Shown here: positions 1 to 64,000 of the stretch, piece by piece | Layout: the number at the start of each line of letters is the position of its first letter | Numbering within the stretch: position 1 is the first letter of the stretch | The notes under the pieces: generated by a model | What the model was told of the DNA's origin: nothing | The model's database searches: none | What the model saw: the letters and a program-made list of their open reading frames with translations, nothing else | Source: Oscillospiraceae bacterium | GTDB taxonomy: Bacteria; Bacillota; Clostridia; UMGS1810 | Direction of reading: 5' to 3' | DNA length: 64,000 nucleotides | Assembly: GCA_015069015.1 (NCBI GenBank) | Contig: SVJK01000001.1 | Location: 21,846-85,845 of the forward strand | Made by a program: the position numbers and the translations under genes

Positions 1-2
1 AA

Positions 3-683
3 AAGGGCATATCTGGCAGAGATGAACTCATATACAATGTGGTTACAGACAACGAAAGAAGAATAAATTATCATAATGCTTTTCAGTATAGCAATTGGAC
101 AGGATATGAATTCATCAAGCCCATTAAGCCCACAGGCTATATAAGTAATATGTTTTACTCTTGTAATAATATGACATCACTCCCCACACCTTTAGATTTT
201 AGTGAAGCGTTCACGGCTGATAATTATGTTGAATCCTATACTTATCGTACAAGTGTATTTGCATATTGCAGAAACCTTGAATTTGTTCCTGACTTAAATA
301 TGAAAGCACTTGGTGGAATAGAGCAATGGTTTCGGCAATGTCGGGAATTGCACACAATTGAGTTATTAAGGGTTAAAAGGGAGACCATATATACCAATAC
401 ATTTTCAGAATGTTCCGCTTTAACAAACATTACTTTTGAAGGTGAAATCGGACAGAGTATATCGTTTAAAGATTCCCCTTTGCTCTCTATAGAAAGTCAG
501 ATAAATATAATAAAGCACCTTGTTGACTTTTCGGGAACTGATGATGCAGGCACAAGAATATTGACAATTCATGCTAATGCGTGGGAAAAACTTAATCAGA
601 CATACAGTTCTCCAATTGAAGTTGGAATATCATTTTATGGCTCTTGGATTTCATATGTGGAATCCCTCGGGTGGAGTATGTAA
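3..683 (+). CDS. Phage-associated leucine-rich-repeat/BspA-like surface protein, 5'-truncated by window edge
   Basis: Frame is open from base 3 to the stop at 683; LRR-like 'CRNLEFVPDLNMKALGGIEQWFRQCRELHTI...FSECSALTNITFEG' pattern; upstream of holin/endolysin-type genes. Confidence 0.6.
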   Translation, partial: KGISGRDELIYNVVTDNERRINYHNAFQYSNWTGYEFIKPIKPTGYISNMFYSCNNMTSLPTPLDFSEAFTADNYVESYTYRTSVFAYCRNLEFVPDLNMKALGGIEQWFRQCRELHTIELLRVKRETIYTNTFSECSALTNITFEGEIGQSISFKDSPLLSIESQINIIKHLVDFSGTDDAGTRILTIHANAWEKLNQTYSSPIEVGISFYGSWISYVESLGWSM

Positions 684-690
684 AGGGGGT

Positions 691-981
691 ATGAATATGA
701 AAAAAGGTGTTCACAAAAAACTTGATGAAACATTAATTCCAAATACCGTGATGGAAATTATATTAATTGATGGTATTGAAACTGCATATGTCATAACTCC
801 CGAAAAAGGATACAAACTTCACGCAAAAGAACTTGACCGTCCCATATTTGATGAAGAGGCTATGACAGAAACAAATGAAATTGAACTTGGGTTTACCGAG
901 GGGATAAAAAGTTGTTCCATAAATTATAATTTTGCAGAAAATCCAAGAGAATTTTATGCGGTGGAGAGTGATGAGCAGTGA
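691..981 (+). CDS. Small hypothetical phage protein
   Basis: ATG at 691 (in frame with ORF 571..981) preceded by aaaggggg; between LRR protein and lysis genes. Confidence 0.6.
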   Translation: MNMKKGVHKKLDETLIPNTVMEIILIDGIETAYVITPEKGYKLHAKELDRPIFDEEAMTETNEIELGFTEGIKSCSINYNFAENPREFYAVESDEQ

Positions 982-1304
982 AAAATTTTTTTGACATTTT
1001 AATATACATCTCCACCTGCCTTGGTGCAGTTGGTGCAATCACTCTCTTTTTAAAAAAATTCCTTGCAAAAATCCTTTCTTCTGAACTTGAGCCTTTAAAA
1101 GGGCAGATTCACAAAATGGATGTTAAAGAGTGCAGAAGATTTTTGATTGACTTTCTTGTGGATGTTGAGCAAGGATGTGACAAAAACGAGGTACAGTGGA
1201 AGTTTGCACACGATGTTTACGATCACTACACAAATGATTTGGGCGAAAATTCATATGTTAAAGACTTTTGGGAAAGGGTGATGACAAATGGGAACAATGA
1301 ATAA
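978..1304 (+). CDS. Hypothetical phage protein with N-terminal TM segment
   Basis: ORF, GTG start overlapping previous gene; hydrophobic N-terminus then charged helical region. Confidence 0.6.
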   Translation: MKNFFDILIYISTCLGAVGAITLFLKKFLAKILSSELEPLKGQIHKMDVKECRRFLIDFLVDVEQGCDKNEVQWKFAHDVYDHYTNDLGENSYVKDFWERVMTNGNNE

Positions 1305-1491
1305 GATTTTGGTTTTAATCGGAATAACAACCTTGATTTTCATATGTGCCTGTATGTATTTTGCATGGCACGAAAAGATTGTACCCGACTCATTAATATA
1401 TTCATATTTTGGTGCTATTGGCGCTGAAGGAATAGTGATGGGTTGGATTAAAAATGTAAAGGAGAAAAGCAATGGAAATAATAACAAATAA
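1288..1491 (+). CDS. Small membrane protein (phage lysis region)
   Basis: 67 aa with two hydrophobic segments; overlaps neighbours as in a compact phage operon. Confidence 0.5.
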   Translation: MGTMNKILVLIGITTLIFICACMYFAWHEKIVPDSLIYSYFGAIGAEGIVMGWIKNVKEKSNGNNNK

Positions 1492-1789
1492 CATAGGCAG
1501 TATTCTTGGAATTGTGATGATTCTGGCATTTTCGGTCAATATCATCGTGCAGGTTACAAAAGATTTTATACTGCTTCCCACAAAACTCTGGTGCATAGTT
1601 GTCTCTGCATCACTTATCATCGGATGTGTGCTTTCGGTTATGGCAATCGGATACATAAAATTTTCATTCCTTGCAATCATTCTTGCAATTGCCGGCTCTT
1701 TTATTGTTGCATTTATTGCAATGTATGGTTTTGACACTTTCAGAGAACTTTGGGAAAGGTTTAAGAAAGGGGAAAACATCAATGATTAA
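1472..1789 (+). CDS. Holin-like membrane protein
   Basis: 105 aa with several TM segments directly upstream of the M15 peptidase gene. Confidence 0.55.
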   Translation: MEIITNNIGSILGIVMILAFSVNIIVQVTKDFILLPTKLWCIVVSASLIIGCVLSVMAIGYIKFSFLAIILAIAGSFIVAFIAMYGFDTFRELWERFKKGENIND

Positions 1790-2522
1790 AACTTACAGCA
1801 GAAAATCAGACGGAGCAAAAAAACTTTCTGAAAACTTTTGTGTCAGAGAGTTTGCCTGCAAGGATGGATCCGATACAGTTCTGATTTCAGAAGAACTTGT
1901 GAAAATTCTTCAAAAGATAAGAAATCATTTTAAAAAGCCTGTAACAATTAACTCTGCCTACAGAAACAAGGCATACAACAAAAAAATTGGCGGTGCAACT
2001 TATAGTCAGCACACATACGGAACTGCGGCAGATATTGTTGTGCAGGGGGTTAGTCCTGAAGAGGTGGCAAAATATGCAGAATACTTAATGCCAAAGACAG
2101 GCGGTATCGGTCTTTATCCAACCTTTACACACGTTGATGTGAGAGTGGCAAGAGCAAGATGGAAAAACTATGGCAGAGAAGTTGGCGTTTCGGGATTCCC
2201 CGGATTCAAGCAAAAAGATCTTACAGACACACCTGAAATCATATCCGAACTTGAGGAAAGAGGAATCGTCACAAATCCCGCTCTCTGGAATGTGAAATGC
2301 ACATCTGACAAAAATGCTTACTGGCTTGCAAGAAAAATTTGCAACAAGACAAAAATGAGCAAAGGGAGAAATCCTAAACTTGAAAGTGTCAACGACATTG
2401 TGTGGGAACTTGGGGAAAGAAAAATCATCACAGACACCCATCTTTGGATGAAACTCTTTGAAGATGACAAGGATCTTTACTGGCTTGGATACAAGGCGGT
2501 TAATATGACGGTTAATATATGA
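1782..2522 (+). CDS. Phage endolysin, M15-family peptidase with two C-terminal repeats
   Basis: ATG 1782; 'INSAYRN...SQHTYGTAADI...THVDV' zinc peptidase motifs; duplicated C-terminal ~37-aa module. Confidence 0.8.
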   Translation: MIKTYSRKSDGAKKLSENFCVREFACKDGSDTVLISEELVKILQKIRNHFKKPVTINSAYRNKAYNKKIGGATYSQHTYGTAADIVVQGVSPEEVAKYAEYLMPKTGGIGLYPTFTHVDVRVARARWKNYGREVGVSGFPGFKQKDLTDTPEIISELEERGIVTNPALWNVKCTSDKNAYWLARKICNKTKMSKGRNPKLESVNDIVWELGERKIITDTHLWMKLFEDDKDLYWLGYKAVNMTVNI

Positions 2523-2533
2523 GGTAGTGAAAA

Positions 2534-2704
2534 ATGTATATCAAAACATCAAAGCCTTCGAATGATTCAGAAAAAACTTATGAATCTATTATAAACTATA
2601 TTGAAAATCTAAAAGAGGAGATTTCTTTCAGGCTGGAAAACCTAAACAAAAAAGCTGATCTTCTTCAGGCGGCTATAAACGAAATGAGAGGTGAATCCCA
2701 ATGA
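2534..2704 (+). CDS. Small coiled-coil hypothetical phage protein (56 aa)
   Basis: Short ORF not in supplied track: MYIKTSKPSNDSEKTYESIINYIENLKEEISFRLENLNKKADLLQAAINEMRGESQ*; ATGA overlap with next gene. Confidence 0.55.
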   Translation: MYIKTSKPSNDSEKTYESIINYIENLKEEISFRLENLNKKADLLQAAINEMRGESQ

Positions 2705-3057
2705 CAACATCTGATGTGATAACAAAGTGTGACAGAATTAAACCAAACGAATATTCCTACGGGCAAAAAAGAGAATGGCTTAACAAAATTGAGTCTGAAA
2801 TCAGGCAATATGCTTCTATGTATTCAGGCAAAAATGCAGACCTTTCGTATACAAACGTTGAAAACCCTGTTTTGTTTTTGGATGACATATATATGGACAT
2901 ATATCTTTATTATATAATATCCATGATTGATCTTTCAAATCAGGAATATGCTCTATACAATAATTCTTCGTCATTTTACAACGACAGACTGAGAAACTGG
3001 CAAAAAAAATATCGCCGGGAGAATATGCCCGAATGTAATGTTTCCATAAATTTATAG
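2701..3057 (+). CDS. Hypothetical phage structural/accessory protein
   Basis: 118 aa ORF translationally coupled to neighbours. Confidence 0.55.
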   Translation: MTTSDVITKCDRIKPNEYSYGQKREWLNKIESEIRQYASMYSGKNADLSYTNVENPVLFLDDIYMDIYLYYIISMIDLSNQEYALYNNSSSFYNDRLRNWQKKYRRENMPECNVSINL

Positions 3058-3069
3058 GAGGTGAATTTT

Positions 3070-4866
3070 ATGCTTCCATTTATGACATCAAAAGTAAAAT
3101 TCAATGAAAAAGCAATTCGGTCTTTCTTGGGACTTAACAAAGGAGAAGATATGTCTGTCGGGGAAATTACAGAAAGTAATAATATGACATCTCTGTACTT
3201 TCCGGCTCTCGGAACAAGAAAAAAAAGGATGACATTATCTGAAACAGAAGGGATAATTAATGGCTTTTCAACATTTGAGGGATATATATATACTTCATAT
3301 ATTCCCGAAAGTAACCGAATGTTTTTAAATTATGACAGTACTGATTATGAATTTACTGAATTCACCGATTCCCCTCCGGAACATATTAGAAGATTTGCCG
3401 CTCTTTCAGACTGTATTCTGATAATTCCTGATAATATCCTTTTTTACACAAACTCCAGAAGTTTTTCAAGGATATGTGTTTCGAATTCGTCAACCATTAA
3501 AAAAGTAAAGGATAAATTTGCATTGGAAACCAATAATTCAAGTGCTATGGATAATGCACAGACACGCTATATTGCGTCATATACCCACAACAGTATTTCA
3601 TACAGAAAAACAAATTATTCCATAAACGGAATTAAGGATTTCTACTATTCAAATTTTGATGTTTCCCTTAAGCCCGGTGATATTATAAACCTTAAAATGA
3701 CGGTGTTTTCAGACAGTGCCGAAGAGGATAATGCTTACAGAGAATATGTCCAAAAAATGAAAAATGGTATCAGTGTAAAAATAAAAGATATTACATCAGT
3801 AACACATAGCACAGTTATCGGTGATATAACTGAAACAGTTGCACTTATCTTCGATGATAATACTATCGACTGCGGCAAATATAAAAGCTTGAAAATATCA
3901 AAAATCATTGTTGAAAGAGGAATGCCTGTACTTGAAAATATCTGTTCTCACAACAACCGCATCTGGGCAACGGCAGGAAATGAAATATATACATCAAAAC
4001 TTGGAGATGCATCGGAGTGGAACGATTTTTCCGTGGATTCACATGGTCTGCTTCCTTATGCCTGCTTTAACACAAAAGCAGAAACCGGCGGTGTCTTTAC
4101 AGGAATCATTGCATATAACAACTTTGTATTTGCTTTCAAAGAAAATGCCATTCATAAAATTTATGGAAATACTCCTGACGAATATTTACTATACACCAAA
4201 ATATGTTCAGGTCTCAAAAACGGTTCGAACTTGTGTCTTTGCACCGGTGCAGACTCTATCATATATCCTTCTTCGGACGGAATATACACATACTCGGACG
4301 ATTTTCCAAAGTGCATATCCGAAAAGTTGAATTATAGTTTTAAACCTGTGGATGCCTGTTCCAACAACAGATACTACTATCTTTTGGCATCTTGTGAAAA
4401 CAAAAACATTCTTCTTGTATACGACCTCCGAAGGAAAATCTGGCATACTCAGGACGTTCCTGAAGATTCCGTCTTTTTAGCATCTCACGGAAAAGACATA
4501 TATCTTGCAACAAAGTCAAAGGTATTGCTGGTTGACTCATCCTTAGAGGATGAAGAGAAAAAAGAAAATGTATTATGGAGTTTCAAAATGGATTTTGACG
4601 ACCGTCTTTTTGATAAAAAGGGGTACGGAACAGTATCACTCAGATACTCTCTTGAAAAAAATGCATCATTTAAGGTAAGAACTATTTATGATGATAATAC
4701 CAAAGGTGCAATTTGCGGAGCAATATATGACGAAAGCCAAACCGGCGGATGCACAATAACCATACCGGTCAAAAGATGCCGAAAGTTTACTCTTGAATTT
4801 TCCGGAAGAGGTTTTTTCCTTCTTAAGGGATTAAAACTCAAATTCTATCAGGGAAGTGAAATGTAA
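3070..4866 (+). CDS. Phage beta-propeller-like structural protein (tail/DNA-stabilization type)
   Basis: AGGAGGTG RBS 5' of ATG 3070; 'HNNRIWATAGNEIYTSKLGDASEWNDF' and 'DSIIYPSSDGIYTY' motifs typical of phage propeller structural proteins. Confidence 0.6.
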   Translation: MLPFMTSKVKFNEKAIRSFLGLNKGEDMSVGEITESNNMTSLYFPALGTRKKRMTLSETEGIINGFSTFEGYIYTSYIPESNRMFLNYDSTDYEFTEFTDSPPEHIRRFAALSDCILIIPDNILFYTNSRSFSRICVSNSSTIKKVKDKFALETNNSSAMDNAQTRYIASYTHNSISYRKTNYSINGIKDFYYSNFDVSLKPGDIINLKMTVFSDSAEEDNAYREYVQKMKNGISVKIKDITSVTHSTVIGDITETVALIFDDNTIDCGKYKSLKISKIIVERGMPVLENICSHNNRIWATAGNEIYTSKLGDASEWNDFSVDSHGLLPYACFNTKAETGGVFTGIIAYNNFVFAFKENAIHKIYGNTPDEYLLYTKICSGLKNGSNLCLCTGADSIIYPSSDGIYTYSDDFPKCISEKLNYSFKPVDACSNNRYYYLLASCENKNILLVYDLRRKIWHTQDVPEDSVFLASHGKDIYLATKSKVLLVDSSLEDEEKKENVLWSFKMDFDDRLFDKKGYGTVSLRYSLEKNASFKVRTIYDDNTKGAICGAIYDESQTGGCTITIPVKRCRKFTLEFSGRGFFLLKGLKLKFYQGSEM

Positions 4867-4899
4867 AAAACAAATTTTTTCTATGAAAGGAGCAATAAA

Positions 4900-5850
4900 A
4901 TGTCCACATATTTTGACAAAAAGAAACTAATTGACGAAAACAAAGACTTGTATATCTCATCTTACGACAAATCCCTCACCCCTGACGCACTCTCAAAAAT
5001 TGTCGAACAAAAACGAATATATAAAAAGGCTGAGGAATCGGGAGACATCAAAACAATGAAAGAAGCAAATGATAAAGCCAATTCCATAAGAATGAATAAC
5101 GGTGACTATGATGGCGGAAGGGACGGAAGTGAATATAATACAAGTAGCAAAAAATATGAAATCAGGAACTTTTCTTCTTATGAATCCCCGTATCAAAAAC
5201 AAATAGATAACATCACAAAAGAATTACAAAACAAAAAGGGATTTTCATATAACTACGAAGATGATCCTGCATTTAAAGCATATTATGCGCTATATCAAAA
5301 GCTTGGTGATGATGCCTATGAAAGAGCTCTTTACGAAAATGCTGTACGCACAGGAGGAATGGTGAGCACAAGTGCAATTTCCGCCGCAACCGGTGCAAAA
5401 AACCATTATAATTCTATGATAAGTGCCAAAATTCCCGAACTGTTCAGAGATGCGTATTCAAGATATAAAGACGAATACGAGAGGCTTTTTGACACTTTGG
5501 AACAGTTATCAGAGCTTGATGAAAAAAACTATTCCCGATACAGAGATGAAATTGAAGACTTTGAATCTGACAGAGAGTATTATTACAAAAAGCAAAAAGA
5601 CGGTCTTGATCGCATTTTTGATGCTTACAAAACAGACAGCAATCTTGAATATAATATGCAAAGAGATATGAGTGAGCTCGACTACAAAAAAGAAAGAGAC
5701 AGAATTGATGACATCAGACAGGACAAAAAAATTGATGTACAAAAAGAGAAAAATGAGCTGGATGCCATTATTAATCTTGCCAAAGCCATCTATGGAAAAA
5801 CTCCTGTCAGCTCATCTGTCATATCCAACCTTTACTCATTAATCAAATAA
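4900..5850 (+). CDS. Phage coiled-coil structural/ejection-type protein
   Basis: Central 'YQKLGDDAYERALYENAVRTGGMVSTSAISAATGAKNHYNSMISAKIPELFRDAYSRYKDEY' resembles a family recurrent in clostridial podovirus-like prophages; long coiled coil. Confidence 0.55.
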   Translation: MSTYFDKKKLIDENKDLYISSYDKSLTPDALSKIVEQKRIYKKAEESGDIKTMKEANDKANSIRMNNGDYDGGRDGSEYNTSSKKYEIRNFSSYESPYQKQIDNITKELQNKKGFSYNYEDDPAFKAYYALYQKLGDDAYERALYENAVRTGGMVSTSAISAATGAKNHYNSMISAKIPELFRDAYSRYKDEYERLFDTLEQLSELDEKNYSRYRDEIEDFESDREYYYKKQKDGLDRIFDAYKTDSNLEYNMQRDMSELDYKKERDRIDDIRQDKKIDVQKEKNELDAIINLAKAIYGKTPVSSSVISNLYSLIK

Positions 5851-5854
5851 AACA

Positions 5855-5884
5855 AACTCCCCGCCAAAACAAAGGCGGGGAGTT
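5855..5884 (+). terminator. Intrinsic terminator closing phage module
   Basis: aactccccgcc-aaaacaaa-ggcggggagtt, 11-bp perfect stem. Confidence 0.85.
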
Positions 5885-6167
5885 CTGTGGTTTTATGTTC
5901 AAAATATTTATAGAAATTCTTATTAAATATTCGCAGTAGAGATCCGATTCTTATATTTACTGAAATTATACACAATTTTTTCCACTTTGTCAACATTTTT
6001 TGCAAGTTAAGTTCGGAAAATATTCATTTTTTAGCCGTTTTATCCACATTTCAATACACTTTTTTGCTTTTTTTGCAAGATTGAGCAGCAAAACATTCGT
6101 TACAGAGTGTTTTTTAATAGTGAATATCTTAAAATTAAAACACACTTAAGTTTTTATAAAAAAAGTA

Positions 6168-6196
6168 TTGACATTTATTTTTGGCTATGATATAAT
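6168..6196 (+). promoter_or_regulatory. Consensus sigma-A promoter of tRNA-Asp
   Basis: TTGACA-17 nt-TATAAT, 19 nt before tRNA 5' end. Confidence 0.9.
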
Positions 6197-6215
6197 AATC
6201 AAGCTGAAACGAAAT

Positions 6216-6289
6216 GGCCGAGTAGTTCAGTTGGTTAGAATGCCAGCCTGTCACGCTGGAGGTCGAGGGTTCGAGCCCCTTCTCGGTCG
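6216..6289 (+). tRNA. tRNA-Asp (GTC anticodon)
   Basis: Acceptor GGCCGAG/CTCGGTC, anticodon arm CCAGC-CTGTCAC-GCTGG, T-arm GAGGG-TTCGAGC-CCCTT; discriminator G. Confidence 0.95.
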
Positions 6290-6686
6290 TAAAAATAACA
6301 CTTACCATATCAGGTGAGTGTTATTTTTTTTGAAATAAAAGGGGCTCGAACCCCGTGGGGGTTTTTGCGTTAAAAAAACGATTGATAATCGTTTTTAGCA
6401 AAAAGGTGCGAAGTCCGGTACCGAATCCCACAGGGATTGGGTGGACGAGCAAGAAAGACGCGTAGCGGATGTGCCCCTTCTCGGTCGTAAAAATAACACT
6501 TACCATATCAGGTGAGTGTTATTTTTTTTGAAATAAAAGGGGCTCGAACCCCGTGGGGGTTTTTGCGTTAAGAAAACGATTGATAATCGTTTTTAGCAAA
6601 AAGGTGCGAAGTCCGGTACCGAATCCCACAGGGATTGGGTGGACGAGCAAGAAAGACGCGTAGCGGATGTGCCCCTTCTCGGTCGT
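6276..6686 (+). repeat. 198-bp tandem direct repeat (2 full copies + partial third) seeded in tRNA-Asp 3' end
   Basis: Copies 6276-6473 and 6474-6671 differ at a single noted position (gttaaAaaa / gttaaGaaa) apart from the tRNA-side junction; ccccttctcggtcgt recurs at 6276, 6474, 6672. Confidence 0.95.
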
Positions 6687-6688
6687 AA

Positions 6689-6721
6689 AAAATAGCACTT
6701 ACCTGACGGTAAGTGCTATTT
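6689..6721 (-). terminator. Bidirectional terminator
   Basis: aaatagcacttacc-tgac-ggtaagtgctattt hairpin with A/T flanks; diverged version of the hairpin in the 198-bp repeat. Confidence 0.8.
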
Positions 6722-6729
6722 TTGTATTT

Positions 6730-8013
6730 TTATTCCATTGCAACTTTGTCTATTTCCTGAAGTATGCGATCTCTTTCTTCAGCGCTCTCTGCTTTAGCAA
6801 GCTGACTCTGAAGTTGAGCAAGTTTTTCGTCTTTTGTCATTTCCTGAGATGAGTTGTCTGGTGATTCATCACTTCCGTTATTCCCGGAATTGTCAGGCGT
6901 GTTTTCTGGAACGTTTGACGGTTCTTGAACATCACCGGTATTTTCCGGATCTGACGGTGTTTCTTCCTCGTCATCTACTACCTTAACTTCAATAGCATTA
7001 TCCATAGCATATTCATATGCAAAACTATCTTTACTGCAAACTATTACCAAATTGTGACAACCAAAAAATGCATCTTCTCCAATTTCTGTCACAGAATCGG
7101 GAATTTCTACTTCTTCAAGTCTTTCACATCCGCTAAATGCTCCATCACCTATGCGAACAAGCTTTTTACTGAAAACTATTTTTTCAAGGGACTCACAGTT
7201 TGTAAAAGCATGATTACCAACTGTTCTCAAATCACTTTTCTCACTCTTAAGTGTAACCTCTTCAAGATATGAACAACCATAGAATGCTCCCTCTCCGATT
7301 ACAGCAACGGAATCTGACAAAGTTACATGTTCGAGATTTGTCAGATCGTCAAATGAATATGAACCAATCGTTGTGATTTCACTACCAATTGTAAGATTTA
7401 ACACTTCTTCCGAATGTTCACTCCAGGGCTTGTTTTCTTCGTTACCGTCAAAGCCATCCATTATAAGCGTTTGATTTTCAACTGTCAAAGTTACTGAATG
7501 AAATCTGAATCCAAGGTCTTCCGACACATCGGAACTTATAACTTTTTCTCGTTTTGCTTTTCTGTTCTTGCTGGTTTTTGTGGTCTTTACAAGACTTGTC
7601 ACAAGATTATTCACAAGATATATTACCCCAAAAGCACCTATTATAATGAGTGCAACAACAATAACCATTACACTCTTTTTATTCTTCTTTTTCCTTCGTT
7701 CTTCTTCTCTTTGCGCTCTTCTCTCTTCAAGAGAACGTCTGAGTGTCTCAGATTGAAGGTCATATTCTCTTTCTTTTTCGAAGCGTTGAGCCTCTTCCGG
7801 ACTTTGGGAATCTTCCTTTATAGAATTAATAATTGCCGCTTTTTCCCTCTCGAAATCTTTGCCGGTTGCAATTTTCACAGTCTCACCTGCCAATGCAGAT
7901 TCCTTTTCTTCATTCTTCTTTTTTGTATCACTTACAGGATAATCGCAGTACGGACAGACAATTTCCGTGTCCGAAATTTCATTTTCACAATTATAACATT
8001 TTATAATATTCAT
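6730..8013 (-). CDS. Zinc-ribbon, TM, LRR_5/BspA-like extracellular protein
   Basis: N-term CYNCENEISDTEIVCPYCDYP; TM; 'LEHVTLSDSVAVIGEGAFYGCSYLEEVTL' repeats. Confidence 0.8.
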   Translation of the reverse strand: MNIIKCYNCENEISDTEIVCPYCDYPVSDTKKKNEEKESALAGETVKIATGKDFEREKAAIINSIKEDSQSPEEAQRFEKEREYDLQSETLRRSLEERRAQREEERRKKKNKKSVMVIVVALIIIGAFGVIYLVNNLVTSLVKTTKTSKNRKAKREKVISSDVSEDLGFRFHSVTLTVENQTLIMDGFDGNEENKPWSEHSEEVLNLTIGSEITTIGSYSFDDLTNLEHVTLSDSVAVIGEGAFYGCSYLEEVTLKSEKSDLRTVGNHAFTNCESLEKIVFSKKLVRIGDGAFSGCERLEEVEIPDSVTEIGEDAFFGCHNLVIVCSKDSFAYEYAMDNAIEVKVVDDEEETPSDPENTGDVQEPSNVPENTPDNSGNNGSDESPDNSSQEMTKDEKLAQLQSQLAKAESAEERDRILQEIDKVAME

Positions 8014-8040
8014 AACCTTATCCCTTTCTTTTCTTTGGCG

Positions 8041-8874
8041 TTATTTATTTTTGTATTTATCCATTTGTTTATCGGTTATTATACATATAATCGCGATTAT
8101 CGCAATTATTGTAGTTGTTAAAAATACTATTCGTCCGTACTTTGTGTCCAAATAAAAATTTTCTTCATCAGTTTCTTCTTTTTCCTCATCAAATCTTACA
8201 GCCATTTTCGAACCGGTATAATCTACATCATACCCATATTCAACCTGCGAAACAAGTTTGTCAACTATCTGACGCTCTTTTGATGTAAGACGAGAAGGGC
8301 AAGATATGGAATAAGTCCACTCTATTCCGGCATAAATCGTATTATATTCATATACATATAATCCGGATTGCCTGTAGGAACTGACGATATACTGTGTGGC
8401 ACTTTCACCGTCCGTCTGATTCCATTTCACCTCAACATCTATGGTTCCGACATTATTACCCTCAAGATAGTCTTTATACTCCTGAAGTACCTTTTCCTGA
8501 TCTTCTTCGTTCTGTACAAGATTGTAGTCATACATATATTTGTCATACTTCTCTTTATCTTCGCCTTCAATATTGGCAAAAACATCTTTACACTTTATAT
8601 ATACATTCCTATCTTTGTCATCAGATGCATAAAAATATATGTCACCGGGTTTCATTACCTGTTCTACCCAATCTTCGTAAGTATGGTTAAATCTTTTGAG
8701 CATTTTCATAAATGCGCTGTCGCATTTTTCAAGAGTACATACCCCGAAATCAGAAGGAACTACAATGTTTCCCAACTCAAACTGCTTAATCTCATATTCT
8801 TGAGCCCCTACGACAGAAGAACAAAACATGAAAAACATTAACAACAGGATAGGCAAATTTCTGATTAATCGCAT
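8041..8874 (-). CDS. Secreted/membrane hypothetical protein with C-terminal TM
   Basis: Signal peptide MRLIRNLPILLLMFFMFCSSVVGAQ; internal start preferred (gaggtg RBS). Confidence 0.6.
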   Translation of the reverse strand: MRLIRNLPILLLMFFMFCSSVVGAQEYEIKQFELGNIVVPSDFGVCTLEKCDSAFMKMLKRFNHTYEDWVEQVMKPGDIYFYASDDKDRNVYIKCKDVFANIEGEDKEKYDKYMYDYNLVQNEEDQEKVLQEYKDYLEGNNVGTIDVEVKWNQTDGESATQYIVSSYRQSGLYVYEYNTIYAGIEWTYSISCPSRLTSKERQIVDKLVSQVEYGYDVDYTGSKMAVRFDEEKEETDEENFYLDTKYGRIVFLTTTIIAIIAIICIITDKQMDKYKNK

Positions 8875-8890
8875 CCGATTCACCTCAAAT

Positions 8891-9535
8891 TTATTCCGCC
8901 TGATAAAAAACAGAAGTAATTCCATCTCCGCAATTGAGATAAGTTACGTTTTCCTCCTCGGACGAAATGATTATAAACAATCCATCCGCAATGTAACTAC
9001 CTATCTCGGTATTTGAACCATCAATTATGGAGTACACCTTTCCATCTGAACTAAATCCATATACTGTTCCGTCTGATGAAATCAGCTCTGCATCAAATTC
9101 CGTCCCCTTAGGCACCTGGCCAAGCAGAAGGTTTTCATCATAGAAAAATATATACTTTCTATCCACAAGTCCGCCTTCATAAGTTGCCTTGTCACCTTTG
9201 AAAGCTAACTTAGTTCCGACAAGATTCCATGTTCCGGTACTTTTTTCTCCATCCTTTTGCATTACATATTCGCCATTTGAATCAATATCTATATACTCTG
9301 CATTCGGATTTGAAGACAAAACAAATTTCCCGTCTATGTTGTTACTGTTTTCCAACTGAATATTAATCATTACAGATATAACAACTGCACACACAATAAC
9401 AAATATCAACGGAATAACAACTTGGTATACCCCAATGTGTTTTTTTGGTATTCTGATTTTTCCACCAAAAAAAGACTTAACATCGTTTGTCGGATTTACC
9501 GCTGTGTCACTTTGTAATTCGTTATGGGATTCCAT
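8891..9535 (-). CDS. Membrane-anchored beta-rich hypothetical protein
   Basis: Single N-terminal TM then 'DGKFVLS...GTWNLVGTKLAF' extracellular domain. Confidence 0.6.
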   Translation of the reverse strand: MESHNELQSDTAVNPTNDVKSFFGGKIRIPKKHIGVYQVVIPLIFVIVCAVVISVMINIQLENSNNIDGKFVLSSNPNAEYIDIDSNGEYVMQKDGEKSTGTWNLVGTKLAFKGDKATYEGGLVDRKYIFFYDENLLLGQVPKGTEFDAELISSDGTVYGFSSDGKVYSIIDGSNTEIGSYIADGLFIIISSEEENVTYLNCGDGITSVFYQAE

Positions 9536-9565
9536 AATTTTCCCCCTATAGATTTTTTGTGCAGA

Positions 9566-10363
9566 TTATTTCTGCCTGTCGTAAAACAAAGGTGCTATAC
9601 CGCTGTCTGTTTCTGAACCGTCCAAATTGTAATCAAACATTAAAAACTTAGTGGTGGCATTGTTGAGCGTTATATTGATGTATTTTCCGTCAGTGTCATA
9701 GTTTCCGGAAAATGCATACTTCAATCCTTTGTTCTCCGAATTTTCATTAGTATCAACAAACTGTGCTTCGGCTTTTCCATCCGATTTTATGTTGATGGTC
9801 ATGGTACCATTTGCCGATGCTGACACAAATGTAGAATCAAATCTTTCCGAAGACCGAACCTCTCCATAATACACAGAATTCCATGCAATAAGCGAATCAT
9901 TAAATATAACATACATATTTGGCTCACTGTCTGTCGGAAATCCTATTACCAACAGAGTGATATTGTCAAATTTTGCATCATCAGACTTATCAGACTGCCA
10001 CCAGCCCGACACACTCATTCCATCCATTGTTTCTGCTGTAACTGTTCCGTCAGGGAAAAGTTGCATAAAAGAATATGCTTTGGAAGGATCTCTCATATCG
10101 GCTTCACCGCCAAGAACATATGTTCCGGGAATATCCGTATTCAGTGTTTGTCTAATATGATCTGACTCCTTTTGTACCTTTTCCAACTGTTGTGTCATAT
10201 ACTCATCCATCATCTGTTTCTGTTTTTCTTCTTCTCTTGATTGCTTAAAATGTCCCAAGATATATACCGTTGCAATTAATATGATAACAACAACTGCTGA
10301 TAAAACTATTATGATTTCATTTCTCTTTCGAGATTTGCTCTTATTAGCCTTTCCTCCTGACAT
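9566..10363 (-). CDS. Membrane-anchored beta-rich hypothetical protein
   Basis: Single TM and 'GTYVLGGEAD...SGWWQSDKSD' domain. Confidence 0.6.
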   Translation of the reverse strand: MSGGKANKSKSRKRNEIIIVLSAVVVIILIATVYILGHFKQSREEEKQKQMMDEYMTQQLEKVQKESDHIRQTLNTDIPGTYVLGGEADMRDPSKAYSFMQLFPDGTVTAETMDGMSVSGWWQSDKSDDAKFDNITLLVIGFPTDSEPNMYVIFNDSLIAWNSVYYGEVRSSERFDSTFVSASANGTMTINIKSDGKAEAQFVDTNENSENKGLKYAFSGNYDTDGKYINITLNNATTKFLMFDYNLDGSETDSGIAPLFYDRQK

Positions 10364-10440
10364 TTTATTTCTCCTTTATCTGACAACTTACTATACATTA
10401 TCATAATACTATTTATTTTACCATAATCTATTTTAACACA

Positions 10441-10490
10441 ACAATGACTTATTTGCAAGAGGAAAATACCATTTACAAACAAGTCATTGT
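10441..10490 (-). terminator. Intrinsic terminator downstream of MATE gene
   Basis: acaatgacttatttg / caaacaagtcattgt stem. Confidence 0.65.
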
Positions 10491-10522
10491 GCTTTGCTTA
10501 AATGTGACAATATTATGCCGAT

Positions 10523-11902
10523 TTATATATTCAATTGAGTTCTCCCAAATACAACCTTTTTATATGTTACAATAAAAATAAGCCAAAGGGCTATTATAGT
10601 AACAAGCCAGGACAGAGGATATACAGCGTATACAACACTAAGAGTCGGGTACAGTTTAAATATGGTCATAATCCATACCACCCTTAAAACACAAACTCCG
10701 AACACAGAAACAATCATAGAGCTGAATGATTTTCCCATTCCTTTCAGACATCCGCTGGAAACAGTCATTACCGTAGCAAGGAAATGGCAGGAGAAAACCC
10801 ACATAAGTCTTTCACACCCAATTTTTACTGCCTCCGGACTGTCGGTGATAAAGAATCCCACAAGAGTATGCCTTGAAGGAATGATTATCAAAGACAGTAT
10901 GACTGTCATTATAGCGCCGAGAAGATTTGCCTGATAAAACACAGTTTTAAGTCTTTCATATTTTTTTGCACCTGTATTCTGACCTGCAAAAGTCATTCCG
11001 GCACTTGAAAATCCCTCTGCCACAAAACCCCCATACATTTCCATTGTAAGTGCCGCACCGTTTCCTGCAACGGCTGCACTTCCAAAAAAGTTTATGGATG
11101 ACTGCATAACAACATTTGAAAGACTGAACATTGCACTCTGAATTCCCGCAGGAATCCCAAGAACCATTATCCTTTTGAATCTGTTAAAGTCGATACGGAT
11201 GTCTCCCGGTGAAATTTTGCAACAGTTATCACTTTTTATGAGAGTGTAGAGAACAAGTGAAGATGCAATAACGTTGGACATTACTGTTGCGATTGCAACT
11301 CCGTCAGTATCCATACCAAAACCTATTACAAAAACAAGATTCAAAATAACATTTGCAATTCCGCCGATTGCAAGATAAATAAGCGGGCGCTTAGTGTCCC
11401 CCATGGTTCTTAGTATCCCGCTTCCGAAATTATAAAGTAAAACAAAAGGTGCTCCGCAAAAATATATCTTCATATACTTTGCAGCATATTCAATGTTCTC
11501 CTTTGGAGTTCCCATAAGTTCAAGGATCGGTTTTGAAACAATAAAGCCCACTACACCAACTACTACTCCGCTGTATATTGCGGTGGCTATGGCAGTATGA
11601 GCCAATTCATTTGCTTCTTTTTCGTCACGGGCTCCAAGAGCTTGTGAAATTGCAACAGAAGCACCTACAGAAAGACCTATAAAAAGGCATATTATAAGGT
11701 TTGTAAGTGACGCGGTTGCCGTTACTCCGCCAAGAGCATCAGCACCTGCATATCTTCCCACAACCACATTGTCCGCAGTGTTAAATGCCTGTTGCAAAAT
11801 TCCGGAAAGAATTACCGGGATTGTGAAAAGTATCATTTTTTTCAGCATAGGTCCTTTTGTCACGTCAAGAATTTCGCTGTCTCTGTTTTTCCCAAAAAAC
11901 AT
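10523..11902 (-). CDS. MATE family efflux transporter
   Basis: 459 aa polytopic; 'NTADNVVVGRYAGADALGGV', 'LGIPAGIQSAMFSLSNVVMQSSINFFG'. Confidence 0.9.
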   Translation of the reverse strand: MFFGKNRDSEILDVTKGPMLKKMILFTIPVILSGILQQAFNTADNVVVGRYAGADALGGVTATASLTNLIICLFIGLSVGASVAISQALGARDEKEANELAHTAIATAIYSGVVVGVVGFIVSKPILELMGTPKENIEYAAKYMKIYFCGAPFVLLYNFGSGILRTMGDTKRPLIYLAIGGIANVILNLVFVIGFGMDTDGVAIATVMSNVIASSLVLYTLIKSDNCCKISPGDIRIDFNRFKRIMVLGIPAGIQSAMFSLSNVVMQSSINFFGSAAVAGNGAALTMEMYGGFVAEGFSSAGMTFAGQNTGAKKYERLKTVFYQANLLGAIMTVILSLIIIPSRHTLVGFFITDSPEAVKIGCERLMWVFSCHFLATVMTVSSGCLKGMGKSFSSMIVSVFGVCVLRVVWIMTIFKLYPTLSVVYAVYPLSWLVTIIALWLIFIVTYKKVVFGRTQLNI

Positions 11903-11985
11903 TCTATCGCCTCACAAACTGTAATACAGTTAAATTATATCATTCACGCTATAAAAAGTCTATAATATATTTAACAAATTTTATG

Positions 11986-12014
11986 TGGACAAAGGAATTT
12001 TATTGTGGTATAAT
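11986..12014 (+). promoter_or_regulatory. Sigma-A-like promoter
   Basis: TGGACA-17-TATAAT upstream of CDS 12055. Confidence 0.65.
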
Positions 12015-12054
12015 ATAATAAAATTACGGTATTCCACAAAAAGGAGATGGGGAT

Positions 12055-12993
12055 ATGAAAAAATTTATATGTTTAATTCTGATGTTAATTCTTGCCCTCG
12101 GGCAATCATCTGTGCTTGCTTCAAATGACATCACCCTGAGACTTGACGGAAATGTGATTGAATGTCCGGTTCCTCCAATGATTGTTAACGACCGTACCAT
12201 GGTGCCTTTCAGAGTAATTTTTGAGGCACTCGGTGTTGACGTTGAGTGGAGTGATGCTCTGAAAAAAGTGTACGCAATCAGTGAAGACAAAACCATCATT
12301 CTTACAATCGGTTCCGACAAAATGCTTATAAATACCGACATCCTCACTTTGGATGCTCCTCCATTTATTTCTGACGGACGCACACTTGTTCCTGCAAGAG
12401 CAATTTGCGAGGCACTTGACTGTGTAGTGGGATGGGACGGTGAAAACCGTGAAGTTGTTATAAGAACAAAAGATTACGTTCCACCCGTTGAGCCTGAAAC
12501 ACCTGAAAATCCCGATGTGCCTGAAACACCGGATATTCCCGATATTCCGGAAAATCCCGGATACACACCCGTTATTGATGATAATCCCGCATATATAAAC
12601 AAAAACAATACCAAACTTCCACAGGAAGTTATTGATTTGATAAACAAAGAGAGACTGGCAAACGACCTTGCACCTCTCACCCTTGATGCCAATGTTGCAA
12701 AAGTTGCGTATGAACATTCAAAAGATATGGCAACATATGACTACATTGATCACACATCACCCTCCGGTCTTTCTCTCTTTGACAGACTTGACCTTGAGGG
12801 AATCTATTATATCACCGCAGCAGAAAATATCGGATCAGGTTTTATCACTGCAGAGGATGTTGTAAAAAGCTGGATGAACTCAGAATCCCACAGAGATAAC
12901 ATTCTCAACTTTGAATTCACTCACATCGGTGTTGGTTACTACTTTGGCGGTGTCAACGGAACATACTGGACACTTGTGCTTGTATCAAGATAA
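12055..12993 (+). CDS. Secreted copper-amine-oxidase-N-like + CAP (SCP) domain protein
   Basis: Signal peptide; 'DGNVIECPVPPMIVNDRTMVPFRVIFEALG', Pro-rich linker, 'VIDLINKERLANDLAPLTLD...HSKDMATYDYIDHTSPSG...AENIGSG'. Confidence 0.88.
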   Translation: MKKFICLILMLILALGQSSVLASNDITLRLDGNVIECPVPPMIVNDRTMVPFRVIFEALGVDVEWSDALKKVYAISEDKTIILTIGSDKMLINTDILTLDAPPFISDGRTLVPARAICEALDCVVGWDGENREVVIRTKDYVPPVEPETPENPDVPETPDIPDIPENPGYTPVIDDNPAYINKNNTKLPQEVIDLINKERLANDLAPLTLDANVAKVAYEHSKDMATYDYIDHTSPSGLSLFDRLDLEGIYYITAAENIGSGFITAEDVVKSWMNSESHRDNILNFEFTHIGVGYYFGGVNGTYWTLVLVSR

Positions 12994-13066
12994 TATTAAC
13001 AGATACATTAAATCAATGAGAATGTAGAATAAAGTACAGATTGCATATAGTTTTGATTATATCAGA

Positions 13067-13104
13067 ACGGGGTGAAAAAAATCCACTTGATTTTTTTCAC
13101 CCCG
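13067..13104. terminator. Bidirectional terminator
   Basis: acggggtgaaaaaaatc / gatttttttcaccccgt. Confidence 0.85.
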
Positions 13105-13163
13105 TTTTCTTGCGAAAACAAAAATAAGAGAATGCTAAATTATGATTTAACATTCTCTGTTTT

Positions 13164-13646
13164 TTAATAAGAACCGTTTCTTCCTCTGCCGCTTCCTCTT
13201 TTTGATTCCATATTACGTTTGATGTCGTGCATCTTTTCATCGCTTGCCTGTTTGAACTTGTTGAGTTTGTCTTCAAAGGACATTTCAGAATCTGAATTTG
13301 AAAACCAACTGAACTCCTCCGGTTGTGAATGAAAGTCAGTTTCTGGAAGTCTCGGTGTGCGATTTTTCTTTTCAAACTTTGGTTTCGCAGGGCTTTCACC
13401 TTCGCCTCTTTCCTGCATCACCTGTTTTATTGAAAGACCTATTTTACCTTTTTTATCTGCAGGGAGAACTTTCACGTCAACTGTGTCTCCGACTTTAACA
13501 TGATCATTTATATCCTTTACATAAGAAGTGGAAATTTCAGAAATATGTACAAGTCCGGTCACGCCGTCACCCAAATCAACAAACGCACCAAAATTGGTTA
13601 TTCCGGTTATTTTCCCTGTGAGTATCTTTCCTTCCTCTACCTGCAT
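13164..13646 (-). CDS. S1 RNA-binding domain protein (YabR-like)
   Basis: 'VEEGKILTGKITGITNFGAFVDLGDGVTGLVHISEIS' S1 domain; adjacent to divIC-like gene. Confidence 0.85.
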   Translation of the reverse strand: MQVEEGKILTGKITGITNFGAFVDLGDGVTGLVHISEISTSYVKDINDHVKVGDTVDVKVLPADKKGKIGLSIKQVMQERGEGESPAKPKFEKKNRTPRLPETDFHSQPEEFSWFSNSDSEMSFEDKLNKFKQASDEKMHDIKRNMESKRGSGRGRNGSY

Positions 13647-13667
13647 TGTAGAATACAGCCCCCTCGT

Positions 13668-13958
13668 TTATTTGTCATTTGAATTAATATATACTTTGTC
13701 TCCGGGTTCAACAAGTCCCAGAGTTTTTTTTGCGATTTTTTTATAATTTTCGTCAGTATGCATATTGACTTTTTCTTCCTGAAGTCTTTTGCTTTCTTTG
13801 GTTGCCTCCTTGATTTCGCTGTTGACCACCGATATTTGAGAATTATATTCACCTATTTGTCTGAATACACCAAAAAAAGCGGAGAAAACAAAATAAATTA
13901 CTCCTGCAATTAAAAGACTCTTGCCAATATTAAATTTTTTTCTATTGGTTTTTTTCAT
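13668..13958 (-). CDS. FtsB/DivIC-like septum formation initiator
   Basis: TM + coiled coil 'INSVNSEIKEATKESKRLQEEKV', 'TLGLVEPGDKVYI'; synteny. Confidence 0.75.
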   Translation of the reverse strand: MKKTNRKKFNIGKSLLIAGVIYFVFSAFFGVFRQIGEYNSQISVVNSEIKEATKESKRLQEEKVNMHTDENYKKIAKKTLGLVEPGDKVYINSNDK

Positions 13959-14076
13959 CTTCTTTTCCCTCTAAATGCATTCCTTTAAAAAAAACACTAC
14001 ACACTCTAACATTATATACTATTTTTTTCAACTTGTAAAGAATTTTTTTTAATTTTTCTTAATTAATATTTAACAG

Positions 14077-14529
14077 TCATTTATTCGACTGTTTTCTTAA
14101 AAAACAACAAAGGGCTTTCTTAGTTTTATTTTTTATACGTCCGAATATAGTTTTAAATTTTCCGACAATCTTCAGACATTTATTTTTCAAGACAAGATAC
14201 ATCTTTTCTACGTATTTCATAATACGAATTAAACATTTTAAAATTCCTGCGCTTACGGTACAATAGTACAACATCGCGCCAAGCACTGCTCCGGCAAACT
14301 CATACCATCTGACGCTGCCGTCATTTTCGTTGTTTACAACATACGAAAACATAATGAATATAATGCCTACCGTGAATATATCCTGAATTGCGACACCTCT
14401 TTTTTTGAGTTTGAAGCATCTTCTGCTGGCTCTGAAAAAATCTAAAACCACTCCTGACACAATACCGCTAAAAAGAGACAGAGCAAAAACACGAATATCA
14501 TGAACTGAGTCAATTGTCATTGTAAACAT
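14077..14529 (-). CDS. yabQ: Spore cortex protein YabQ
   Basis: 'LFSGIVSGVVLDFFRASRRCFKLKKRGVAIQDI' and synteny with yabP. Confidence 0.75.
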   Translation of the reverse strand: MFTMTIDSVHDIRVFALSLFSGIVSGVVLDFFRASRRCFKLKKRGVAIQDIFTVGIIFIMFSYVVNNENDGSVRWYEFAGAVLGAMLYYCTVSAGILKCLIRIMKYVEKMYLVLKNKCLKIVGKFKTIFGRIKNKTKKALCCFLRKQSNK

Positions 14530-14532
14530 ATG

Positions 14533-14826
14533 TTACTTAAATATCCTTGCAAGAAATGAGCCGCCGCTTTTCTTTGGTTCGGCATACTCAAGAAGTACAA
14601 TTCTCCCATTAACCGTAATTTCTCCGGAATCAAGATTTAGTTTTGAAAGATTCATTCCCTCTCCTTTTATGCTGAGAATTCCCTTGGATGTGTGAAGAAT
14701 AACCTCAGACTCGTTGTAACTTTCTGCATTCTCAACCCCTGATATGCTTATCTTTGAACGGTTTTCCATAATGATATTGTGGGGAAGGTCTGCCTTGACA
14801 TTTCTTACCATCTTTTTTTCGTCCAT
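14533..14826 (-). CDS. yabP: Sporulation protein YabP
   Basis: 'PHNIIMENRSKISISGVENAESYNESEVILHTSKGILSIKGEGMNLSKLNLDSGEITVNGRI'. Confidence 0.85.
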   Translation of the reverse strand: MDEKKMVRNVKADLPHNIIMENRSKISISGVENAESYNESEVILHTSKGILSIKGEGMNLSKLNLDSGEITVNGRIVLLEYAEPKKSGGSFLARIFK

Positions 14827-14912
14827 ATTATCTCCTCCATATATTAAGAATAGTAAAATATATGAATAATATGGACAATTTATACATTAGCCTGACAGGA
14901 GTTATTCGAAAT

Positions 14913-15152
14913 TTAAAGAGGTTTATACATTTCCTTTGCCTCGTCTTTAAGTACATGTTCCGCAACGGAAAGAATCTCGGCTCTTAAAACCCTTTCACCG
15001 AAAGTCACTTCAATTATGTCGCCGATCTTTACATTCTGTCCTGCTTTTGCAACTTTGCCGTTAACCGTAACTTTCCCTTGATCGCATGCTTCCTGGGCAA
15101 CTGTTCGCCTTTTTATTATTCTTGATACTTTAAGATATTTGTCTATTCTCAT
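14913..15152 (-). CDS. S4-domain RNA-binding protein (YabO/RqcP-like)
   Basis: 'MRIDKYLKVSRIIKRRTVAQEACDQGKVTVNGKVAKAGQNVKIGDIIEV'. Confidence 0.9.
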   Translation of the reverse strand: MRIDKYLKVSRIIKRRTVAQEACDQGKVTVNGKVAKAGQNVKIGDIIEVTFGERVLRAEILSVAEHVLKDEAKEMYKPL

Positions 15153-15166
15153 AATTCTCTCCGTGT

Positions 15167-16774
15167 TTATCTTATAATTTTTATTTTCTTACATATTTTC
15201 ATCATTTTTTCTGCTTTTGGTAAAAGTTCAATATCTTCCTCATTTATCCCCTTTAAAACAACAATGGTCAAAAGATAAGAAATTCCTCCGACAGCTATTG
15301 GAAGTGCGCAGGATAAAACTCTGCCCATGCCTGATGTAAAAGGTTGCAAGACAAGTATTACCACACACATAACAAGCGATGAAATCAATGGTTTTACCAC
15401 AAGTTCCCCAATGGGAAATTTGATTTTCATATGACGTTTCATATCTATTATATTGAGTGCAAGTATTACGATGTAACAAACTGTAGTTCCAATCGGTGCA
15501 CCTTTAATATTCACCTCGGGATGTGCTACAAGAAAATAATTGATTACCACCTTAAGCACACCACCTATGAGCATATTTTTAACAGGAACAACCGTATTTC
15601 CCGTTGCCTGAAGTATGGCATTTGTCACAAGAACCAATGATACAAAAACTATGCCCAGAGAAAGAATTTCCAGAGTCTGTGCAGCATGGGTTTTACCATA
15701 TACAAGATTCAGAATTGGTTCTGCCAGAAGACTCATTCCCAAAGCACAGGGAAGAGAAAACAGAACCGTTATTTTCATACTTTTACAGGTTGTGTGAGAT
15801 GCTCCCTGAGAGTTCCCGGATGCAAAAGCTGACGCAATGGCAGGAACGATGCTGATTGTTATGGCATTTATCAAAGTGGGAGGAAGATTAAAAAGAGGAA
15901 AAGCAAACCCTGAATATGACCCCCAGAGTTTGTTTGCTTCCATTTCAGAAAATCCTCCTGCCTGAAGTCTTCTCATTATCATCGCCATATCAATGAGGCT
16001 TGTGAGAGAAAACACCGATGCCCCTATGGTTATGGGGACAGCTATTTTTATAAGTTTTTTCAACAGTGCTCCGTCAGATTCCGAAACACCAATCTCATTG
16101 CAATCAAAATTTTGCTTCTTTTTGTTCCTCAAATATATAAAAACAAGGACACCGCATCCTATTGCCGCACCAAATGACACACCAAAAACCGCACCTGCCG
16201 AGGAAATCTCTATTCCGAAACCAAACCATTCCTTAATGGCAAAAGCAGCCAAAAAGCCTACAAGAAGTTTGCCGATTGATTCTGCCACCTCTGAAACAGC
16301 CGTCGGAACCATATTCTGATGTCCCTGAAAATAGCCCCTGTATGCACTCATAAATGAAACAAAAAGCATTGCCGGTGCAATTGCTTTTATGCCCGGAGCC
16401 GCCTGTGAATTTTTCAAAAGCACTTTTGCAAAAAAATCCGCTCCGAAATAAAGCGTCAGAAATCCGAATATGCCAATCACGGACAAAAGTTTAAAACTTA
16501 CAGAGAAGATTCTTTTTACCTCATAAATTCTCCCCTTTGCCCTGCTTTCTGAAACCATTTTGGAAATTGCCACGGGAATTCCTGCGGTTGCAATTATAAA
16601 CATCCATGTGTACATCTGATATGATGTGGAAAAATATCCCATTCCCTCTTCACCGAGAACATATGTAAGCGGGATTTTGAAAACTGCTCCTATCACTTTA
16701 ACAAGAGCATTGGCTATTAAAAGAATTATGGCACCGTGCATAAAACTTGCGTTGTTTTCCTGTTCATGAGCCAA
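15167..16774 (-). CDS. SpoVB/YabM-like polysaccharide flippase
   Basis: 535 aa MOP superfamily; 'FMHGAIILLIANALVKVIGAVFKIPLTYVLGEEGMGYFSTSYQMYTW'. Confidence 0.85.
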   Translation of the reverse strand: MAHEQENNASFMHGAIILLIANALVKVIGAVFKIPLTYVLGEEGMGYFSTSYQMYTWMFIIATAGIPVAISKMVSESRAKGRIYEVKRIFSVSFKLLSVIGIFGFLTLYFGADFFAKVLLKNSQAAPGIKAIAPAMLFVSFMSAYRGYFQGHQNMVPTAVSEVAESIGKLLVGFLAAFAIKEWFGFGIEISSAGAVFGVSFGAAIGCGVLVFIYLRNKKKQNFDCNEIGVSESDGALLKKLIKIAVPITIGASVFSLTSLIDMAMIMRRLQAGGFSEMEANKLWGSYSGFAFPLFNLPPTLINAITISIVPAIASAFASGNSQGASHTTCKSMKITVLFSLPCALGMSLLAEPILNLVYGKTHAAQTLEILSLGIVFVSLVLVTNAILQATGNTVVPVKNMLIGGVLKVVINYFLVAHPEVNIKGAPIGTTVCYIVILALNIIDMKRHMKIKFPIGELVVKPLISSLVMCVVILVLQPFTSGMGRVLSCALPIAVGGISYLLTIVVLKGINEEDIELLPKAEKMMKICKKIKIIR

Positions 16775-16895
16775 TGATATTCACACCTTTCGTCTGTGAT
16801 AATTAATTGTTATAAAGTTATATTCTATATATTATAACATATTATTTTAAAAAAAGAAATATATTTTATACTATTTTTTGAAATAAGGGGGCAAA

Positions 16896-18347
16896 ATGAG
16901 AAAGAAACTTTTTTTCACCAAGGTTATGCAAATGACGGCAAGTTTCATCATTTTTAATGTGTCCGGACTTTTATATAATATTTATATATCACATAAAATC
17001 GGCAGCATGGGAATTGGGATTTTCCATCTTGTTATGAATGTGTATTCCATGGGCATAAGTTTTTCTGTATCCGGAATGAATCTGACTTGCACAAGGCTCC
17101 TTTCGGAAAAGCCCTTAAATCAAGGATATGCCGAAAGTGTGCATATTATTAAAAAATGTGTTACATTGTGCCTTGCAACTTCTTTTGTTTCTGCTTTGAT
17201 TATGTTTATAGGGGCAGATTTCATATCCGTGTTTTTAATCGGTAATCCCGATTGCGCTATGGGCATTAGAATTCTGTCTCCCGGTCTTTTCTGTGTCGGA
17301 ATCTCAGGTGTGATTGGAGGATATTTCACCGCTTTTGCTAAAGTAAAGGAATGTTTTCTCTCTCAGCTCTTATGTGAAATTTCTTCCTGGGCAATAACAC
17401 TTTTTATTGTTGACCGTTTTTCGCCCGATAAAATGTTTCTTGCAGTTATTATTTCTACGTCTGCATCCGTCTTTATAAGATTGGCATCTGATATTTTTAT
17501 GTTTCTTCTGTCTGTCAGGTGCCACATTCAGAAAAAAGGAGACACAAAATTTTCGGGCGTTTTGAGGCTGTGCACTCCCCTTGCCCTTGGTTCATACCTT
17601 CGCACAGGGCTTTCCGGACTTGAAAACTTTCTTATTCCAAAAAGGCTTTCCCGTGGCGGTGACGGAAAATCTATTGAAACCTATGGCAAAATCAAAGGAA
17701 TGAGCATGGGGATTATCCTGTTTCCTTCGGTTTTCATAAATGCTTTTTCCTCGCTTCTGATTCCTGAAATCGCAAGGCGACATTTTGGAGGTCAGAAAAA
17801 ATCCCTTGCCTACATATCCTCCCTTTCACTTGAATACACATTGAAGTTTTCCTTTTTAATATCCTCAATTCTGTATTTCTGGGGATATGATATATCTTCG
17901 TTTTTCTATCCTGAAAAAAATGTAGGGCAATATATTACGCTTTTGTCATTTCTTCCTTTGCTTATGTTTTCAGATTCTGTTTGCGATTCAATTTTAAAAG
18001 GGCTTGACGAACAGGTATTTACCCTGAAACTAAATGCCATAGATTCCATTTTAAGAAATCTTTCTATATTCTTTATTCTTCCCATACTAAAAGAAAAAGG
18101 ATATATTCTGATTTTATATGCGAGCGAATTTTTCAATCTCAGTTTGAGTTTTTTCCGAATGAAAAAAAGAACAGCCATGCAATTCCCCTTAGGCAAGGCT
18201 GTTCTTTTTCCGGTCATTTCCATTTTTTTCGGAAGGTTTATTGTTTCGTATCTGCCTCATCTTCCGCCCCTTTTTGAGATGCTTATTTTTTCGGGAACAT
18301 ATGTGGCAGTATCGGAATTTATGAGCGTACATAAAAAAGTTATCTGA
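16896..18347 (+). CDS. SpoVB-like MOP-superfamily membrane protein
   Basis: 'TKVMQMTASFIIFNVSGLLYNIYISHKIGSMGIGIFHLVMNVY'. Confidence 0.8.
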   Translation: MRKKLFFTKVMQMTASFIIFNVSGLLYNIYISHKIGSMGIGIFHLVMNVYSMGISFSVSGMNLTCTRLLSEKPLNQGYAESVHIIKKCVTLCLATSFVSALIMFIGADFISVFLIGNPDCAMGIRILSPGLFCVGISGVIGGYFTAFAKVKECFLSQLLCEISSWAITLFIVDRFSPDKMFLAVIISTSASVFIRLASDIFMFLLSVRCHIQKKGDTKFSGVLRLCTPLALGSYLRTGLSGLENFLIPKRLSRGGDGKSIETYGKIKGMSMGIILFPSVFINAFSSLLIPEIARRHFGGQKKSLAYISSLSLEYTLKFSFLISSILYFWGYDISSFFYPEKNVGQYITLLSFLPLLMFSDSVCDSILKGLDEQVFTLKLNAIDSILRNLSIFFILPILKEKGYILILYASEFFNLSLSFFRMKKRTAMQFPLGKAVLFPVISIFFGRFIVSYLPHLPPLFEMLIFSGTYVAVSEFMSVHKKVI

Positions 18348-18924
18348 CAATAATCCTTGGCTGAATCTGATGACCGTCAAGAGCACTTTTAACAGTTTTT
18401 TCAATGAGGGTCATATCTGCCACAAGAGAATCAGGCTTTTTTACAGGATCATCCTGACGGAAAGGAACAAAATATATGTTCTTTCTTGCAAGAAGAGAAC
18501 CAATGTTTTTTGCACCGGCTCCGAGACCGTCATTGGTGGAAATTGCAATGACCACGGGACGGTTGTTTCTTAAGGTTGCCTTTGCCGCCATAGCCACGCA
18601 TGAATCTGTTATGGCGCCTGAGAGTTTTGCAAGAGTATTGCCTGTGCAGGGTGCAATTATGAGAGCATCCAGAAATGCCTCCGGTCCAATTGGTTCTGCA
18701 CCTTTTATTGTGTGTATCACCTTTTTACCTGTTAAAAATTCCGCTTTTTCTATGAAATCTTTTGCAAGACCGAATCTTGTGTCTGTGCTCCATGCAGTTT
18801 CTGACATTATGGGGTAAACGTCTGCCCCCAAAGAGATGAGTTTTTCAAGTTCTGTCATAACTTTGGAAAAAGTACAGAATGATCCTGTCAAAGCAAAACC
18901 TATCCTTTTTCCGATAAGTTCCAT
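18340..18924 (-). CDS. spoVFB: Dipicolinate synthase subunit B
   Basis: Flavoprotein fold 'GKRIGFALTGSFCTFSKVMTELEKL...IIAPCTGNTLAKLSGAITDSCVAMAAKATLRNNRPVVIAISTNDGL'; adjacent to subunit A. Confidence 0.92.
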   Translation of the reverse strand: MELIGKRIGFALTGSFCTFSKVMTELEKLISLGADVYPIMSETAWSTDTRFGLAKDFIEKAEFLTGKKVIHTIKGAEPIGPEAFLDALIIAPCTGNTLAKLSGAITDSCVAMAAKATLRNNRPVVIAISTNDGLGAGAKNIGSLLARKNIYFVPFRQDDPVKKPDSLVADMTLIEKTVKSALDGHQIQPRIIVR

Positions 18925-19781
18925 AGTTTTCCTTCCTTTCCCATTTCTTCTGAAATATTTTCAATGGTTTCAAGAATAATTTGTGCTCCTTTGGAGGGAG
19001 AATATTTTCCGGGAATTCCGGGAAGAAAAAGATAGTTTACACCCTCTCTTTGTGCCAATACCTTATCCGCACCCCCCGGAAGTGACGCAATGTCTGCAAG
19101 AGGACATTCTTTTCTTATAAGTTTCAACTCTTCTTTTCCGAAAATTATATGAGGTACGGTGTTGAAAATCACATCGGCTGTTCCAAGATGATTTTTCATT
19201 TTGGAAATCCTGACCCCGTTCATTCCAAGGGCTCTTGCAAAAGAGAGGTCGGATGAGCGTCTTGCACACACGGTCACATTTGCACCAAGAGATTTCAAAG
19301 TGAAAGAAAGAATCTTTGCACATTTACCGAAACCTGTGACAAGTGCATTTGAACCAAGTACCGTTCCCGGCATATGCTTCATCACTGCTTCAATTGCCCC
19401 CTCGGCTGTGGGAACAGCATTCAAATATGCAAAATCATCCCTTTTGGCATAGTCATAGAAATTCAAATTTTCGGGAGGCAGAAATCTTTCTCCCACAACT
19501 CCACCGAATATGAGAGCATCAGCTTTAACATTTGTGTAAATCTTTGAAAGATACAGACACTCATCACAAAGAGGGGTGTTTACAGTTATCCCGTCCTTGG
19601 TATAGGGTATGGGAAGTATTATTACATCTGCTCTCTTTACCTCATCTTCAAAAGATTCCATATCATACTCTTCTTTTTTTGCATCAATGCCGAAGTTTCT
19701 GACATGACAGTCTTTTTCTTCAAGAATTCGGGAAAGATATAAAAATCTTTTGTCTCCACCTATAACTAAAACATTATTCAT
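18900..19781 (-). CDS. spoVFA: Dipicolinate synthase subunit A
   Basis: 'MNNVLVIGGDKRFLYLSRILEEKDCHV...LVTGFGKCAKILSFTLKSLGANVTVCARR'. Confidence 0.9.
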   Translation of the reverse strand: MNNVLVIGGDKRFLYLSRILEEKDCHVRNFGIDAKKEEYDMESFEDEVKRADVIILPIPYTKDGITVNTPLCDECLYLSKIYTNVKADALIFGGVVGERFLPPENLNFYDYAKRDDFAYLNAVPTAEGAIEAVMKHMPGTVLGSNALVTGFGKCAKILSFTLKSLGANVTVCARRSSDLSFARALGMNGVRISKMKNHLGTADVIFNTVPHIIFGKEELKLIRKECPLADIASLPGGADKVLAQREGVNYLFLPGIPGKYSPSKGAQIILETIENISEEMGKEGKLWNLSEKG

Positions 19782-19859
19782 AAATCTTTTTCCCTCCATT
19801 TACATAATATGCTCCTTTTCCTTTGCCGGTGAATGACAAAAGGAAATCCTGAAAAAACC

Positions 19860-19888
19860 TTGCATTATTTGTCAAAGTATGTTATAAT
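19860..19888 (+). promoter_or_regulatory. Promoter of putP-like gene
   Basis: TTGCAT-17-TATAAT. Confidence 0.6.
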
Positions 19889-19926
19889 TTGCTTTAACAG
19901 TTTAATAAATGAAAGGATTTGAAATC

Positions 19927-21483
19927 ATGAATTATGAAGTACTTGCCTTCGTTCTTTACTTTGTTGCAATGCTTTCAGTAGGTGTTGTGTTCTTCTTCAA
20001 AAGTAAAGGCAATGGCGAAAAAGAATATTTTTTAGGCGGAAGAGCCATGGGACCGTGGGTTACTGCAATGAGTGCCCAGGCATCTGATATGAGTGCATGG
20101 CTTCTTATGGGACTTCCGGGAAGTATCCTTGCTCTCGGTCTTGGCCAGGCGTGGATCGGAATCGGTCTTGCAATAGGAACAATCCTCAACTGGATTATCG
20201 TTGCAAAAAGACTCAGAAAATTCTCAAAGGCTGCAGGCGATGCTATAACAGTTCCCCAGTATCTCACAAACAGATTCCTTGCAAAAAGCTCTGCACTCAA
20301 AATTATCTGTGCGATAGTTTTCCTTGTAAGTTTCACAATTTATGTTGCTTCAGGATTTTCTGCAGGAACAAAAGTTTTCACACAGCTTTTCCCAAATCTT
20401 GGCGAAAACACTGCAATGATTACCTTTGCAGCAATCATTCTTATCTACACATTCCTCGGCGGTTATAAAGCGGTTTGCTGGACAGACTTTTTCCAGGGAC
20501 TTTTAATGCTTGTGGCAGTTCTTGCTGTTCCGATTATGATTGTTGCATTTGGAACAACAGATGCCTCACTTCTTAAAGAAACAATCACAGTTGGCGAAAC
20601 CGAATACAGTTTCGTAAACAACTTCTTCTCTGCAAGTTGGAAAGACATCGTATCAGGACTTGCATGGGGACTCGGATATTTTGGTATGCCTCACATCCTC
20701 GTAAGATTTATGGCTATCGAAAAACCAAGTATGATTAAAAAATCAACAATTGTAGCAACCGTATGGATTATCCTTGCACTTGGTGCTACCATTGCTATTG
20801 CATATTTCGGAAGAATGTTTATTTTAGACGGTCAGAGTTTTGCAAACTATCTTCTCTCTGATGTTGGAAATCAGGAACTTATCTTCGTCGTTCTTGCAAG
20901 AAAACTCTTCCCTGCATTTATCGGTGGAATACTCCTTGCGGCAATCATTGCGGCTTCAATGTCTACTGCAGATTCCCAGCTCCTTGTTGCATCTTCCTCA
21001 TTCACAAGTGATATCTACAAACCCCTTATAAGAAAGAACGCTTCCGCAAAAGAACTTCTCTGGGTTGGAAGAATTGTTGTTGTTATCGTTGCAGTAATTG
21101 CTTTCTTTATTGCAAACAGCAAAGGCGACACCGCAGCTGCAATTATGAAACTTGTATCAAATGCGTGGGCACTTTTTGGTGCGGCATTTGGCCCTGTAAT
21201 TCTTCTTTCACTTTTCTGGAAGAGATTTACATATAACGGTGCAATTGCAGGTATAGTTGCAGGTGCTGTGGTGGATATTTTGTGGTTAGTTTCAGATAGC
21301 TTTACCATTGCTTTTGACGGTGGAGCAACATTTACCATCATCACATCTGAAATATACGAACTTCTTCCCGGATTTATTGCAGGTGCGATAGCTGCAATAT
21401 TCTTTACACTTATTGACAAAAAACCGTCTAAAGAAGTTGAGGCAATTTTTGAAACTGCCACAAATCCTCAAAATGATGACTGA
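19927..21483 (+). CDS. putP: Sodium/proline symporter
   Basis: SSS family: 'KEYFLGGRAMGPWVTAMSAQASDMSAWLLMGLPGSI...AASMSTADSQLLVASSSF'. Confidence 0.92.
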   Translation: MNYEVLAFVLYFVAMLSVGVVFFFKSKGNGEKEYFLGGRAMGPWVTAMSAQASDMSAWLLMGLPGSILALGLGQAWIGIGLAIGTILNWIIVAKRLRKFSKAAGDAITVPQYLTNRFLAKSSALKIICAIVFLVSFTIYVASGFSAGTKVFTQLFPNLGENTAMITFAAIILIYTFLGGYKAVCWTDFFQGLLMLVAVLAVPIMIVAFGTTDASLLKETITVGETEYSFVNNFFSASWKDIVSGLAWGLGYFGMPHILVRFMAIEKPSMIKKSTIVATVWIILALGATIAIAYFGRMFILDGQSFANYLLSDVGNQELIFVVLARKLFPAFIGGILLAAIIAASMSTADSQLLVASSSFTSDIYKPLIRKNASAKELLWVGRIVVVIVAVIAFFIANSKGDTAAAIMKLVSNAWALFGAAFGPVILLSLFWKRFTYNGAIAGIVAGAVVDILWLVSDSFTIAFDGGATFTIITSEIYELLPGFIAGAIAAIFFTLIDKKPSKEVEAIFETATNPQNDD

Positions 21484-21506
21484 TAAGCAAAAAAATCTAT
21501 AAAAAG

Positions 21507-21550
21507 AACGGCTGCCAAAAACCAAATCGGGTTTTCAGCAGCCGTTTTTT
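21507..21550 (+). terminator. Intrinsic terminator of putP-like gene
   Basis: aacggctgccaaaaacc / ggttttcagcagccgtt + T tract. Confidence 0.85.
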
Positions 21551-21554
21551 GCTA

Positions 21555-21612
21555 TATAGGAAATTACGCAGAATTTAGTTCGCGAGATAAGATGTATATC
21601 AAATTACGCTCG
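21555..21612 (+). repeat. Dispersed repeat, copy A
   Basis: Aligns to reverse complement of 37066-37121: tataggaaatt[a/t]cgca..aa.ttagtt.gcg.gataagat..tatcaaat.acgc.cg. Confidence 0.8.
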
Positions 21613-21651
21613 CGACTTGGGTGCAGGCTCAGCCTGCTTTTTTGTTGTATT

Positions 21652-22584
21652 TTATCCTTTATAAATTTTCATAAGTCCCTTTGTGACCGATTGGTCTACC
21701 TGTTCATCAGAAAGGACAATAATCTCTTTTGAAGAAACCTCGCGAAGAATCGCAGCAGTCGCCTCTTTGAGTTGATGTTTTCCTCCAATTACAACCAGAG
21801 GAACATCATATTTCTCCACTTCTTTTATTTCATCAGTCAAAATTATTCCAAGGAAAAAACTATATAACTGCGATGAACCGGCAGAGAAAACATTTTTCAA
21901 AATTCTGACCTTGAAAAGGGATTTGTTTATTCCATGCTCTTTGCAGAATTTATACCCCTTTAAAAGATATTCATAATCTATATTTTTACATTTTAAGTCT
22001 ATTGCATCTTTTAAAATGGTATCATCAGATATTGCCTTTACCATTTCCCCTGTTAAAAGAGTGGAAAATGTTTCTATTTCCCGGTCAGGATTCACTCTTA
22101 TTACTTTTGAGTGAGAGCCCGGAAGAATATATATACAATCCCTTTCACTGTCCGTCATAATGCCCATAAGTTCAGTTTCTTCTCCACGCATCATATCTGT
22201 ATCTTCAAGGCTGTCTCCAATGCACTTTACTCCCCGCACGAACATAAACGGGACAGGACAGATTTCGTCTAAAATCACTCTTTCCATATTTTGATGCAAT
22301 TTTCCAAGACCTGCCGGAACATTAATATGGTCCAGGGGACAAAGACCGAATTCTGAGGTTATCATTCCTGATGCAAGAATACACTCTATATCCTCGTATG
22401 ACTTTTTAGAATTTGACAATAGTGAGTCTATTGCAGACTTGATTGCTTCTTTCAGCGCACTTTTATTATCAAGAACAGAAAATGCTCCCAGTGAAATTCT
22501 CAATGTGGAAATTACGTCCTCATCCCGTGTAAGGCTCACCCTGGTGTTGCTTGTGCCACCGTCTATTGTTATATAATGTGCCAT
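21652..22584 (-). CDS. dgoK: 2-dehydro-3-deoxygalactonokinase
   Basis: 'ITIDGGTSNTRVSLT...GMITSEFGLCPLDHINVPAG...RGEETELMGI'. Confidence 0.88.
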   Translation of the reverse strand: MAHYITIDGGTSNTRVSLTRDEDVISTLRISLGAFSVLDNKSALKEAIKSAIDSLLSNSKKSYEDIECILASGMITSEFGLCPLDHINVPAGLGKLHQNMERVILDEICPVPFMFVRGVKCIGDSLEDTDMMRGEETELMGIMTDSERDCIYILPGSHSKVIRVNPDREIETFSTLLTGEMVKAISDDTILKDAIDLKCKNIDYEYLLKGYKFCKEHGINKSLFKVRILKNVFSAGSSQLYSFFLGIILTDEIKEVEKYDVPLVVIGGKHQLKEATAAILREVSSKEIIVLSDEQVDQSVTKGLMKIYKG

Positions 22585-22586
22585 AA

Positions 22587-23255
22587 TTATTCTCCCTTTG
22601 CAGCATTGACATACCTTTTTGCAAGTTCTGTTATCGCACTGTAGTCTTCTTTTTCCAGAAGTTTTTTATCAATGATGTTGGAACCCACACCAAAGCCTGA
22701 AATTCCCGTCTTCAGATAGTCTCCCATATTTTTGTCATTCACCCCGCCAACCGCAAGAAGTTTTACGCCGCCAAGGGGAGCCTTAATTGCTTTTACATAT
22801 TCTGCTCCAAGGCTTGTCACCGGAAAAAGTTTCACAAAATCCGCACCGCATCTGTGGGCTGTGCAGATTTCCGTCGGAGTGAGGGCACCGGGGATAGAAA
22901 CCATATCAAGTGAAATGGTTTTTTCTATGACTTTGGGATTTGTGTCGGGGGCAATTATAAATTCTCCGCCCGCTTCTTTGGTGAGTTTCACCTGACGCTT
23001 CGTGACAACAGTTCCTGCACCGATATGCATTCTGCCTTTAAAGTGCTCAGACAATTGCTTTATGCTTTCGGCAGTTTCCTCGTCTGTTACTTTGCCGTCG
23101 GTGGAATAGGTAACCTCCAGAAGGCGCACACCACCTTCATACATTGCCTCTGAAAGAGGAATAAGTTTGCTTTTTTCTATCCCTCTTACAATTACAATAA
23201 GCCTTTCCCTCACGATAGTTTCTATGATTTCCTGTCTTATACCTTTCATTCCCAA
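22587..23255 (-). CDS. 2-keto-3-deoxy-(6-phospho)galactonate/gluconate aldolase
   Basis: KDPG aldolase family: 'LLEVTYSTDG...GAGTVVTKRQVKLTKEAGGEFIIAPDT...KLFPVTSLGAEYVKAIKAPLGGVKLLAVGGV'. Confidence 0.9.
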   Translation of the reverse strand: MGMKGIRQEIIETIVRERLIVIVRGIEKSKLIPLSEAMYEGGVRLLEVTYSTDGKVTDEETAESIKQLSEHFKGRMHIGAGTVVTKRQVKLTKEAGGEFIIAPDTNPKVIEKTISLDMVSIPGALTPTEICTAHRCGADFVKLFPVTSLGAEYVKAIKAPLGGVKLLAVGGVNDKNMGDYLKTGISGFGVGSNIIDKKLLEKEDYSAITELAKRYVNAAKGE

Positions 23256-24031
23256 AGTTTCCTTTCTATGTTTGGAGTAAGTTGGGCAAGCATTCCGCCA
23301 TCTACTACCAATTCTGATCCGGTAGTGTTTCTGGACTGGTCAGTGCCAAAATACCACACAGCATTGGCGATATCCTCAAACTCAGCAATATCTTCAATGG
23401 GAGTATAGTTTGCAAGAGCGTATTTAGTATTGTTGAGGTTTTCCTCCCAGCGTTTTGTCTTTATCATTCCCGGCAAAACACAGTTTGAACGTATGCCATA
23501 TTTTCCCCAGTCAACTGCCAGGGATTTTGACATTGCAATTATGGCACTTTTAGAGGAACAGTAAGCGCAACGGTTTTCCGTTACACGGAGTGCAGAATTT
23601 GAGCCTATGAATACTATTGACCCTTTTCCTTTTTCCCTCATATGTTCTCCTGCATTTCGTGCCATAAGAAAGTTCCAGCCGATGTTTGTTTGGAAAACAT
23701 TCATAAATTCTTCTATGTCAACATCGAAACTGACCTGACCGATTCCAAGATTTGCCGCATTTAAAACAAGGGTATCAAGAAGATATCCCGTATTTTTTAT
23801 GTCGTCAAAAATAGACTTTACTTCTTCCTCGCATAAAACCTCAGTCTGATATTCATATCCTTTGGAAAAAACTCCATATTCTTTTTGGATTTTCTCTGCA
23901 CTTCCCTTTGCATTTTCTCCGTTTCTGCTTCCAATGAAAACTGCATAGCCCTCCCGGGCAAATCTTTCCGCTATGGCAAATCCGGTGCCTGCTTGCGCAC
24001 CCGTTATAAATACTGATTTCTCTGTCTTCAC
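23246..24031 (-). CDS. SDR family oxidoreductase
   Basis: 'FITGAQAGTGFAIAERFAREGYAVFIGSR', YCSSK active site, 'NTTGSELVVDGG'. Confidence 0.9.
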   Translation of the reverse strand: MKTEKSVFITGAQAGTGFAIAERFAREGYAVFIGSRNGENAKGSAEKIQKEYGVFSKGYEYQTEVLCEEEVKSIFDDIKNTGYLLDTLVLNAANLGIGQVSFDVDIEEFMNVFQTNIGWNFLMARNAGEHMREKGKGSIVFIGSNSALRVTENRCAYCSSKSAIIAMSKSLAVDWGKYGIRSNCVLPGMIKTKRWEENLNNTKYALANYTPIEDIAEFEDIANAVWYFGTDQSRNTTGSELVVDGGMLAQLTPNIERKLWE

Positions 24032-25137
24032 TTGTTTTTCTCCTTTTTTTGCTCAAAATCCTTATCTGCCAGATCACAGTATTCCTTTATGATATCTATC
24101 TCCTTTGGATTATACGGATGATGATTTGGTCTGTAGAGGTCATGGAACCACTTTGTAAAATCAAAATTCATATCAGGGTTTTCTTCGTATTCATCCCACA
24201 CCTTGTTCCATGGTTCATATGTCTGATACTTACCTGCAACAAAGCCCCAATTGTAGCAAGCGATGCCTTCAAGATAGAAAAGCGGAAACATTTCCTCAAC
24301 TGTATTTCCATAGCATCTCCCGAGCCACTCGGTGTTTATTATGGGACGGTTGTAGGCTTTAAGTCTTTTGATTTCCTTTATGTTGTCCTGATAATCTGAA
24401 TAACTGTGGTATGATATGATATCCGAATTCTCTATGGAATATTTCTCAGTTTCCAGAAGTTCCACTTTGGGATCGCCTCTGAAATTCCACACACAACTTG
24501 TTAAAGGCTGAATAGGATCAATTTCTCTTATTATTTCAAAGATTTTTTTAAGATGTGGCATTGTTATATCCTGACGGTTACTGTTGCCCGCTTCGTTATA
24601 TACATCCCAGATAATAATTCTCTCATCGTTTTTATGTTTTTCAACAATTTCTTGTATCATCCGGTAATACTGCTCTCTTGATTCTTCCTCGTCAAGAACA
24701 TGGAATCCCGGAACAGAAAATGTGCCATGCTGAGAATTTTTTCTTCCTCCATGGTAGCCCCAGTCATAGGTCTGAACACCGATTTTCGGTTCTTTCCATG
24801 CATCATTTTTGGGTGGCATACAATCATTTGCAAGAACTACCGTTGCAGTCATATTATGCTTTTTAAGCATATCAAGATATCTGTCAAAGCGTTCAAAAAA
24901 AGTGTCATGCTCATCTCTCCAGACCACAAAATCCACTACAAGACGTAAACTGTTAAAACCAATACTCTCAGCAAGAGTGAGTTCCTTCTCTGCAGTTTCC
25001 ATTCTTTTCTCAAATCCAAGAGATTGCCACTGGTCAATTCTATTGGCACAGTCTGCGCTCATGTAGTTACATCCTCTAATCCAGGGACGGGAATTGTACC
25101 AGTTCCATATTCTTTCTTCTGACCATCGTTTTCCCAT
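24028..25137 (-). CDS. Glycoside hydrolase-like (TIM-barrel, GH5/GH2-type) protein
   Basis: 'IIWDVYNEAGNS' and 'RPIINTEWLGR' catalytic-glutamate-like motifs. Confidence 0.7.
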   Translation of the reverse strand: MGKRWSEERIWNWYNSRPWIRGCNYMSADCANRIDQWQSLGFEKRMETAEKELTLAESIGFNSLRLVVDFVVWRDEHDTFFERFDRYLDMLKKHNMTATVVLANDCMPPKNDAWKEPKIGVQTYDWGYHGGRKNSQHGTFSVPGFHVLDEEESREQYYRMIQEIVEKHKNDERIIIWDVYNEAGNSNRQDITMPHLKKIFEIIREIDPIQPLTSCVWNFRGDPKVELLETEKYSIENSDIISYHSYSDYQDNIKEIKRLKAYNRPIINTEWLGRCYGNTVEEMFPLFYLEGIACYNWGFVAGKYQTYEPWNKVWDEYEENPDMNFDFTKWFHDLYRPNHHPYNPKEIDIIKEYCDLADKDFEQKKEKNK

Positions 25138-25152
25138 TTTCACATCTCCTTT

Positions 25153-26304
25153 TTACCAGTCTGCCACAGAACCATCTTCAAAATACTGTCTTGGAGTTGT
25201 CCATTTTCCGTCGTAGATTTTATCTTTTAATGCCTCTTCATCAAGTTCAACACCAAGCCCCGGTCCTTTTGGAACATCAATGTAACCGTCTTTTATCACA
25301 AAAGGATTCCTGATATATCCCACACCAAGGTCGGATTTATCGGGATTTCCCGGATGCTCCTGAACAAGGAAGTTGGGTATGCAGGCATCAAGTTGGATAC
25401 AGGATGCAAGTGATATGGGGCCAAGGGGATTGTGAGGTGCAACAGAGCCAAAGTACAGTTCTGACATTGCAGCAATTTTTCTGCCTTCAAATATACCTCC
25501 GCAGTGACAGATGTCAGGCTGAACAACGCTTACTGCCTGCTTTTCCAGAAGTTCTCTGTATTGCCATTTTCCAAAAAGTCTCTCCCCTGCGGCAATCGGA
25601 ACAGAAGTTGAACGTGCAATATTTACCATACAGTCCACGTTTTCAGGAAGACAGGGTTCTTCTATAAAAAAGGGCGTATAGGGTTTCAGTTCCTCGGCAA
25701 GTCTTATAGCCATAGCAGGACTTACTCTTCCGTGAAAATCTATGGCAAGATCCACACCCATGCCAATCTTTTCCCTTATTGCCCTGAAACGTTCAACGTG
25801 TTTTTGCGTGTTTTCAGGGGATTCTATTGCCTTTATCGGCGGAATTATGGAATATTTAAGTGCAGTATATCCTTCATCAAGACGGCTTTGTGTGATTTCA
25901 AGCATTTCATCTATGGAAAAGTCACCGCCCACAGCCGCGCGTTTCACATGGGTGTACATTCTGATTTTATCACGGCATTTTCCGCCCAGCATCTCATACA
26001 CGGGACAGTTATAATATTTACCTTTTATGTCCCACATTGCCTGTTCTATTCCGCTTATGGCAGACAGCATCAAAGGTCCTCCACGATAAAAACCGCCGCG
26101 GTAAAGTGCCTGAACGTGGTGTTCAATCTGCATGGGATCTTTTCCTATAAGATACTCCTCAAACTCATTTATAACCGCTTCAACTGCATTGGTATGTCCT
26201 TCAAGCACAGGTTCGCCAAGTCCCACAATATCTGTGTCGGTATACATTTTGAGAAACATCCATCGAGGTTTAACTTTTATAAGTTCAATTCGTGTGATTT
26301 TCAT
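25153..26304 (-). CDS. dgoD: Galactonate dehydratase-type enolase superfamily protein
   Basis: 'FYRGGPLMLSAISGIEQAMWDIKGKYYNCPVYEMLGGKCRDKIRMYTH...DFHGRVSPAMAIRLAEEL'. Confidence 0.85.
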   Translation of the reverse strand: MKITRIELIKVKPRWMFLKMYTDTDIVGLGEPVLEGHTNAVEAVINEFEEYLIGKDPMQIEHHVQALYRGGFYRGGPLMLSAISGIEQAMWDIKGKYYNCPVYEMLGGKCRDKIRMYTHVKRAAVGGDFSIDEMLEITQSRLDEGYTALKYSIIPPIKAIESPENTQKHVERFRAIREKIGMGVDLAIDFHGRVSPAMAIRLAEELKPYTPFFIEEPCLPENVDCMVNIARSTSVPIAAGERLFGKWQYRELLEKQAVSVVQPDICHCGGIFEGRKIAAMSELYFGSVAPHNPLGPISLASCIQLDACIPNFLVQEHPGNPDKSDLGVGYIRNPFVIKDGYIDVPKGPGLGVELDEEALKDKIYDGKWTTPRQYFEDGSVADW

Positions 26305-26306
26305 TA

Positions 26307-26987
26307 TTATCTCTCCTGCAATTCTATTTCTTCATAAACAGATGGTACAACCTTATTTTCAAAGGGGAAATCATCAAGGCTGAGACTATCAAAAAGTCCG
26401 CAGTGATATGGTATTGCAACTGCTCCCACCTTTGTGCAAAAGGCGGCGGCATCTGTCATATTCATATTGTTGCCAACGCCGTTTACAGGAAGGAATATGT
26501 AGTCGATATCAGGCGGGAGACCATCTAAAACATCTGTATTATAAAGAGTGTCTCCGGTAATGTAATATTTCTTTCCTTCAGCCTCAACAATAATTCCGAT
26601 TGCGCAGTGGTCGGAGTGTTCCGCTTTTACTGCAGTAAATCTCACATTCCCCTCAGTCCAGACTGTTCCGGGATTAAACTCAACATAATTATTATCACCG
26701 CCAAATTTTCTCACGCTATCCCAGGCATTGGCGGATGCCAGCACCAGAACACCCGAATCATCTTTAAGGTAGTGTTTCAGAGTTTCAGGATCTGTGTGAT
26801 CAAGATGATTGTGAGTGAGAAGTATTATGTCGGGCTTTATTTTCAGAAATTTTTCACAAACAGGTATTCTGCGTCTGTTTTTCGGATTAATTTTTTCAAC
26901 GCTGTCGGAAAGGTAGGGATCGGAAATTATGATTTTTCCGTCTGTTTCAAACATAAGACCTGCCTGACCGAGCCATGTAATTTTCAT
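26307..26987 (-). CDS. UlaG-like metallo-beta-lactamase-fold hydrolase
   Basis: 'MKITWLGQAGLMFETDGKIIISDPYL...ILLTHNHLDHTDPETL...ITGDTLY'; internal Met start preferred. Confidence 0.8.
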   Translation of the reverse strand: MKITWLGQAGLMFETDGKIIISDPYLSDSVEKINPKNRRRIPVCEKFLKIKPDIILLTHNHLDHTDPETLKHYLKDDSGVLVLASANAWDSVRKFGGDNNYVEFNPGTVWTEGNVRFTAVKAEHSDHCAIGIIVEAEGKKYYITGDTLYNTDVLDGLPPDIDYIFLPVNGVGNNMNMTDAAAFCTKVGAVAIPYHCGLFDSLSLDDFPFENKVVPSVYEEIELQER

Positions 26988-27168
26988 ATATCTTCCTCCC
27001 TTCGGATGAGTAAACCATGATTTATATATTTTCACAACATTTTACTTATAATGTACTATAAAACTTTTCATTTATCAAGCAAAATCTCGTGGATATTCTT
27101 TCACATTTTTCTGTACTTGACTAATTTACCGTGCTATGATACCATTTTTGTATAATGAGGTGATTCAA

Positions 27169-28254
27169 ATGACATGCTTTGCCATCGGTGAGCCACAGTA
27201 CGAATGCAGTAACTGGTACAAAAGAATATTTGGCGGACTTTTAAACGAAAAAAAGCAAAAACGTTTTATGCTTATTCTCCTCTCATGCATTGAAGAACTT
27301 AATGAATTTTTTGTAACAGAAAACGACGTGCTTTTTGTCATAGGTTCCGATGCAGCATGGCTTGATGAAATAACAGATACCGCCAAAACCTTTTTCCAAA
27401 ACAGAATTATAGTTATGGGCAATCACACTCCCGGCCTCGGAGGAAAAACCTATTCTGTTGTGACCGGAGATATTTCAAAAGATATGAATACTCTTTACAC
27501 ACATCTCAAGTCTTGCGGCAGTACAAAAATATGTCTTTACGGAGTCAATCCCAATTCTACAAGTGACAAATTCAAGGAAGAAGCATTTTTTGCTCTGGAG
27601 CCCTGCAAAGACAACGTGTTTTATAACAGAGGTTCACTTGTTCGTTGTTTTGAAGACTTTTCAAAAAGACAATCAGAGTTTGACGGTTGTATTTGTGTCA
27701 ATGATTTTGCGGCAATTTCCCTTATAAGTCATCTTGAAAACAAAGAAAGCATATTCATTGCAAGTTATGGCGGCAACAGCCTCGTCACCATGCACAAACC
27801 TGCTATAACTCATGTGAAATCAAATCTTGATTGTTTTGCAGGTGCAGGACTTGAACTTGCAAAACTGCTTTGTAAGAATAAAAATATTAACTCAGTTATA
27901 ATATATATTTCAAGTACATTTGTTACCGGAGAAACAACCGGCAATGTATCTGATAAGCAATTTGAAAAAGTTTCTTTGAAAAATGATGCCGAAAATTCCG
28001 GCGACAAACTTTTCTACTCAGATGAAGAAGTGAAAAGGCTTATTAAAATCGAAACCCTGCTCTCTTCCCTTTGTGATCCCGACTTTATTATTGTTGAATT
28101 GATGCTGGAGGGAAACACCTATGAGGAAATTGCATCAAGGGTCAATATGTCTGTAAACGGAATAAAATATAAACTTAAAAATATGTTTGAAATATGTCAG
28201 GTGAAAACAAGGCAGGAATTTTGCACGTTGCTCAGACAACTGAGAATATTTTAA
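27169..28254 (+). CDS. Transcriptional regulator: LacI-type sensor domain with C-terminal LuxR/GerE-like HTH
   Basis: 'FDGCICVNDFAAISLI...ITHVKSNLDCFAGAGLELAKLL' PBP1-like; C-term 'ELMLEGNTYEEIASRVNMSVNGIKYKLKNMFEICQVKTRQEF'. Confidence 0.75.
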   Translation: MTCFAIGEPQYECSNWYKRIFGGLLNEKKQKRFMLILLSCIEELNEFFVTENDVLFVIGSDAAWLDEITDTAKTFFQNRIIVMGNHTPGLGGKTYSVVTGDISKDMNTLYTHLKSCGSTKICLYGVNPNSTSDKFKEEAFFALEPCKDNVFYNRGSLVRCFEDFSKRQSEFDGCICVNDFAAISLISHLENKESIFIASYGGNSLVTMHKPAITHVKSNLDCFAGAGLELAKLLCKNKNINSVIIYISSTFVTGETTGNVSDKQFEKVSLKNDAENSGDKLFYSDEEVKRLIKIETLLSSLCDPDFIIVELMLEGNTYEEIASRVNMSVNGIKYKLKNMFEICQVKTRQEFCTLLRQLRIF

Positions 28255-28262
28255 AACAAAAG

Positions 28263-28303
28263 AGGGGTTGCAAATTAATTCGGCAAATTAATTTACAGCC
28301 CCA
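28263..28303. terminator. Convergent terminator hairpin
   Basis: ggggttgcaaattaatt / aaattaatttacagcccc. Confidence 0.65.
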
Positions 28304-28307
28304 TATT

Positions 28308-28889
28308 TTATATGGTATCCAGAAAATCTCTTAATTTTTCGAGTGCTTTAAACCTGTGACTTATGGAATTCTTCTCTTCGTCCGAAATTTCAGAAAAAGT
28401 TCTTTTGAAATCTTCCACATAGAAAACAGGATCAAATCCGAATCCGTTTTCGCCTCGGAGTTCATCAATTATGAGTCCTTCGCACTCGCCTCTGAATGTG
28501 TGCTTTTCGCCGTTTGGCATCAAAAGTGCAATGCAGGATACAAAACGTGCAGTTTTTTCTTCGGGTTTATAATCTTTGAGATTGAAAAGAAGTTTTTCAA
28601 TTCCCTGCATGGGAGTTGTCCCCTCTCCTGCATAGCGGGCGCTGTAAAGTCCGGGAGCACCGTCTAAGACGTCAACCTCAAGACCTGAATCGTCTGCAAT
28701 GATGATTTTATCTGTGTATGCCCTTATAGCCTCTGCCTTTAAAAATGCATTTTCTTCATAGGTTACTCCTGTTTCATCAACTTCAATGTCTGCTCCCACA
28801 TCACTTTGTGAGAGAACATTGTGAGATGAAAGAATCTTTTTGATTTCAGAAAGTTTCCCTTTGTTATTTGTTGCAACTACTATATCCAT
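28308..28889 (-). CDS. rdgB: XTP/dITP diphosphatase (RdgB/HAM1)
   Basis: 'MDIVVATNNKGKLSEIKKIL...IADDSGLEVDVLDGAPGLYSARYAGEG...GFGFDPVFY'. Confidence 0.93.
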   Translation of the reverse strand: MDIVVATNNKGKLSEIKKILSSHNVLSQSDVGADIEVDETGVTYEENAFLKAEAIRAYTDKIIIADDSGLEVDVLDGAPGLYSARYAGEGTTPMQGIEKLLFNLKDYKPEEKTARFVSCIALLMPNGEKHTFRGECEGLIIDELRGENGFGFDPVFYVEDFKRTFSEISDEEKNSISHRFKALEKLRDFLDTI

Positions 28890-28905
28890 GATTTTTTCTC
28901 CGGTA

Positions 28906-30090
28906 TTATAAAATTTCTTTTCCGCCATCTCCCGTTTCGGTTACATAAAAATCGGGTTTTATGCCGGTTTTTTCTTCGTAATTCTTTCCGACTTTTTCAA
29001 TGTATTCATCAACGCTTGCACCATCCACAATGCTGACCGTACATCCGCCAAAGCCTGCGCCTGTCATTCTTGAACCGATTACTCCCTTTATCTTTCTTGC
29101 CTCATCCACCATGGTGTCGAGTTCAAAGCAACTTACTTCGTAATTATCACGCAAAGAATCATGGGAACTGTTCATAAGTTTTCCGAAAGTTTCTATGTCA
29201 CCGCATTTAAGAGCATCCACGGCTCTCAAAACCCTGTCATCTTCTTCAATAACGTGGGTTACTCTTTTTAAAATCACCTCATCTGTTATAAGATGTTTGT
29301 GGGTGTCAAATTCTTCCTTGCTGATTTCACCAAGGAAATTCTTTTCAGGCATTGCACTCTTTAGAATCTCAAGACCTTTTTCACATTCTGCACGTCTTTC
29401 GTTATATTTTGAACTTCCGAGAGCGTGCTTTTTGTTGGTATTGGAAATTACAATTTTTTTGTTTCCAAGATCCAGAGGAACCAAAGAAAAATCAAGAGTT
29501 TTGCAATCCAGGAAAATTGCGTGGTTTTCTTTTCCCATACTTGAAGCAAACTGATCCATAATACCGCAATTAACTCCTGCATACTCTCTTTCTGCTTTCT
29601 GAGAAATCTTTGCCATCTCTATCATATCAACTTTTTCATTCTTTCCGTTTTTCTCATTGGAAAGTGTGGCAAAACAAAGCGCAGTTGAAACCTCATTTGC
29701 AGCAGATGATGAAAGTCCGCTTCCGTGGGGAACTGTGTCATGATACAAAAGGTCTGCACCGACTATTGTATATCCCGCCTCTGACAGAATATACATTACA
29801 CCAATCTGATAATCCCCCCACTTGATGCCTTTGTAGGAATCGAGTTTTTTTATGTCTGCCTCAACAATATTCTCCAAGTCTGTGGCTTTAAGCCTTATGA
29901 TATCATCATCTCTTTTTCTTGCAAGAACCGTGGTGTTCATCTTAAGAGCCGCAGGGAAAACATATCCGCCGTTATAGTCTGTATGCTCACCTATAAGATT
30001 TACTCTTCCGGGAGATGCAAAAACTCTGATATCAGATTCATCCCCGCCATAAATCTTAACAAATTCTTTTTTTAACTGTGAAATATTCAT
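28906..30090 (-). CDS. galK: Galactokinase
   Basis: 'SPGRVNLIGEHTDYNGGYVFPAAL...PHGSGLSSSAA...GARMTGAGFGG'-type GHMP motifs. Confidence 0.95.
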   Translation of the reverse strand: MNISQLKKEFVKIYGGDESDIRVFASPGRVNLIGEHTDYNGGYVFPAALKMNTTVLARKRDDDIIRLKATDLENIVEADIKKLDSYKGIKWGDYQIGVMYILSEAGYTIVGADLLYHDTVPHGSGLSSSAANEVSTALCFATLSNEKNGKNEKVDMIEMAKISQKAEREYAGVNCGIMDQFASSMGKENHAIFLDCKTLDFSLVPLDLGNKKIVISNTNKKHALGSSKYNERRAECEKGLEILKSAMPEKNFLGEISKEEFDTHKHLITDEVILKRVTHVIEEDDRVLRAVDALKCGDIETFGKLMNSSHDSLRDNYEVSCFELDTMVDEARKIKGVIGSRMTGAGFGGCTVSIVDGASVDEYIEKVGKNYEEKTGIKPDFYVTETGDGGKEIL

Positions 30091-30102
30091 CTTTGCCTCT
30101 CC

Positions 30103-30855
30103 TTAAACTTTGTTATATATCCATTTTGCAAAACCGTCATTTACAATATAGTATTCCTGAGTTGACTGCCCAATAGTTATGAGAAGAATGTTATCTGTTA
30201 TCTCATAGGTGCCGGCATACATTTCCTTTACAGGACTACCCTGCCCCGAATCAGTCTTTCCTGAATCTTTCACTATTTCAAGAATGGCGTTGTTGTCACT
30301 GTAGAGATTAATAATCTGCGTGTCACCGCTTTGAGGTGCACGGCTTACAAACATTGACTGCTGAGTTTCGCTTTTAAGATCAATGTCTCCTACAAAATAG
30401 TTTTTCGAGTCAACTATATATCCGTCACAAGCCCACATGGAATCCTGATAGGAACCGCCGCTGTATAGTTTTATTTCGCCGTTTTCAAGTTTCCACTCAC
30501 CGGTGAGTTTTATGTCCTCGCCTGTATCTATACTGTCATTTTTATATGACGGATCAAACCCGCCTGAAAACGTTCCCTCATATTCACCTGTGGGTTCATA
30601 AGTAAATTGATAGTACCAGCCGTCATTTTTATCAACATAGTACCCTGCAAAGGTCTGAGGACTAAGCTCTTTTTCTATTGTTTCAAGGTTTTCTCCGGGT
30701 GTTGCATCTGATGAAGAAAGGTGTTCCATTGCTGTTTGTGTTTTATGGTCACCTTTCTTTTTCACCCTCGGCCCGGTGAGTGAAAGAACAAGGATGAGAG
30801 CTGTTATGAATGCAACTGAAATCACCGATACTGTCACTACTGTTTTTTTGTTCAT
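30103..30855 (-). CDS. Membrane-anchored beta-rich hypothetical protein
   Basis: N-terminal TM; 'TFAGYYVDKNDGWYYQFTYEPTGEYEG...LTGEWKLENGEIKLYSGG'. Confidence 0.6.
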   Translation of the reverse strand: MNKKTVVTVSVISVAFITALILVLSLTGPRVKKKGDHKTQTAMEHLSSSDATPGENLETIEKELSPQTFAGYYVDKNDGWYYQFTYEPTGEYEGTFSGGFDPSYKNDSIDTGEDIKLTGEWKLENGEIKLYSGGSYQDSMWACDGYIVDSKNYFVGDIDLKSETQQSMFVSRAPQSGDTQIINLYSDNNAILEIVKDSGKTDSGQGSPVKEMYAGTYEITDNILLITIGQSTQEYYIVNDGFAKWIYNKV

Positions 30856-30947
30856 TTCTTCTCCCTCCATATTCTTTGCACTTTGCAGTTTTTCCAAAAT
30901 ATTGGGATGTAAAAGTTTCAAATGAATTTTTTACATCCCCATTATAT

Positions 30948-32141
30948 TTATTTTGTGAGAATTACATTTGAAATTCCGGAATCCGTTACATAGAAGAAAG
31001 CAACGCTTCCGCCTATGCTTGCATATATTCCGTCATCTTCAACCTTATAGGTTCCTGCCTGCACATATTCCGGCATTCCTTCGGGTTCATATATAAAATA
31101 TCCGTCACTGTACATACGGATAAAAACTTTCTGTGTTTCACCATAGTTATCCATCTCTATTGAATAAACCGTATAAAACTCATCCGTGGATTTTTCACGC
31201 TCGTAGTAGCATGACATATCAACAAGACCTTTTGAAGTTATTTTGAATTTTCCGATTTCAGTTCCGGTCTCACCAAACAGTTTCAGAAATCCCTCTTCAA
31301 TCTTGAAATATCCATGTTCTGTATCAAAAGCCAGTTCCTGAGATATACCCTTTTCAACATCAAATTCATTAACCCTGTCTTCGTAGCCGTTTGCTTTGAT
31401 AAATCCCTCAAAGTCATCTTTGAGAGAACCTGTTCCTTTTATATATTCGTTATACTGTTCATAAAGATATTCAGTTTCAATGAAGTTCATAATAACCTGA
31501 TCGCGGATTCTTTTCTGAGTCATACCTGACACATATGTTCCGTCATATTCAACAGTATCGATAACAACGTCAGACTCTACCTGTTCTCCGGCTGCCGAAT
31601 CTGCCGCAGAATCAACAATTGTATCATCGGGAATACTTTGCTCAGATGGTGTTGCATTCTGAACACTTTTCTTTTCTGCAGTGAAAGTAAAATACACACC
31701 GTTTACCTGATCGCTGAATGTTCCGTCAAGCTCTTTTGCACTGATGCCGTCGACATCTTTTATTGTGTCCTCCATTACAGCTTCGGAAATCTTTGCGACA
31801 TAATCAACTTTAACTTTGCCGTCTCTTCTCGGTGCAATAAATTTGGTATATACCAAAAATGCAGCCAAAGCAACAAGAATTACAACTAAAACACCGGCAA
31901 TAATTTTGAGAGTTTTATTGTTTTTTCCCTCTTCATCATTATCAGTTTGCACATCAATACTTTCTGAATCTTCCGTATTTTCGTTGATTACTGAATCTTC
32001 CGTATTTTCGTTGATTACTGAATCATCCGTGTTTTCGCTGATTACCGAATCTTCTTCTGCTTCTTGGGGGACATAGCCACAGTAAGGGCAAGTCAACTCC
32101 AAATCATCATATTCTTTTTTACATACAGGACATATTTTCAT
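30948..32141 (-). CDS. Zinc-ribbon, TM, extracellular hypothetical protein
   Basis: 'MKICPVCKKEYDDLELTCPYCGYVP', TM, beta-rich C-terminus. Confidence 0.65.
   Translation of the reverse strand: MKICPVCKKEYDDLELTCPYCGYVPQEAEEDSVISENTDDSVINENTEDSVINENTEDSESIDVQTDNDEEGKNNKTLKIIAGVLVVILVALAAFLVYTKFIAPRRDGKVKVDYVAKISEAVMEDTIKDVDGISAKELDGTFSDQVNGVYFTFTAEKKSVQNATPSEQSIPDDTIVDSAADSAAGEQVESDVVIDTVEYDGTYVSGMTQKRIRDQVIMNFIETEYLYEQYNEYIKGTGSLKDDFEGFIKANGYEDRVNEFDVEKGISQELAFDTEHGYFKIEEGFLKLFGETGTEIGKFKITSKGLVDMSCYYEREKSTDEFYTVYSIEMDNYGETQKVFIRMYSDGYFIYEPEGMPEYVQAGTYKVEDDGIYASIGGSVAFFYVTDSGISNVILTK
31965..32045 (-). repeat. 27-bp coding minisatellite (3 units)
   Basis: tgaatcttccgtattttcgttgattac repeats at 31965, 31992, 32019; encodes (DSVINENTE)n. 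Confidence 0.9.
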
Positions 32142-32287
32142 AGCCAAATTAAATCAACTCCCATAATTTTTTATCTTGCCATCAATTATATCACATATTT
32201 ATCTTTTACACAAGAATATTTATCATTTTACTTGTAAAAAATTTGTTAATTTTTTAATGTACTAATATTAAATATCTGTTACAACAA

Positions 32288-32316
32288 TTGACTATTTTTA
32301 CATGTTGATTTATAAT
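32288..32316 (+). promoter_or_regulatory. Promoter of yqhQ-like gene
   Basis: TTGACT-17-TATAAT. Confidence 0.7.
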
Positions 32317-32378
32317 TGTAGTAGTCGAAAATAGGGGGAGTATGTACTTTTTATAATATTCTCAAACCGGAGGACAAG

Positions 32379-33338
32379 ATGAACAAAAAAAACGAAAATA
32401 AATGTTGTCATATGACTTCCATCGGCGGTCAGGCGGTAATTGAAGGTGTTATGATGAAAGGCCCTTCAAAAATTGCAACCGCAGTGAGAAAATCGAGCGG
32501 TGAAATAGTCATTGATGAAAAGGAAACAAGTTCTTTCATTACAAAATATAAACTTAATAAAATTCCGATTTTAAGAGGTGTCCTTGCCTTTATAGATTCT
32601 ATGGTTACAGGTGTTAAATGTCTTATGTTTTCTGCCGACCAGGTTGACCTTGAAGAAGGTGACTCATCCAATGAGCCCTCAAAATTTGAAAAATGGCTTG
32701 AAGATAAACTCGGCGACAAAATTAAAGACATTGCAATATATTTTGCTGTAGCGGTATCTTTGGTATTCAGCGTTGGACTTTTCATGATTCTCCCAACGGT
32801 TATTGCCGGATTCTTCTCACGATTCATAAGTAACCGTATCGGTTTGAATCTTGTTGAGGGTGCCGTGAAAATCAGTATTTTCCTTTTATACCTTTGGGGC
32901 GTGTCCCATATGAGTGATATTAAAAGAGTTTTTGAATATCACGGTGCTGAACACAAAACCATAGCGGCATATGAAGCAGGAGTGGAACTCACCCCTGAAA
33001 ATGCAAAAAAATACAGTCGCCTTCACCCAAGATGCGGCACAAGTTTTCTTTTAATCGTTATGGTCATAAGCATACTTATGTTTTCTCTTTTTTCATGGAA
33101 AAACGTGTGGATACGCATAGGATACAGACTTTTGCTTCTCCCGGTAGTTGCAGGGGTGTCCTATGAAATCACAAAAATTGCAGGCAAAAAGCCCAATGGA
33201 ATTGTCGGACTTTTGACAAAACCGGGGCTGTGGCTCCAGAAGCTCACAACAAGAGAGCCTGATGAGAGTCAACTTGAAGTTGCAATAGTTGCAATGAAAG
33301 CTGTTATTCCCGAAAACAAAGAAGATGACAAATGGTGA
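32379..33338 (+). CDS. DUF1385 / YqhQ-like membrane protein
   Basis: 'GGQAVIEGVMMKGPSKIATAVRKSSGEI...YHGAEHKTIAAYEAG...SRLHPRCGTSFLL'. Confidence 0.92.
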   Translation: MNKKNENKCCHMTSIGGQAVIEGVMMKGPSKIATAVRKSSGEIVIDEKETSSFITKYKLNKIPILRGVLAFIDSMVTGVKCLMFSADQVDLEEGDSSNEPSKFEKWLEDKLGDKIKDIAIYFAVAVSLVFSVGLFMILPTVIAGFFSRFISNRIGLNLVEGAVKISIFLLYLWGVSHMSDIKRVFEYHGAEHKTIAAYEAGVELTPENAKKYSRLHPRCGTSFLLIVMVISILMFSLFSWKNVWIRIGYRLLLLPVVAGVSYEITKIAGKKPNGIVGLLTKPGLWLQKLTTREPDESQLEVAIVAMKAVIPENKEDDKW

Positions 33339-34174
33339 TTTTAAAAGATGTATTAAAATCCTGTGCAGATATTTTGAAAAACAGCGTTCCGTCACCTTTT
33401 ATGGAAGCACAAATTCTTTTGGGACACGTCCTTTCAAAAGACAGTCTGTACATTAAAACCCATCCCGATATTCCTGTCGACTCTCAAGATGAGAAAAAGG
33501 CATATTCCCTTTGCAAAAGAAGAGCAAAGGGCGAGCCTGTCGCATATATCACGGGAATAAAGGAATTTATGTCTCTTGAATTTGAGGTTTGTCCCGCAGT
33601 TCTTATTCCGCGTCCTGACACAGAAATAATAACTGAATATATAATTGAAAAATATTCCGATTCAAGCATTGCAGTTTTAGACCTTTGTACAGGTTCGGGA
33701 GCAATTTCGGTGTCACTTGCAAAATATATGAAAAACGCTCGCATTACAGCAACCGACATAAGCCCCGATGCAATCAGGGTTGCAAAAAGAAACGCAAAAA
33801 GAAATCAGGTGGAGGAAAAAATTGATTTTCTCATAAAAGATGCCATCTGGGATTATGATTTTAAAAACAAATTTGATGTGGTGGTTTCAAATCCGCCATA
33901 TATTGAAACTTCCTGCATATCATCACTTATGAGGGATGTTTCAGAATTCGAGCCAAAACTTGCTCTTGACGGTGGAGAGGACGGGCTTATATTTTATAAA
34001 AAAATCGTCAATAATATAAAAAAGATATTAAAGTGTGGCGGAGAACTTATTTTCGAAATCGGATACAATCAGGGGAATGCAGTTTCTGACATTATGAAAA
34101 ATGAATTCTCGCACATTCTCGTTACAAAAGATTATGCAGGACAAGACAGAATGGTGACAGGTCAGCTGATATAG
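33332..34174 (+). CDS. prmC: Peptide chain release factor N5-glutamine methyltransferase
   Basis: 'AVLIPRPDTEIITEY...VLDLCTGSGAISVSLAK...VSNPPYIE'. Confidence 0.93.
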   Translation: MVILKDVLKSCADILKNSVPSPFMEAQILLGHVLSKDSLYIKTHPDIPVDSQDEKKAYSLCKRRAKGEPVAYITGIKEFMSLEFEVCPAVLIPRPDTEIITEYIIEKYSDSSIAVLDLCTGSGAISVSLAKYMKNARITATDISPDAIRVAKRNAKRNQVEEKIDFLIKDAIWDYDFKNKFDVVVSNPPYIETSCISSLMRDVSEFEPKLALDGGEDGLIFYKKIVNNIKKILKCGGELIFEIGYNQGNAVSDIMKNEFSHILVTKDYAGQDRMVTGQLI

Positions 34175-34539
34175 GATTCCATATAGAGACAAAGTTCCTC
34201 ATAACTTGAGGCATATATTCCGTCAGTGAGCTTTGAAACCTCGCTGTTTTCAATCAAAGTGGATGAAAAGAGAAAGCTTTTTAAAAGAGTTTTGTCTTCT
34301 CCTTTTATCTTATAGGCACAAAGCTTTTCATTTTCAAGAACAAGAAGGTATTTTTCATTCTCTTTATCCTGAGTATCACCCGTATCACTGCTTTGTCCGG
34401 AAATACTGCCGTAGCCTTTTCCCACTTCGCGTTCGGGAATTGCCGTATTTTTGGGTTCCTCCGCTACTTGCCACATAAAGGTAAATCCAACACCCAACAT
34501 AAGACATACGGAGCATATTATAAAAACTTTTTTTATCAT
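34162..34539 (-). CDS. Small exported protein, BofC C-terminal-domain-like
   Basis: TM plus 'EKYLLVLENEKLCAYKIKGEDKTLLKS...TDGIYASSYEELCLYMESY'. Confidence 0.45.
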   Translation of the reverse strand: MIKKVFIICSVCLMLGVGFTFMWQVAEEPKNTAIPEREVGKGYGSISGQSSDTGDTQDKENEKYLLVLENEKLCAYKIKGEDKTLLKSFLFSSTLIENSEVSKLTDGIYASSYEELCLYMESYIS

Positions 34540-34606
34540 TTTATTATCACCTGTGTATATTGTTTTATAAATTCACATAAATTATTCAGCCGGAGATGAT
34601 GGTTTT

Positions 34607-36985
34607 ATGAAGAAACTTGACAGCATCAGATCTAATCAAAGTTTACGTCAAAGCAAAAGTGAATCAAAGAAAATCAAAAAAGAAAAATCCCGCAGACGGG
34701 CGGGAACCGGATTCAGGATTTTTGTTATTGCCCTTAAAATCCTTTCTGTTCTTATGCTTGTTGCGCTAATAGGCGGTGCTATGTGGTTTTATTCTCTTTT
34801 TGATTTTTCTTTCGGAGATGATTTCACTGCATTTGATATGCGTCTGTCTTCAACCATTTATTACACGGATAAATACGGTAACCTGATTGAGTATGAACAG
34901 TTCAAATCATCCGAAAAACGAATCTGGGTTGACATTGAAGACGTACCTAAGGATTTGCAGAATGCATTTGTTGCAATTGAAGACGAAAGATTCTATTCTC
35001 ACAGCGGTGTTGATTTGAAAAGAACACTCGGTGCAGCTATAAATGTATTTATAAAAGGTGACTCTTCCTATGGTGGAAGTTCAATCACACAACAGCTTGT
35101 AAAAAATATTACCAAAGACAACGAACGAACCAATGCAAGAAAACTTCGTGAGATTACAAGAGCAATTGTTCTTGAGTCCAAGATGGATAAAGATCAGATT
35201 CTTGAAATGTATATGAATTCCATATACTTAAGTCAGGGTGTTCACGGTGTGCAAGCTGCTTCTAATGTGTATTTCGGAAAAGATGTAAGTGAACTTTCTC
35301 TGGCAGAGTGTGCGTGTATTGCGGGAATTACACAATATCCCACCACATATGATCCTATTGTAAATCCCAAAAACAACAAGAAAAAACAACTTTTGGTTCT
35401 CGGAAAGATGTTGGAACTCGGATATATAAACAATGAACAGTACAACAATGCCGCATCGGAAGAACTTGTGTTCGAAAATCCCGAAAATCATAAGGATGAT
35501 TTCACGGATGATCAGCAGTCATATTTTGCAGACTACATCTTCGAGCAGGCAAAAGCAGATCTTATGAAAGAATTTGATTATACTGAGCAGTTTGCGGAAG
35601 ATCTCCTTTGCAACGGTGGTCTAAAAATATATGCAACAGTCGATCCTGAAATTCAGACAATAATGGAAGAATATTACGAAAACGATTCAAACTTCCCAAA
35701 CCTTGGCGGAAGTGATTTACTCCAGTCCGCAATGGTTGTGATTGAACCCTCATCAGGCGAAATCAAAGGCATTGTCGGAGGAAGAGGAAAAAAAGACGGA
35801 CTCAGAGTTTTAAACCGTGCAAGCATGAGTAAACGTCAGCCGGGTTCTTCCATAAAACCAATTGCAGTGTATGCTCCGGCTCTTGAAGAAAATGTTATCA
35901 ATCTTTCATCATACATCGGTAACTCAAAAATCACAATCGGCTCATGGACACCTAAAAATTCAAACGGCAACTATACAGCACCGGTTCCGGTCAAAACAGC
36001 AGTTGCCTGGTCATACAATGTTCCGGCTGTAAATGTACTTAAAGAAATGGGCATAGATGTTGCTTTTGATTACCTGAAAAACAAGCTTCATATAAGCTCA
36101 CTGGTAGACTCTGTTACAAGAAATGGCAAAGAGTATTCAGATAAAAATCTATCCTTGGCTCTTGGCGGTTTAACTGACGGTGCAACACCCCTTGAAATGA
36201 CAGCAGCATATGCCGCTATTGCAAACGGCGGAACATATATAGAACCGACATCCTACACCAAAATTTATGACAGAAACGGCAAACTTTTTTATGAGAAAAA
36301 ACAACATAAGAACAAGGCATTTTCAAAAGAAACAGCCTTTTTAACACATCAGTTACTTTTTGGTGTTACCTCATCGGGAACTGCAGCAGGCTCAAAAATC
36401 GGTCAGAATGACACCTGCGGAAAAACAGGTACCACAGATAAAAACATGGACAAATGGTTCATTGGATATACACCTCATTACTGTGCAGGTGTATGGTTTG
36501 GTTATGACAAACCCAAAGCTGTAAATACCGGTACAAACCCATCCATAACCGTTTGGAAAAATATTATGACAAAAATTCATGATGGGTTGGAGCCTGAAAC
36601 TTTTGATGTACCAAAGGGAATAGTTAAGGCAAAGGTATGTCCGTATACAGGAATGTATGAATCATATTCTGCACAGACCGAATATGCCAACGACAAATTT
36701 CTGACAGGCTATTGTGGTGGAAAAAATCACTCGAAATATGTTGGATGGACAAAAGATGCTCCAATTTATTCAAGCAGCACCAAAGATGATGACGAAGAAA
36801 AGAATCCTGAAGAAGAGGAATCTGAAAACAAAAACGAAAATGGTGAAGCTCCGGAAAATGAGGGCGAAGGCAACACAGGTTCAGAACCTGAATCTCCTGC
36901 TCCTGAAAATCCCACGCAAGAGCCTGCCGATACTCCAAATCCACCTTCTGCTCCTGCAGAGCCCACAGATATTCCGCATATATAG
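34607..36985 (+). CDS. Class A penicillin-binding protein (PBP1A-like)
   Basis: Transglycosylase 'AFVAIEDERFYSHSGVDLKRTLGAA...GGSSITQQLVKN' and transpeptidase 'RQPGSSIKPIAVY...CGKTGTT'; acidic Pro-rich tail. Confidence 0.95.
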   Translation: MKKLDSIRSNQSLRQSKSESKKIKKEKSRRRAGTGFRIFVIALKILSVLMLVALIGGAMWFYSLFDFSFGDDFTAFDMRLSSTIYYTDKYGNLIEYEQFKSSEKRIWVDIEDVPKDLQNAFVAIEDERFYSHSGVDLKRTLGAAINVFIKGDSSYGGSSITQQLVKNITKDNERTNARKLREITRAIVLESKMDKDQILEMYMNSIYLSQGVHGVQAASNVYFGKDVSELSLAECACIAGITQYPTTYDPIVNPKNNKKKQLLVLGKMLELGYINNEQYNNAASEELVFENPENHKDDFTDDQQSYFADYIFEQAKADLMKEFDYTEQFAEDLLCNGGLKIYATVDPEIQTIMEEYYENDSNFPNLGGSDLLQSAMVVIEPSSGEIKGIVGGRGKKDGLRVLNRASMSKRQPGSSIKPIAVYAPALEENVINLSSYIGNSKITIGSWTPKNSNGNYTAPVPVKTAVAWSYNVPAVNVLKEMGIDVAFDYLKNKLHISSLVDSVTRNGKEYSDKNLSLALGGLTDGATPLEMTAAYAAIANGGTYIEPTSYTKIYDRNGKLFYEKKQHKNKAFSKETAFLTHQLLFGVTSSGTAAGSKIGQNDTCGKTGTTDKNMDKWFIGYTPHYCAGVWFGYDKPKAVNTGTNPSITVWKNIMTKIHDGLEPETFDVPKGIVKAKVCPYTGMYESYSAQTEYANDKFLTGYCGGKNHSKYVGWTKDAPIYSSSTKDDDEEKNPEEEESENKNENGEAPENEGEGNTGSEPESPAPENPTQEPADTPNPPSAPAEPTDIPHI

Positions 36986-37065
36986 ATGATTTAACTATTT
37001 TTGTATGGCATACGCAAATATGGCGTGATTTGATGCGGCAAAAGGCATAATCTGTATCCGGGAAT

Positions 37066-37121
37066 CGTGCGTTATTTGATATATCTTATCCCGCAAACTA
37101 AGTTATGCGAAATTTCCTATA
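37066..37121 (-). repeat. Dispersed repeat, copy B (may extend to ~37000)
   Basis: Reverse complement tataggaaatttcgcataacttagtttgcgggataagatatatcaaataacgcacg aligns with 21555-21612. Confidence 0.8.
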
Positions 37122-37125
37122 GAAA

Positions 37126-37166
37126 AAACCGAAACAAACACTTTTCGTGAATGTTTCGGTTTTTTT
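37126..37166. terminator. Terminator hairpin
   Basis: aaaaaccgaaacaaacac / gtgaatgtttcggttttttt; downstream of minus-strand DUF805-like gene. Confidence 0.75.
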
Positions 37167-37170
37167 ATTT

Positions 37171-37713
37171 TCATTCTGTTTCTTTTGGATTTGGGCCGTA
37201 CATATTATAACCCGGCATACTGTCTTTTGTCATAAAATACAGTATTACAATTGACCCAACGGGAAAAAGCGTCATTGCAGCCCATATTCCGTTCATTCCT
37301 ATGTCATGGAGTCTGCGTACCGTGAGGGTGAGTTGCGGAAATAGGATTACAAGAGTATATACCATATAAACATATTCCGTTATATGTGCAACTGTTTCAT
37401 AGGTTTCCGTTTTAAATGCAGGTCCAAACTCCGGCATGAACGCCGGAACAAGTATCGCCATCATTATAAACCTGATAATAAAATCCATAAGATATGCATA
37501 CCAATACTCGCTGCGTCTGCTTCTCGACCGATAATCCGTTGCCTTTTTAAACATACTTACATATGCAGTCCACGGATTGTATTTTATATGAGTATATCCC
37601 CCATTTTGTCCGTTTGATGGTGTCCTCATATCGCCTCCGCACATCGGGCAGACAAGGGCATATGGCTCAGATGTATATCCGCATCTTGTACATTTTGAAA
37701 ATAAATTTTCCAT
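37171..37713 (-). CDS. Zinc-ribbon + DUF805-like membrane protein
   Basis: 'CTRCGYTSEPYALVCPMCGGD', 'RSRRSEYWYAYLMDFIIRFI...LTVRRLHDIGMNG'. Confidence 0.85.
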   Translation of the reverse strand: MENLFSKCTRCGYTSEPYALVCPMCGGDMRTPSNGQNGGYTHIKYNPWTAYVSMFKKATDYRSRSRRSEYWYAYLMDFIIRFIMMAILVPAFMPEFGPAFKTETYETVAHITEYVYMVYTLVILFPQLTLTVRRLHDIGMNGIWAAMTLFPVGSIVILYFMTKDSMPGYNMYGPNPKETE

Positions 37714-37717
37714 AATA

Positions 37718-38458
37718 TTAAAACTCCTCCGCACCGGGTTTGTATGAAGGCATAAGCTGAAGTTTAAAAAGATTTCTTTCATGAAGATAATCTATTCTCT
37801 TTTTTGTTTCCTCATTATCCATTTTTCCCGTACGAATGTATATATCAAGCTCGGCATAAGTGAAACCGAGATTTTCTTCATCTGTTTTTCCGCAAAGTCC
37901 GTCTATGGGTGTTTTATCAACCAAATCTGCAGGAAGTCCCAAAACGTGACCTATCTTTTTGACTTCTGTTACTGTAAGATTTGAAAGAGGTGAAAAGTCA
38001 CCTGCGGCATCACCATATCTTGTGGAATATCCAACCCAGTCCTCAGAGAGGTTGCAGGTGTTCGCAACTCTTCCGTTAAGACTTTGTGACACGGCATAAA
38101 GCACTGTCATTCTGATGCGGGGCGGCATGTTGATCTTTGTTTGACTTGAAATTTCAAGTTCACGGGGCAAGGAACTTGAAAAAGCATTTTGAATCTCTTT
38201 GATGTTGACCGTATAACTCTTTATATCCAAATGTTCTATAAGCTTTTTTGAACAATCAATGTCAAATTGTTCTCCGCACGGCATCATAACGCCAACCACT
38301 CTGTCTTTTCCGAGAGCCTCAACGCAAAGTGCTGCCACAACAGAGCTGTCTTTACCGCCTGATATTCCTACTACAGCATTTGAATCTTTCCCATTTTTCT
38401 CGAAAAATTCTCTGATCCAACTAACACATTCATTCTTAATTTTTAATGCGTCAAACAT
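37718..38458 (-). CDS. nadE: NH3-dependent NAD+ synthase
   Basis: 'AVVGISGGKDSSVVAALCVEALG...NTCNLSEDWVGYSTRYGDAAGDFSPLSNLTVTEV'. Confidence 0.93.
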   Translation of the reverse strand: MFDALKIKNECVSWIREFFEKNGKDSNAVVGISGGKDSSVVAALCVEALGKDRVVGVMMPCGEQFDIDCSKKLIEHLDIKSYTVNIKEIQNAFSSSLPRELEISSQTKINMPPRIRMTVLYAVSQSLNGRVANTCNLSEDWVGYSTRYGDAAGDFSPLSNLTVTEVKKIGHVLGLPADLVDKTPIDGLCGKTDEENLGFTYAELDIYIRTGKMDNEETKKRIDYLHERNLFKLQLMPSYKPGAEEF

Positions 38459-38524
38459 TATGTTCACCTCAAACTATGATAGTTAAAATTATAATAAAGA
38501 TTGTAGCATAAATGAGAACCCGTG

Positions 38525-38716
38525 TCAAATGGAATCATATTTTTTCATTAGTTCCTTATAGAATTTACATATTTTAAAATTCCAACTATTGCAGTGCATA
38601 CTGAGCCAGCAGGCCCTGTCTTCAGGCGAAGGAAAGTGTATGACCTTTGCCTCGCACACAAGTTGTTTGTTTTTCATATCCACATAAAAGGGACATTTAG
38701 CGTAATATTTCATCAT
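38525..38716 (-). CDS. Cys-rich small phage-type hypothetical protein
   Basis: 63 aa, 'CPFYVDMKNKQLVCEAKVIHFPSPEDRACWLSMHCNSWNFKICKFY'. Confidence 0.55.
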   Translation of the reverse strand: MMKYYAKCPFYVDMKNKQLVCEAKVIHFPSPEDRACWLSMHCNSWNFKICKFYKELMKKYDSI

Positions 38717-38723
38717 ATCCCCC

Positions 38724-39065
38724 TTACCGGATCTTGTGAAGGCTTATGTATCTTCCGTAGGTTATTCCTTCTTCTTTACTTTTTGTTACCGCATCATAGA
38801 GCGTAACTTTCATAGGAATATGCTTTACATTTTTGTATACATAACCAAGTTCTTTCATATAATTCTTTCTGCACTCCTCACGGCAGAATTTTTTTCTTCG
38901 TCCAGATGTGAACTTTTCTGCACACCATTGGCAAAGATACATTTTTTCTTTTTTTGCTTTTTTCTTTGAATAAAGATATGCACATCTTTTTTTGCAAAAT
39001 TTTCTTGCATTTTTATCTGTGGTAAACTCCTTTTTGCAATATGGACATATTTTTATCTGTTTCAT
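38724..39065 (-). CDS. Zinc-finger small protein (two CxxC motifs), phage-type
   Basis: 'ICPYCKKEFTTDKNARKFCKKRCAYLYSKKK...CQWCAEKFTSGRRKKFCREECRKNY'. Confidence 0.65.
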   Translation of the reverse strand: MKQIKICPYCKKEFTTDKNARKFCKKRCAYLYSKKKAKKEKMYLCQWCAEKFTSGRRKKFCREECRKNYMKELGYVYKNVKHIPMKVTLYDAVTKSKEEGITYGRYISLHKIR

Positions 39066-39074
39066 TGTACCTCC

Positions 39075-39176
39075 TTAGATCGATGCTTCAATAACACATC
39101 CCAGCATATACATACCGAGAGTGAACGCCATTAAAACCTTCTCGTTTCTGAAAAGTAATCCTACTTTTTGTTTCAT
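39075..39176 (-). CDS. 33-aa small hydrophobic peptide
   Basis: MKQKVGLLFRNEKVLMAFTLGMYMLGCVIEASI*; ggaagga RBS; divergent from repressor; not in supplied ORF track. Confidence 0.5.
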   Translation of the reverse strand: MKQKVGLLFRNEKVLMAFTLGMYMLGCVIEASI

Positions 39177-39288
39177 ATGAAACACATCCTTCCATGTAAA
39201 TTACTGATTTTTCTCTCTGACACACAATGCCCGTGTCAATAATGTTTCGATATCGACACATTTATATTAACACGGTTTTGTGTCTTTG

Positions 39289-39341
39289 TCAACACATTTT
39301 TTCAAAAAAGTGTTGATTTTTTTAAAATTTTGTGTTATGAT
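39289..39341 (+). promoter_or_regulatory. Repressor promoter with overlapping inverted-repeat operator
   Basis: TTGATT-17-TATGAT (39313-39341); TCAACAC(39289-39295)...GTGTTGA(39310-39316) inverted repeat over the -35. Confidence 0.65.
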
Positions 39342-39370
39342 AGATACAAACAAAGGAAAGGAAGGGTCAA

Positions 39371-40009
39371 ATGGCAACTCTCGGAGAAAGAATTAAGGAA
39401 CTCAGAAAACAAAACGGATATACCCAGACAGAATTCATTAATATTTTAAAAGATAAATATGATTTAAAGGCAGACAGAGTGATGCTCAGTAAGTGGGAAT
39501 GTTCAAAACAAACTCCCTACATTGAAACACAGAAATGCATAGCAGATGCATTCGGTGTTACTCTTGACTATCTCAACGGAATTGAAACAAAACCCAATTT
39601 GAAACTCAAAAACGTGTCACCTGCAGTTGAAACAAAAATCCCCATGTATGGTAAAATTGCCTGTGGTTCACCCATTGAATGTAATTCTGATTTTGACATC
39701 GAAACCATCAGTGGAGGAAAAGTTGACGGAGATTTTTGCGTCATTGCAAGGGGCGACAGCATGATAAATGCCCGCATTTTTGACGGCGATATTGTCACAA
39801 TAAGAAGACAAAGCACCGTTTCAGATGGTGAAATTGCCGCTGTTGCTATAGGTGATGAGGCAACACTTAAAAGAGTGTATCACATTGAAAACGGTGTTAT
39901 GCTGGTCGCAGAAAACCCTGCATACAAACCCATGGTATTTGTGGGCGAAGAATGTGCAAATGTTGTGATTCTCGGAAAAGCCGTTTCCATGCACACAATT
40001 CTTTCATAA
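39371..40009 (+). CDS. XRE-HTH + S24 peptidase (LexA/CI-like) repressor
   Basis: HTH 'LGERIKELRKQNGYTQTEF'; 'KIACGSPIE' cleavage-type site; 'ARGDSMINARIFDGDIV' Ser and 'EATLKRVY' Lys. Confidence 0.92.
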   Translation: MATLGERIKELRKQNGYTQTEFINILKDKYDLKADRVMLSKWECSKQTPYIETQKCIADAFGVTLDYLNGIETKPNLKLKNVSPAVETKIPMYGKIACGSPIECNSDFDIETISGGKVDGDFCVIARGDSMINARIFDGDIVTIRRQSTVSDGEIAAVAIGDEATLKRVYHIENGVMLVAENPAYKPMVFVGEECANVVILGKAVSMHTILS

Positions 40010-40044
40010 TACATTTCGTAAAAAAACAAATTAATAATTCCAAA

Positions 40045-40074
40045 AACCCCTGAAACAACTGCGTTTCAGGGGTT
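40045..40074 (+). terminator. Intrinsic terminator after repressor gene
   Basis: aacccctgaaac-aactgc-gtttcaggggtt. Confidence 0.85.
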
Positions 40075-40181
40075 TTGCCATTTCGGAAATAAAAGAGAAC
40101 AGATATGATATAATTGATATGCGACAAAATATATTTATCTAAAATTCTCTTTTAATAAAACATATAAGAAAGGAAGATTGT

Positions 40182-40619
40182 ATGAATAGTTCAGATAACA
40201 CCATCCCGACAAAGGATGAAAATATAAACCCTGAATTTCAAAACGATGCTGATGCATCTGCTGAGAGAGAAGAAAAAATCCTCAGGCTTTCTGAGAGAAT
40301 GCTTGAAAAAATCAGTTCTGCCATTGATGAACTGTCTCTTTATCAGGCAAAGGAAAAAGAAAGAGTGAAAGAAGTTGAATATGATGAAGAAAACAAGAAG
40401 GTCATAAAAGAAACGAATGTTGAAAGTGAAAAAATTGATGTTGTTGAATCACTGATTGACACAGGTGCATTAAAACAACTTGTTTCAACTTTAAAAGACA
40501 TAAAAGATATCCATGTGGGGCTTTGTCAGAAATCGGATTATGACGGAGAAGAATCGGGAGTAATTATGATTTCACCCATAGATGAAAATTTTGAAGAACA
40601 TGAGGTAGGAAAGGAATGA
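40182..40619 (+). CDS. Phage terminase small subunit-like protein
   Basis: Position directly before TerL with ATGA overlap; 'DTGALKQLVSTLKDIKDI' pattern seen in Firmicutes TerS-like proteins. Confidence 0.65.
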   Translation: MNSSDNTIPTKDENINPEFQNDADASAEREEKILRLSERMLEKISSAIDELSLYQAKEKERVKEVEYDEENKKVIKETNVESEKIDVVESLIDTGALKQLVSTLKDIKDIHVGLCQKSDYDGEESGVIMISPIDENFEEHEVGKE

Positions 40620-42052
40620 ACGTGATCTGGACACCTCAAAAAAAACAGGAAATTTTTCAGTCAAGACCTGAATATGAAGCACTCTATGGCGGGGCTGCCG
40701 GAGGCGGAAAATCAGATGCACTTCTCACAGAAGCACTCCGTCAGGTACATATTCCCCACTACCGTGGTCTTATCCTCAGAAAAACATACCCCCAACTTTC
40801 AGAACTCATTGACAGATCAAGAGAACTTTATTCAAAAGCATTTCCTACGGCAAAATATAACGAAACAAAACACGTGTGGGTTTTCCAATCGGGTGCCAAA
40901 ATATATTTTGGAGCAATGCAGCACACCTCCGACAGAATTAACTATCAGGGAAAAAGATATGATTTTATTGCCTTTGACGAACTCACCCATTTCACCTGGG
41001 ATGAATATTCCTATATGTTTTCAAGAAACCGTCCGTCGGGAAAAGGAACAAGAGTTTACATCCGCTCCACAACAAACCCCGGTGGAATAGGTCACGGATG
41101 GGTGAAAGAAAGATTTATAACTGCCGCACCGCCTCTCACTCCCATTGAGACAAAAATGCAGATTGCAGGCCCTGACGGAAAACTCAGAGAGGTTACACGA
41201 GACCGGATTTTTGTTCCGTCGACTGTTTTTGACAACCAAAGACTTTTAGAAAACGATCCGGGATATATTGCAAATCTATCAATGCTTCCCCACAAGGAGA
41301 GACAGGCTCTTTTATATGGTGACTGGGATTCCTTTTCAGGTCAGGTGTTCACCGAATGGAAAAACGATCCCGCCCACTACAAAGACCGCTGTTTCACCCA
41401 TGTTATTGCTCCCTTTGAGATTCCGAAAACATGGAAGATATACAGAGGGTTTGACTTTGGCTATTCAAAACCCTATGCCACCGAATGGATTGCAACGGAT
41501 CACGACGGGAGGGTGTATGTTATTGCAGAACTCTACGGCTGCACCGATACTCCTGACACAGGAGTAAAAGACACTCCCATGGAAATTGCAAGGAAAATCA
41601 GACAGATTGAAGAAAGTCATCCGAATCTTAAAGGAAGAAAAATCATCGGAATTGCAGACCCTGCCATTGCAAAGGCTGAAACGGGGCAATCAATTTCTGA
41701 TATGATGGCAAAAGAGGGTGTGTTTTTTGATTTCGGAGACCATCAGAGACTCCCCGGCAAAATGCAGTTTCACTATCGGTTTGCCTTTGACGAAAACGGA
41801 ATTCCCATGATGTATGTCTTTTCAAACTGCAGACATTTTATAAGGACAATTCCAAATCTCATATATGACGACTCAAATGTTGAAGACATTAATACAAAAT
41901 CCGAAGACCACATCTATGACTGTGTGAGATATGTCCTTATGGCAAATCCCATAAGTCCCAGGAAGAATTCACTTTCAGAAATCAAGGATAGTGAAGATCC
42001 TTTAGACCTTCACTGCGATAATCTTTCAAGGTATAGTTTTTTTGAGTTTTAA
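40616..42052 (+). CDS. Phage terminase large subunit
   Basis: Walker A 'GGAAGGGKSDALL', 'YDFIAFDELTHF', nuclease region 'RGFDFGYSKPYATEW...GIADPAIA'; full length. Confidence 0.95.
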   Translation: MNVIWTPQKKQEIFQSRPEYEALYGGAAGGGKSDALLTEALRQVHIPHYRGLILRKTYPQLSELIDRSRELYSKAFPTAKYNETKHVWVFQSGAKIYFGAMQHTSDRINYQGKRYDFIAFDELTHFTWDEYSYMFSRNRPSGKGTRVYIRSTTNPGGIGHGWVKERFITAAPPLTPIETKMQIAGPDGKLREVTRDRIFVPSTVFDNQRLLENDPGYIANLSMLPHKERQALLYGDWDSFSGQVFTEWKNDPAHYKDRCFTHVIAPFEIPKTWKIYRGFDFGYSKPYATEWIATDHDGRVYVIAELYGCTDTPDTGVKDTPMEIARKIRQIEESHPNLKGRKIIGIADPAIAKAETGQSISDMMAKEGVFFDFGDHQRLPGKMQFHYRFAFDENGIPMMYVFSNCRHFIRTIPNLIYDDSNVEDINTKSEDHIYDCVRYVLMANPISPRKNSLSEIKDSEDPLDLHCDNLSRYSFFEF

Positions 42053-42065
42053 AATAAAATCGCTC

Positions 42066-42094
42066 TTGAAAATTTCTTCGATTTTTAGTATAAT
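42066..42094 (+). promoter_or_regulatory. Promoter of ispG-polC
   Basis: TTGAAA-17-TATAAT. Confidence 0.75.
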
Positions 42095-42130
42095 ATATTT
42101 TGTATAATTATGAAGAACGGAAATGATATT

Positions 42131-43168
42131 ATGTCTAAAAAAATCAAAATCGGAAATACATTTATCGGCGGCGGAGAAGAAGTTAAAATCCAGTCTATGT
42201 GCAATGTGAAAACATCTGATGTTAAAAAATGCACAGAGCAGATTCTTTCCCTTGAAAAGGCAGGATGCGAAATTGTGAGAGTGGCAGTTCCCGATATGGA
42301 AAGTGCCGTGGCAATTGAGAAGATAAAAGAAAACATTCACATCCCCATAGTTGCAGACATTCACTTTGACTACCGTCTTGCTTTGGAGGCAATGGAGAGA
42401 GGAATTGACAAAGTGAGAATAAATCCCGGAAACATCGGCTCGGAAGAGGGGGTTAAGGCTGTCGCAAAAATGGCAAAAGCAAAAAATATTCCCATAAGAA
42501 TCGGCGTTAATTCAGGCTCCATTGAAAAGGAAATCCTTGAAAAGTATTCCCATCCAACTCCTGAAGGAATGGTTGAGAGTGCAAAAAAACATATTGATAT
42601 GCTTAACCGCTATGACTTTGACGATATTGTAATTTCCTTAAAATCAAGTTCCGTTCCAATGACCATAGATGCCTACAGACTTATGAGCAAAACCTTTGAC
42701 TATCCTCTCCACCTTGGTGTGACAGAGGCAGGAACATTTCTTGGAGGAACAGTTAAATCTGCCATAGGAATAGGCTCACTTTTAAAAGACGGAATCGGCG
42801 ATACCATAAGAGTGTCTCTCACCGATGATGTTGAAAAAGAAGTTTTGGTTGCAAAAGAAATTTTATCTGCTCTTGAAATTCGCAGACTCGGTGCAAAACT
42901 TGTGTCCTGCCCAACCTGCGCAAGAACAAGTATTGACCTTATCGGTCTTGCAAACGAGGTTGAAAAATATCTCCAAAAGATTTCAAAACCCATCACGGTT
43001 GCTGTTATGGGATGCGTGGTGAACGGTCCCGGAGAGGCAAGAGAAGCAGACATCGGAATTGCAGGGGGAAAAGGAGAAGGCCTGATTTTCAAAAAAGGTC
43101 AGATTGTGAAAAAAGTTAAAGAAGAATTCTTACTTTCTGAACTTATAGAAGAAATAGAAAAAATGTGA
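42131..43168 (+). CDS. ispG: 4-hydroxy-3-methylbut-2-enyl diphosphate synthase
   Basis: '[36 protein letters not shown]...[12 protein letters not shown]...[22 protein letters not shown]'. Confidence 0.96.
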
Positions 43169-43178
43169 GGTTAAGAAA

Positions 43179-46100
43179 ATGTCACCAACAAGCATTAAAC
43201 TTGAAGATATATTCAAAGGCACCGAAATTCCATCGGAGCTTTCTTCACTATACATATATTCATCCGAGGCAAATTCAAATGAAAGAACAATGTCTGTAAC
43301 TCTTCTTTCGGAATCTCTCATTCCCTACAAAGTTATTGAAGATTTCAAATCATTGGTTCAATCAAAATTCAGCCTTTCAAAATTTATTCTTAAAGTAAAA
43401 TATCAGAATCTTACTTTGGATACTATAGACACCGACCTTTACTATTCAAACCTGATTTTTTATGTTAACGAACTCATCCCCGGCGTGCGCCATCTTTTTC
43501 AGGACAGCAGTGCAGATTATGAAAACGGAACATTTACAATTCACTGCAAATACGGCACTCAGATGCTTGATGCCACAAAATGCGAAGAAATGCTCAAAAG
43601 ACTTGTCAGCGCACAACTCGGATGCAATGCAGAATTTGTTTTCCTTGACGAAAAAGATGAAGAGAAAATTGAACACCTGATGGAAAAAACCCTTCAGAAA
43701 CTCCCTGAAATTAAACCTGTGACGGAAGAAAAGAAAGAAAAAGAGTCATCATCTGACGAACCGTCGGATATAATTCTTGGAAAATTTATAAAAGACGATC
43801 CTGTTCCCATATCTGAAATTTCATCTGATGAAACAGGCGACATTACCGTTAAAGGTGTTGTTATGAATCCTGATTCAAGGGAACTCAGAAATGAAAAAAT
43901 ACTTTTGACGTTTTTTATTGCCGACACAAAATCTGCCTACAGTGCAAAATGTTTTTTGACCAAAAAGCAGTTTGCTCTCATAAAAGGCAGAATGAAAGAC
44001 GGTGTATGCGTTAAAATCAAAGGTAAAGTTCAATATGACAATTTTAAAAAAGAAAATACCATAATGGTAAATCACATTATGGAAGACAAAATGCCCTCAC
44101 GCTCTGACAATGCAAGAGAAAAAAGGGTTGAACTTCATATGCACACCAAAATGAGTCAGATGGATGCTATGACGGATGCTAAAACTCTGGTCAAACAAGC
44201 CATAAAATGGGGACACAAAGCCGTTGCAATTACAGACCACGGAAATGTTCAGGCTTTCCCCGATGCAATGCACGCCGCAGAAAAAAGCGACATAAAAGTT
44301 ATCTATGGTATGGAGTGCTACCTCATAAACGACACAGCCTCAATGGTTTTCGGACAAACAGACGCAAATCTCGACTCTGAATTTGTGGTGTTTGACATTG
44401 AAACCACAGGCTTCAGCGCTGAAAATGACAGAATCATTGAAATTGGTGCAGTAAAAGTTAAAGGCAGAGAAATTCTCGACACTTTCAATGCCTTTGTAAA
44501 TCCCGAAGTTCCCATTCCTCAAAAAATTACTGAACTTACGGGAATTGATGATTCAATGGTAAAAGATGCAGATACCATTTACAAAGTTTTAGAAAGTTTC
44601 TTTGAGTTTGCAAAAGGAAGCGTTCTGGTTGCACACAATGCATCCTTTGACACATCCTTTATAAAAACCAATGCAAAAAGGCTTTCCCTTGACTATCCCT
44701 TTGCCTGCCTTGACACTCTCGGTCTTGCAAGGAGTCTTGTGAAAGACACAAAAAACCACAAACTCGACACCCTTTGCAAGCACTTTGGCGTGAGTCTGGA
44801 AAATCATCACAGAGCCTGCGATGATGCAGAGGCAACTGCGAGGATACTTCTCAAAATGTTTGAGATTTTAGATGAAAAGGGAATTACTTCCATATCATCT
44901 TTTAATTCTGCCCTTTCAGGCGACATGGATTTAAAATCCCTAAAATACTACCATTGCATTATCCTTGTGAAAGACCTTGTAGGACTGAGAAACCTTTACG
45001 AACTCACCTCACGTTCCTGTCTTGACTATTTCTACAAAAAACCGAGAATCCCAAAAAGTTTACTTCAGTCAAAAAGAGAGGGGCTCATCATAGGTTCTGC
45101 CTGCGAAGCGGGGGAACTTTACAGAGAAATTTTAAAAAGCCCCTACAATCCAGATTATGACGAACTTGAAAAAATCATAGATTTTTATGACTATCTTGAA
45201 ATTCAGCCCCTCGGCAACAATCAGTTCCTTTTGGAAAATCAGACTCTTTCTTCCGTTGAAGACCTCAAATATATCAACCGTCTGATAATTGAACTGGGCA
45301 AAAAATACGGCAAAATGACTGTTGCAACCTGCGATGTTCACTTTATGAATCCTGAAGATGAAATCTTCCGCCGTATTCTTATGGCAGGTCAGGGGTATAC
45401 CGATGCTGACAATCAGCCACCTTTGTATTTCAGAACAACAGATGAAATGCTAAATGAATTTGAATATTTAGGCGAAGACCTTGCCTATGAAGTTGTGGTT
45501 GAAAACACCAACAAAATTGCTGAAATGACAGAAAAAATAAACCCTGTCCCCCCTGACAAGGCACCGCCTGTAATTGAGGGTTCCGATGAGCTTTTAAGAC
45601 AACTTACAATTGATAAAGCAGTGAGCATATACGGTGAGAATATGCCCCAGCTTGTAAGGGACAGAATGGATGTTGAACTAAACTCCATCATCAACAATGG
45701 CTATTCCGTGCTTTATATCATTGCACAAAAACTTGTTGCAAAATCCCTTTCAGACGGATATCTCGTAGGTTCCAGAGGATCTGTCGGCTCATCCTTTGTT
45801 GCCTTTTTGTCGGGTATTACAGAGGTTAACTCTCTCCCTCCCCACTATGTATGTCCCAAATGTAAGCATAATGAATTTCTTTCAAGCGAAGAAGTGGGAA
45901 GCGGATATGACCTTCCACCTAAAAACTGTCCTGAGTGCGGCGAGGCTATGATTGCTGACGGACAGGATATTCCCTTTGAAACATTCCTCGGATTTTCCGG
46001 AAACAAAGAACCTGATATTGACCTTAACTTCTCGGGAGATTATCAGGGTGTGGCACATAAATATGTTGAAGAACTTTTCGGCACAGGCCACGTTTTCAGA

Positions 46101-47432
46101 GCAGGAACAGTTGGAACGGTTGCGGATAAAACCGCTTACGGCTATGTTAAAAAGTATTATGACGAAAGAGGTCAGTACATATCAAACGCACAAGCAGAAA
46201 GACTTGTGAGAGGATGCACGGGAGTTAAGAGAACAACAGGTCAGCACCCCGGCGGAATCATTGTTGTACCCACAGAGCGTGATGTACACGAATTTTCTCC
46301 CATTCAGCACCCTGCAGATGATGTGAAAAGTGACATCATCACTCTTCACTTTGACTACCATTCAATTGACCAGAACCTTCTTAAACTCGATATACTCGGA
46401 CACGACGATCCCACCGTTATAAGAATGCTTGAAGACCTGACGGGAGTAGACCTCACAAAGATTCCCATGGGCGATCCCGAAACAATGAGTCTTTTCTCGG
46501 ATACTCATGCCCTTGGAGTCACACCTGAAGATATTGAGTCGGAAGTAGGTACATATGCAGTTCCTGAATTTGGTACAAAGTTTGTAAGACAGATGCTTTT
46601 AGACACTAAGCCAACAACATTTTCCGAGCTTGTGAGAATTTCAGGGCTTTCCCACGGAACAGATGTTTGGCTAAACAACGCACAGGATCTTATAAAAAGC
46701 GGAACAACCACCCTTAGCAAAGCCATCTGTACCCGTGACGATATTATGATATACCTCATAAACCACGGTCTGCCCAATGATATGGCATTTAAGATTATGG
46801 AAAGTGTCCGTAAGGGAAAAGGTCTCACACCTGAAATGGAAGAACTTATGAAGGAAAACAAAATTCCCGACTGGTACATTCTTTCCTGCAAAAAGATTAA
46901 GTATATGTTCCCCAAAGCCCACGCCGTTGCATATGTTACCATGGCATATCGCATAGCCTATTGTAAAGTCCATTATCCCATGGCTTTCTATGCCACCTAT
47001 TTTTCTGTCAGAGCAGATGACTTTGACTACACCCTTATGGGCGGAGGAAAAGCGGCACTACTTGAGAACAAGCGTGCAATTGAAGCAAAGGGAAATGAAA
47101 TGAGCGATAAGGAGAAAAACGTCGTCACCATTATGGAAGTGTGCAATGAAATGTATGCTCGAGGCATAAAGTTTTTGCCGATTGACCTTTATAAATCACA
47201 CTCCTTTAAATTTATTCCCACAGACGAAGGTCTCCTCCCACCCCTTAATGCTCTTCCAAACCTTGGAACAAATGCCGCAAAGGCAATAGAAGCGGCAAGG
47301 CAGGAAGAAGTTTTTGCCTCAATTGAAGATTTGCAGCAACGCTCAAAGGTTACAAAAACCGTAATTGAAGTGCTGAAAAATTCCGGGGTTTTGAACGGAC
47401 TTCAGGAGAGCAGTCAGATAGTATTTTTCTAA
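43179..47432 (+). CDS. polC: DNA polymerase III alpha subunit, Gram-positive PolC type
   Basis: 1417 aa; PHP 'ELHMHTKMSQMDAMTDAK', exonuclease 'FVVFDIETTGFSAENDRIIEIGAVKV', 'VGSRGSVGSSFVAFLSGITEVNSLPPHYVC'. Confidence 0.97.
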   Translation: MSPTSIKLEDIFKGTEIPSELSSLYIYSSEANSNERTMSVTLLSESLIPYKVIEDFKSLVQSKFSLSKFILKVKYQNLTLDTIDTDLYYSNLIFYVNELIPGVRHLFQDSSADYENGTFTIHCKYGTQMLDATKCEEMLKRLVSAQLGCNAEFVFLDEKDEEKIEHLMEKTLQKLPEIKPVTEEKKEKESSSDEPSDIILGKFIKDDPVPISEISSDETGDITVKGVVMNPDSRELRNEKILLTFFIADTKSAYSAKCFLTKKQFALIKGRMKDGVCVKIKGKVQYDNFKKENTIMVNHIMEDKMPSRSDNAREKRVELHMHTKMSQMDAMTDAKTLVKQAIKWGHKAVAITDHGNVQAFPDAMHAAEKSDIKVIYGMECYLINDTASMVFGQTDANLDSEFVVFDIETTGFSAENDRIIEIGAVKVKGREILDTFNAFVNPEVPIPQKITELTGIDDSMVKDADTIYKVLESFFEFAKGSVLVAHNASFDTSFIKTNAKRLSLDYPFACLDTLGLARSLVKDTKNHKLDTLCKHFGVSLENHHRACDDAEATARILLKMFEILDEKGITSISSFNSALSGDMDLKSLKYYHCIILVKDLVGLRNLYELTSRSCLDYFYKKPRIPKSLLQSKREGLIIGSACEAGELYREILKSPYNPDYDELEKIIDFYDYLEIQPLGNNQFLLENQTLSSVEDLKYINRLIIELGKKYGKMTVATCDVHFMNPEDEIFRRILMAGQGYTDADNQPPLYFRTTDEMLNEFEYLGEDLAYEVVVENTNKIAEMTEKINPVPPDKAPPVIEGSDELLRQLTIDKAVSIYGENMPQLVRDRMDVELNSIINNGYSVLYIIAQKLVAKSLSDGYLVGSRGSVGSSFVAFLSGITEVNSLPPHYVCPKCKHNEFLSSEEVGSGYDLPPKNCPECGEAMIADGQDIPFETFLGFSGNKEPDIDLNFSGDYQGVAHKYVEELFGTGHVFRAGTVGTVADKTAYGYVKKYYDERGQYISNAQAERLVRGCTGVKRTTGQHPGGIIVVPTERDVHEFSPIQHPADDVKSDIITLHFDYHSIDQNLLKLDILGHDDPTVIRMLEDLTGVDLTKIPMGDPETMSLFSDTHALGVTPEDIESEVGTYAVPEFGTKFVRQMLLDTKPTTFSELVRISGLSHGTDVWLNNAQDLIKSGTTTLSKAICTRDDIMIYLINHGLPNDMAFKIMESVRKGKGLTPEMEELMKENKIPDWYILSCKKIKYMFPKAHAVAYVTMAYRIAYCKVHYPMAFYATYFSVRADDFDYTLMGGGKAALLENKRAIEAKGNEMSDKEKNVVTIMEVCNEMYARGIKFLPIDLYKSHSFKFIPTDEGLLPPLNALPNLGTNAAKAIEAARQEEVFASIEDLQQRSKVTKTVIEVLKNSGVLNGLQESSQIVFF

Positions 47433-47442
47433 TTATAAAGAC

Positions 47443-47486
47443 AAATGGGTGTGTAAAAATTCGCAAGAATTTTTACACACCCATTT
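47443..47486. terminator. Convergent bidirectional terminator
   Basis: aaatgggtgtgtaaaaatt / aatttttacacacccattt, near-perfect 18-bp stem. Confidence 0.9.
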
Positions 47487-47487
47487 A

Positions 47488-48255
47488 TTATTTATACAAT
47501 TTAAGTATATTCAAAAGCCAGTTTCGGGCATAGATAAATTGTCCTTCTTTTGTGAGATGAGTGCCATCCTCTTCTAAGATTACACCTTTATCCATATCTT
47601 TCATATGAAGCGCCACATCATTTAATAAAACTCCGGCCCTCTCTGATTCTTCCCTCACAATCTCGCTCATAACATCTTTCATTTTCTGAAATCTTCCATC
47701 AAACAAAAGATTGTTTGTTTTGCAAATTATCTCCTCATTTAAAGGAGGTAGGGTTGATATCATAACTTTATCGGTTTTTTCTTTTGAAATGCGAAGAATT
47801 TCCCGAATATTTCTACGATATTCATCAGGACTCACAATGGATAACCCGCCTGTTATCAGCCCTGAATCGTTTGTGCCTATCATAATTGATATGATTTCGG
47901 CATCTGACTTTTTGATATTTTCTTTCAGGAAACGCAGCATATCCACAGATGTAGCACCTGAAATTGCACCATTGGTTGCCTCAAAATCTGCGGCATAGGT
48001 TGTTATGCCTCTATAGCTCGTTCTCTCCGCAGTTATTGAATCCCCAATATATAGAATCCTTTTGCCGTGAAGGGGTGACAAGTCAATTTCTTTTTTTAAA
48101 ATGTCAGCCTTTTCCTTTTGCCAGTTTTTACATTCTTCAATAAATTTGTCAACATCTTCTTTGGATGCTTGCATCTTTTTCTCATTATAGAAATCCTCTG
48201 TCTGAAATGAAAAAACCATATCCTGAAGATTAAATCTGATAAAAAATTCGTTCAT
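47488..48255 (-). CDS. SGNH/GDSL hydrolase
   Basis: 'ILYIGDSITAE...IGTNDSG...DGTHLTKEGQFIYA'; internal Met start. Confidence 0.85.
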   Translation of the reverse strand: MNEFFIRFNLQDMVFSFQTEDFYNEKKMQASKEDVDKFIEECKNWQKEKADILKKEIDLSPLHGKRILYIGDSITAERTSYRGITTYAADFEATNGAISGATSVDMLRFLKENIKKSDAEIISIMIGTNDSGLITGGLSIVSPDEYRRNIREILRISKEKTDKVMISTLPPLNEEIICKTNNLLFDGRFQKMKDVMSEIVREESERAGVLLNDVALHMKDMDKGVILEEDGTHLTKEGQFIYARNWLLNILKLYK

Positions 48256-48313
48256 AAAAATTCTCCTGCTAATAATATAAAAGTATTTCGATTTTTTACA
48301 TCTCCGATAGAGC

Positions 48314-49306
48314 TTATCTTTCTTCTCTGAAGTAAGACAGTCCAAGATGCTGAGGAGGCTGTGTTTCTCTTTTCCTTCTTACGCTTGTAAGAATTAAAAC
48401 AAGGATTGTTACTGCATAGGGGAGCATTTCAAAAATCTTAATAAGACTTATGGAAATACCGGGAATGTAGTATGGAATAACATAGAGTGCACCAAAAAGA
48501 ATTGAACCTAAAATTGCAACTGCAGGCTTCCATACGGAGAAAATAACAAGAGCAATTGCAAGCCATCCTCTGTCGCCAAAGGCATCGTTTGACCATACGC
48601 CGTTAGCATAGTCCATAACATAGTAGAGTCCACCAAGGCCTGCGACAGCACTACCTATACAAGTTGAAATATATTTATATCTTGAAACATTAATACCTGC
48701 CGCATCTGCCGTTGCGGGATTTTCTCCCACTGCACGAAGATTGAGCCCGACTCTTGTACGATTCAGTACAAAAGAAGCGATAAGGGCAATTATAACTGCA
48801 AGATATGCTAAAAATCCATAGGATAGAAACATTTTTTCAAAGCTATTTATGTTCTCTCCAAGAGGAAGTGTTGTTTTGAAAAATTTTGTTGTTTCGTTAA
48901 GAGAGATGGAAGGAACATCACTTTTAACAATGTTTATGAGAGAACCACCAAAAAAGTTACCGATACCAATGCCAAAGGTGGTGAGAGCAAGACCTGTTAC
49001 ATTCTGATTTGCTCTTAAGGTAACTGTGAGAAAACAGTATATAAGCCCCATAAACATTGATCCAAGGATACAACATAAAAGCGGAATCCCTATGATTAAA
49101 AATGGGTTGGGCTCATTACCATTCAAACTCAGTTCATAAAGGAAGGAGCCTGCGACACCGCTTATGGCACCAACATACATTATTCCCGGAATTCCAAGAT
49201 TGAGATTTCCGGATTTTTCGGTGAGGATTTCGCCTGTTGAGCCGAAAAGAAGAGGAATTCCCTGTGCTACTGCACGCTGAAAAATTGCTGCTATTGTGGC
49301 GATCAT
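48314..49306 (-). CDS. BMP-type (nucleoside-class) ABC transporter permease
   Basis: 'GIPLLFGSTGEILTEKSGNLNLGIPGIMYVGAISG...RAVGENPATADAAGINVSRYKYI'. Confidence 0.92.
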   Translation of the reverse strand: MIATIAAIFQRAVAQGIPLLFGSTGEILTEKSGNLNLGIPGIMYVGAISGVAGSFLYELSLNGNEPNPFLIIGIPLLCCILGSMFMGLIYCFLTVTLRANQNVTGLALTTFGIGIGNFFGGSLINIVKSDVPSISLNETTKFFKTTLPLGENINSFEKMFLSYGFLAYLAVIIALIASFVLNRTRVGLNLRAVGENPATADAAGINVSRYKYISTCIGSAVAGLGGLYYVMDYANGVWSNDAFGDRGWLAIALVIFSVWKPAVAILGSILFGALYVIPYYIPGISISLIKIFEMLPYAVTILVLILTSVRRKRETQPPQHLGLSYFREER

Positions 49307-50403
49307 TTGTTTTCCCCTCCCTCTGTTTTCACTCTCTTGATTGTGTAGTTAATAAAGAATTCACAACCAATTATAAAGAATATTATTATACCGGTTATAA
49401 TGTCTGAAAAAGAGTCATTCAATCTGAATCTTTCTGATATCTGTGACGCACCCCGGTCGAGAAATACTATAAGGAATGATGTGAGAATCATTATTATAGG
49501 ATTGAATTTTGCAAGCCATGAAACCATTATGGCAGTAAAACCTCTGCCACCGGCAGTGTCGGATTTTATGGAATGGTCTGTTCCTGCAACAAGGAGAAAG
49601 CCTGCAATACCACAGATTGCTCCCGAGAGAATCATTGTTCTGTTAATAACTTTTTTTACATTTACTCCGATATAGCGAGCAGTGTTTTCACTTTCACCCA
49701 CAACGGATATTTCATAGCCCTGCTTGCTGTATTTAAGATATATATACATAAATATGGTGATAGCAAGCACCACCAAAATGTTTATCAAATAATCATTTCC
49801 CATAAGTGAAGGCAACATTCCCTTTTCCAAAATTCTTGGAGTACCTGAGCCTTTTGGCACTGACCATTCAAGGGAATAGTATGCTACAATCTGAGTTGCA
49901 ATGTAGTTCATCATAAGGGTGAAAAGTGTTTCGTTTGAATTCCATATTGATTTAAATATTGCAGGGATAAGCCCCCAGATTGCACCTGCAATAATACTGG
50001 TTAAAACCATTACGGGAATGAGAACAGATGTAGGAAGCTTCTCTCCGAATACGATTACACAAAATGCAGTTGCAAATCCACCCATAAGCACCTGGCCTTC
50101 TGCACCAATATTCCAGAATTTCATCTTAAATGCAGGTGTTACAGCAAGAGCAACACATAGGAGCATTGCTGTGTTTTGAAGTACAAACCACACTCTTCGA
50201 GGAGTCATAAATGCACCTTCAAACATTGTAACATATACCTCTATGGGGTTGAGATCTGTGAGGGCAATCGTTATCACACCACATACTACCAAAGCTACAA
50301 GGATAGCGATAACTCTGATAAGGTAGGACTGCCACCAGGGAATGACATCTCTTTTGGCAATATGATAGTTTGAAAGATTAAGGATGCTTTTAATATTATT
50401 CAT
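49303..50403 (-). CDS. BMP-type ABC transporter permease
   Basis: 'FKMKFWNIGAEGQVLMGGFATAF...GGRGFTAIMVSWLAKFNP'. Confidence 0.92.
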   Translation of the reverse strand: MNNIKSILNLSNYHIAKRDVIPWWQSYLIRVIAILVALVVCGVITIALTDLNPIEVYVTMFEGAFMTPRRVWFVLQNTAMLLCVALAVTPAFKMKFWNIGAEGQVLMGGFATAFCVIVFGEKLPTSVLIPVMVLTSIIAGAIWGLIPAIFKSIWNSNETLFTLMMNYIATQIVAYYSLEWSVPKGSGTPRILEKGMLPSLMGNDYLINILVVLAITIFMYIYLKYSKQGYEISVVGESENTARYIGVNVKKVINRTMILSGAICGIAGFLLVAGTDHSIKSDTAGGRGFTAIMVSWLAKFNPIIMILTSFLIVFLDRGASQISERFRLNDSFSDIITGIIIFFIIGCEFFINYTIKRVKTEGGENK

Positions 50404-51943
50404 CTTCATTTTCCTCCTTTTTATCATCGCCAGATTTTGTCATTAAAAGTCCGATTTCTTCTTTTGTGGTATCTCTTGCATCCACAATTCCTGTAATTTT
50501 TCCGCCACCAATTACTAAAATGCGGTCGCAAAGCTCCAAAAGTACATCAAGGTCTTCACCAACAAATATTACAGCTACTCCTTTTTTCTTCTGTTCATTT
50601 AAAAGATCATATATGGTATAGGATGAATTGATATCAAGACCTCTCACCGGATATGCCGCCATAAGTACTGTCGGAGAAGCCGCAATTTCTCTTCCAACCA
50701 ATACCTTTTGAACATTACCGCCGGAGAGTCTTCTTACCGGTGTTGAAAGACCCGGAGTTACAACTCTTAAATTCTTGATGATTTTATCTGCGAGCTCCCT
50801 GGGACCCTTTCTTTCAAGAAATGCTCCCTTTCCTCTGCGGTAGCTTCTTAGCATCATATTGTCAACAATATCCATATTGCCCACAAGACCCATGCCTAAG
50901 CGGTCTTCGGGAACAAAGGAAAGTCTAACGCCCATTTCGCGAATCTGCAGAGGAGTTTTTCCAACAAGGCTTTCAGTTTCACCGGTCTTGGGGTTATCAT
51001 ATATTATTTCGCCCACACTGATTTGCTGAAGGCCTGAAATTGCCTCTAAAAGCTCTCTTTGTCCGCTCCCTGCAATACCGGCAATACCAAGAATTTCACC
51101 TGAACAGGCTGTGAAGGAAACAGAATCCAGAACCTTGTTTCCCTCTCTGTCCATGCATGTGAGATTTTTAACCTCAAGGCGGCGTGCTGTGTTTTCGGGC
51201 TCTTTTCTTTCAATGTTGAGCTCAACCTTTTTGCCAACCATAAGCTCTGTGAGCTCTGTCTCGGTTGTGTTTGCAGTTTCAACCGTTCCAACATACTCTC
51301 CCTTTCGAAGAACCGAAACACGGTTTGAAATTTCAAGAACTTCATGAAGCTTGTGGGTAATGATTATGATTGCTTTTCCGTCATCTCTCATCTTTTTAAG
51401 AATTCTGAAAAGCTTTTTGGTTTCCTGGGGAGTGAGCACTGCAGTGGGCTCGTCCAGAATCAAAATGTCAGCTCCGCGGAAAAGCACCTTTATGATTTCA
51501 ACTGTCTGCTTTTCAGATACAGACATTTCGTATATCTTCTTTTTAGGGTCAATTTCAAATCCGTATTGTTTATCAATTTCTTCAATACGAGAAATGTATT
51601 CCTTCATATTGAATCTCTTTTTGTCTTCTATTCCAAGGACAATATTTTGCGCAGCGGAAAAAACATCAATAAGCTTAAAATGTTGATGAATCATTCCGAT
51701 TTTATAGCCAAAAGCATCCTTTGGTGAATGAATTGTCGCCTTTTCTCCGTCTATAAATATTTCTCCTTCATCAGGAAAATATATGCCGGAAATCATGTTC
51801 ATAAGCGTAGTCTTACCACTTCCGTTTTCGCCAAGAATTGCAAGAACTTCACCACGCTTCACACTCAGGGAAACATTCTTATTGGCAACCACAGAGCCAA
51901 AATATTTACTTATGTTTTTCAGTTCTATTGCCGTTGAGCTCAT
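50396..51943 (-). CDS. BMP-type ABC transporter dual ATPase
   Basis: 'GENGSGKTTLMNMISGIYFPDEGEI...ILDEPTAVLTPQE...LSGGNVQKVLVGREIA'. Confidence 0.95.
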   Translation of the reverse strand: MSSTAIELKNISKYFGSVVANKNVSLSVKRGEVLAILGENGSGKTTLMNMISGIYFPDEGEIFIDGEKATIHSPKDAFGYKIGMIHQHFKLIDVFSAAQNIVLGIEDKKRFNMKEYISRIEEIDKQYGFEIDPKKKIYEMSVSEKQTVEIIKVLFRGADILILDEPTAVLTPQETKKLFRILKKMRDDGKAIIIITHKLHEVLEISNRVSVLRKGEYVGTVETANTTETELTELMVGKKVELNIERKEPENTARRLEVKNLTCMDREGNKVLDSVSFTACSGEILGIAGIAGSGQRELLEAISGLQQISVGEIIYDNPKTGETESLVGKTPLQIREMGVRLSFVPEDRLGMGLVGNMDIVDNMMLRSYRRGKGAFLERKGPRELADKIIKNLRVVTPGLSTPVRRLSGGNVQKVLVGREIAASPTVLMAAYPVRGLDINSSYTIYDLLNEQKKKGVAVIFVGEDLDVLLELCDRILVIGGGKITGIVDARDTTKEEIGLLMTKSGDDKKEENEDE

Positions 51944-52021
51944 AAATCTACCTCCTGAAAGTTTTTGTCAACATAAAAAAACCGTCAAAATTTGATAGTT
52001 TTCTTATGTTAACAAAGCAAA

Positions 52022-52053
52022 ATATAGGCGGAGCAAAATTTACTCCGCCTATA
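52022..52053 (-). terminator. Hairpin between BMP lipoprotein and ATPase genes
   Basis: atataggcggag-caaaattta-ctccgcctatat. Confidence 0.75.
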
Positions 52054-52065
52054 TAATTTTATAAA

Positions 52066-53256
52066 TTAAAATTCTTTGTTTATAAGATTGATGCCATCAA
52101 TTTCTATATTGAAGTATGGTGCACTGCGGTATTCGGATTCGTGGAAGTATCCGTCAGAAATCGCTTCTGTATCGCCTTTGAATTCAGCATCTGTATCTAC
52201 ATCTGCCATATAAGAATCAAGGTTTTTGCCACCAACTGTAAATGTGCTTGCATCAAATACATTGATAGTTCCGGCAATAAGTCCGGCTTTAACTTCTTCA
52301 ATTTTTTCAACGGTTCCGGGAGCTGCAACTTTTTCGTTTACATCTGTAAGTTTTACAGATCCTTCCTTGATTCCGCCACACCAGTCATCGGGAATTTCTT
52401 CGCCTGCCTGAGCTGCTTTGATTGCAAATTCATAGTAAGGTGTCCAGTCAATTCTGGAAGAAACGATGAATGTGTCGGGGCAAGCATCTTTTGTGCTTCC
52501 GTTGTAGGAAACATTGGGAACGTCTGCATTTTCACAAGCTGTGGGAGCACCCATGGAATCAGCGTGCTGGCTGATGAGAACACATTTTGAATCAATAAGA
52601 TTTGTTGCTGCTTCTTTTTCTTTAGCTTCGTCATACCAGCTTCCTGTGAACTGTACATCCATTGTAGCTGTGGGACAAACTGAACGTGCGCCAAGGAAGA
52701 AAGATGTATAACCTGACATTACTTCAGCATATGTATATGCACCTACATAACCGATTTTCGCCTGATCTGCTGTGATTTTTCCTGATTCAATCATTTCATT
52801 AAGCTTCATTCCTGCTGCAACACCTGCAAGGTATCTGCCTTCATAAATTGAAGCAAATGCATTGTGGAAGTTAGGTGTATCTTCTGTGTGAGCTGTTGTA
52901 CCTGTTGAGTGACAGAACTCAACATCAGGGAATTCCTTTGCGGCTTTAAGAATGAACGGCTCGTGACCGAAGCTGTTTGCAAAAATGATGTCACATCCCT
53001 GGTCAGCAAGGTCTGCTGCTGCTTCGTAACATTCGTTACCTTCGGGAATGTTTGTTTTGAAGACTACCTGGCTATCTGAAAGTCCGAGAATTTTCTGAAC
53101 TTCCTTTGCAGCGTCCATAAAGTTTTTGTCATAGGTTGAGTTTTCATCGTGAAGGAAAATGAAACCCACCTTGAAATCTTCGTCTCCACTGTCTGAACAT
53201 GATACAAAAGAAAGTACCATTACAAAAACGAGGAGCATTGCCAATAATTTTTTCAT
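52066..53256 (-). CDS. BMP family ABC transporter substrate-binding lipoprotein 1
   Basis: Lipobox 'FVSCSDSGDE'; 'FKVGFIFLHDENSTYDKNFMDAAKEVQKILGLSDSQVVFKTNIPE'. Confidence 0.93.
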   Translation of the reverse strand: MKKLLAMLLVFVMVLSFVSCSDSGDEDFKVGFIFLHDENSTYDKNFMDAAKEVQKILGLSDSQVVFKTNIPEGNECYEAAADLADQGCDIIFANSFGHEPFILKAAKEFPDVEFCHSTGTTAHTEDTPNFHNAFASIYEGRYLAGVAAGMKLNEMIESGKITADQAKIGYVGAYTYAEVMSGYTSFFLGARSVCPTATMDVQFTGSWYDEAKEKEAATNLIDSKCVLISQHADSMGAPTACENADVPNVSYNGSTKDACPDTFIVSSRIDWTPYYEFAIKAAQAGEEIPDDWCGGIKEGSVKLTDVNEKVAAPGTVEKIEEVKAGLIAGTINVFDASTFTVGGKNLDSYMADVDTDAEFKGDTEAISDGYFHESEYRSAPYFNIEIDGINLINKEF

Positions 53257-53410
53257 TGTTTTAACCTCCGTTAAAAATTTTGTTGCCACACATGGCAAAA
53301 TCTATATATATTCTATATCATTTCCCACATAATTACAATTAGGAAAAATGACAAAAATACACATTTATTTCAATGCATATTGCACCAAGATACGTTAAGC
53401 CTTATACAAA

Positions 53411-54694
53411 TCAATAAGATTCATTGATAATATTTATCCCATCAATTCTGACATCAAAGTATGGCGCACTACGGTATTCACATTCGTGAAAATAACCATT
53501 TGCGATAACTTCCGTATCAGGTACATAATTAGAGTCTATGTCAATATCTGCCATGTAGGAATCAAGAGTTCTTCCGTCTACGGTAAATGTGCTTGTATCA
53601 AATACCGGTATGGAACCATCCATAAGACCACTCTTAACCTGTTTAAGCTTTTTTTCTGTTCCGGCAGCTGCAACATTTTTGTTTACATTAGAAAGTTTAA
53701 CAGAACCATCTTTTATTCCGCCACACCAGTCATAGGGGATTTTTTTGCCCGCCTGAGCAGCTTTGATTGCAAATTCATAGTAAGGTGTCCAGTCGATTTC
53801 GGAAGAAACGATGAATGTGTTGGGGCAAGCTGACGCTGTGCTTCCGTTGTAGGAAACATTGGGAACACCTGCATTTTCACAAGCTGTGGGAACACCCATG
53901 GAATCGGCATACTGACTGATGAGTACACAGCCAGATTCAATAAGCTCTATTGCTGCTTCTTTTTCTTTAGCTTCGTCATACCAGCTTCCTGTATGAGTTA
54001 CATCCATTGTAGCTGTGGGGCAGATTGAGCGTGCACCAAGGAAAAAGGCAGTATAGTCAGAGATAACCTCTGCGTATGAATATGCACCTACATAACCGAT
54101 TTTTGCCTGATCTGCCGTGATTTTTCCTGATTCAATCATTTCGTTAAGCTTCATTCCTGCCGCAACACCCGTGAGATATCTGCCTTCATAGATTGAAGCA
54201 TATGCATTGTGAAAGTTGGGAAGTTTTGCCGTATGCGCCATTGTACCCGATGAGTGGCAGAACTCTACATCACGGAATTCCTTTGCTGCTTTAAGAATGT
54301 AGGGCTCATGGCCGTAGCTGTTGGCAAATACTATATCACAGCCCTGATCAGCAAGGTCAGCTGCCGCTTCATAGCATTCGATACTTTCAGGAATGTTTGT
54401 TTTGAAGACTACCTGACTATCTGAAAGTCCGAGAATTTTCTGAACTTCCAGTGCGGCATCCATAAAGTTTTTATCATAGGTTGAGTTCTCATCGTTAACA
54501 AAAATAAAACCGACTTTAAATACTTTATCTTTTTTCACTTCCTCAGGTTGTCTTTTTGTCTTTTCTTTCTTTTCCGTCTTGCTTTGTGAATATGATAATT
54601 TCTTTTCCTCTCTGTCATCTTTCTTGTCATCTGAGCAGGAAACAAAAGTAAATATCAGCATAAAAGTAATGAAAACCGCTAAAAACCTTTTCAT
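53411..54694 (-). CDS. BMP family ABC transporter substrate-binding lipoprotein 2 (paralog)
   Basis: Near-identical core to 52066-53256 plus extra ~35-aa charged linker after lipobox. Confidence 0.93.
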   Translation of the reverse strand: MKRFLAVFITFMLIFTFVSCSDDKKDDREEKKLSYSQSKTEKKEKTKRQPEEVKKDKVFKVGFIFVNDENSTYDKNFMDAALEVQKILGLSDSQVVFKTNIPESIECYEAAADLADQGCDIVFANSYGHEPYILKAAKEFRDVEFCHSSGTMAHTAKLPNFHNAYASIYEGRYLTGVAAGMKLNEMIESGKITADQAKIGYVGAYSYAEVISDYTAFFLGARSICPTATMDVTHTGSWYDEAKEKEAAIELIESGCVLISQYADSMGVPTACENAGVPNVSYNGSTASACPNTFIVSSEIDWTPYYEFAIKAAQAGKKIPYDWCGGIKDGSVKLSNVNKNVAAAGTEKKLKQVKSGLMDGSIPVFDTSTFTVDGRTLDSYMADIDIDSNYVPDTEVIANGYFHECEYRSAPYFDVRIDGINIINESY

Positions 54695-54740
54695 TATTTG
54701 AAACCTCCGTCAAAATAAGCATTAAATGCTTTTTAAAAAC

Positions 54741-55886
54741 TTACCAATATTTTTTCCAGTCGGGATTAAGATATCTCATAAGAGCTTCCATATAAAAATA
54801 GTCTCCCCATATGTTACACTCGTCAATTCCAAGATTGCCTGCATAATAATATGTGGCGTGTTTTAAGAGTCCGTTTGATTTTTCATCATCTTTTGTTGTG
54901 TAGTTATCAATAAGAGATTCCATAATTTCATCAGCACTCTTTTGATAGAGGGACCTGTGTTCATCGTCAAGTGGCATACACTTTAAAGCCTCCAAAAGTC
55001 CACATACAGCAATTGATGCGGCAGATGAATCTCTTGGCTCATCACCCTCTTTGAAAGTGAGATCCCAATAGGCAACGTGGTCTTTGGGGAGATGATTAAG
55101 ATAATAATCCACGATGCTGTAATATTTTTCCATATTTTCGTCGTTTTTCATATATGAATATGTGAATGCAGGACCTGCAACACCCCATGCCTGACCTCTT
55201 GACCATGCACTTGTATCAGAAAGTCCCTGCTTTGTTCCACCACCGAGTCTTTCTCCGGTTTCCTGGTCAAAGTAGAAATTCTGAAAAGTTGAACCATCGG
55301 GACGGACAACCGTGTCCATTGTGGTATTGAAATGAGCAAATGCTTTTCTTGTGAACTCTTCATCACCAGTTTCTTTTCCTGCCCAGAAGAGAAGATGTAT
55401 GTTCATAAGGCAGTCAATGATGAGCCTGTACAAGGCTTTATCTTTGCAGTCGGCACTGCCTGCAAGTTGAATGAACTGCCCTTTTTCCCTGAAACGGTTT
55501 GCGAGAACTTTAGCCGCGGCTATGGATTTTTCGCGAAGGGTTTCATCTCCTGTTATCTTATAGCCTGCAACTGTTGAAAGAGTGAATATGAATCCGATGT
55601 CATGGTCACCCATTCCTACCATATTGTCAACTCTGTTGAAAAACGACGGAAGAAGACCTTTCAGCGTATTCAGATATTTTTCATCCTTTGTAAATTCATA
55701 GGCAAGCCAAAGCATTCCCGTCCAAAAACTCTGTGTCCATCCGCCATTATTCCCAGATTTTGAATACACCCCATCAACACTTGCGGCTGACGGAAAGCCG
55801 TCTGAAAAATCAGGGATTGCACCATCTATTTTTTTTAGGGCATCCTTAAGTGCCGATTCAAGTTTCTCACGTTTTAATTTTGACAT
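54741..55886 (-). CDS. Glycoside hydrolase family 88-like unsaturated glucuronyl hydrolase
   Basis: 'WTQSFWTGMLWLAYEFTKDEKYL...GMGDHDIGFIFTLS...SAWSRGQAWGVAGPAFTY...DSSAASIAVCGLLE'. Confidence 0.9.
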   Translation of the reverse strand: MSKLKREKLESALKDALKKIDGAIPDFSDGFPSAASVDGVYSKSGNNGGWTQSFWTGMLWLAYEFTKDEKYLNTLKGLLPSFFNRVDNMVGMGDHDIGFIFTLSTVAGYKITGDETLREKSIAAAKVLANRFREKGQFIQLAGSADCKDKALYRLIIDCLMNIHLLFWAGKETGDEEFTRKAFAHFNTTMDTVVRPDGSTFQNFYFDQETGERLGGGTKQGLSDTSAWSRGQAWGVAGPAFTYSYMKNDENMEKYYSIVDYYLNHLPKDHVAYWDLTFKEGDEPRDSSAASIAVCGLLEALKCMPLDDEHRSLYQKSADEIMESLIDNYTTKDDEKSNGLLKHATYYYAGNLGIDECNIWGDYFYMEALMRYLNPDWKKYW

Positions 55887-55926
55887 CTAATTTTCCTCCA
55901 AACAAATTTATTTATTCTATAAATTA

Positions 55927-55955
55927 ATTATACCACTAATGCTCTGTAAATTCAA
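55927..55955 (-). promoter_or_regulatory. Promoter of GH88-BMP operon
   Basis: TTGAAT-17-TATAAT on minus strand. Confidence 0.7.
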
Positions 55956-56135
55956 TACATTTTTACTTTTGTTTACATAATACTCTTTTTGATTTTTCGG
56001 TGAGCATTAATAAAAAGAGAGTGGGAAAATTGGTTAAAGTTTACATAATATTTTGTTTTGCGCAGAATTGTCTTTACTTAATGTTTTCCTTGTGCTATAA
56101 TAACCCCACGTCCAATTTTTAGGAGATGAAAAAAT

Positions 56136-56927
56136 ATGAAATCTATTGCCGTAATAGGAGCCGGAAATATGGGCGGTGCAATCATTGGAGCTATTGCATC
56201 GGATTCCGGTATTAAAAATGAAAATATATATGTGTATGACAGATTTATAAAAGATGAAATAAAAAATCTTGGTGTGAAATGCGTTTCTATGGAAGAAGCG
56301 GTTTTGGCAGACTGTATTATTCTTGCGGTAAAGCCAAATGTGATAAGCTCTGTTTGTGAAGACATAAAAAAACTTTGTAACGTGTCACAAAAAGTTGTTG
56401 TGTCAATTGCTGCAGGAGTTAAAATTTCAACCATTGAAGGATTTCTTTCATCAAAAAAGATTATAAGGGTTATGCCAAACATATGCCTCACCTCGGGAGA
56501 AGGCATGTGTGTTATGTGCAAAGACGAGGAAATTTCAGAAGATGAACTTTCTTTTGTAAAGAATATTTTTGACCTTTCAGGAAAAACAATTGTTGTAAAA
56601 GAAGAACTGATAGATGCCTGCACTGCTATCAACGGAAGCGGACCTGCATATGTTTTCATGTTTATGGAAGCAATGGCTGATGCTGCGGTAAGCCTTGGAA
56701 TTGACAGAAAAACTGCCTATGAGCTTTGCGGTCAGACGGTTCTTGGAAGTGCATCACTTATGCTAAAGTCAGGAATTCACCCGGCAGAGCTTAAAGACAA
56801 AGTTTGTTCTCCGGGCGGAACAACCATAGAAGCCGTGAAAGCCCTTGAGAATTCAGGTCTTCGAAATGCTGTTTTTTCAGCTGTTACAGCTTGTGCAAAA
56901 AAAGCAAAGGAAATGGGCAAGTCTTAA
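56136..56927 (+). CDS. proC: Pyrroline-5-carboxylate reductase
   Basis: 'IAVIGAGNMGGAIIGAI...VSIAAGVKISTIEGFL...VMPNICLTSGEGMCV...CSPGGTTIEAVKALENSGLRNAV'. Confidence 0.96.
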   Translation: MKSIAVIGAGNMGGAIIGAIASDSGIKNENIYVYDRFIKDEIKNLGVKCVSMEEAVLADCIILAVKPNVISSVCEDIKKLCNVSQKVVVSIAAGVKISTIEGFLSSKKIIRVMPNICLTSGEGMCVMCKDEEISEDELSFVKNIFDLSGKTIVVKEELIDACTAINGSGPAYVFMFMEAMADAAVSLGIDRKTAYELCGQTVLGSASLMLKSGIHPAELKDKVCSPGGTTIEAVKALENSGLRNAVFSAVTACAKKAKEMGKS

Positions 56928-56963
56928 GAATAATACTCATATATTTAATATGGGTGATAATTT

Positions 56964-57557
56964 ATGAAATTTATAAATTCTTTTCTCCTGGAAAACAGAA
57001 AATTGTTTATCTCGATTTTTGTTATCTGGATATGTGCATCTGTTTCGGGAGTGATATTCGGTTCAAAACTCAACAACGAGACTTATCCCGATGTTTTCGG
57101 AATGGTTACAGACTCTTTCGCCGATTCACCGACAGTTGCAACAATGATTTTGAATCAGGCAGATTATCTCATAAAAATGTTTTTGATTGTGATAATCTCC
57201 TCCGCATGTGTGTTTTTTTCCCCATTCATATATTTTGCCGCAGTACTTGATGCCTTTTCATCCGGACTTGGAGCTGCATTGATTGTAAGAACATATAGCC
57301 TGAAAGGTTCTCTTATGAGCTTTTTTATTCATGTTTTGCCTCTCTCTGTTTCTCTCCCATTATACTTTGTAATGTTTGTTTCCGGACTTAAATTTTCCTT
57401 AAGTTCTCGCTCAACCATTATGCACCAACGGGTTTTTGAAAGAAGAAAACAATGGGCATCATACATTTGGTTTCAGTTGACAGTGTGCATATGCATCTTC
57501 ACTGTGGATGTCATTAAGGCATTTTTTTGCAAGGGGATTATTGTCTTTTTAAACTAA
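56964..57557 (+). CDS. SpoIIM-like membrane protein
   Basis: Polytopic; 'LFISIFVIWICASVSGVIFGSKL', 'DAFSSGLGAALIVR' SpoIIM/DUF95-like. Confidence 0.6.
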   Translation: MKFINSFLLENRKLFISIFVIWICASVSGVIFGSKLNNETYPDVFGMVTDSFADSPTVATMILNQADYLIKMFLIVIISSACVFFSPFIYFAAVLDAFSSGLGAALIVRTYSLKGSLMSFFIHVLPLSVSLPLYFVMFVSGLKFSLSSRSTIMHQRVFERRKQWASYIWFQLTVCICIFTVDVIKAFFCKGIIVFLN

Positions 57558-57574
57558 AGAAGAGGGTTTTGTTT

Positions 57575-58456
57575 ATGGAAAATATTGTGGTAACGGAATT
57601 TTGCCGCTATCTTAAAGAAGAAAAAAATATGTCTGAAAATACGGTTATGTCATATTACAGAGATGTAAGACTGTTCAACTCATATATAAACTCAGAAGGA
57701 TATGATGTCCTCGGAGCGGGAAAGCTTCAGATTATGGACTTTGTTGCCCATCTCCAATCTCAGGGCAAGGCAGATTCTTCACTTTCAAGATGCATTGCCT
57801 CTGTAAGAGCGCTGTATTCTTTTCTGATTAAAAACAATGCAGTAAAAACGAATCCTGCACTGGATATAAAGCTTCCTCGTCAGGTAAAAAGAATGCCTTC
57901 TGTGCTTACAAAAGCAGAAGTGGAGTCTCTTCTTGAGTGTCCGTGCATTTCAAGTCCCAGAGGCATCAGAGACAAAGCAATGCTGGAGGTTATGTATGCA
58001 ACAGGGATAAAAGTTTCAGAGCTTATTTCCCTGAAACTTGATGATGTGGATGCAGACCTTGGCTATCTTAAATGCATTCAGACAAAGAATGTGAGAATCG
58101 TCCCCATTGGCAGATGTGCAATGAATGCTCTTAAAAATTACCTGACGATAGCAAGACCTTTAATGGCAAACCCCGAAACCGTCACCCTGTTTGTAAATTG
58201 TAACGGAGATGAAATGTCAAGACAAGGGTTTTGGAAAATTGTTAAAGAATATGCAAAAAAATCCGGCATAAAACAAGACATTAATCCCCACACCCTTCGT
58301 CATTCCTTCGCAACTCATCTTCTGGAGAACGGTGCAGATCTTTTTTCCATTCAGGAGATGCTCGGACATAAGGATATTTCTTCAACTCAGGTTTATGCAA
58401 AACTTGCGCATTCGGGAATAAGAGAAGTGTATAACAAGGCACATCCGAGAGCATAG
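57575..58456 (+). CDS. Tyrosine recombinase, XerD-like
   Basis: 'EFCRYLKEEKNMSENTVMSYYRDVRLF', C-term 'HTLRHSFATHLLENGADLFSIQEMLGHKDISSTQVYA'. Confidence 0.9.
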   Translation: MENIVVTEFCRYLKEEKNMSENTVMSYYRDVRLFNSYINSEGYDVLGAGKLQIMDFVAHLQSQGKADSSLSRCIASVRALYSFLIKNNAVKTNPALDIKLPRQVKRMPSVLTKAEVESLLECPCISSPRGIRDKAMLEVMYATGIKVSELISLKLDDVDADLGYLKCIQTKNVRIVPIGRCAMNALKNYLTIARPLMANPETVTLFVNCNGDEMSRQGFWKIVKEYAKKSGIKQDINPHTLRHSFATHLLENGADLFSIQEMLGHKDISSTQVYAKLAHSGIREVYNKAHPRA

Positions 58457-58596
58457 GGTTTTGTCACAGATGCAAGCATCATTTATAAAGCAATCGCCAT
58501 ATGCAGTGGAGCTTTTTGCAAATTTTCTGTCTGGAATAACAACCTGTTTTGTTAATTGGTAAATAATTAACATATAAAATTTGGTTCTTTTACCCA

Positions 58597-58625
58597 TTGA
58601 AAATAACAGAAAAAAATGGTATAAT
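58597..58625 (+). promoter_or_regulatory. Promoter
   Basis: TTGAAA-17-TATAAT upstream of CDS 58738. Confidence 0.7.
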
Positions 58626-58737
58626 AATCAAAAGTATATTTAATGAAACGACACATGTTGCACGTTTTGTGCGTAAATCTGATTACGGTACAAAATTGCA
58701 AACATGTGTTTTTTTATGTGGAAAAGGAGATTTTATT

Positions 58738-59331
58738 ATGCCAAGAAATCAATTTCAGAGAATGGTTTTCGCACTTATTACAGTTGTGATTACCGTCCAT
58801 GCCTACGTATTTTTCAGTCTGTACGTTATTCATGGAAATATGTTTATGCAACTTACTGGCGAAGACAGTGTTTTAGCCGCCATCAGCAAGATGGGCGGGA
58901 TTTACGTTTTCGGAACACCTGTACCCATTTGGGCGGTTGTGATAATTGAATTTATATTAGCATATTTCTTAGAAAACATTTTAGGCTCTCCCCTGTCTTT
59001 CAGACTTGCCTGCAAAAACTTTAACCCGAAAGAAACTCACCCCGTACTCTTTGAAACTGCCATTATCTGCGCAACTGTGGGCATTATGTGTCCTGTTATG
59101 AGTTTTGTTGCCGCTTTTCTTTATTACAACTATCAGGCAGGATTCAATATGTGGTCGATTCTTGCACAGTGGCTGAAACTTATGTGCTACAACTTCCCCT
59201 TTGCGTTCTTTACACAACTTTTCTTTATTCAGCCAACTGTAAGATTTATGTTTAAACTCATATTTGCAAAAGACATAAACGCAAGAAAAACAGTTGAATG
59301 TGCACCTGAAAAGCAATCAGTAACAGTGTAA
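58738..59331 (+). CDS. DUF2798-like membrane protein
   Basis: ATG 58738 after aaaggag RBS; duplicated 4-TM pattern 'NQFQRMVFALITVVITVHAYVFFSLYV'. Confidence 0.7.
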   Translation: MPRNQFQRMVFALITVVITVHAYVFFSLYVIHGNMFMQLTGEDSVLAAISKMGGIYVFGTPVPIWAVVIIEFILAYFLENILGSPLSFRLACKNFNPKETHPVLFETAIICATVGIMCPVMSFVAAFLYYNYQAGFNMWSILAQWLKLMCYNFPFAFFTQLFFIQPTVRFMFKLIFAKDINARKTVECAPEKQSVTV

Positions 59332-59344
59332 GATGAGGTTTGAA

Positions 59345-59857
59345 ATGTTTAAAACAGATGATATAGTTACATATGGAATCAACGGAGTTTGTAAAATTGT
59401 TGGTATTGAGGAAAAAGAACTTTTGGGCGTGAAAAGGGATTATTATGTTTTAAAACCTGTCACAAATGACAAATCAACCTACTTTGTCCCTGTTGATAAC
59501 AGCAATACCACGAGCAAAATGCGAAAACTTCTGACAGAAGATGAGATAAACAATATCCTTGACTGTGCAGACAACGAAAAACTCCAATGGATCAGCAATG
59601 AAAGGGAACGCAAAGAATGCTACAAAAAAATTGTCGGTGAGGCAAATCACACAGAACTTATAAAAATGATAAAATCCATCACCTGCGAAAAGAAAAGACG
59701 CGAAAAACAGGGAAAGAAACTTTTTGCATCAGATGAAAAGTTTCTAAGAGATGCTGAAAAGATTTTGTGTGATGAATTTGAATATGTGCTGAATCTTTCA
59801 GAAAAAGAAGTTTTGGCTTATATTTTTAAAAGAGTGGGAAAAGCAACTGAGGAATAA
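59345..59857 (+). CDS. CarD/CdnL-like RNA polymerase-binding regulator
   Basis: 'FKTDDIVTYGINGVCKIVGIEEKELLGVKRDYYVLKPVTNDKSTYFVPVDN'. Confidence 0.88.
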   Translation: MFKTDDIVTYGINGVCKIVGIEEKELLGVKRDYYVLKPVTNDKSTYFVPVDNSNTTSKMRKLLTEDEINNILDCADNEKLQWISNERERKECYKKIVGEANHTELIKMIKSITCEKKRREKQGKKLFASDEKFLRDAEKILCDEFEYVLNLSEKEVLAYIFKRVGKATEE

Positions 59858-59863
59858 TAATTA

Positions 59864-60070
59864 TATTGCAATTTTTGTTACAATATGATACACTATAGTT
59901 GCGACATAAATCTTAATATTTGAATTATCTCATGTAAGTGTGTGTTTTTATTTTCGGTAAAAATGCATGCTCTATTTCGCATACTTAGATGAGATATGTC
60001 GAGATTTGTGTCGCAGCAACATGAGCTATGCATTTTTCGGTGCATCGGCTTATGTTGATGCACCTTTTTT
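59864..60070 (+). ncRNA. Candidate structured ncRNA (~170 nt) with promoter and terminator
   Basis: TTGCAA-17-TACACT promoter; long-range stem tgcgacataaatct (59900)/agatttgtgtcgca (60002); inner stem atctcatgtaagtgtg/catacttagatgagat; perfect terminator ggtgcatc-N10-gatgcacc-T6 (60039-60070). Confidence 0.65.
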
Positions 60071-60210
60071 ATTTGCAATACAAAATACCGGGGGTGGATT
60101 TTTCAATACATAATGCAGATTGAAATTGTGCAGAAATTTTTGATCGGATGTGTATTCGTTACACAACAGCGCGCGCAATTTTGTCGCCAAACAAATTCAT
60201 TGATTTTTAA

Positions 60211-60270
60211 AACAGACTGCAGAAAATGCAAAGGATTAAATATCCGTAATGCATTTTGCTGCAGTCTGTT
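60211..60270. repeat. Long inverted repeat/terminator-like hairpin
   Basis: aacagactgcagaaaatgca / tgcattttgctgcagtctgtt with nested ggat/atcc loop stem. Confidence 0.7.
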
Positions 60271-60372
60271 TTCTTAAATAAAAATATTTGAATTTGATAA
60301 GTATAACAGGATTGATAAACTTCAAATAAATTGGAGTTTGTCGCTCTAATGGTGATGAACAAAACACCGTAG

Positions 60373-60592
60373 CGAAAGGCTTCTCCTTGGAGGAGAGGCT
60401 CCGCCGTTAGGCGGTGGTGAGGTGTCTTGCTTGTAACGAGCATATATATTTTGGAAGTTTAAAATTTATGCAAAAAGTTCTGCCAACCAATCACACTGCG
60501 TGTTCTTGGGGCATCACTTACACCTCATCCACCGCTTGCGCGGTTCCCCTTCTCCTAAAGGCGAAGGCTTTCGCATGGGTGCTTATTTATAA
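60373..60592. repeat. MITE-like inverted repeat pair
   Basis: aaaggcttctccttggaggagaggctccgccgttaggcggtggtgaggtgt (left) vs reverse complement of cacttacacctcatccaccgcttgcgcggttccccttctcctaaaggcgaaggcttt (right). Confidence 0.7.
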
Positions 60593-60626
60593 TTCAAACT
60601 CGGCAAAGGAGAGTTTGTACCATAAT

Positions 60627-60712
60627 GTCTGCATAGCAGACATATCATGTCGCGAAGCGATATATCATGAAACCGAAGGTTCCATTTCATGCACCTTCAG
60701 GTGCATTTCATT
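60627..60712. repeat. Array of small hairpins with AT(A/T)TCAT linkers
   Basis: gtctgc-ata-gcagac, tcgc-gaa-gcga, aacc-gaa-ggtt, gcacct-tc-aggtgc separated by atatcat/atttcat. Confidence 0.75.
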
Positions 60713-62230
60713 TTACGAATGATATATTGCATCCTTTTTCCATGATGCTACGAAGGGATAGTCAGAATAGAGACGTACTGCAAATTCTGCCCCATCCTCA
60801 ACACCGATTTTGGCAAGTGAATTTCTGTTGAAATAGAGAGCGTCAGGATCTGCATCATTTTCATCAAAAAGATTCTTTTGGCATCTTGTTCCTCCAGGAA
60901 TTTCAACCTTTATGGCAACAACCGATTTTGCCGGATCATCAAAATATAAATCTGCATAGACAGGAATTTTTATCATTGTGGTGTTTATGAATGTGAACGT
61001 GGCATCATCTTTTGTCACAGAGTCAAAATACCAGTTTTTAGCACCTGCGGCTTTCTGATACTGTGCTATTTTTTCATCTAAAATCTGTCTTCCGTATTTT
61101 CCGGGAGTGTATGGAAGTTTTATGGTTACTGTTTCTTTTGCAGTAAAATAGTCTTTCACATTAAGGTCATATATAAGATGTTTGTTGTAGGAAGTATATA
61201 TGTTATACTTCATAAATCCAATGTCTTCTTCTGTCGGACAGAAACATACTGATGGATCTATGAGGTCATATTCTTCTTCTCTTCCTCCTCCGAATCCGTG
61301 GTGAGGAATCTGAAGTATATCTGATTTAAGGTATCTTCCCCATCTTTCGCCAAATTTTGCAAGTTCAAAATCTGCATCTGCACACAGAAGAAGAACCTGA
61401 CCTTTGAATGTCACTTTTAAAATCAGAGAATAACGATTGAAACACTCAACAGGCGGTTTCATTGTGTCGTCGGGTGATGAAAGGACTTCAAAATGGAGTC
61501 CCGCAATGTCAAACACGTCACCTGTGTGAAGCATAAATAAGGGATAGCCTTCTTTTTTAATAATGCTTTCAAGTTTCTGAAGGTTCTCCATTTCTTCCTG
61601 TGTTCCCATTGCCGGAATTCTTTCAAGGTTTTCTTCCTTTGCCTCAGGGAAATTATAGAGAAATTTTTCTATTATCACATCATCTTTATATTTTCTGTAG
61701 AATTCAAAAAATGCTCTGTAGTGGTCAAGGTGTGGATGTGTCATAATCCACGCGGCAATAACGGGTTTTTTGTCCGGTGACTGCTCTCTCATAAGATTTA
61801 TGAGTTTGTCAGCCTCAGGCTCAAATTCCCACCCACCGTCTATGATAACAAATCTTCCGTCGTCGCATCTGATGACATCTGAAAGTCCTGAATCTTCAGG
61901 CTGAATCTGTGTGAAAAGTGCATCACATACGCCTTGTTTTCTCTTTGAAGTAAAATCGGGTACTTCTTCATCGTTTATATATATAATTTTTATCTCTTTC
62001 GTTCCCGGGTAGAACGCAAGTCTTACAGAATCCTTTCCTTTTTTGAAAAATGCAAAGGTGTTATCCGAAAGTTCATAACTGTTTATCATTTTAAATCCCT
62101 GTGCTCTTATATCAAGAACGTGGGCATTATACGAAGCTACGTCTGAGGATGTAAAAGCACTCACCCAAACCTTTTCGCTCTGTGGTGCACAAAAATCAAG
62201 AACTTCATTTTTTAAAGGGTTAAATTTCAT
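60713..62230 (-). CDS. Metallo-beta-lactamase-fold hydrolase (ComEC-C-like)
   Basis: 'RCDDGRFVIIDGGWEF...AAWIMTHPHLDHYRAFFEFY...LQIPHHGFGG'; internal Met start preferred. Confidence 0.8.
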   Translation of the reverse strand: MKFNPLKNEVLDFCAPQSEKVWVSAFTSSDVASYNAHVLDIRAQGFKMINSYELSDNTFAFFKKGKDSVRLAFYPGTKEIKIIYINDEEVPDFTSKRKQGVCDALFTQIQPEDSGLSDVIRCDDGRFVIIDGGWEFEPEADKLINLMREQSPDKKPVIAAWIMTHPHLDHYRAFFEFYRKYKDDVIIEKFLYNFPEAKEENLERIPAMGTQEEMENLQKLESIIKKEGYPLFMLHTGDVFDIAGLHFEVLSSPDDTMKPPVECFNRYSLILKVTFKGQVLLLCADADFELAKFGERWGRYLKSDILQIPHHGFGGGREEEYDLIDPSVCFCPTEEDIGFMKYNIYTSYNKHLIYDLNVKDYFTAKETVTIKLPYTPGKYGRQILDEKIAQYQKAAGAKNWYFDSVTKDDATFTFINTTMIKIPVYADLYFDDPAKSVVAIKVEIPGGTRCQKNLFDENDADPDALYFNRNSLAKIGVEDGAEFAVRLYSDYPFVASWKKDAIYHS

Positions 62231-62410
62231 ATCCTGTGTTCCTTTCTTTGATGAAAATATCAACAACGCCATTATGGTTATATCATATACAATCATCAGA
62301 GCATTGTCAATATAAGAATCAGCCATTTTTATTTATAAGATAATTACTAATAATTGCAAACCTATAAAGTTTATGATAAAATAAAACCAATACATTACAG
62401 AGGTAACAAT

Positions 62411-63648
62411 ATGAAAAACAAATATATAGAAAATGAAAGACTAAGTCTGTTTCTGTTCCTTGCTGCGGCAATTGTTCAGATTCTCATTGCCATGACAAAA
62501 AACTGTTTCAGTGCGGCAATGGTACTTCTTGTTGAGGAGCAAATCCTGACCAAAACCCAGACAGGTACAATCTCTGCCCTGTTTTATCTTGTGTATGCCC
62601 CCTTTCAGATTGTGGGAGGATTTGCATCAGACAGATTTTCTCCGTTTACCCTTGTATCTGTCGGTCTTTTTGGTTCAATGGTTGCAAACACAGCAATATA
62701 TTTTTCGCAAAGTTACACTTCAATGCTCATAATTTCTGCCATAAACGGTGCAATTCAGTTTGGCGTGTGGCCATCTCTTTTTAAAATCTGTTCATCAATG
62801 CTTGCTCCGTCTCACAGGCAAAAGGCTGTGTTTTACATAAGCGTATGCTACATTTTAGGATCTGTGGCAAGTTTTCTGGTGGCAGGCATGGTTTCGACCT
62901 GGAAATCAAATTTTTCTGTTTCTGCAGTTGCAATTGGTCTTTGCCTTATAGCATGGGTGATTTCCGGAAAGACTTTTAAAAGAAACCTCAAAGAAGAAAC
63001 TATCGAAATGGTAAAACAGGAAAGTATTCAAGGAGAAAAACCACACAGTTTTTTAAAACTCCTTTTTCAAGCGGACTTTTCATCATGCTTCCCGGAACAC
63101 TTCTGGCATCGGTTTTCTCTGTGGGTGTTCAGTCGGTCATTCCAAGTATGCTGAAAGAAAACTACCATGCTATTTCAGCATCTGTTGCAAGTTTTTTGAA
63201 TGCGTTCCCTCTTATTGCAGGACTTGTGGGAAAAACATTAATGCTTTTTGTGTATCGAAAAAAAATGCGTGACGAATCAATTGTTATGACAGTTTGTATG
63301 GCATCACTCCTTTTCCCCATTGGGGTTATGTGCTTTATGGGAAAGGTGAGCGTCTGGGTGATTCTCATTATGGCTTGCCTGATACTTTTGATTTCAAATG
63401 CATCAAACATTGCATATGCATCATATCTGCCTATGAGGTTTGCAAAGGTGGGCAAACCTGCAACAGTTTCAGGAATCATTAATTCCACAGCATCTCTGGG
63501 AATTGTTATGGCGTCATTCATATCTCCTCTTGTGGCAGACAATTTCGGTTGGGATTATGTCATATACTTATGGATATTATTTGCTTTTTGCGCTTCTCTT
63601 CTTTTCTTCATGTCATTCTTTTTCTGGAGAAAGTTTATCAAACAATAA
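62411..63648 (+). pseudogene. MFS transporter split by a frameshift (62411-63154 and 63085-63648)
   Basis: N-half in frame 2, C-half in frame 1; together one 12-TM MFS protein; shift located between ~63049 and ~63085. Confidence 0.85.
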
Positions 63649-63815
63649 AAGCTTTCAGGTTTTATATAGCACATATCCAGTTACGCACTAACACAATTAA
63701 AGTACGTCAAAAAGGAAATGTAAAAAAAGTCCAGACCGCAATAAGGCAATGATAATAAGCAATACAGAGTATTAATTAGCCTGTAAATCATTTGAATTTG
63801 CTAAAAATGTTGAAA

Positions 63816-63960
63816 AACATCTGTTTCCAGATGTTTCAGCGTGTCGATAAAGTCGACACGCTGGCAGACTGTTGAAAATGGTCGCAGGCGAGGAAGGGCG
63901 AAGCGGACAGTACGAGGGTACGGCAATGAGCCATGACGAAGCAAGCAAAGTGCCTCAAAT
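63816..63960. repeat. Intergenic hairpin element
   Basis: aacatctg-tttc-cagatgtt (63816-63835), then 11-bp perfect stem cagcgtgtcga-taaag-tcgacacgctg (63837-63863), then gcgaggaagggcgaagcggacagtacgagggtacgg tract. Confidence 0.65.
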
Positions 63961-64000
63961 CATAGCTTTTGGCAATTTTATTGACAAAAGCATCATAAAC

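Follow-up and report, generated by a model that had tools for sequence, protein, structure and literature searches.

A packaging operon in an Oscillospiraceae genome that probably belongs to a dispersed, domesticated phage of the FpGTA family

To our knowledge, gene transfer agents (GTAs) have rarely been found beyond Alphaproteobacteria; among gut Firmicutes, FpGTA is the first for which particles have been observed. The FpGTA I and II systems of Faecalibacterium prausnitzii have been reported to form particles carrying random host DNA of 8.4–8.9 kb (Borodovich et al. 2026, Nat Commun 17:2046, PMC12946183), and, in the parts of that paper on which we draw, they are encoded by one 10.5 kb operon with the order TerS-TerL-portal-scaffold-major capsid protein (MCP) and a second operon of 5.5 kb. 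Here we describe a system whose closest known counterpart, as judged from sequence, is FpGTA, and which is distributed over three loci. We consider that the island described below probably serves for packaging and regulation in a podovirus-like phage of the FpGTA family that has been domesticated and dispersed, most likely one that makes GTA particles. What is new relative to FpGTA is a chromosome-wide regulon, a gene set divided among three loci, an associated repressor and putative operator array, and a single type of promoter cassette before all three operons.

The DNA analysed (the window) is a stretch of 64,000 nt from an Oscillospiraceae bacterium (GCA_015069015.1, SVJK01000001.1, positions 21,846–85,845; genome G000), a MAG assembly like the other genomes on which our account of this lineage rests. 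The original prediction had described a phage packaging island at 38525–42052 of the window, and we found all of its genes in place, together with the housekeeping neighbours nadE on one side and ispG-polC on the other: three small minus-strand genes diverge from an S24 repressor, which is followed by a TerS-like gene and a full-length TerL (together, locus A). The minus-strand genes encode a 63-aa protein with five Cys residues (38525–38716), which has a homologue in G004 (50%) and matches no Pfam or PHROG family; a 113-aa protein (38724–39065) with two zinc-ribbon/treble-clef-like Cys4 sets of the form CxxC...CxxxC (Cys 7/10/24/28 and 45/48/61/65), matched over the zinc region by phrog_1271 (2.9e-9); and a hydrophobic peptide (39075–39185) of 36 aa from a GTG start or 33 aa from an internal ATG. 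Homologues of the zinc protein (41–52%) and, at the equivalent place, of the peptide (47–58%) occur in G001, G002 and G004, and the zinc protein is a candidate regulator.

The divergent promoter region (39186–39370) contains seven RACAC/GTGTY half-sites, putative operators of the S24 repressor, against 0.26 in shuffled sequences, none of 2000 shuffles reaching seven, for a motif picked after inspection; this putative array is kept in four genomes. The S24/LexA-type repressor (39371–40009, plus strand; Pfam Peptidase_S24 5e-23, PHROG repressor 6.7e-35) has apparently intact self-cleavage residues, namely the GDSM Ser, the LKR Lys and the C-G site. Downstream, on the same strand, lie the promoter cassette (40046–40122), the TerS-like gene (40182–40619) and TerL (40616–42052; Terminase_6N 1.4e-15, phrog_979 7.5e-65), in which the Walker A, Walker B and nuclease motifs are all intact. 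A phmmer search of TerL against the PDB returned no match, and a search of the genome with the TerL profile PF03354 found nothing because the TerL of the window belongs to a different family.

The virion genes are split over three loci on two contigs, with locus A and a further locus, B, on contig C88 and locus C on contig C10, each flanked by housekeeping genes. The statement that the island lacks portal and capsid held within 38525–42052 but not beyond, and the proposed search of the whole genome recovered both, the portal in locus B and the capsid in locus C. Locus B comprises a P22-like portal, a Prp protease, fibre-like proteins, a putative holin, an endolysin, a connector and internal-virion proteins. 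Its portal and Prp protease are encoded some 40 kb upstream of the island on the same contig, just outside the window, and the remainder occupies the first ~5.85 kb of the window, a phage tail/lysis operon that had been overlooked. All on the plus strand, this part contains the C-terminal portion of a 242-aa BspA-type LRR protein (1–683, starting upstream of the window; L027:2801-3529; LRR_5 2.4e-6); a 108-aa putative holin (978–1304), assigned from its position, an N-terminal hydrophobic segment and a match to phrog_13632 (9.8e-9, function unknown), and conserved in G001, G002 and G004; an M15 peptidase endolysin (1671–2522; phrog_894 6e-44, Peptidase_M15_3 2.9e-25); a 118-aa connector-like protein (2701–3057; phrog_12105 7.1e-20); a 601-aa internal-virion/tail protein (3061–4866; phrog_511 2.6e-27); and a 316-aa virion-operon protein (4900–5850). 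The families of the last three also occur in FpGTA I loci, and the 316-aa protein is conserved in G001, G002 and G012. Locus C encodes the scaffold, the MCP and a 96-aa protein. Scattered as they are, the three loci amount to ~15.6 kb in all, and none of them contains an integrase or replication genes.

Measured against published features of GTAs (Kogay et al. 2022, PMC9662315), G000 has, by gene content, Caudoviricete-derived structural genes (portal, TerL, TerS, scaffold, MCP, connector, internal-virion and lysis), fully endogenised and in several loci. The contiguous arrangement, integrase, replication genes and attachment sites of a temperate prophage are lacking, as is the integrase with att sites of a PICI or other capsid-forming satellite. 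As originally predicted, locus A has no integrase, and no direct repeat of at least 10 nt links the two island junctions. A PICI-like satellite at 38.5–42 kb, one of the readings first offered, would fit a compact module of divergent repressor and packaging genes; nevertheless, the module occupies varying sites across species, and the host genome itself encodes portal, capsid and lysis proteins behind promoters of the same type; together with the missing integrase and repeats, these features make a satellite extremely unlikely. The two other readings, a domesticated, GTA-like packaging system and a fragment of a dispersed prophage, were both supported and here turn out to be one and the same.

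The set of TerL, portal, scaffold, MCP, C96, B118, B601 and B316 forms FpGTA I-like loci, for example in F. prausnitzii ATCC 27768 (TerL 64%), and the gene set of the proposed FpGTA family gave profile matches both there and in other Faecalibacterium loci. Compared with the portions of the FpGTA description used here, the two systems share homologous TerL, portal, scaffold, MCP and downstream virion genes, a podovirus-like character, a TerS lacking a helix-turn-helix (HTH), separate lysis/tail genes and structural operons without replication genes. They differ in that TerS, TerL, portal, scaffold and MCP do not share one operon in our genome, in that the S24 repressor, operator array and common cassette are absent from those portions (PMC12946183), and in that FpGTA particles have been observed, whereas the present system is known from its genes. 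The FpGTA family thus reaches ruminant-gut Clostridia, and it can break into independent operons and yet be retained.

Contiguous prophages of the same family in IMG/VR (such as L170 and L182) share the TerL-portal-Prp-scaffold-MCP order and a TerL at 63–66%, but carry recombinase or replication genes (a serine recombinase in L170, DnaB in L182), whereas our system is dispersed. RcGTA (Rhodogtaviriformidae; TerS gp1) is likewise multi-locus and endogenised with a TerS lacking an HTH, but has an unrelated siphovirus-like virion lineage and GafA/CtrA regulators and comes from another phylum. BaGTA of Bartonella, with its run-off replication, offers a functional parallel in coupling phage-type replication to a GTA, with no sequence relation shown; Bartonella combines a GTA cluster with a phage-derived origin, whereas in the genomes studied here the GTA promoter stands before initiators of several families. 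The PBSX particle of Bacillus subtilis, also from a Firmicute, packages random host DNA, as our system would, and is unlike our system in being a long-tailed killer particle encoded at one contiguous locus.

The small terminase sets this system apart from its prophage relatives. The TerS-like protein is a profile homologue of HTH-bearing TerS proteins, and alignment to these homologues, Pfam HTH matches found only in them and AF2 models concur that the N-terminal HTH is missing in five same-genus genomes and in G012, while it is kept in G007, L162, L165, L170 and L127. What remains is an oligomerisation region without an N-terminal HTH, as in GTA-type small terminases; RcGTA TerS likewise has none (PMC6854486). 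Loss of the HTH is a hallmark of GTA small terminases, and the window TerS has lost its DNA-reading domain. The structure models gave no significant match in the PDB and matched no solved TerS, so the identification rests on synteny and sequence homology, and our structural statement goes no further than whether an N-terminal HTH is present. A headless TerS beside HTH-bearing sisters provides a sequence marker separating GTA from prophage.

The promoter cassette upstream of TerS consists of a terminator-like hairpin, a T-tract, an AT-rich element and a TATAAT box (40109–40114), and the same kind of cassette precedes each of the three operons in the genus of the window. RNAalifold found no consensus hairpin in alignment A2, to which the cassette belongs, and the hairpin is therefore given from single sequences and the model is sequence-only. 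The R1 match to this cassette in its own genome (E=6e-10) is to a training site. Blind motif searches with a negative control recovered genes for replication initiators or helicase loaders in five relatives and, in one relative, an additional operon of virion genes. The motif lets the whole regulon, unsuspected members included, be read from sequence. R1 matches in G000 ranked below the three training sites (E 0.004–0.015) were on inspection attributed to chance, as was a match at G007:C7 with no gene close downstream in the right direction. The decamer ACACAATGCC, common to the locus A and C promoters, occurs 2–11 times per genome against 0–4 for the reversed pattern and was too weak to pursue.

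The replication genes behind the promoter, of phage and plasmid type, differ in kind between species, with RepA_N initiators in G001, G003 and G004 (absent from G000, G005 and G007) and, in G007 and G012, a DnaC-like loader and a replisome organiser of the Lin1244/DnaB_2 type; tyrosine recombinases carry the promoter in the latter two genomes as well. It is conceivable, though we hold it only tentatively, that these scattered genes fire with the capsid and packaging operons and amplify the cell's own DNA at multiple sites before GTA packaging; such a GTA would come equipped with its own multi-site amplifier, and the headless and HTH-bearing TerS of sister genera would represent a phage-to-GTA transition caught midway. 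The same genes, along with the contiguous prophage relatives that carry a serine recombinase or DnaB, might instead point to a still-autonomous prophage whose scattered segments are excised, replicated or reassembled by the regulon's initiators and recombinases. We regard this as improbable, given structural operons on separate contigs amid unrelated housekeeping genes, a locus A without attachment repeats and replication genes that vary by species. An antibacterial weapon that packages random DNA without gene transfer, either PBSX-like or toxin-delivering, is unlikely but somewhat easier to entertain: a Phage_Mu_F-barnase fusion and barstar lie behind the cassette in G001, and the FpGTA authors leave a PBSX-like role possible (PMC12946183). 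Against it, barnase and barstar follow the cassette in that one genome only, with none in loci A–C of G000, which also contain no tailocin-type sheath or tube genes.

For the GTA that we favour, the S24 repressor would keep the system silent through its operator array until DNA damage leads to RecA-stimulated self-cleavage, releasing the divergent small genes, whereupon the zinc protein, or another factor of its kind, would activate the dispersed cassette promoters. Capsids would then assemble, the headless TerS would let TerL begin on any host DNA, filling would proceed by headful, and holin and endolysin would lyse a minority of cells. Prophage-to-GTA conversion and host-DNA amplification before packaging thereby become testable.

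The original prediction had asked for synteny and dN/dS of TerL and TerS across relatives, and would have been refuted by a TerL/TerS pair confined to this strain, with decaying relatives. Across related genomes we found instead a recurrent unit, clade-wide presence and low dN/dS. Portal and MCP are present in one copy each in 8/8 genomes of one host clade, which the PolC tree unites with 100/100 support, and TerL is single-copy in seven of the eight, the exception being the 74% complete G003. Eight family genomes outside the clade have no portal, MCP or TerL apart from one distant prophage at 43–48%. TerL, MCP, portal and repressor are under purifying selection at a housekeeping-like level (dN/dS together 0.04–0.10; TerL 0.04–0.09, repressor 0.04–0.10; PolC 0.06–0.09, IspG 0.12–0.14), and portal, MCP and TerL have no stop codons in any genome. 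Functionless decay of one old prophage, to which the fast evolution of endolysin and fibre-like genes and the inability of scattered parts to yield infectious phage might be ascribed, is very unlikely in view of this selection and of the joint conservation of three operons, promoters and operators.

The three loci are single-copy, intact and clade-specific and appear, in the main, to be vertically retained, with which their clade-wide presence and the monophyly of the clade agree. Inheritance has not been purely clock-like or vertical, as indicated by the close pair G001–G004, in which phage genes are far more divergent (pS of TerL 0.72 and portal 0.69 vs PolC 0.22), and by conflict between the TerL and PolC trees over G007 and G012. 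No S24 repressor with a divergent operon was found beside TerL in G005, G007 and G012, and the proposed control is thus not universal.

The TerL-ispG junction was seen in no other compared genome, as would be expected if a phage fragment had come to lie between nadE and ispG through a scaffold misjoin. We consider such a misjoin scarcely credible, since the unit of small genes, repressor, TerS and TerL recurs with intact flanks in three further, separately named MAG assemblies, adjoins pbp1A in G004 and in the window alike, and matches the host in codon use and GC (island 0.382, window 0.383). Locus B lies directly beside ispG in G002; we weighed whether loci A and B had simply changed places between G000 and G002, but the gene order around them is too complex for a direct exchange. 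In G000–G002 and G004 the three loci are separate, and in G005, G007 and G012 A and C are joined with the portal apart.

The island at window positions 38525–42052 (locus A) represents the packaging part of a dispersed and maintained system resembling the Faecalibacterium gene transfer agents (FpGTA I and II). Every gene listed in the original prediction was found in place, confirming a real packaging island between housekeeping genes. The repressor and TerL were clearly named by Pfam and PHROG, HNH/zinc PHROGs matched the divergent 113-aa zinc protein across its Cys region, and a Pfam search returned no family for TerS or the three small genes. TerL keeps its Walker A (position 25), Walker B (114) and nuclease (278, 344, 430) motifs, and the repressor retains the S24 serine (GDSM) and lysine (LKR). 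The base composition of the island is that of the host, and its flanks hold no direct repeat of at least 10 nt, in agreement with the reported absence of attachment-site-like repeats.

The source genome (G000), a 2.15-Mb MAG of 101 contigs that is 86% complete, with the window at C88:21846–85845, carries a single copy of TerL. The protein is also present in four of five same-genus genomes (84–86%) and in two other genera of the family (76–80%), and in some related genomes it adjoins a major head protein (phrog_1357, 1e-91). Searching back from these relatives revealed a capsid orthologue on contig C10 of the window genome (78%), and the proposed whole-genome search placed a P22-type portal at C88:18057–19799; the reported lack of portal and capsid thus holds for the island itself, not for the genome. 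The portal is the first gene of locus B, an operon that also takes up the opening 5.85 kb of the window and continues with a Prp protease, a 558-aa protein, an LRR protein, a putative holin, an endolysin, and 118-aa connector-like (B118), 601-aa internal-virion-like (B601) and 316-aa (B316) proteins. Locus C, on C10, encodes scaffold, capsid and a 96-aa protein (C96). About 33 kb separate the end of locus B from the start of locus A. Terminase, portal and capsid occupy three separate loci in G000–G002 and G004; terminase and capsid are joined, with the portal elsewhere, in G005 of the same genus and in the sister genera G007 and G012.

Within window 6215–6670, a tRNA-Asp lies 365 bp beyond the end of locus B, and its last 16 bp begin a 198-bp unit tandemly repeated at 99%. 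Antisense tRNA-Asp sequence lies immediately upstream of the G005 portal, and tRNA-His and tRNA-Arg follow the FpGTA I operon in Faecalibacterium; these tRNAs are possibly traces of an ancestral integration site. In G002, locus A adjoins homologues of window genes beside locus B (L014; window 6730–11902, 42110–43168), and locus B lies by ispG, the site of locus A in the window; the gene order is more than a plain exchange of the two.

From GTDB genomes that were scanned, 80 loci were retained, with TerL at 57–86%. In profile searches, many GTDB loci, Faecalibacterium included, showed the standard order S24 repressor / TerL–portal–(Prp)–scaffold–MCP–C96–B118–B601–B316 (MCP, major capsid protein). 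TerL of F. prausnitzii ATCC 27768 (L092) matches at 64%, and this strain is among those reported to carry FpGTA I and II. Particles of about 40 nm with about 9-kb DNA and FpGTA I and II proteins are described for F. prausnitzii ATCC 27766, as are faecal particles with random Faecalibacterium DNA of 8.4–8.9 kb (Borodovich et al. 2026, PMC12946183). The main-text sections of that paper describe no three-locus split, repressor, or promoter regulon drawing in replication genes like those of the present system and its relatives. Contiguous prophages of this family occur in IMG/VR, with a serine recombinase in L170 and a DnaB helicase in L182, so the parent was a temperate podovirus-like phage. Terminase loci of the FpGTA family also occur on many short IMG/VR 'viral' contigs (within L162–L241), some of which may come from host chromosomes that carry GTA operons and not from phages.

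The TerS profile matched proteins bearing a helix-turn-helix (HTH) in G007, L162, L165, L127, L131 and L192, and Pfam HTH matches fell only on the N-termini of such homologues. TerS of the window's genus and G012 starts at the coiled-coil region, as does that of Faecalibacterium. AF2 models (G007 and window; mean pLDDT 73 each, pTM 0.43 and 0.32) place three N-terminal helices (8–17, 22–29, 33–42) ahead of the long helix of the G007 protein; the window TerS has no such helices. The TerS of RcGTA, an unrelated gene transfer agent from another phylum, likewise lacks the HTH, a loss that its authors propose as the hallmark of terminases from GTAs (PMC6854486). From its homology and its headless TerS, the window-type system probably makes particles that carry DNA.

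Portal and MCP are single-copy in all eight clade genomes (G007, G012 and six members of the window's genus), the MCP match being split, across contig ends or into segments, in G002, G003 and G012, and TerL is present in seven; all three are free of stops throughout. PolC unites these genomes with support of 100/100. The set is absent from eight family genomes outside the clade, the exception being G009, with only a contiguous prophage relative at 43–48%. The proposed comparison of TerL across relatives gave pairwise dN/dS of 0.04–0.09 within the genus versus 0.06–0.09 for PolC, with 0.05–0.10 for MCP and 0.07–0.10 for portal, values that are rough as dS is close to saturation. The TerL tree supports the family clade at 98/100 and the genus at 100/99. 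Between G001 and G004, pS is 0.22 for PolC and 0.72, 0.69 and 0.55 for TerL, portal and MCP; at locus B the neighbouring ligA shows 96% identity and the portal 72%, and hisS–aspS next to locus C show 82%. This divergence, together with the differing positions of G007 and G012 in the TerL and PolC trees, argues against purely vertical inheritance. In the same pair (L057/L058, L052/L053), PolC/ligA stand at about 95% nt and tracts around the phage loci at 70–82%, possibly reflecting mosaic genomes or contamination, or phage loci that exchange or diverge faster.

The 185-bp stretch separating the repressor from the small genes, conserved in four species, contains seven RACAC/GTGTY half-sites versus 0.26 in shuffles, the motif having been picked after inspection of the region. 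Repression would reach loci B and C via repressor loss and activator production. Its place in the divergent operon and the parallel with zinc-finger late activators of phages, P2 Ogr among them, make the zinc protein a candidate activator.

Portal and scaffold operons of G007 and G012 share GTAGGCGAAA-N18-TANAAT. Genome searches with this gapped pattern gave five (G007) and seven (G012) sites and none with the reversed control; the pattern was written from the portal and scaffold promoters, and the other sites are independent of its design. Tyrosine recombinases are among the genes behind these other sites in both genomes, two in G012 and one in G007; also among them are a virion operon (B118–B601–B316, otherwise missing) and a DnaC-like loader in G012, and a Lin1244/DnaB_2 replisome organiser in G007. 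In the window's genus, a terminator-like hairpin, TTTCRTTTTTT, an AAGAA-type element and TATAAT stand ahead of each TerS, portal and scaffold operon. A sequence-only model of 13 such cassette sites (R1), run on six genomes, recovered its training sites and new ones, five of them (1e-15 to 3e-9) directly 5' of RepA_N+DUF6017 replication initiators (two each in G001 and G004, one in G003). It also matched the G005 scaffold operon (8e-8), the own scaffold promoter of G012 (1.5e-9), and single sites ahead of a DUF4417 gene, a Phage_Mu_F-barnase/barstar pair and SLH proteins. The best match in eight genomes without the system was only 0.0018; in the window genome R1 was significant only at loci A, B and C, and no RepA_N was found. 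The cassette sites are AT-rich and R1 E-values rough, and the enrichment of replication genes behind the cassette is the stronger argument.

The Phage_Mu_F-barnase fusion and following barstar of G001 (L328:624–1425, contig C86) are possibly a particle-delivered toxin with immunity. In G001 and G004 the cassette also precedes a secreted SLH/F5_F8 protein of 1039 aa (L326:659–3778, L329:4876–7995), which could be a surface receptor or an unrelated promoter capture. Short tyrosine recombinases (about 279 aa) occur in several copies per genome (L258:1341–2180, L261:12121–12960, L257:5665–6492; G000 contigs C86 and C11), and some carry the 34-bp promoter of the virion operons.

Follow-up and report, generated by a model that had tools for sequence, protein, structure and literature searches.

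A widespread and apparently undescribed family of attenuator-like RNAs in Clostridia, including gene-less copies whose antisense tails may act on sibling leaders

Introduction

The locus considered here raises the question of what a stable, promoter-borne and terminated RNA might do when no coding gene stands behind it. It lies within a stretch of 64,000 nucleotides (hereafter, the window) from Oscillospiraceae bacterium (GCA_015069015.1, contig SVJK01000001.1, positions 21,846 to 85,845), and a sequence-only reading of it had proposed a stand-alone structured RNA downstream of a CarD-like gene, either 6S-like or of a new class. Comparison with homologues indicates that the RNA is not 6S RNA, but belongs to an apparently undescribed, widespread attenuator family; the window copy represents its type without a gene and with an antisense tail (class ii). 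Our preferred reading, to which we assign a probability of about 70%, is that these are transcription-attenuating, riboswitch-like RNAs, and that the tails of class ii copies terminate sibling leaders in trans.

Anatomy of the Window Copy

All the elements lie on the forward strand of the window. The promoter (59866-59894) can be read directly in the sequence as a −35 box TTGCAA (59866-59871), a spacer of 17 nt and a −10 box TACACT (59889-59894), as the sequence-only reading had described; by itself it is weak, with 8 of 12 consensus bases, under the threshold of the promoter scanner. The predicted start (~59900) coincides with the first base pair of the closing stem P1, which opens the hairpin of ~115 nt proposed earlier (59900-60015). 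P1 pairs 59900-59913 with 60002-60015 (TGCGACATAAATCT/AGATTTGTGTCGCA; 14 bp, a single one of which is G-U, as described, and supported by pair counts in the family alignment), and in target leaders its 3′ strand is the site complementary to class ii tails. The inner segments are also paired: according to fold prediction, P2 joins 59927-59942 to 59980-59995 (a stem included in models R1 and R2), and the apical hairpin P3 (TTTTTA-TTTTCGG-TAAAAA) occupies 59945-59963, its A5 alternatively extending a pseudoknot. The 5′ side of this pseudoknot is the apical strand X (AAAAATGCATGCTC, 59959-59972), and its partner is strand J; a linker and J together (CAACATGAGCTATGCATTTTT) span 60017-60037.

J can pair either with X or with the 5′ half of the intrinsic terminator T1 (60039-60070), which consists of a stem (60039-60064) and a U tract (60065-60070); as antiterminator, J would engage 60041-60057 within T1. 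The letters bear out the competing pairing noticed in the sequence-only reading: CAACATGAGC (60017) has a possible partner in GCTTATGTTG, a part of the terminator GGTGCATC...GATGCACC-T6. T1 is one of two terminator-like sites detected, 0.2 being expected. The minimum free energy of the RNA is −69.1 kcal/mol (z = −8.5) and none of 200 shuffles was equally stable, so that the fold is far from chance.

The statement that no gene follows holds for coding genes, but the conserved unit does not end at T1, since it extends to about 60272. Sequence comparison reveals a spacer (60076-60172) that contains a small hairpin (GTGTATTCGTTACAC, 60150-60164) and resembles a stretch of the G000:C53 copy (L022). 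It is followed by an antisense element (GCGCAATTTTGTCGCCAAACAAATTC, 60173-60198) complementary to the P1 3′ strand plus linker of GTTTGGCGAC-type leaders, and by a second terminator-like hairpin, T2 (60210-60272; fold and sequence), with a TTTT end. The region 60076-60275 folds with z = −3.35.

Identity and Distribution of the Family

In Rfam 15 scans of the window and 35 loci, no family reached its gathering score at any copy, T-box leaders included, and the only matches (tRNA, Gut-1, RNase P and L10 leader) lay away from the RNA copies. Positions 59700-60200 gave nothing beyond chance-level matches even at E ≤ 10, with 6S RNA not among them, and the 6S model (RF00013) found nothing above its cut-off in the window's genome (86% complete), control genomes giving matches as they should. 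The earlier suggestion of a structured RNA with its own promoter, in no Rfam family and possibly of a new class, has accordingly held, and its 6S-like alternative has not. The family shares with 6S RNA its size and the long bulged hairpin; 6S RNA is normally present in one or two copies and lacks a switching terminator, whereas the RNAs described here have no 6S model match, give 12 family matches in this single genome, lie mostly directly upstream of genes and conserve a terminator/antiterminator switch. We found no description of the family in the literature.

A Gut-1 RNA (RF01706, 56.3 bits) is located at 60637-60713 on the reverse strand of the window, and two further family copies of this genome also have Gut-1 nearby (L022, 3710-3786; L073, 2008-2084).

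A DNA search of 61 related genomes revealed further copies, with five full ones in the window's genome, a tandem pair among them; 23 copies were aligned, and covariance models were built for family searches. These models account for the 12 matches in the window's genome, among whose lower-scoring members there is a second subfamily with a longer P2, a different apical sequence (AAAAATGCAAATTCC) and GGAGTTTGCGTTTTT as J. Matches were found in 16 of 17 genomes of the same bacterial family; among the Clostridia sampled, 74 of 392 genomes gave matches at E ≤ 1e-12, with at most seven candidates scored per genome. In a phylum-wide sample of 399 genomes, none of the 398 besides the window's own was matched, which also supports the specificity of the models.

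Conserved Architecture and Covariation

In all, 151 copies were collected. Their order is fixed: a sigma-70 promoter, P1, the P2/P3 hairpin, the pseudoknot between apical loop and J, and an intrinsic terminator. At least 9 of 12 promoter consensus bases are present in 133 of the 151 copies (12% of shuffles), the spacer is 17 nt in 136, and in 147 the −10 box ends 5-6 nt ahead of P1, a distance from which the RNA should start at P1.

The absence of covariation among homologues had been named in advance as what would speak against a structured RNA; covariation proved strong. In P1, both sides have changed in 12 of 13 counted pairs and 98.6% of cells are paired (111 copies); in the X-J pseudoknot, the figures are 8 of 14 pairs and 94.1%, the alignment having been fitted to P1 and the terminator and not to the pseudoknot; and 7 of 8 terminator stem pairs covary, with a conserved U tract. 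Taken together, P1, pseudoknot and terminator have 97.1% of their cells paired, with 441 double-change cells vs. 111 (sd 7.6) when shuffled, and slid controls are paired at 32-62%. To guard against apparent covariation that stems from relatedness, the pairing energies were in addition permuted among the paralogues of each genome (95 copies, 22 genomes, 5000 permutations). The native pairings were more stable than the permuted ones for P1 (−17.8 vs. −11.7 kcal/mol), the pseudoknot (−15.2 vs. −13.4 kcal/mol) and the antiterminator (−17.7 vs. −15.4 kcal/mol), with 0 of 5000 permutations as good in each case. Column counts for the antiterminator are weakly above shuffles (65.0 vs. 63.2% paired, with fewer double-changed pairs than shuffled) because its loop length varies, and for this pairing we consequently rely on the energy permutation. 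The mean stability of antiterminator and terminator is the same (−16.3 kcal/mol each), as a switch needs.

Within the apical region, the closing pair of P3 alternates between A-U and G-C across the alignment, its U5 and A5 are almost invariant, and the conserved loop bases comprise GG-UAAAAA and CUCUAUUUU. A U-A-U triple helix (U5/A5/U5) was considered and rejected by reasoning, as both U5 strands would be antiparallel to A5 and look like alternative Watson-Crick partners.

These data bear directly on the notion that the family is a mobile, MITE-like palindromic repeat, its stems reflecting inverted repeats rather than RNA. The multicopy occurrence, the palindromic core and the tandem duplicates seen at L023, L026 and L230 would fit such an element; against it stand the compensatory changes in P1 and terminator, the covariation of pseudoknot and antiterminator, the constant direction of the RNA relative to its promoter, its terminator and the gene behind it, and the lack of any plasmid match, and we regard it as hardly credible. 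Otherwise there were just two partial matches (75-76%; MT835845.1, 2114-2235, and MT837627.1, 2222-2354), both in human faecal scaffolds that carry no annotation and whose label, “Bacteriophage sp.”, is uncertain. Among the local duplications, L230 (2001-2592; G001:C138) carries the promoter-RNA-terminator unit three times head-to-tail, ~214 nt apart, and at L138 two RNA copies (2001-2455 and 1358-1775) each precede a near-identical gene for a Cys-rich protein, leader and gene having been duplicated together.

Genes Behind the RNA

In about two thirds of the 151 copies (class i), a Shine-Dalgarno sequence and an open reading frame follow the U tract in the same direction, mostly 8-40 nt on, a few of the gene calls being doubtful; the family is on this ground mostly a leader, although the window copy itself does not lie in the 5′ leader of a gene. 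The downstream products are diverse, including BspA-type leucine-rich repeat, copper amine oxidase N-domain, S-layer homology, CHAP and VWA proteins, AbrB/MazE-like and LytTR regulators, and many small proteins without a confident family; they share no metabolic theme and no common pathway pointing to a ligand. A role in type III toxin-antitoxin or other defence systems was rejected, since ten small downstream proteins had no convincing PADLOC match; one of them was AbrB/MazE-like (Pfam, PHROGs).

Two groups of small proteins recur behind the leaders. In the window's genome, paralogous proteins of ~80 aa (FYKYP.KRP.TID.L.I.DC.EI) are encoded at L023, L068 and L071 (two copies), and that of L023 has no match in Pfam, NCBIfam, PHROG or PADLOC. 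Small Cys-rich proteins (TGI.L.PGN.GKDC.GNG...CCC.EC) are encoded directly behind the RNA at L032, L034, L045, L138, L196 and other loci; the representative tested had no Pfam or NCBIfam match. As for the surroundings of the window copy, the CarD-like neighbour was discarded as part of the unit, as the locus of its homologue in JAFQAZ010000002.1 (L021) has no RNA copy, and a tyrosine recombinase (Phage_integrase family, XerC/D-like) is encoded at 57575-58453 on the forward strand, two genes upstream of the CarD-like gene.

The position of the class i genes argues against the view that these are stand-alone sRNAs acting in trans, in the manner of 6S or by base-pairing, with the terminated RNA of 175 nt as their product and the neighbouring genes irrelevant. 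The window copy, with its own promoter and without a gene behind, could be read in this way, and a terminated product is predicted for every copy; but this explanation is improbable, given that about two thirds of copies have a Shine-Dalgarno sequence and ATG 8-40 nt past T1, that a covarying antiterminator would be purposeless in a mere sRNA, and that there was no 6S match. Somewhat less improbable, though still unlikely in our opinion, is an attenuator sensing a protein or tRNA (T-box, ANTAR or leader-peptide type, or with an RNA-binding protein as sensor), whose output logic would be the same choice between terminator and antiterminator. Here the absence of any Rfam match, T-box included, weighs against it; a leader peptide was rejected because the short frame from an apical ATG, present in some copies, loses its ATG (ACG, ACA) where the pseudoknot covaries. 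What the comparisons do reveal, namely a conserved intrinsic terminator, a mutually exclusive and covarying antiterminator, and a 5′ leader position in about two thirds of copies, characterizes the family as probable transcription attenuators.

Class II Copies and Their Antisense Tails

Around 30 copies, the window's among them, are gene-less and carry instead a tail element such as TTGTCGCCAAACAA, in many cases with a second terminator-like hairpin after it. In sequence, the tail is the reverse complement of the P1 3′ strand, the linker and the first part of J as they occur in the family, not as they occur in its own RNA: tail energies against family 3′ segments average −21.1 kcal/mol vs. −16.4 kcal/mol for shuffled tails, and pairing in cis was rejected, as the own RNA is no better a partner than foreign ones (p 0.30). 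Runs to the own RNA are 5-10 nt long.

Among 24 tails from eight genomes of the bacterial family, 7 show a perfect run of 16-19 nt to another leader of their own genome, vs. 0 of 48 class i downstream controls, and these matches, unlike class i downstream DNA, extend past P1 into the linker. Examples are L226 with the leader of L259 (19 nt), L026 with L265 and L229 with L060 (18 nt each), L251 with L228 (17 nt), L223 with L038 (17 nt, where the energy and not the run is beyond chance) and L041 with L026 (16 nt). Against leaders drawn in the same numbers from other genomes, the tails give a combined Fisher p of 2e-6 (8e-5 without duplicated tails), and the class i controls 0.11. A convincing same-genome target exists for only six to seven of the 24 tails. 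The tail of the window copy has long complementarity to leaders of relatives, and in its own genome (86% complete) its best perfect run is 13 nt (L069; p 0.9), no better than chance. Most tails tested from other bacterial families had no clear partner, L285 with L288 being the best exception; some significant runs there are artefacts of tandem copies, which contaminated the same-genome test of six such genomes, and its Fisher value was discarded. Overall, the complementarity suggests that the tails are attenuator-controlled antisense RNAs.

The strongest competitor to this reading is that the family consists of orphan riboswitches for a small molecule or ion and nothing else, P1-P3 being the aptamer and the class ii tails incidental remnants or cis structures that do nothing in trans. 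The anatomy of an attenuator, the conserved bases in the loops and the diversity of downstream genes would all fit, and the window tail has no proven target in its own genome. On the other hand, the tails keep clear of their own RNA, and in several genomes they match a sibling over 16-19 nt and on past P1 into the linker, as the DNA downstream of class i copies does not; the downstream genes, moreover, have no metabolic theme in common. We hold this alternative to be a substantial one, with odds of roughly one in three.

A Three-Strand Switch

The simplest reading of the three pairings is a switch in which either X takes J, or J takes the 5′ half of the terminator. Transcription would start at P1, and the P1-P2-P3 domain would fold. 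In the putative OFF state, X captures J in the pseudoknot, leaving the terminator hairpin free to form and yielding an RNA of about 175 nt. In the ON state, J would not be held by X and would pair with the terminator 5′ half as antiterminator, allowing RNA polymerase to read on; in most copies the outcome would be expression of the gene behind, and in the window copy a longer RNA with antisense tail and second terminator. Such a tail would most likely bind the P1 3′ strand, linker and J of a sibling leader; because a bound tail would cover J and linker, the antiterminator of the target would be blocked and transcription would end at its terminator.

We further propose, tentatively and at somewhat less than even odds, a natural RNA-only network, with a dozen paralogous attenuators in each genome. 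Certain of these would put out antisense RNAs that terminate specific siblings, and chromosomal attenuator cascades would be the result. With the same reserve, the tail of L041 acting on L026, and that of L026 on L265, may exemplify such a chain within one genome.

Relation to Known Systems and Significance

The ligands of the trans-acting riboswitch RNAs SreA, Rli55 and AspocR of Listeria are known, and these RNAs act on targets unrelated to them. They resemble the new family in that the output of a switch RNA can be a regulatory RNA; here, the targets would instead be sibling switches. Riboswitches and riboswitch candidates with intrinsic terminators (Rfam; Breaker-group motifs, PMC8632094, PMC11109978) likewise have a structured domain, conserved loop bases, a pseudoknot and a choice between antiterminator and terminator upstream of genes, whereas the new family has no Rfam match or metabolic theme, a promoter fixed directly before P1, and a gene-less, antisense-tailed type. 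By description, the Brt RNAs of Bartonella are similar, being multicopy, lineage-specific RNAs of ~200 nt directly upstream of genes, with a proposed dual role as cis riboswitch and trans sRNA (PMC5387305); they belong to another organism and are followed by HTH regulators in 9 of 9 cases, unlike the diverse genes found here.

In pT181 and pIP501, an antisense RNA binding a leader decides between terminator and read-through, and synthetic cascades have been built from pT181 (PMC3753616). Antisense-leader pairing, orthogonality of pairs by stem sequence and cascades would be common to both cases. An RNA complementary to the antiterminator-forming stretch of a leader, as in pT181, is found in several same-genome pairs (16-19 nt), the window copy not being one of them. 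In the family described here, predicted from sequence, the partners would be unlinked chromosomal copies of a single family, with the antisense itself behind an attenuator.

The finding adds to many Clostridia a widespread switch class outside Rfam, which precedes BspA-like surface, S-layer and copper-amine-oxidase-N proteins, AbrB- and LytTR-type regulators, and many unknown small proteins. Should the tails act in trans, the family would offer a natural case of antisense and attenuator RNAs wired in orthogonal pairs, and chromosomal attenuator cascades, if true, would be of a kind so far built synthetically.
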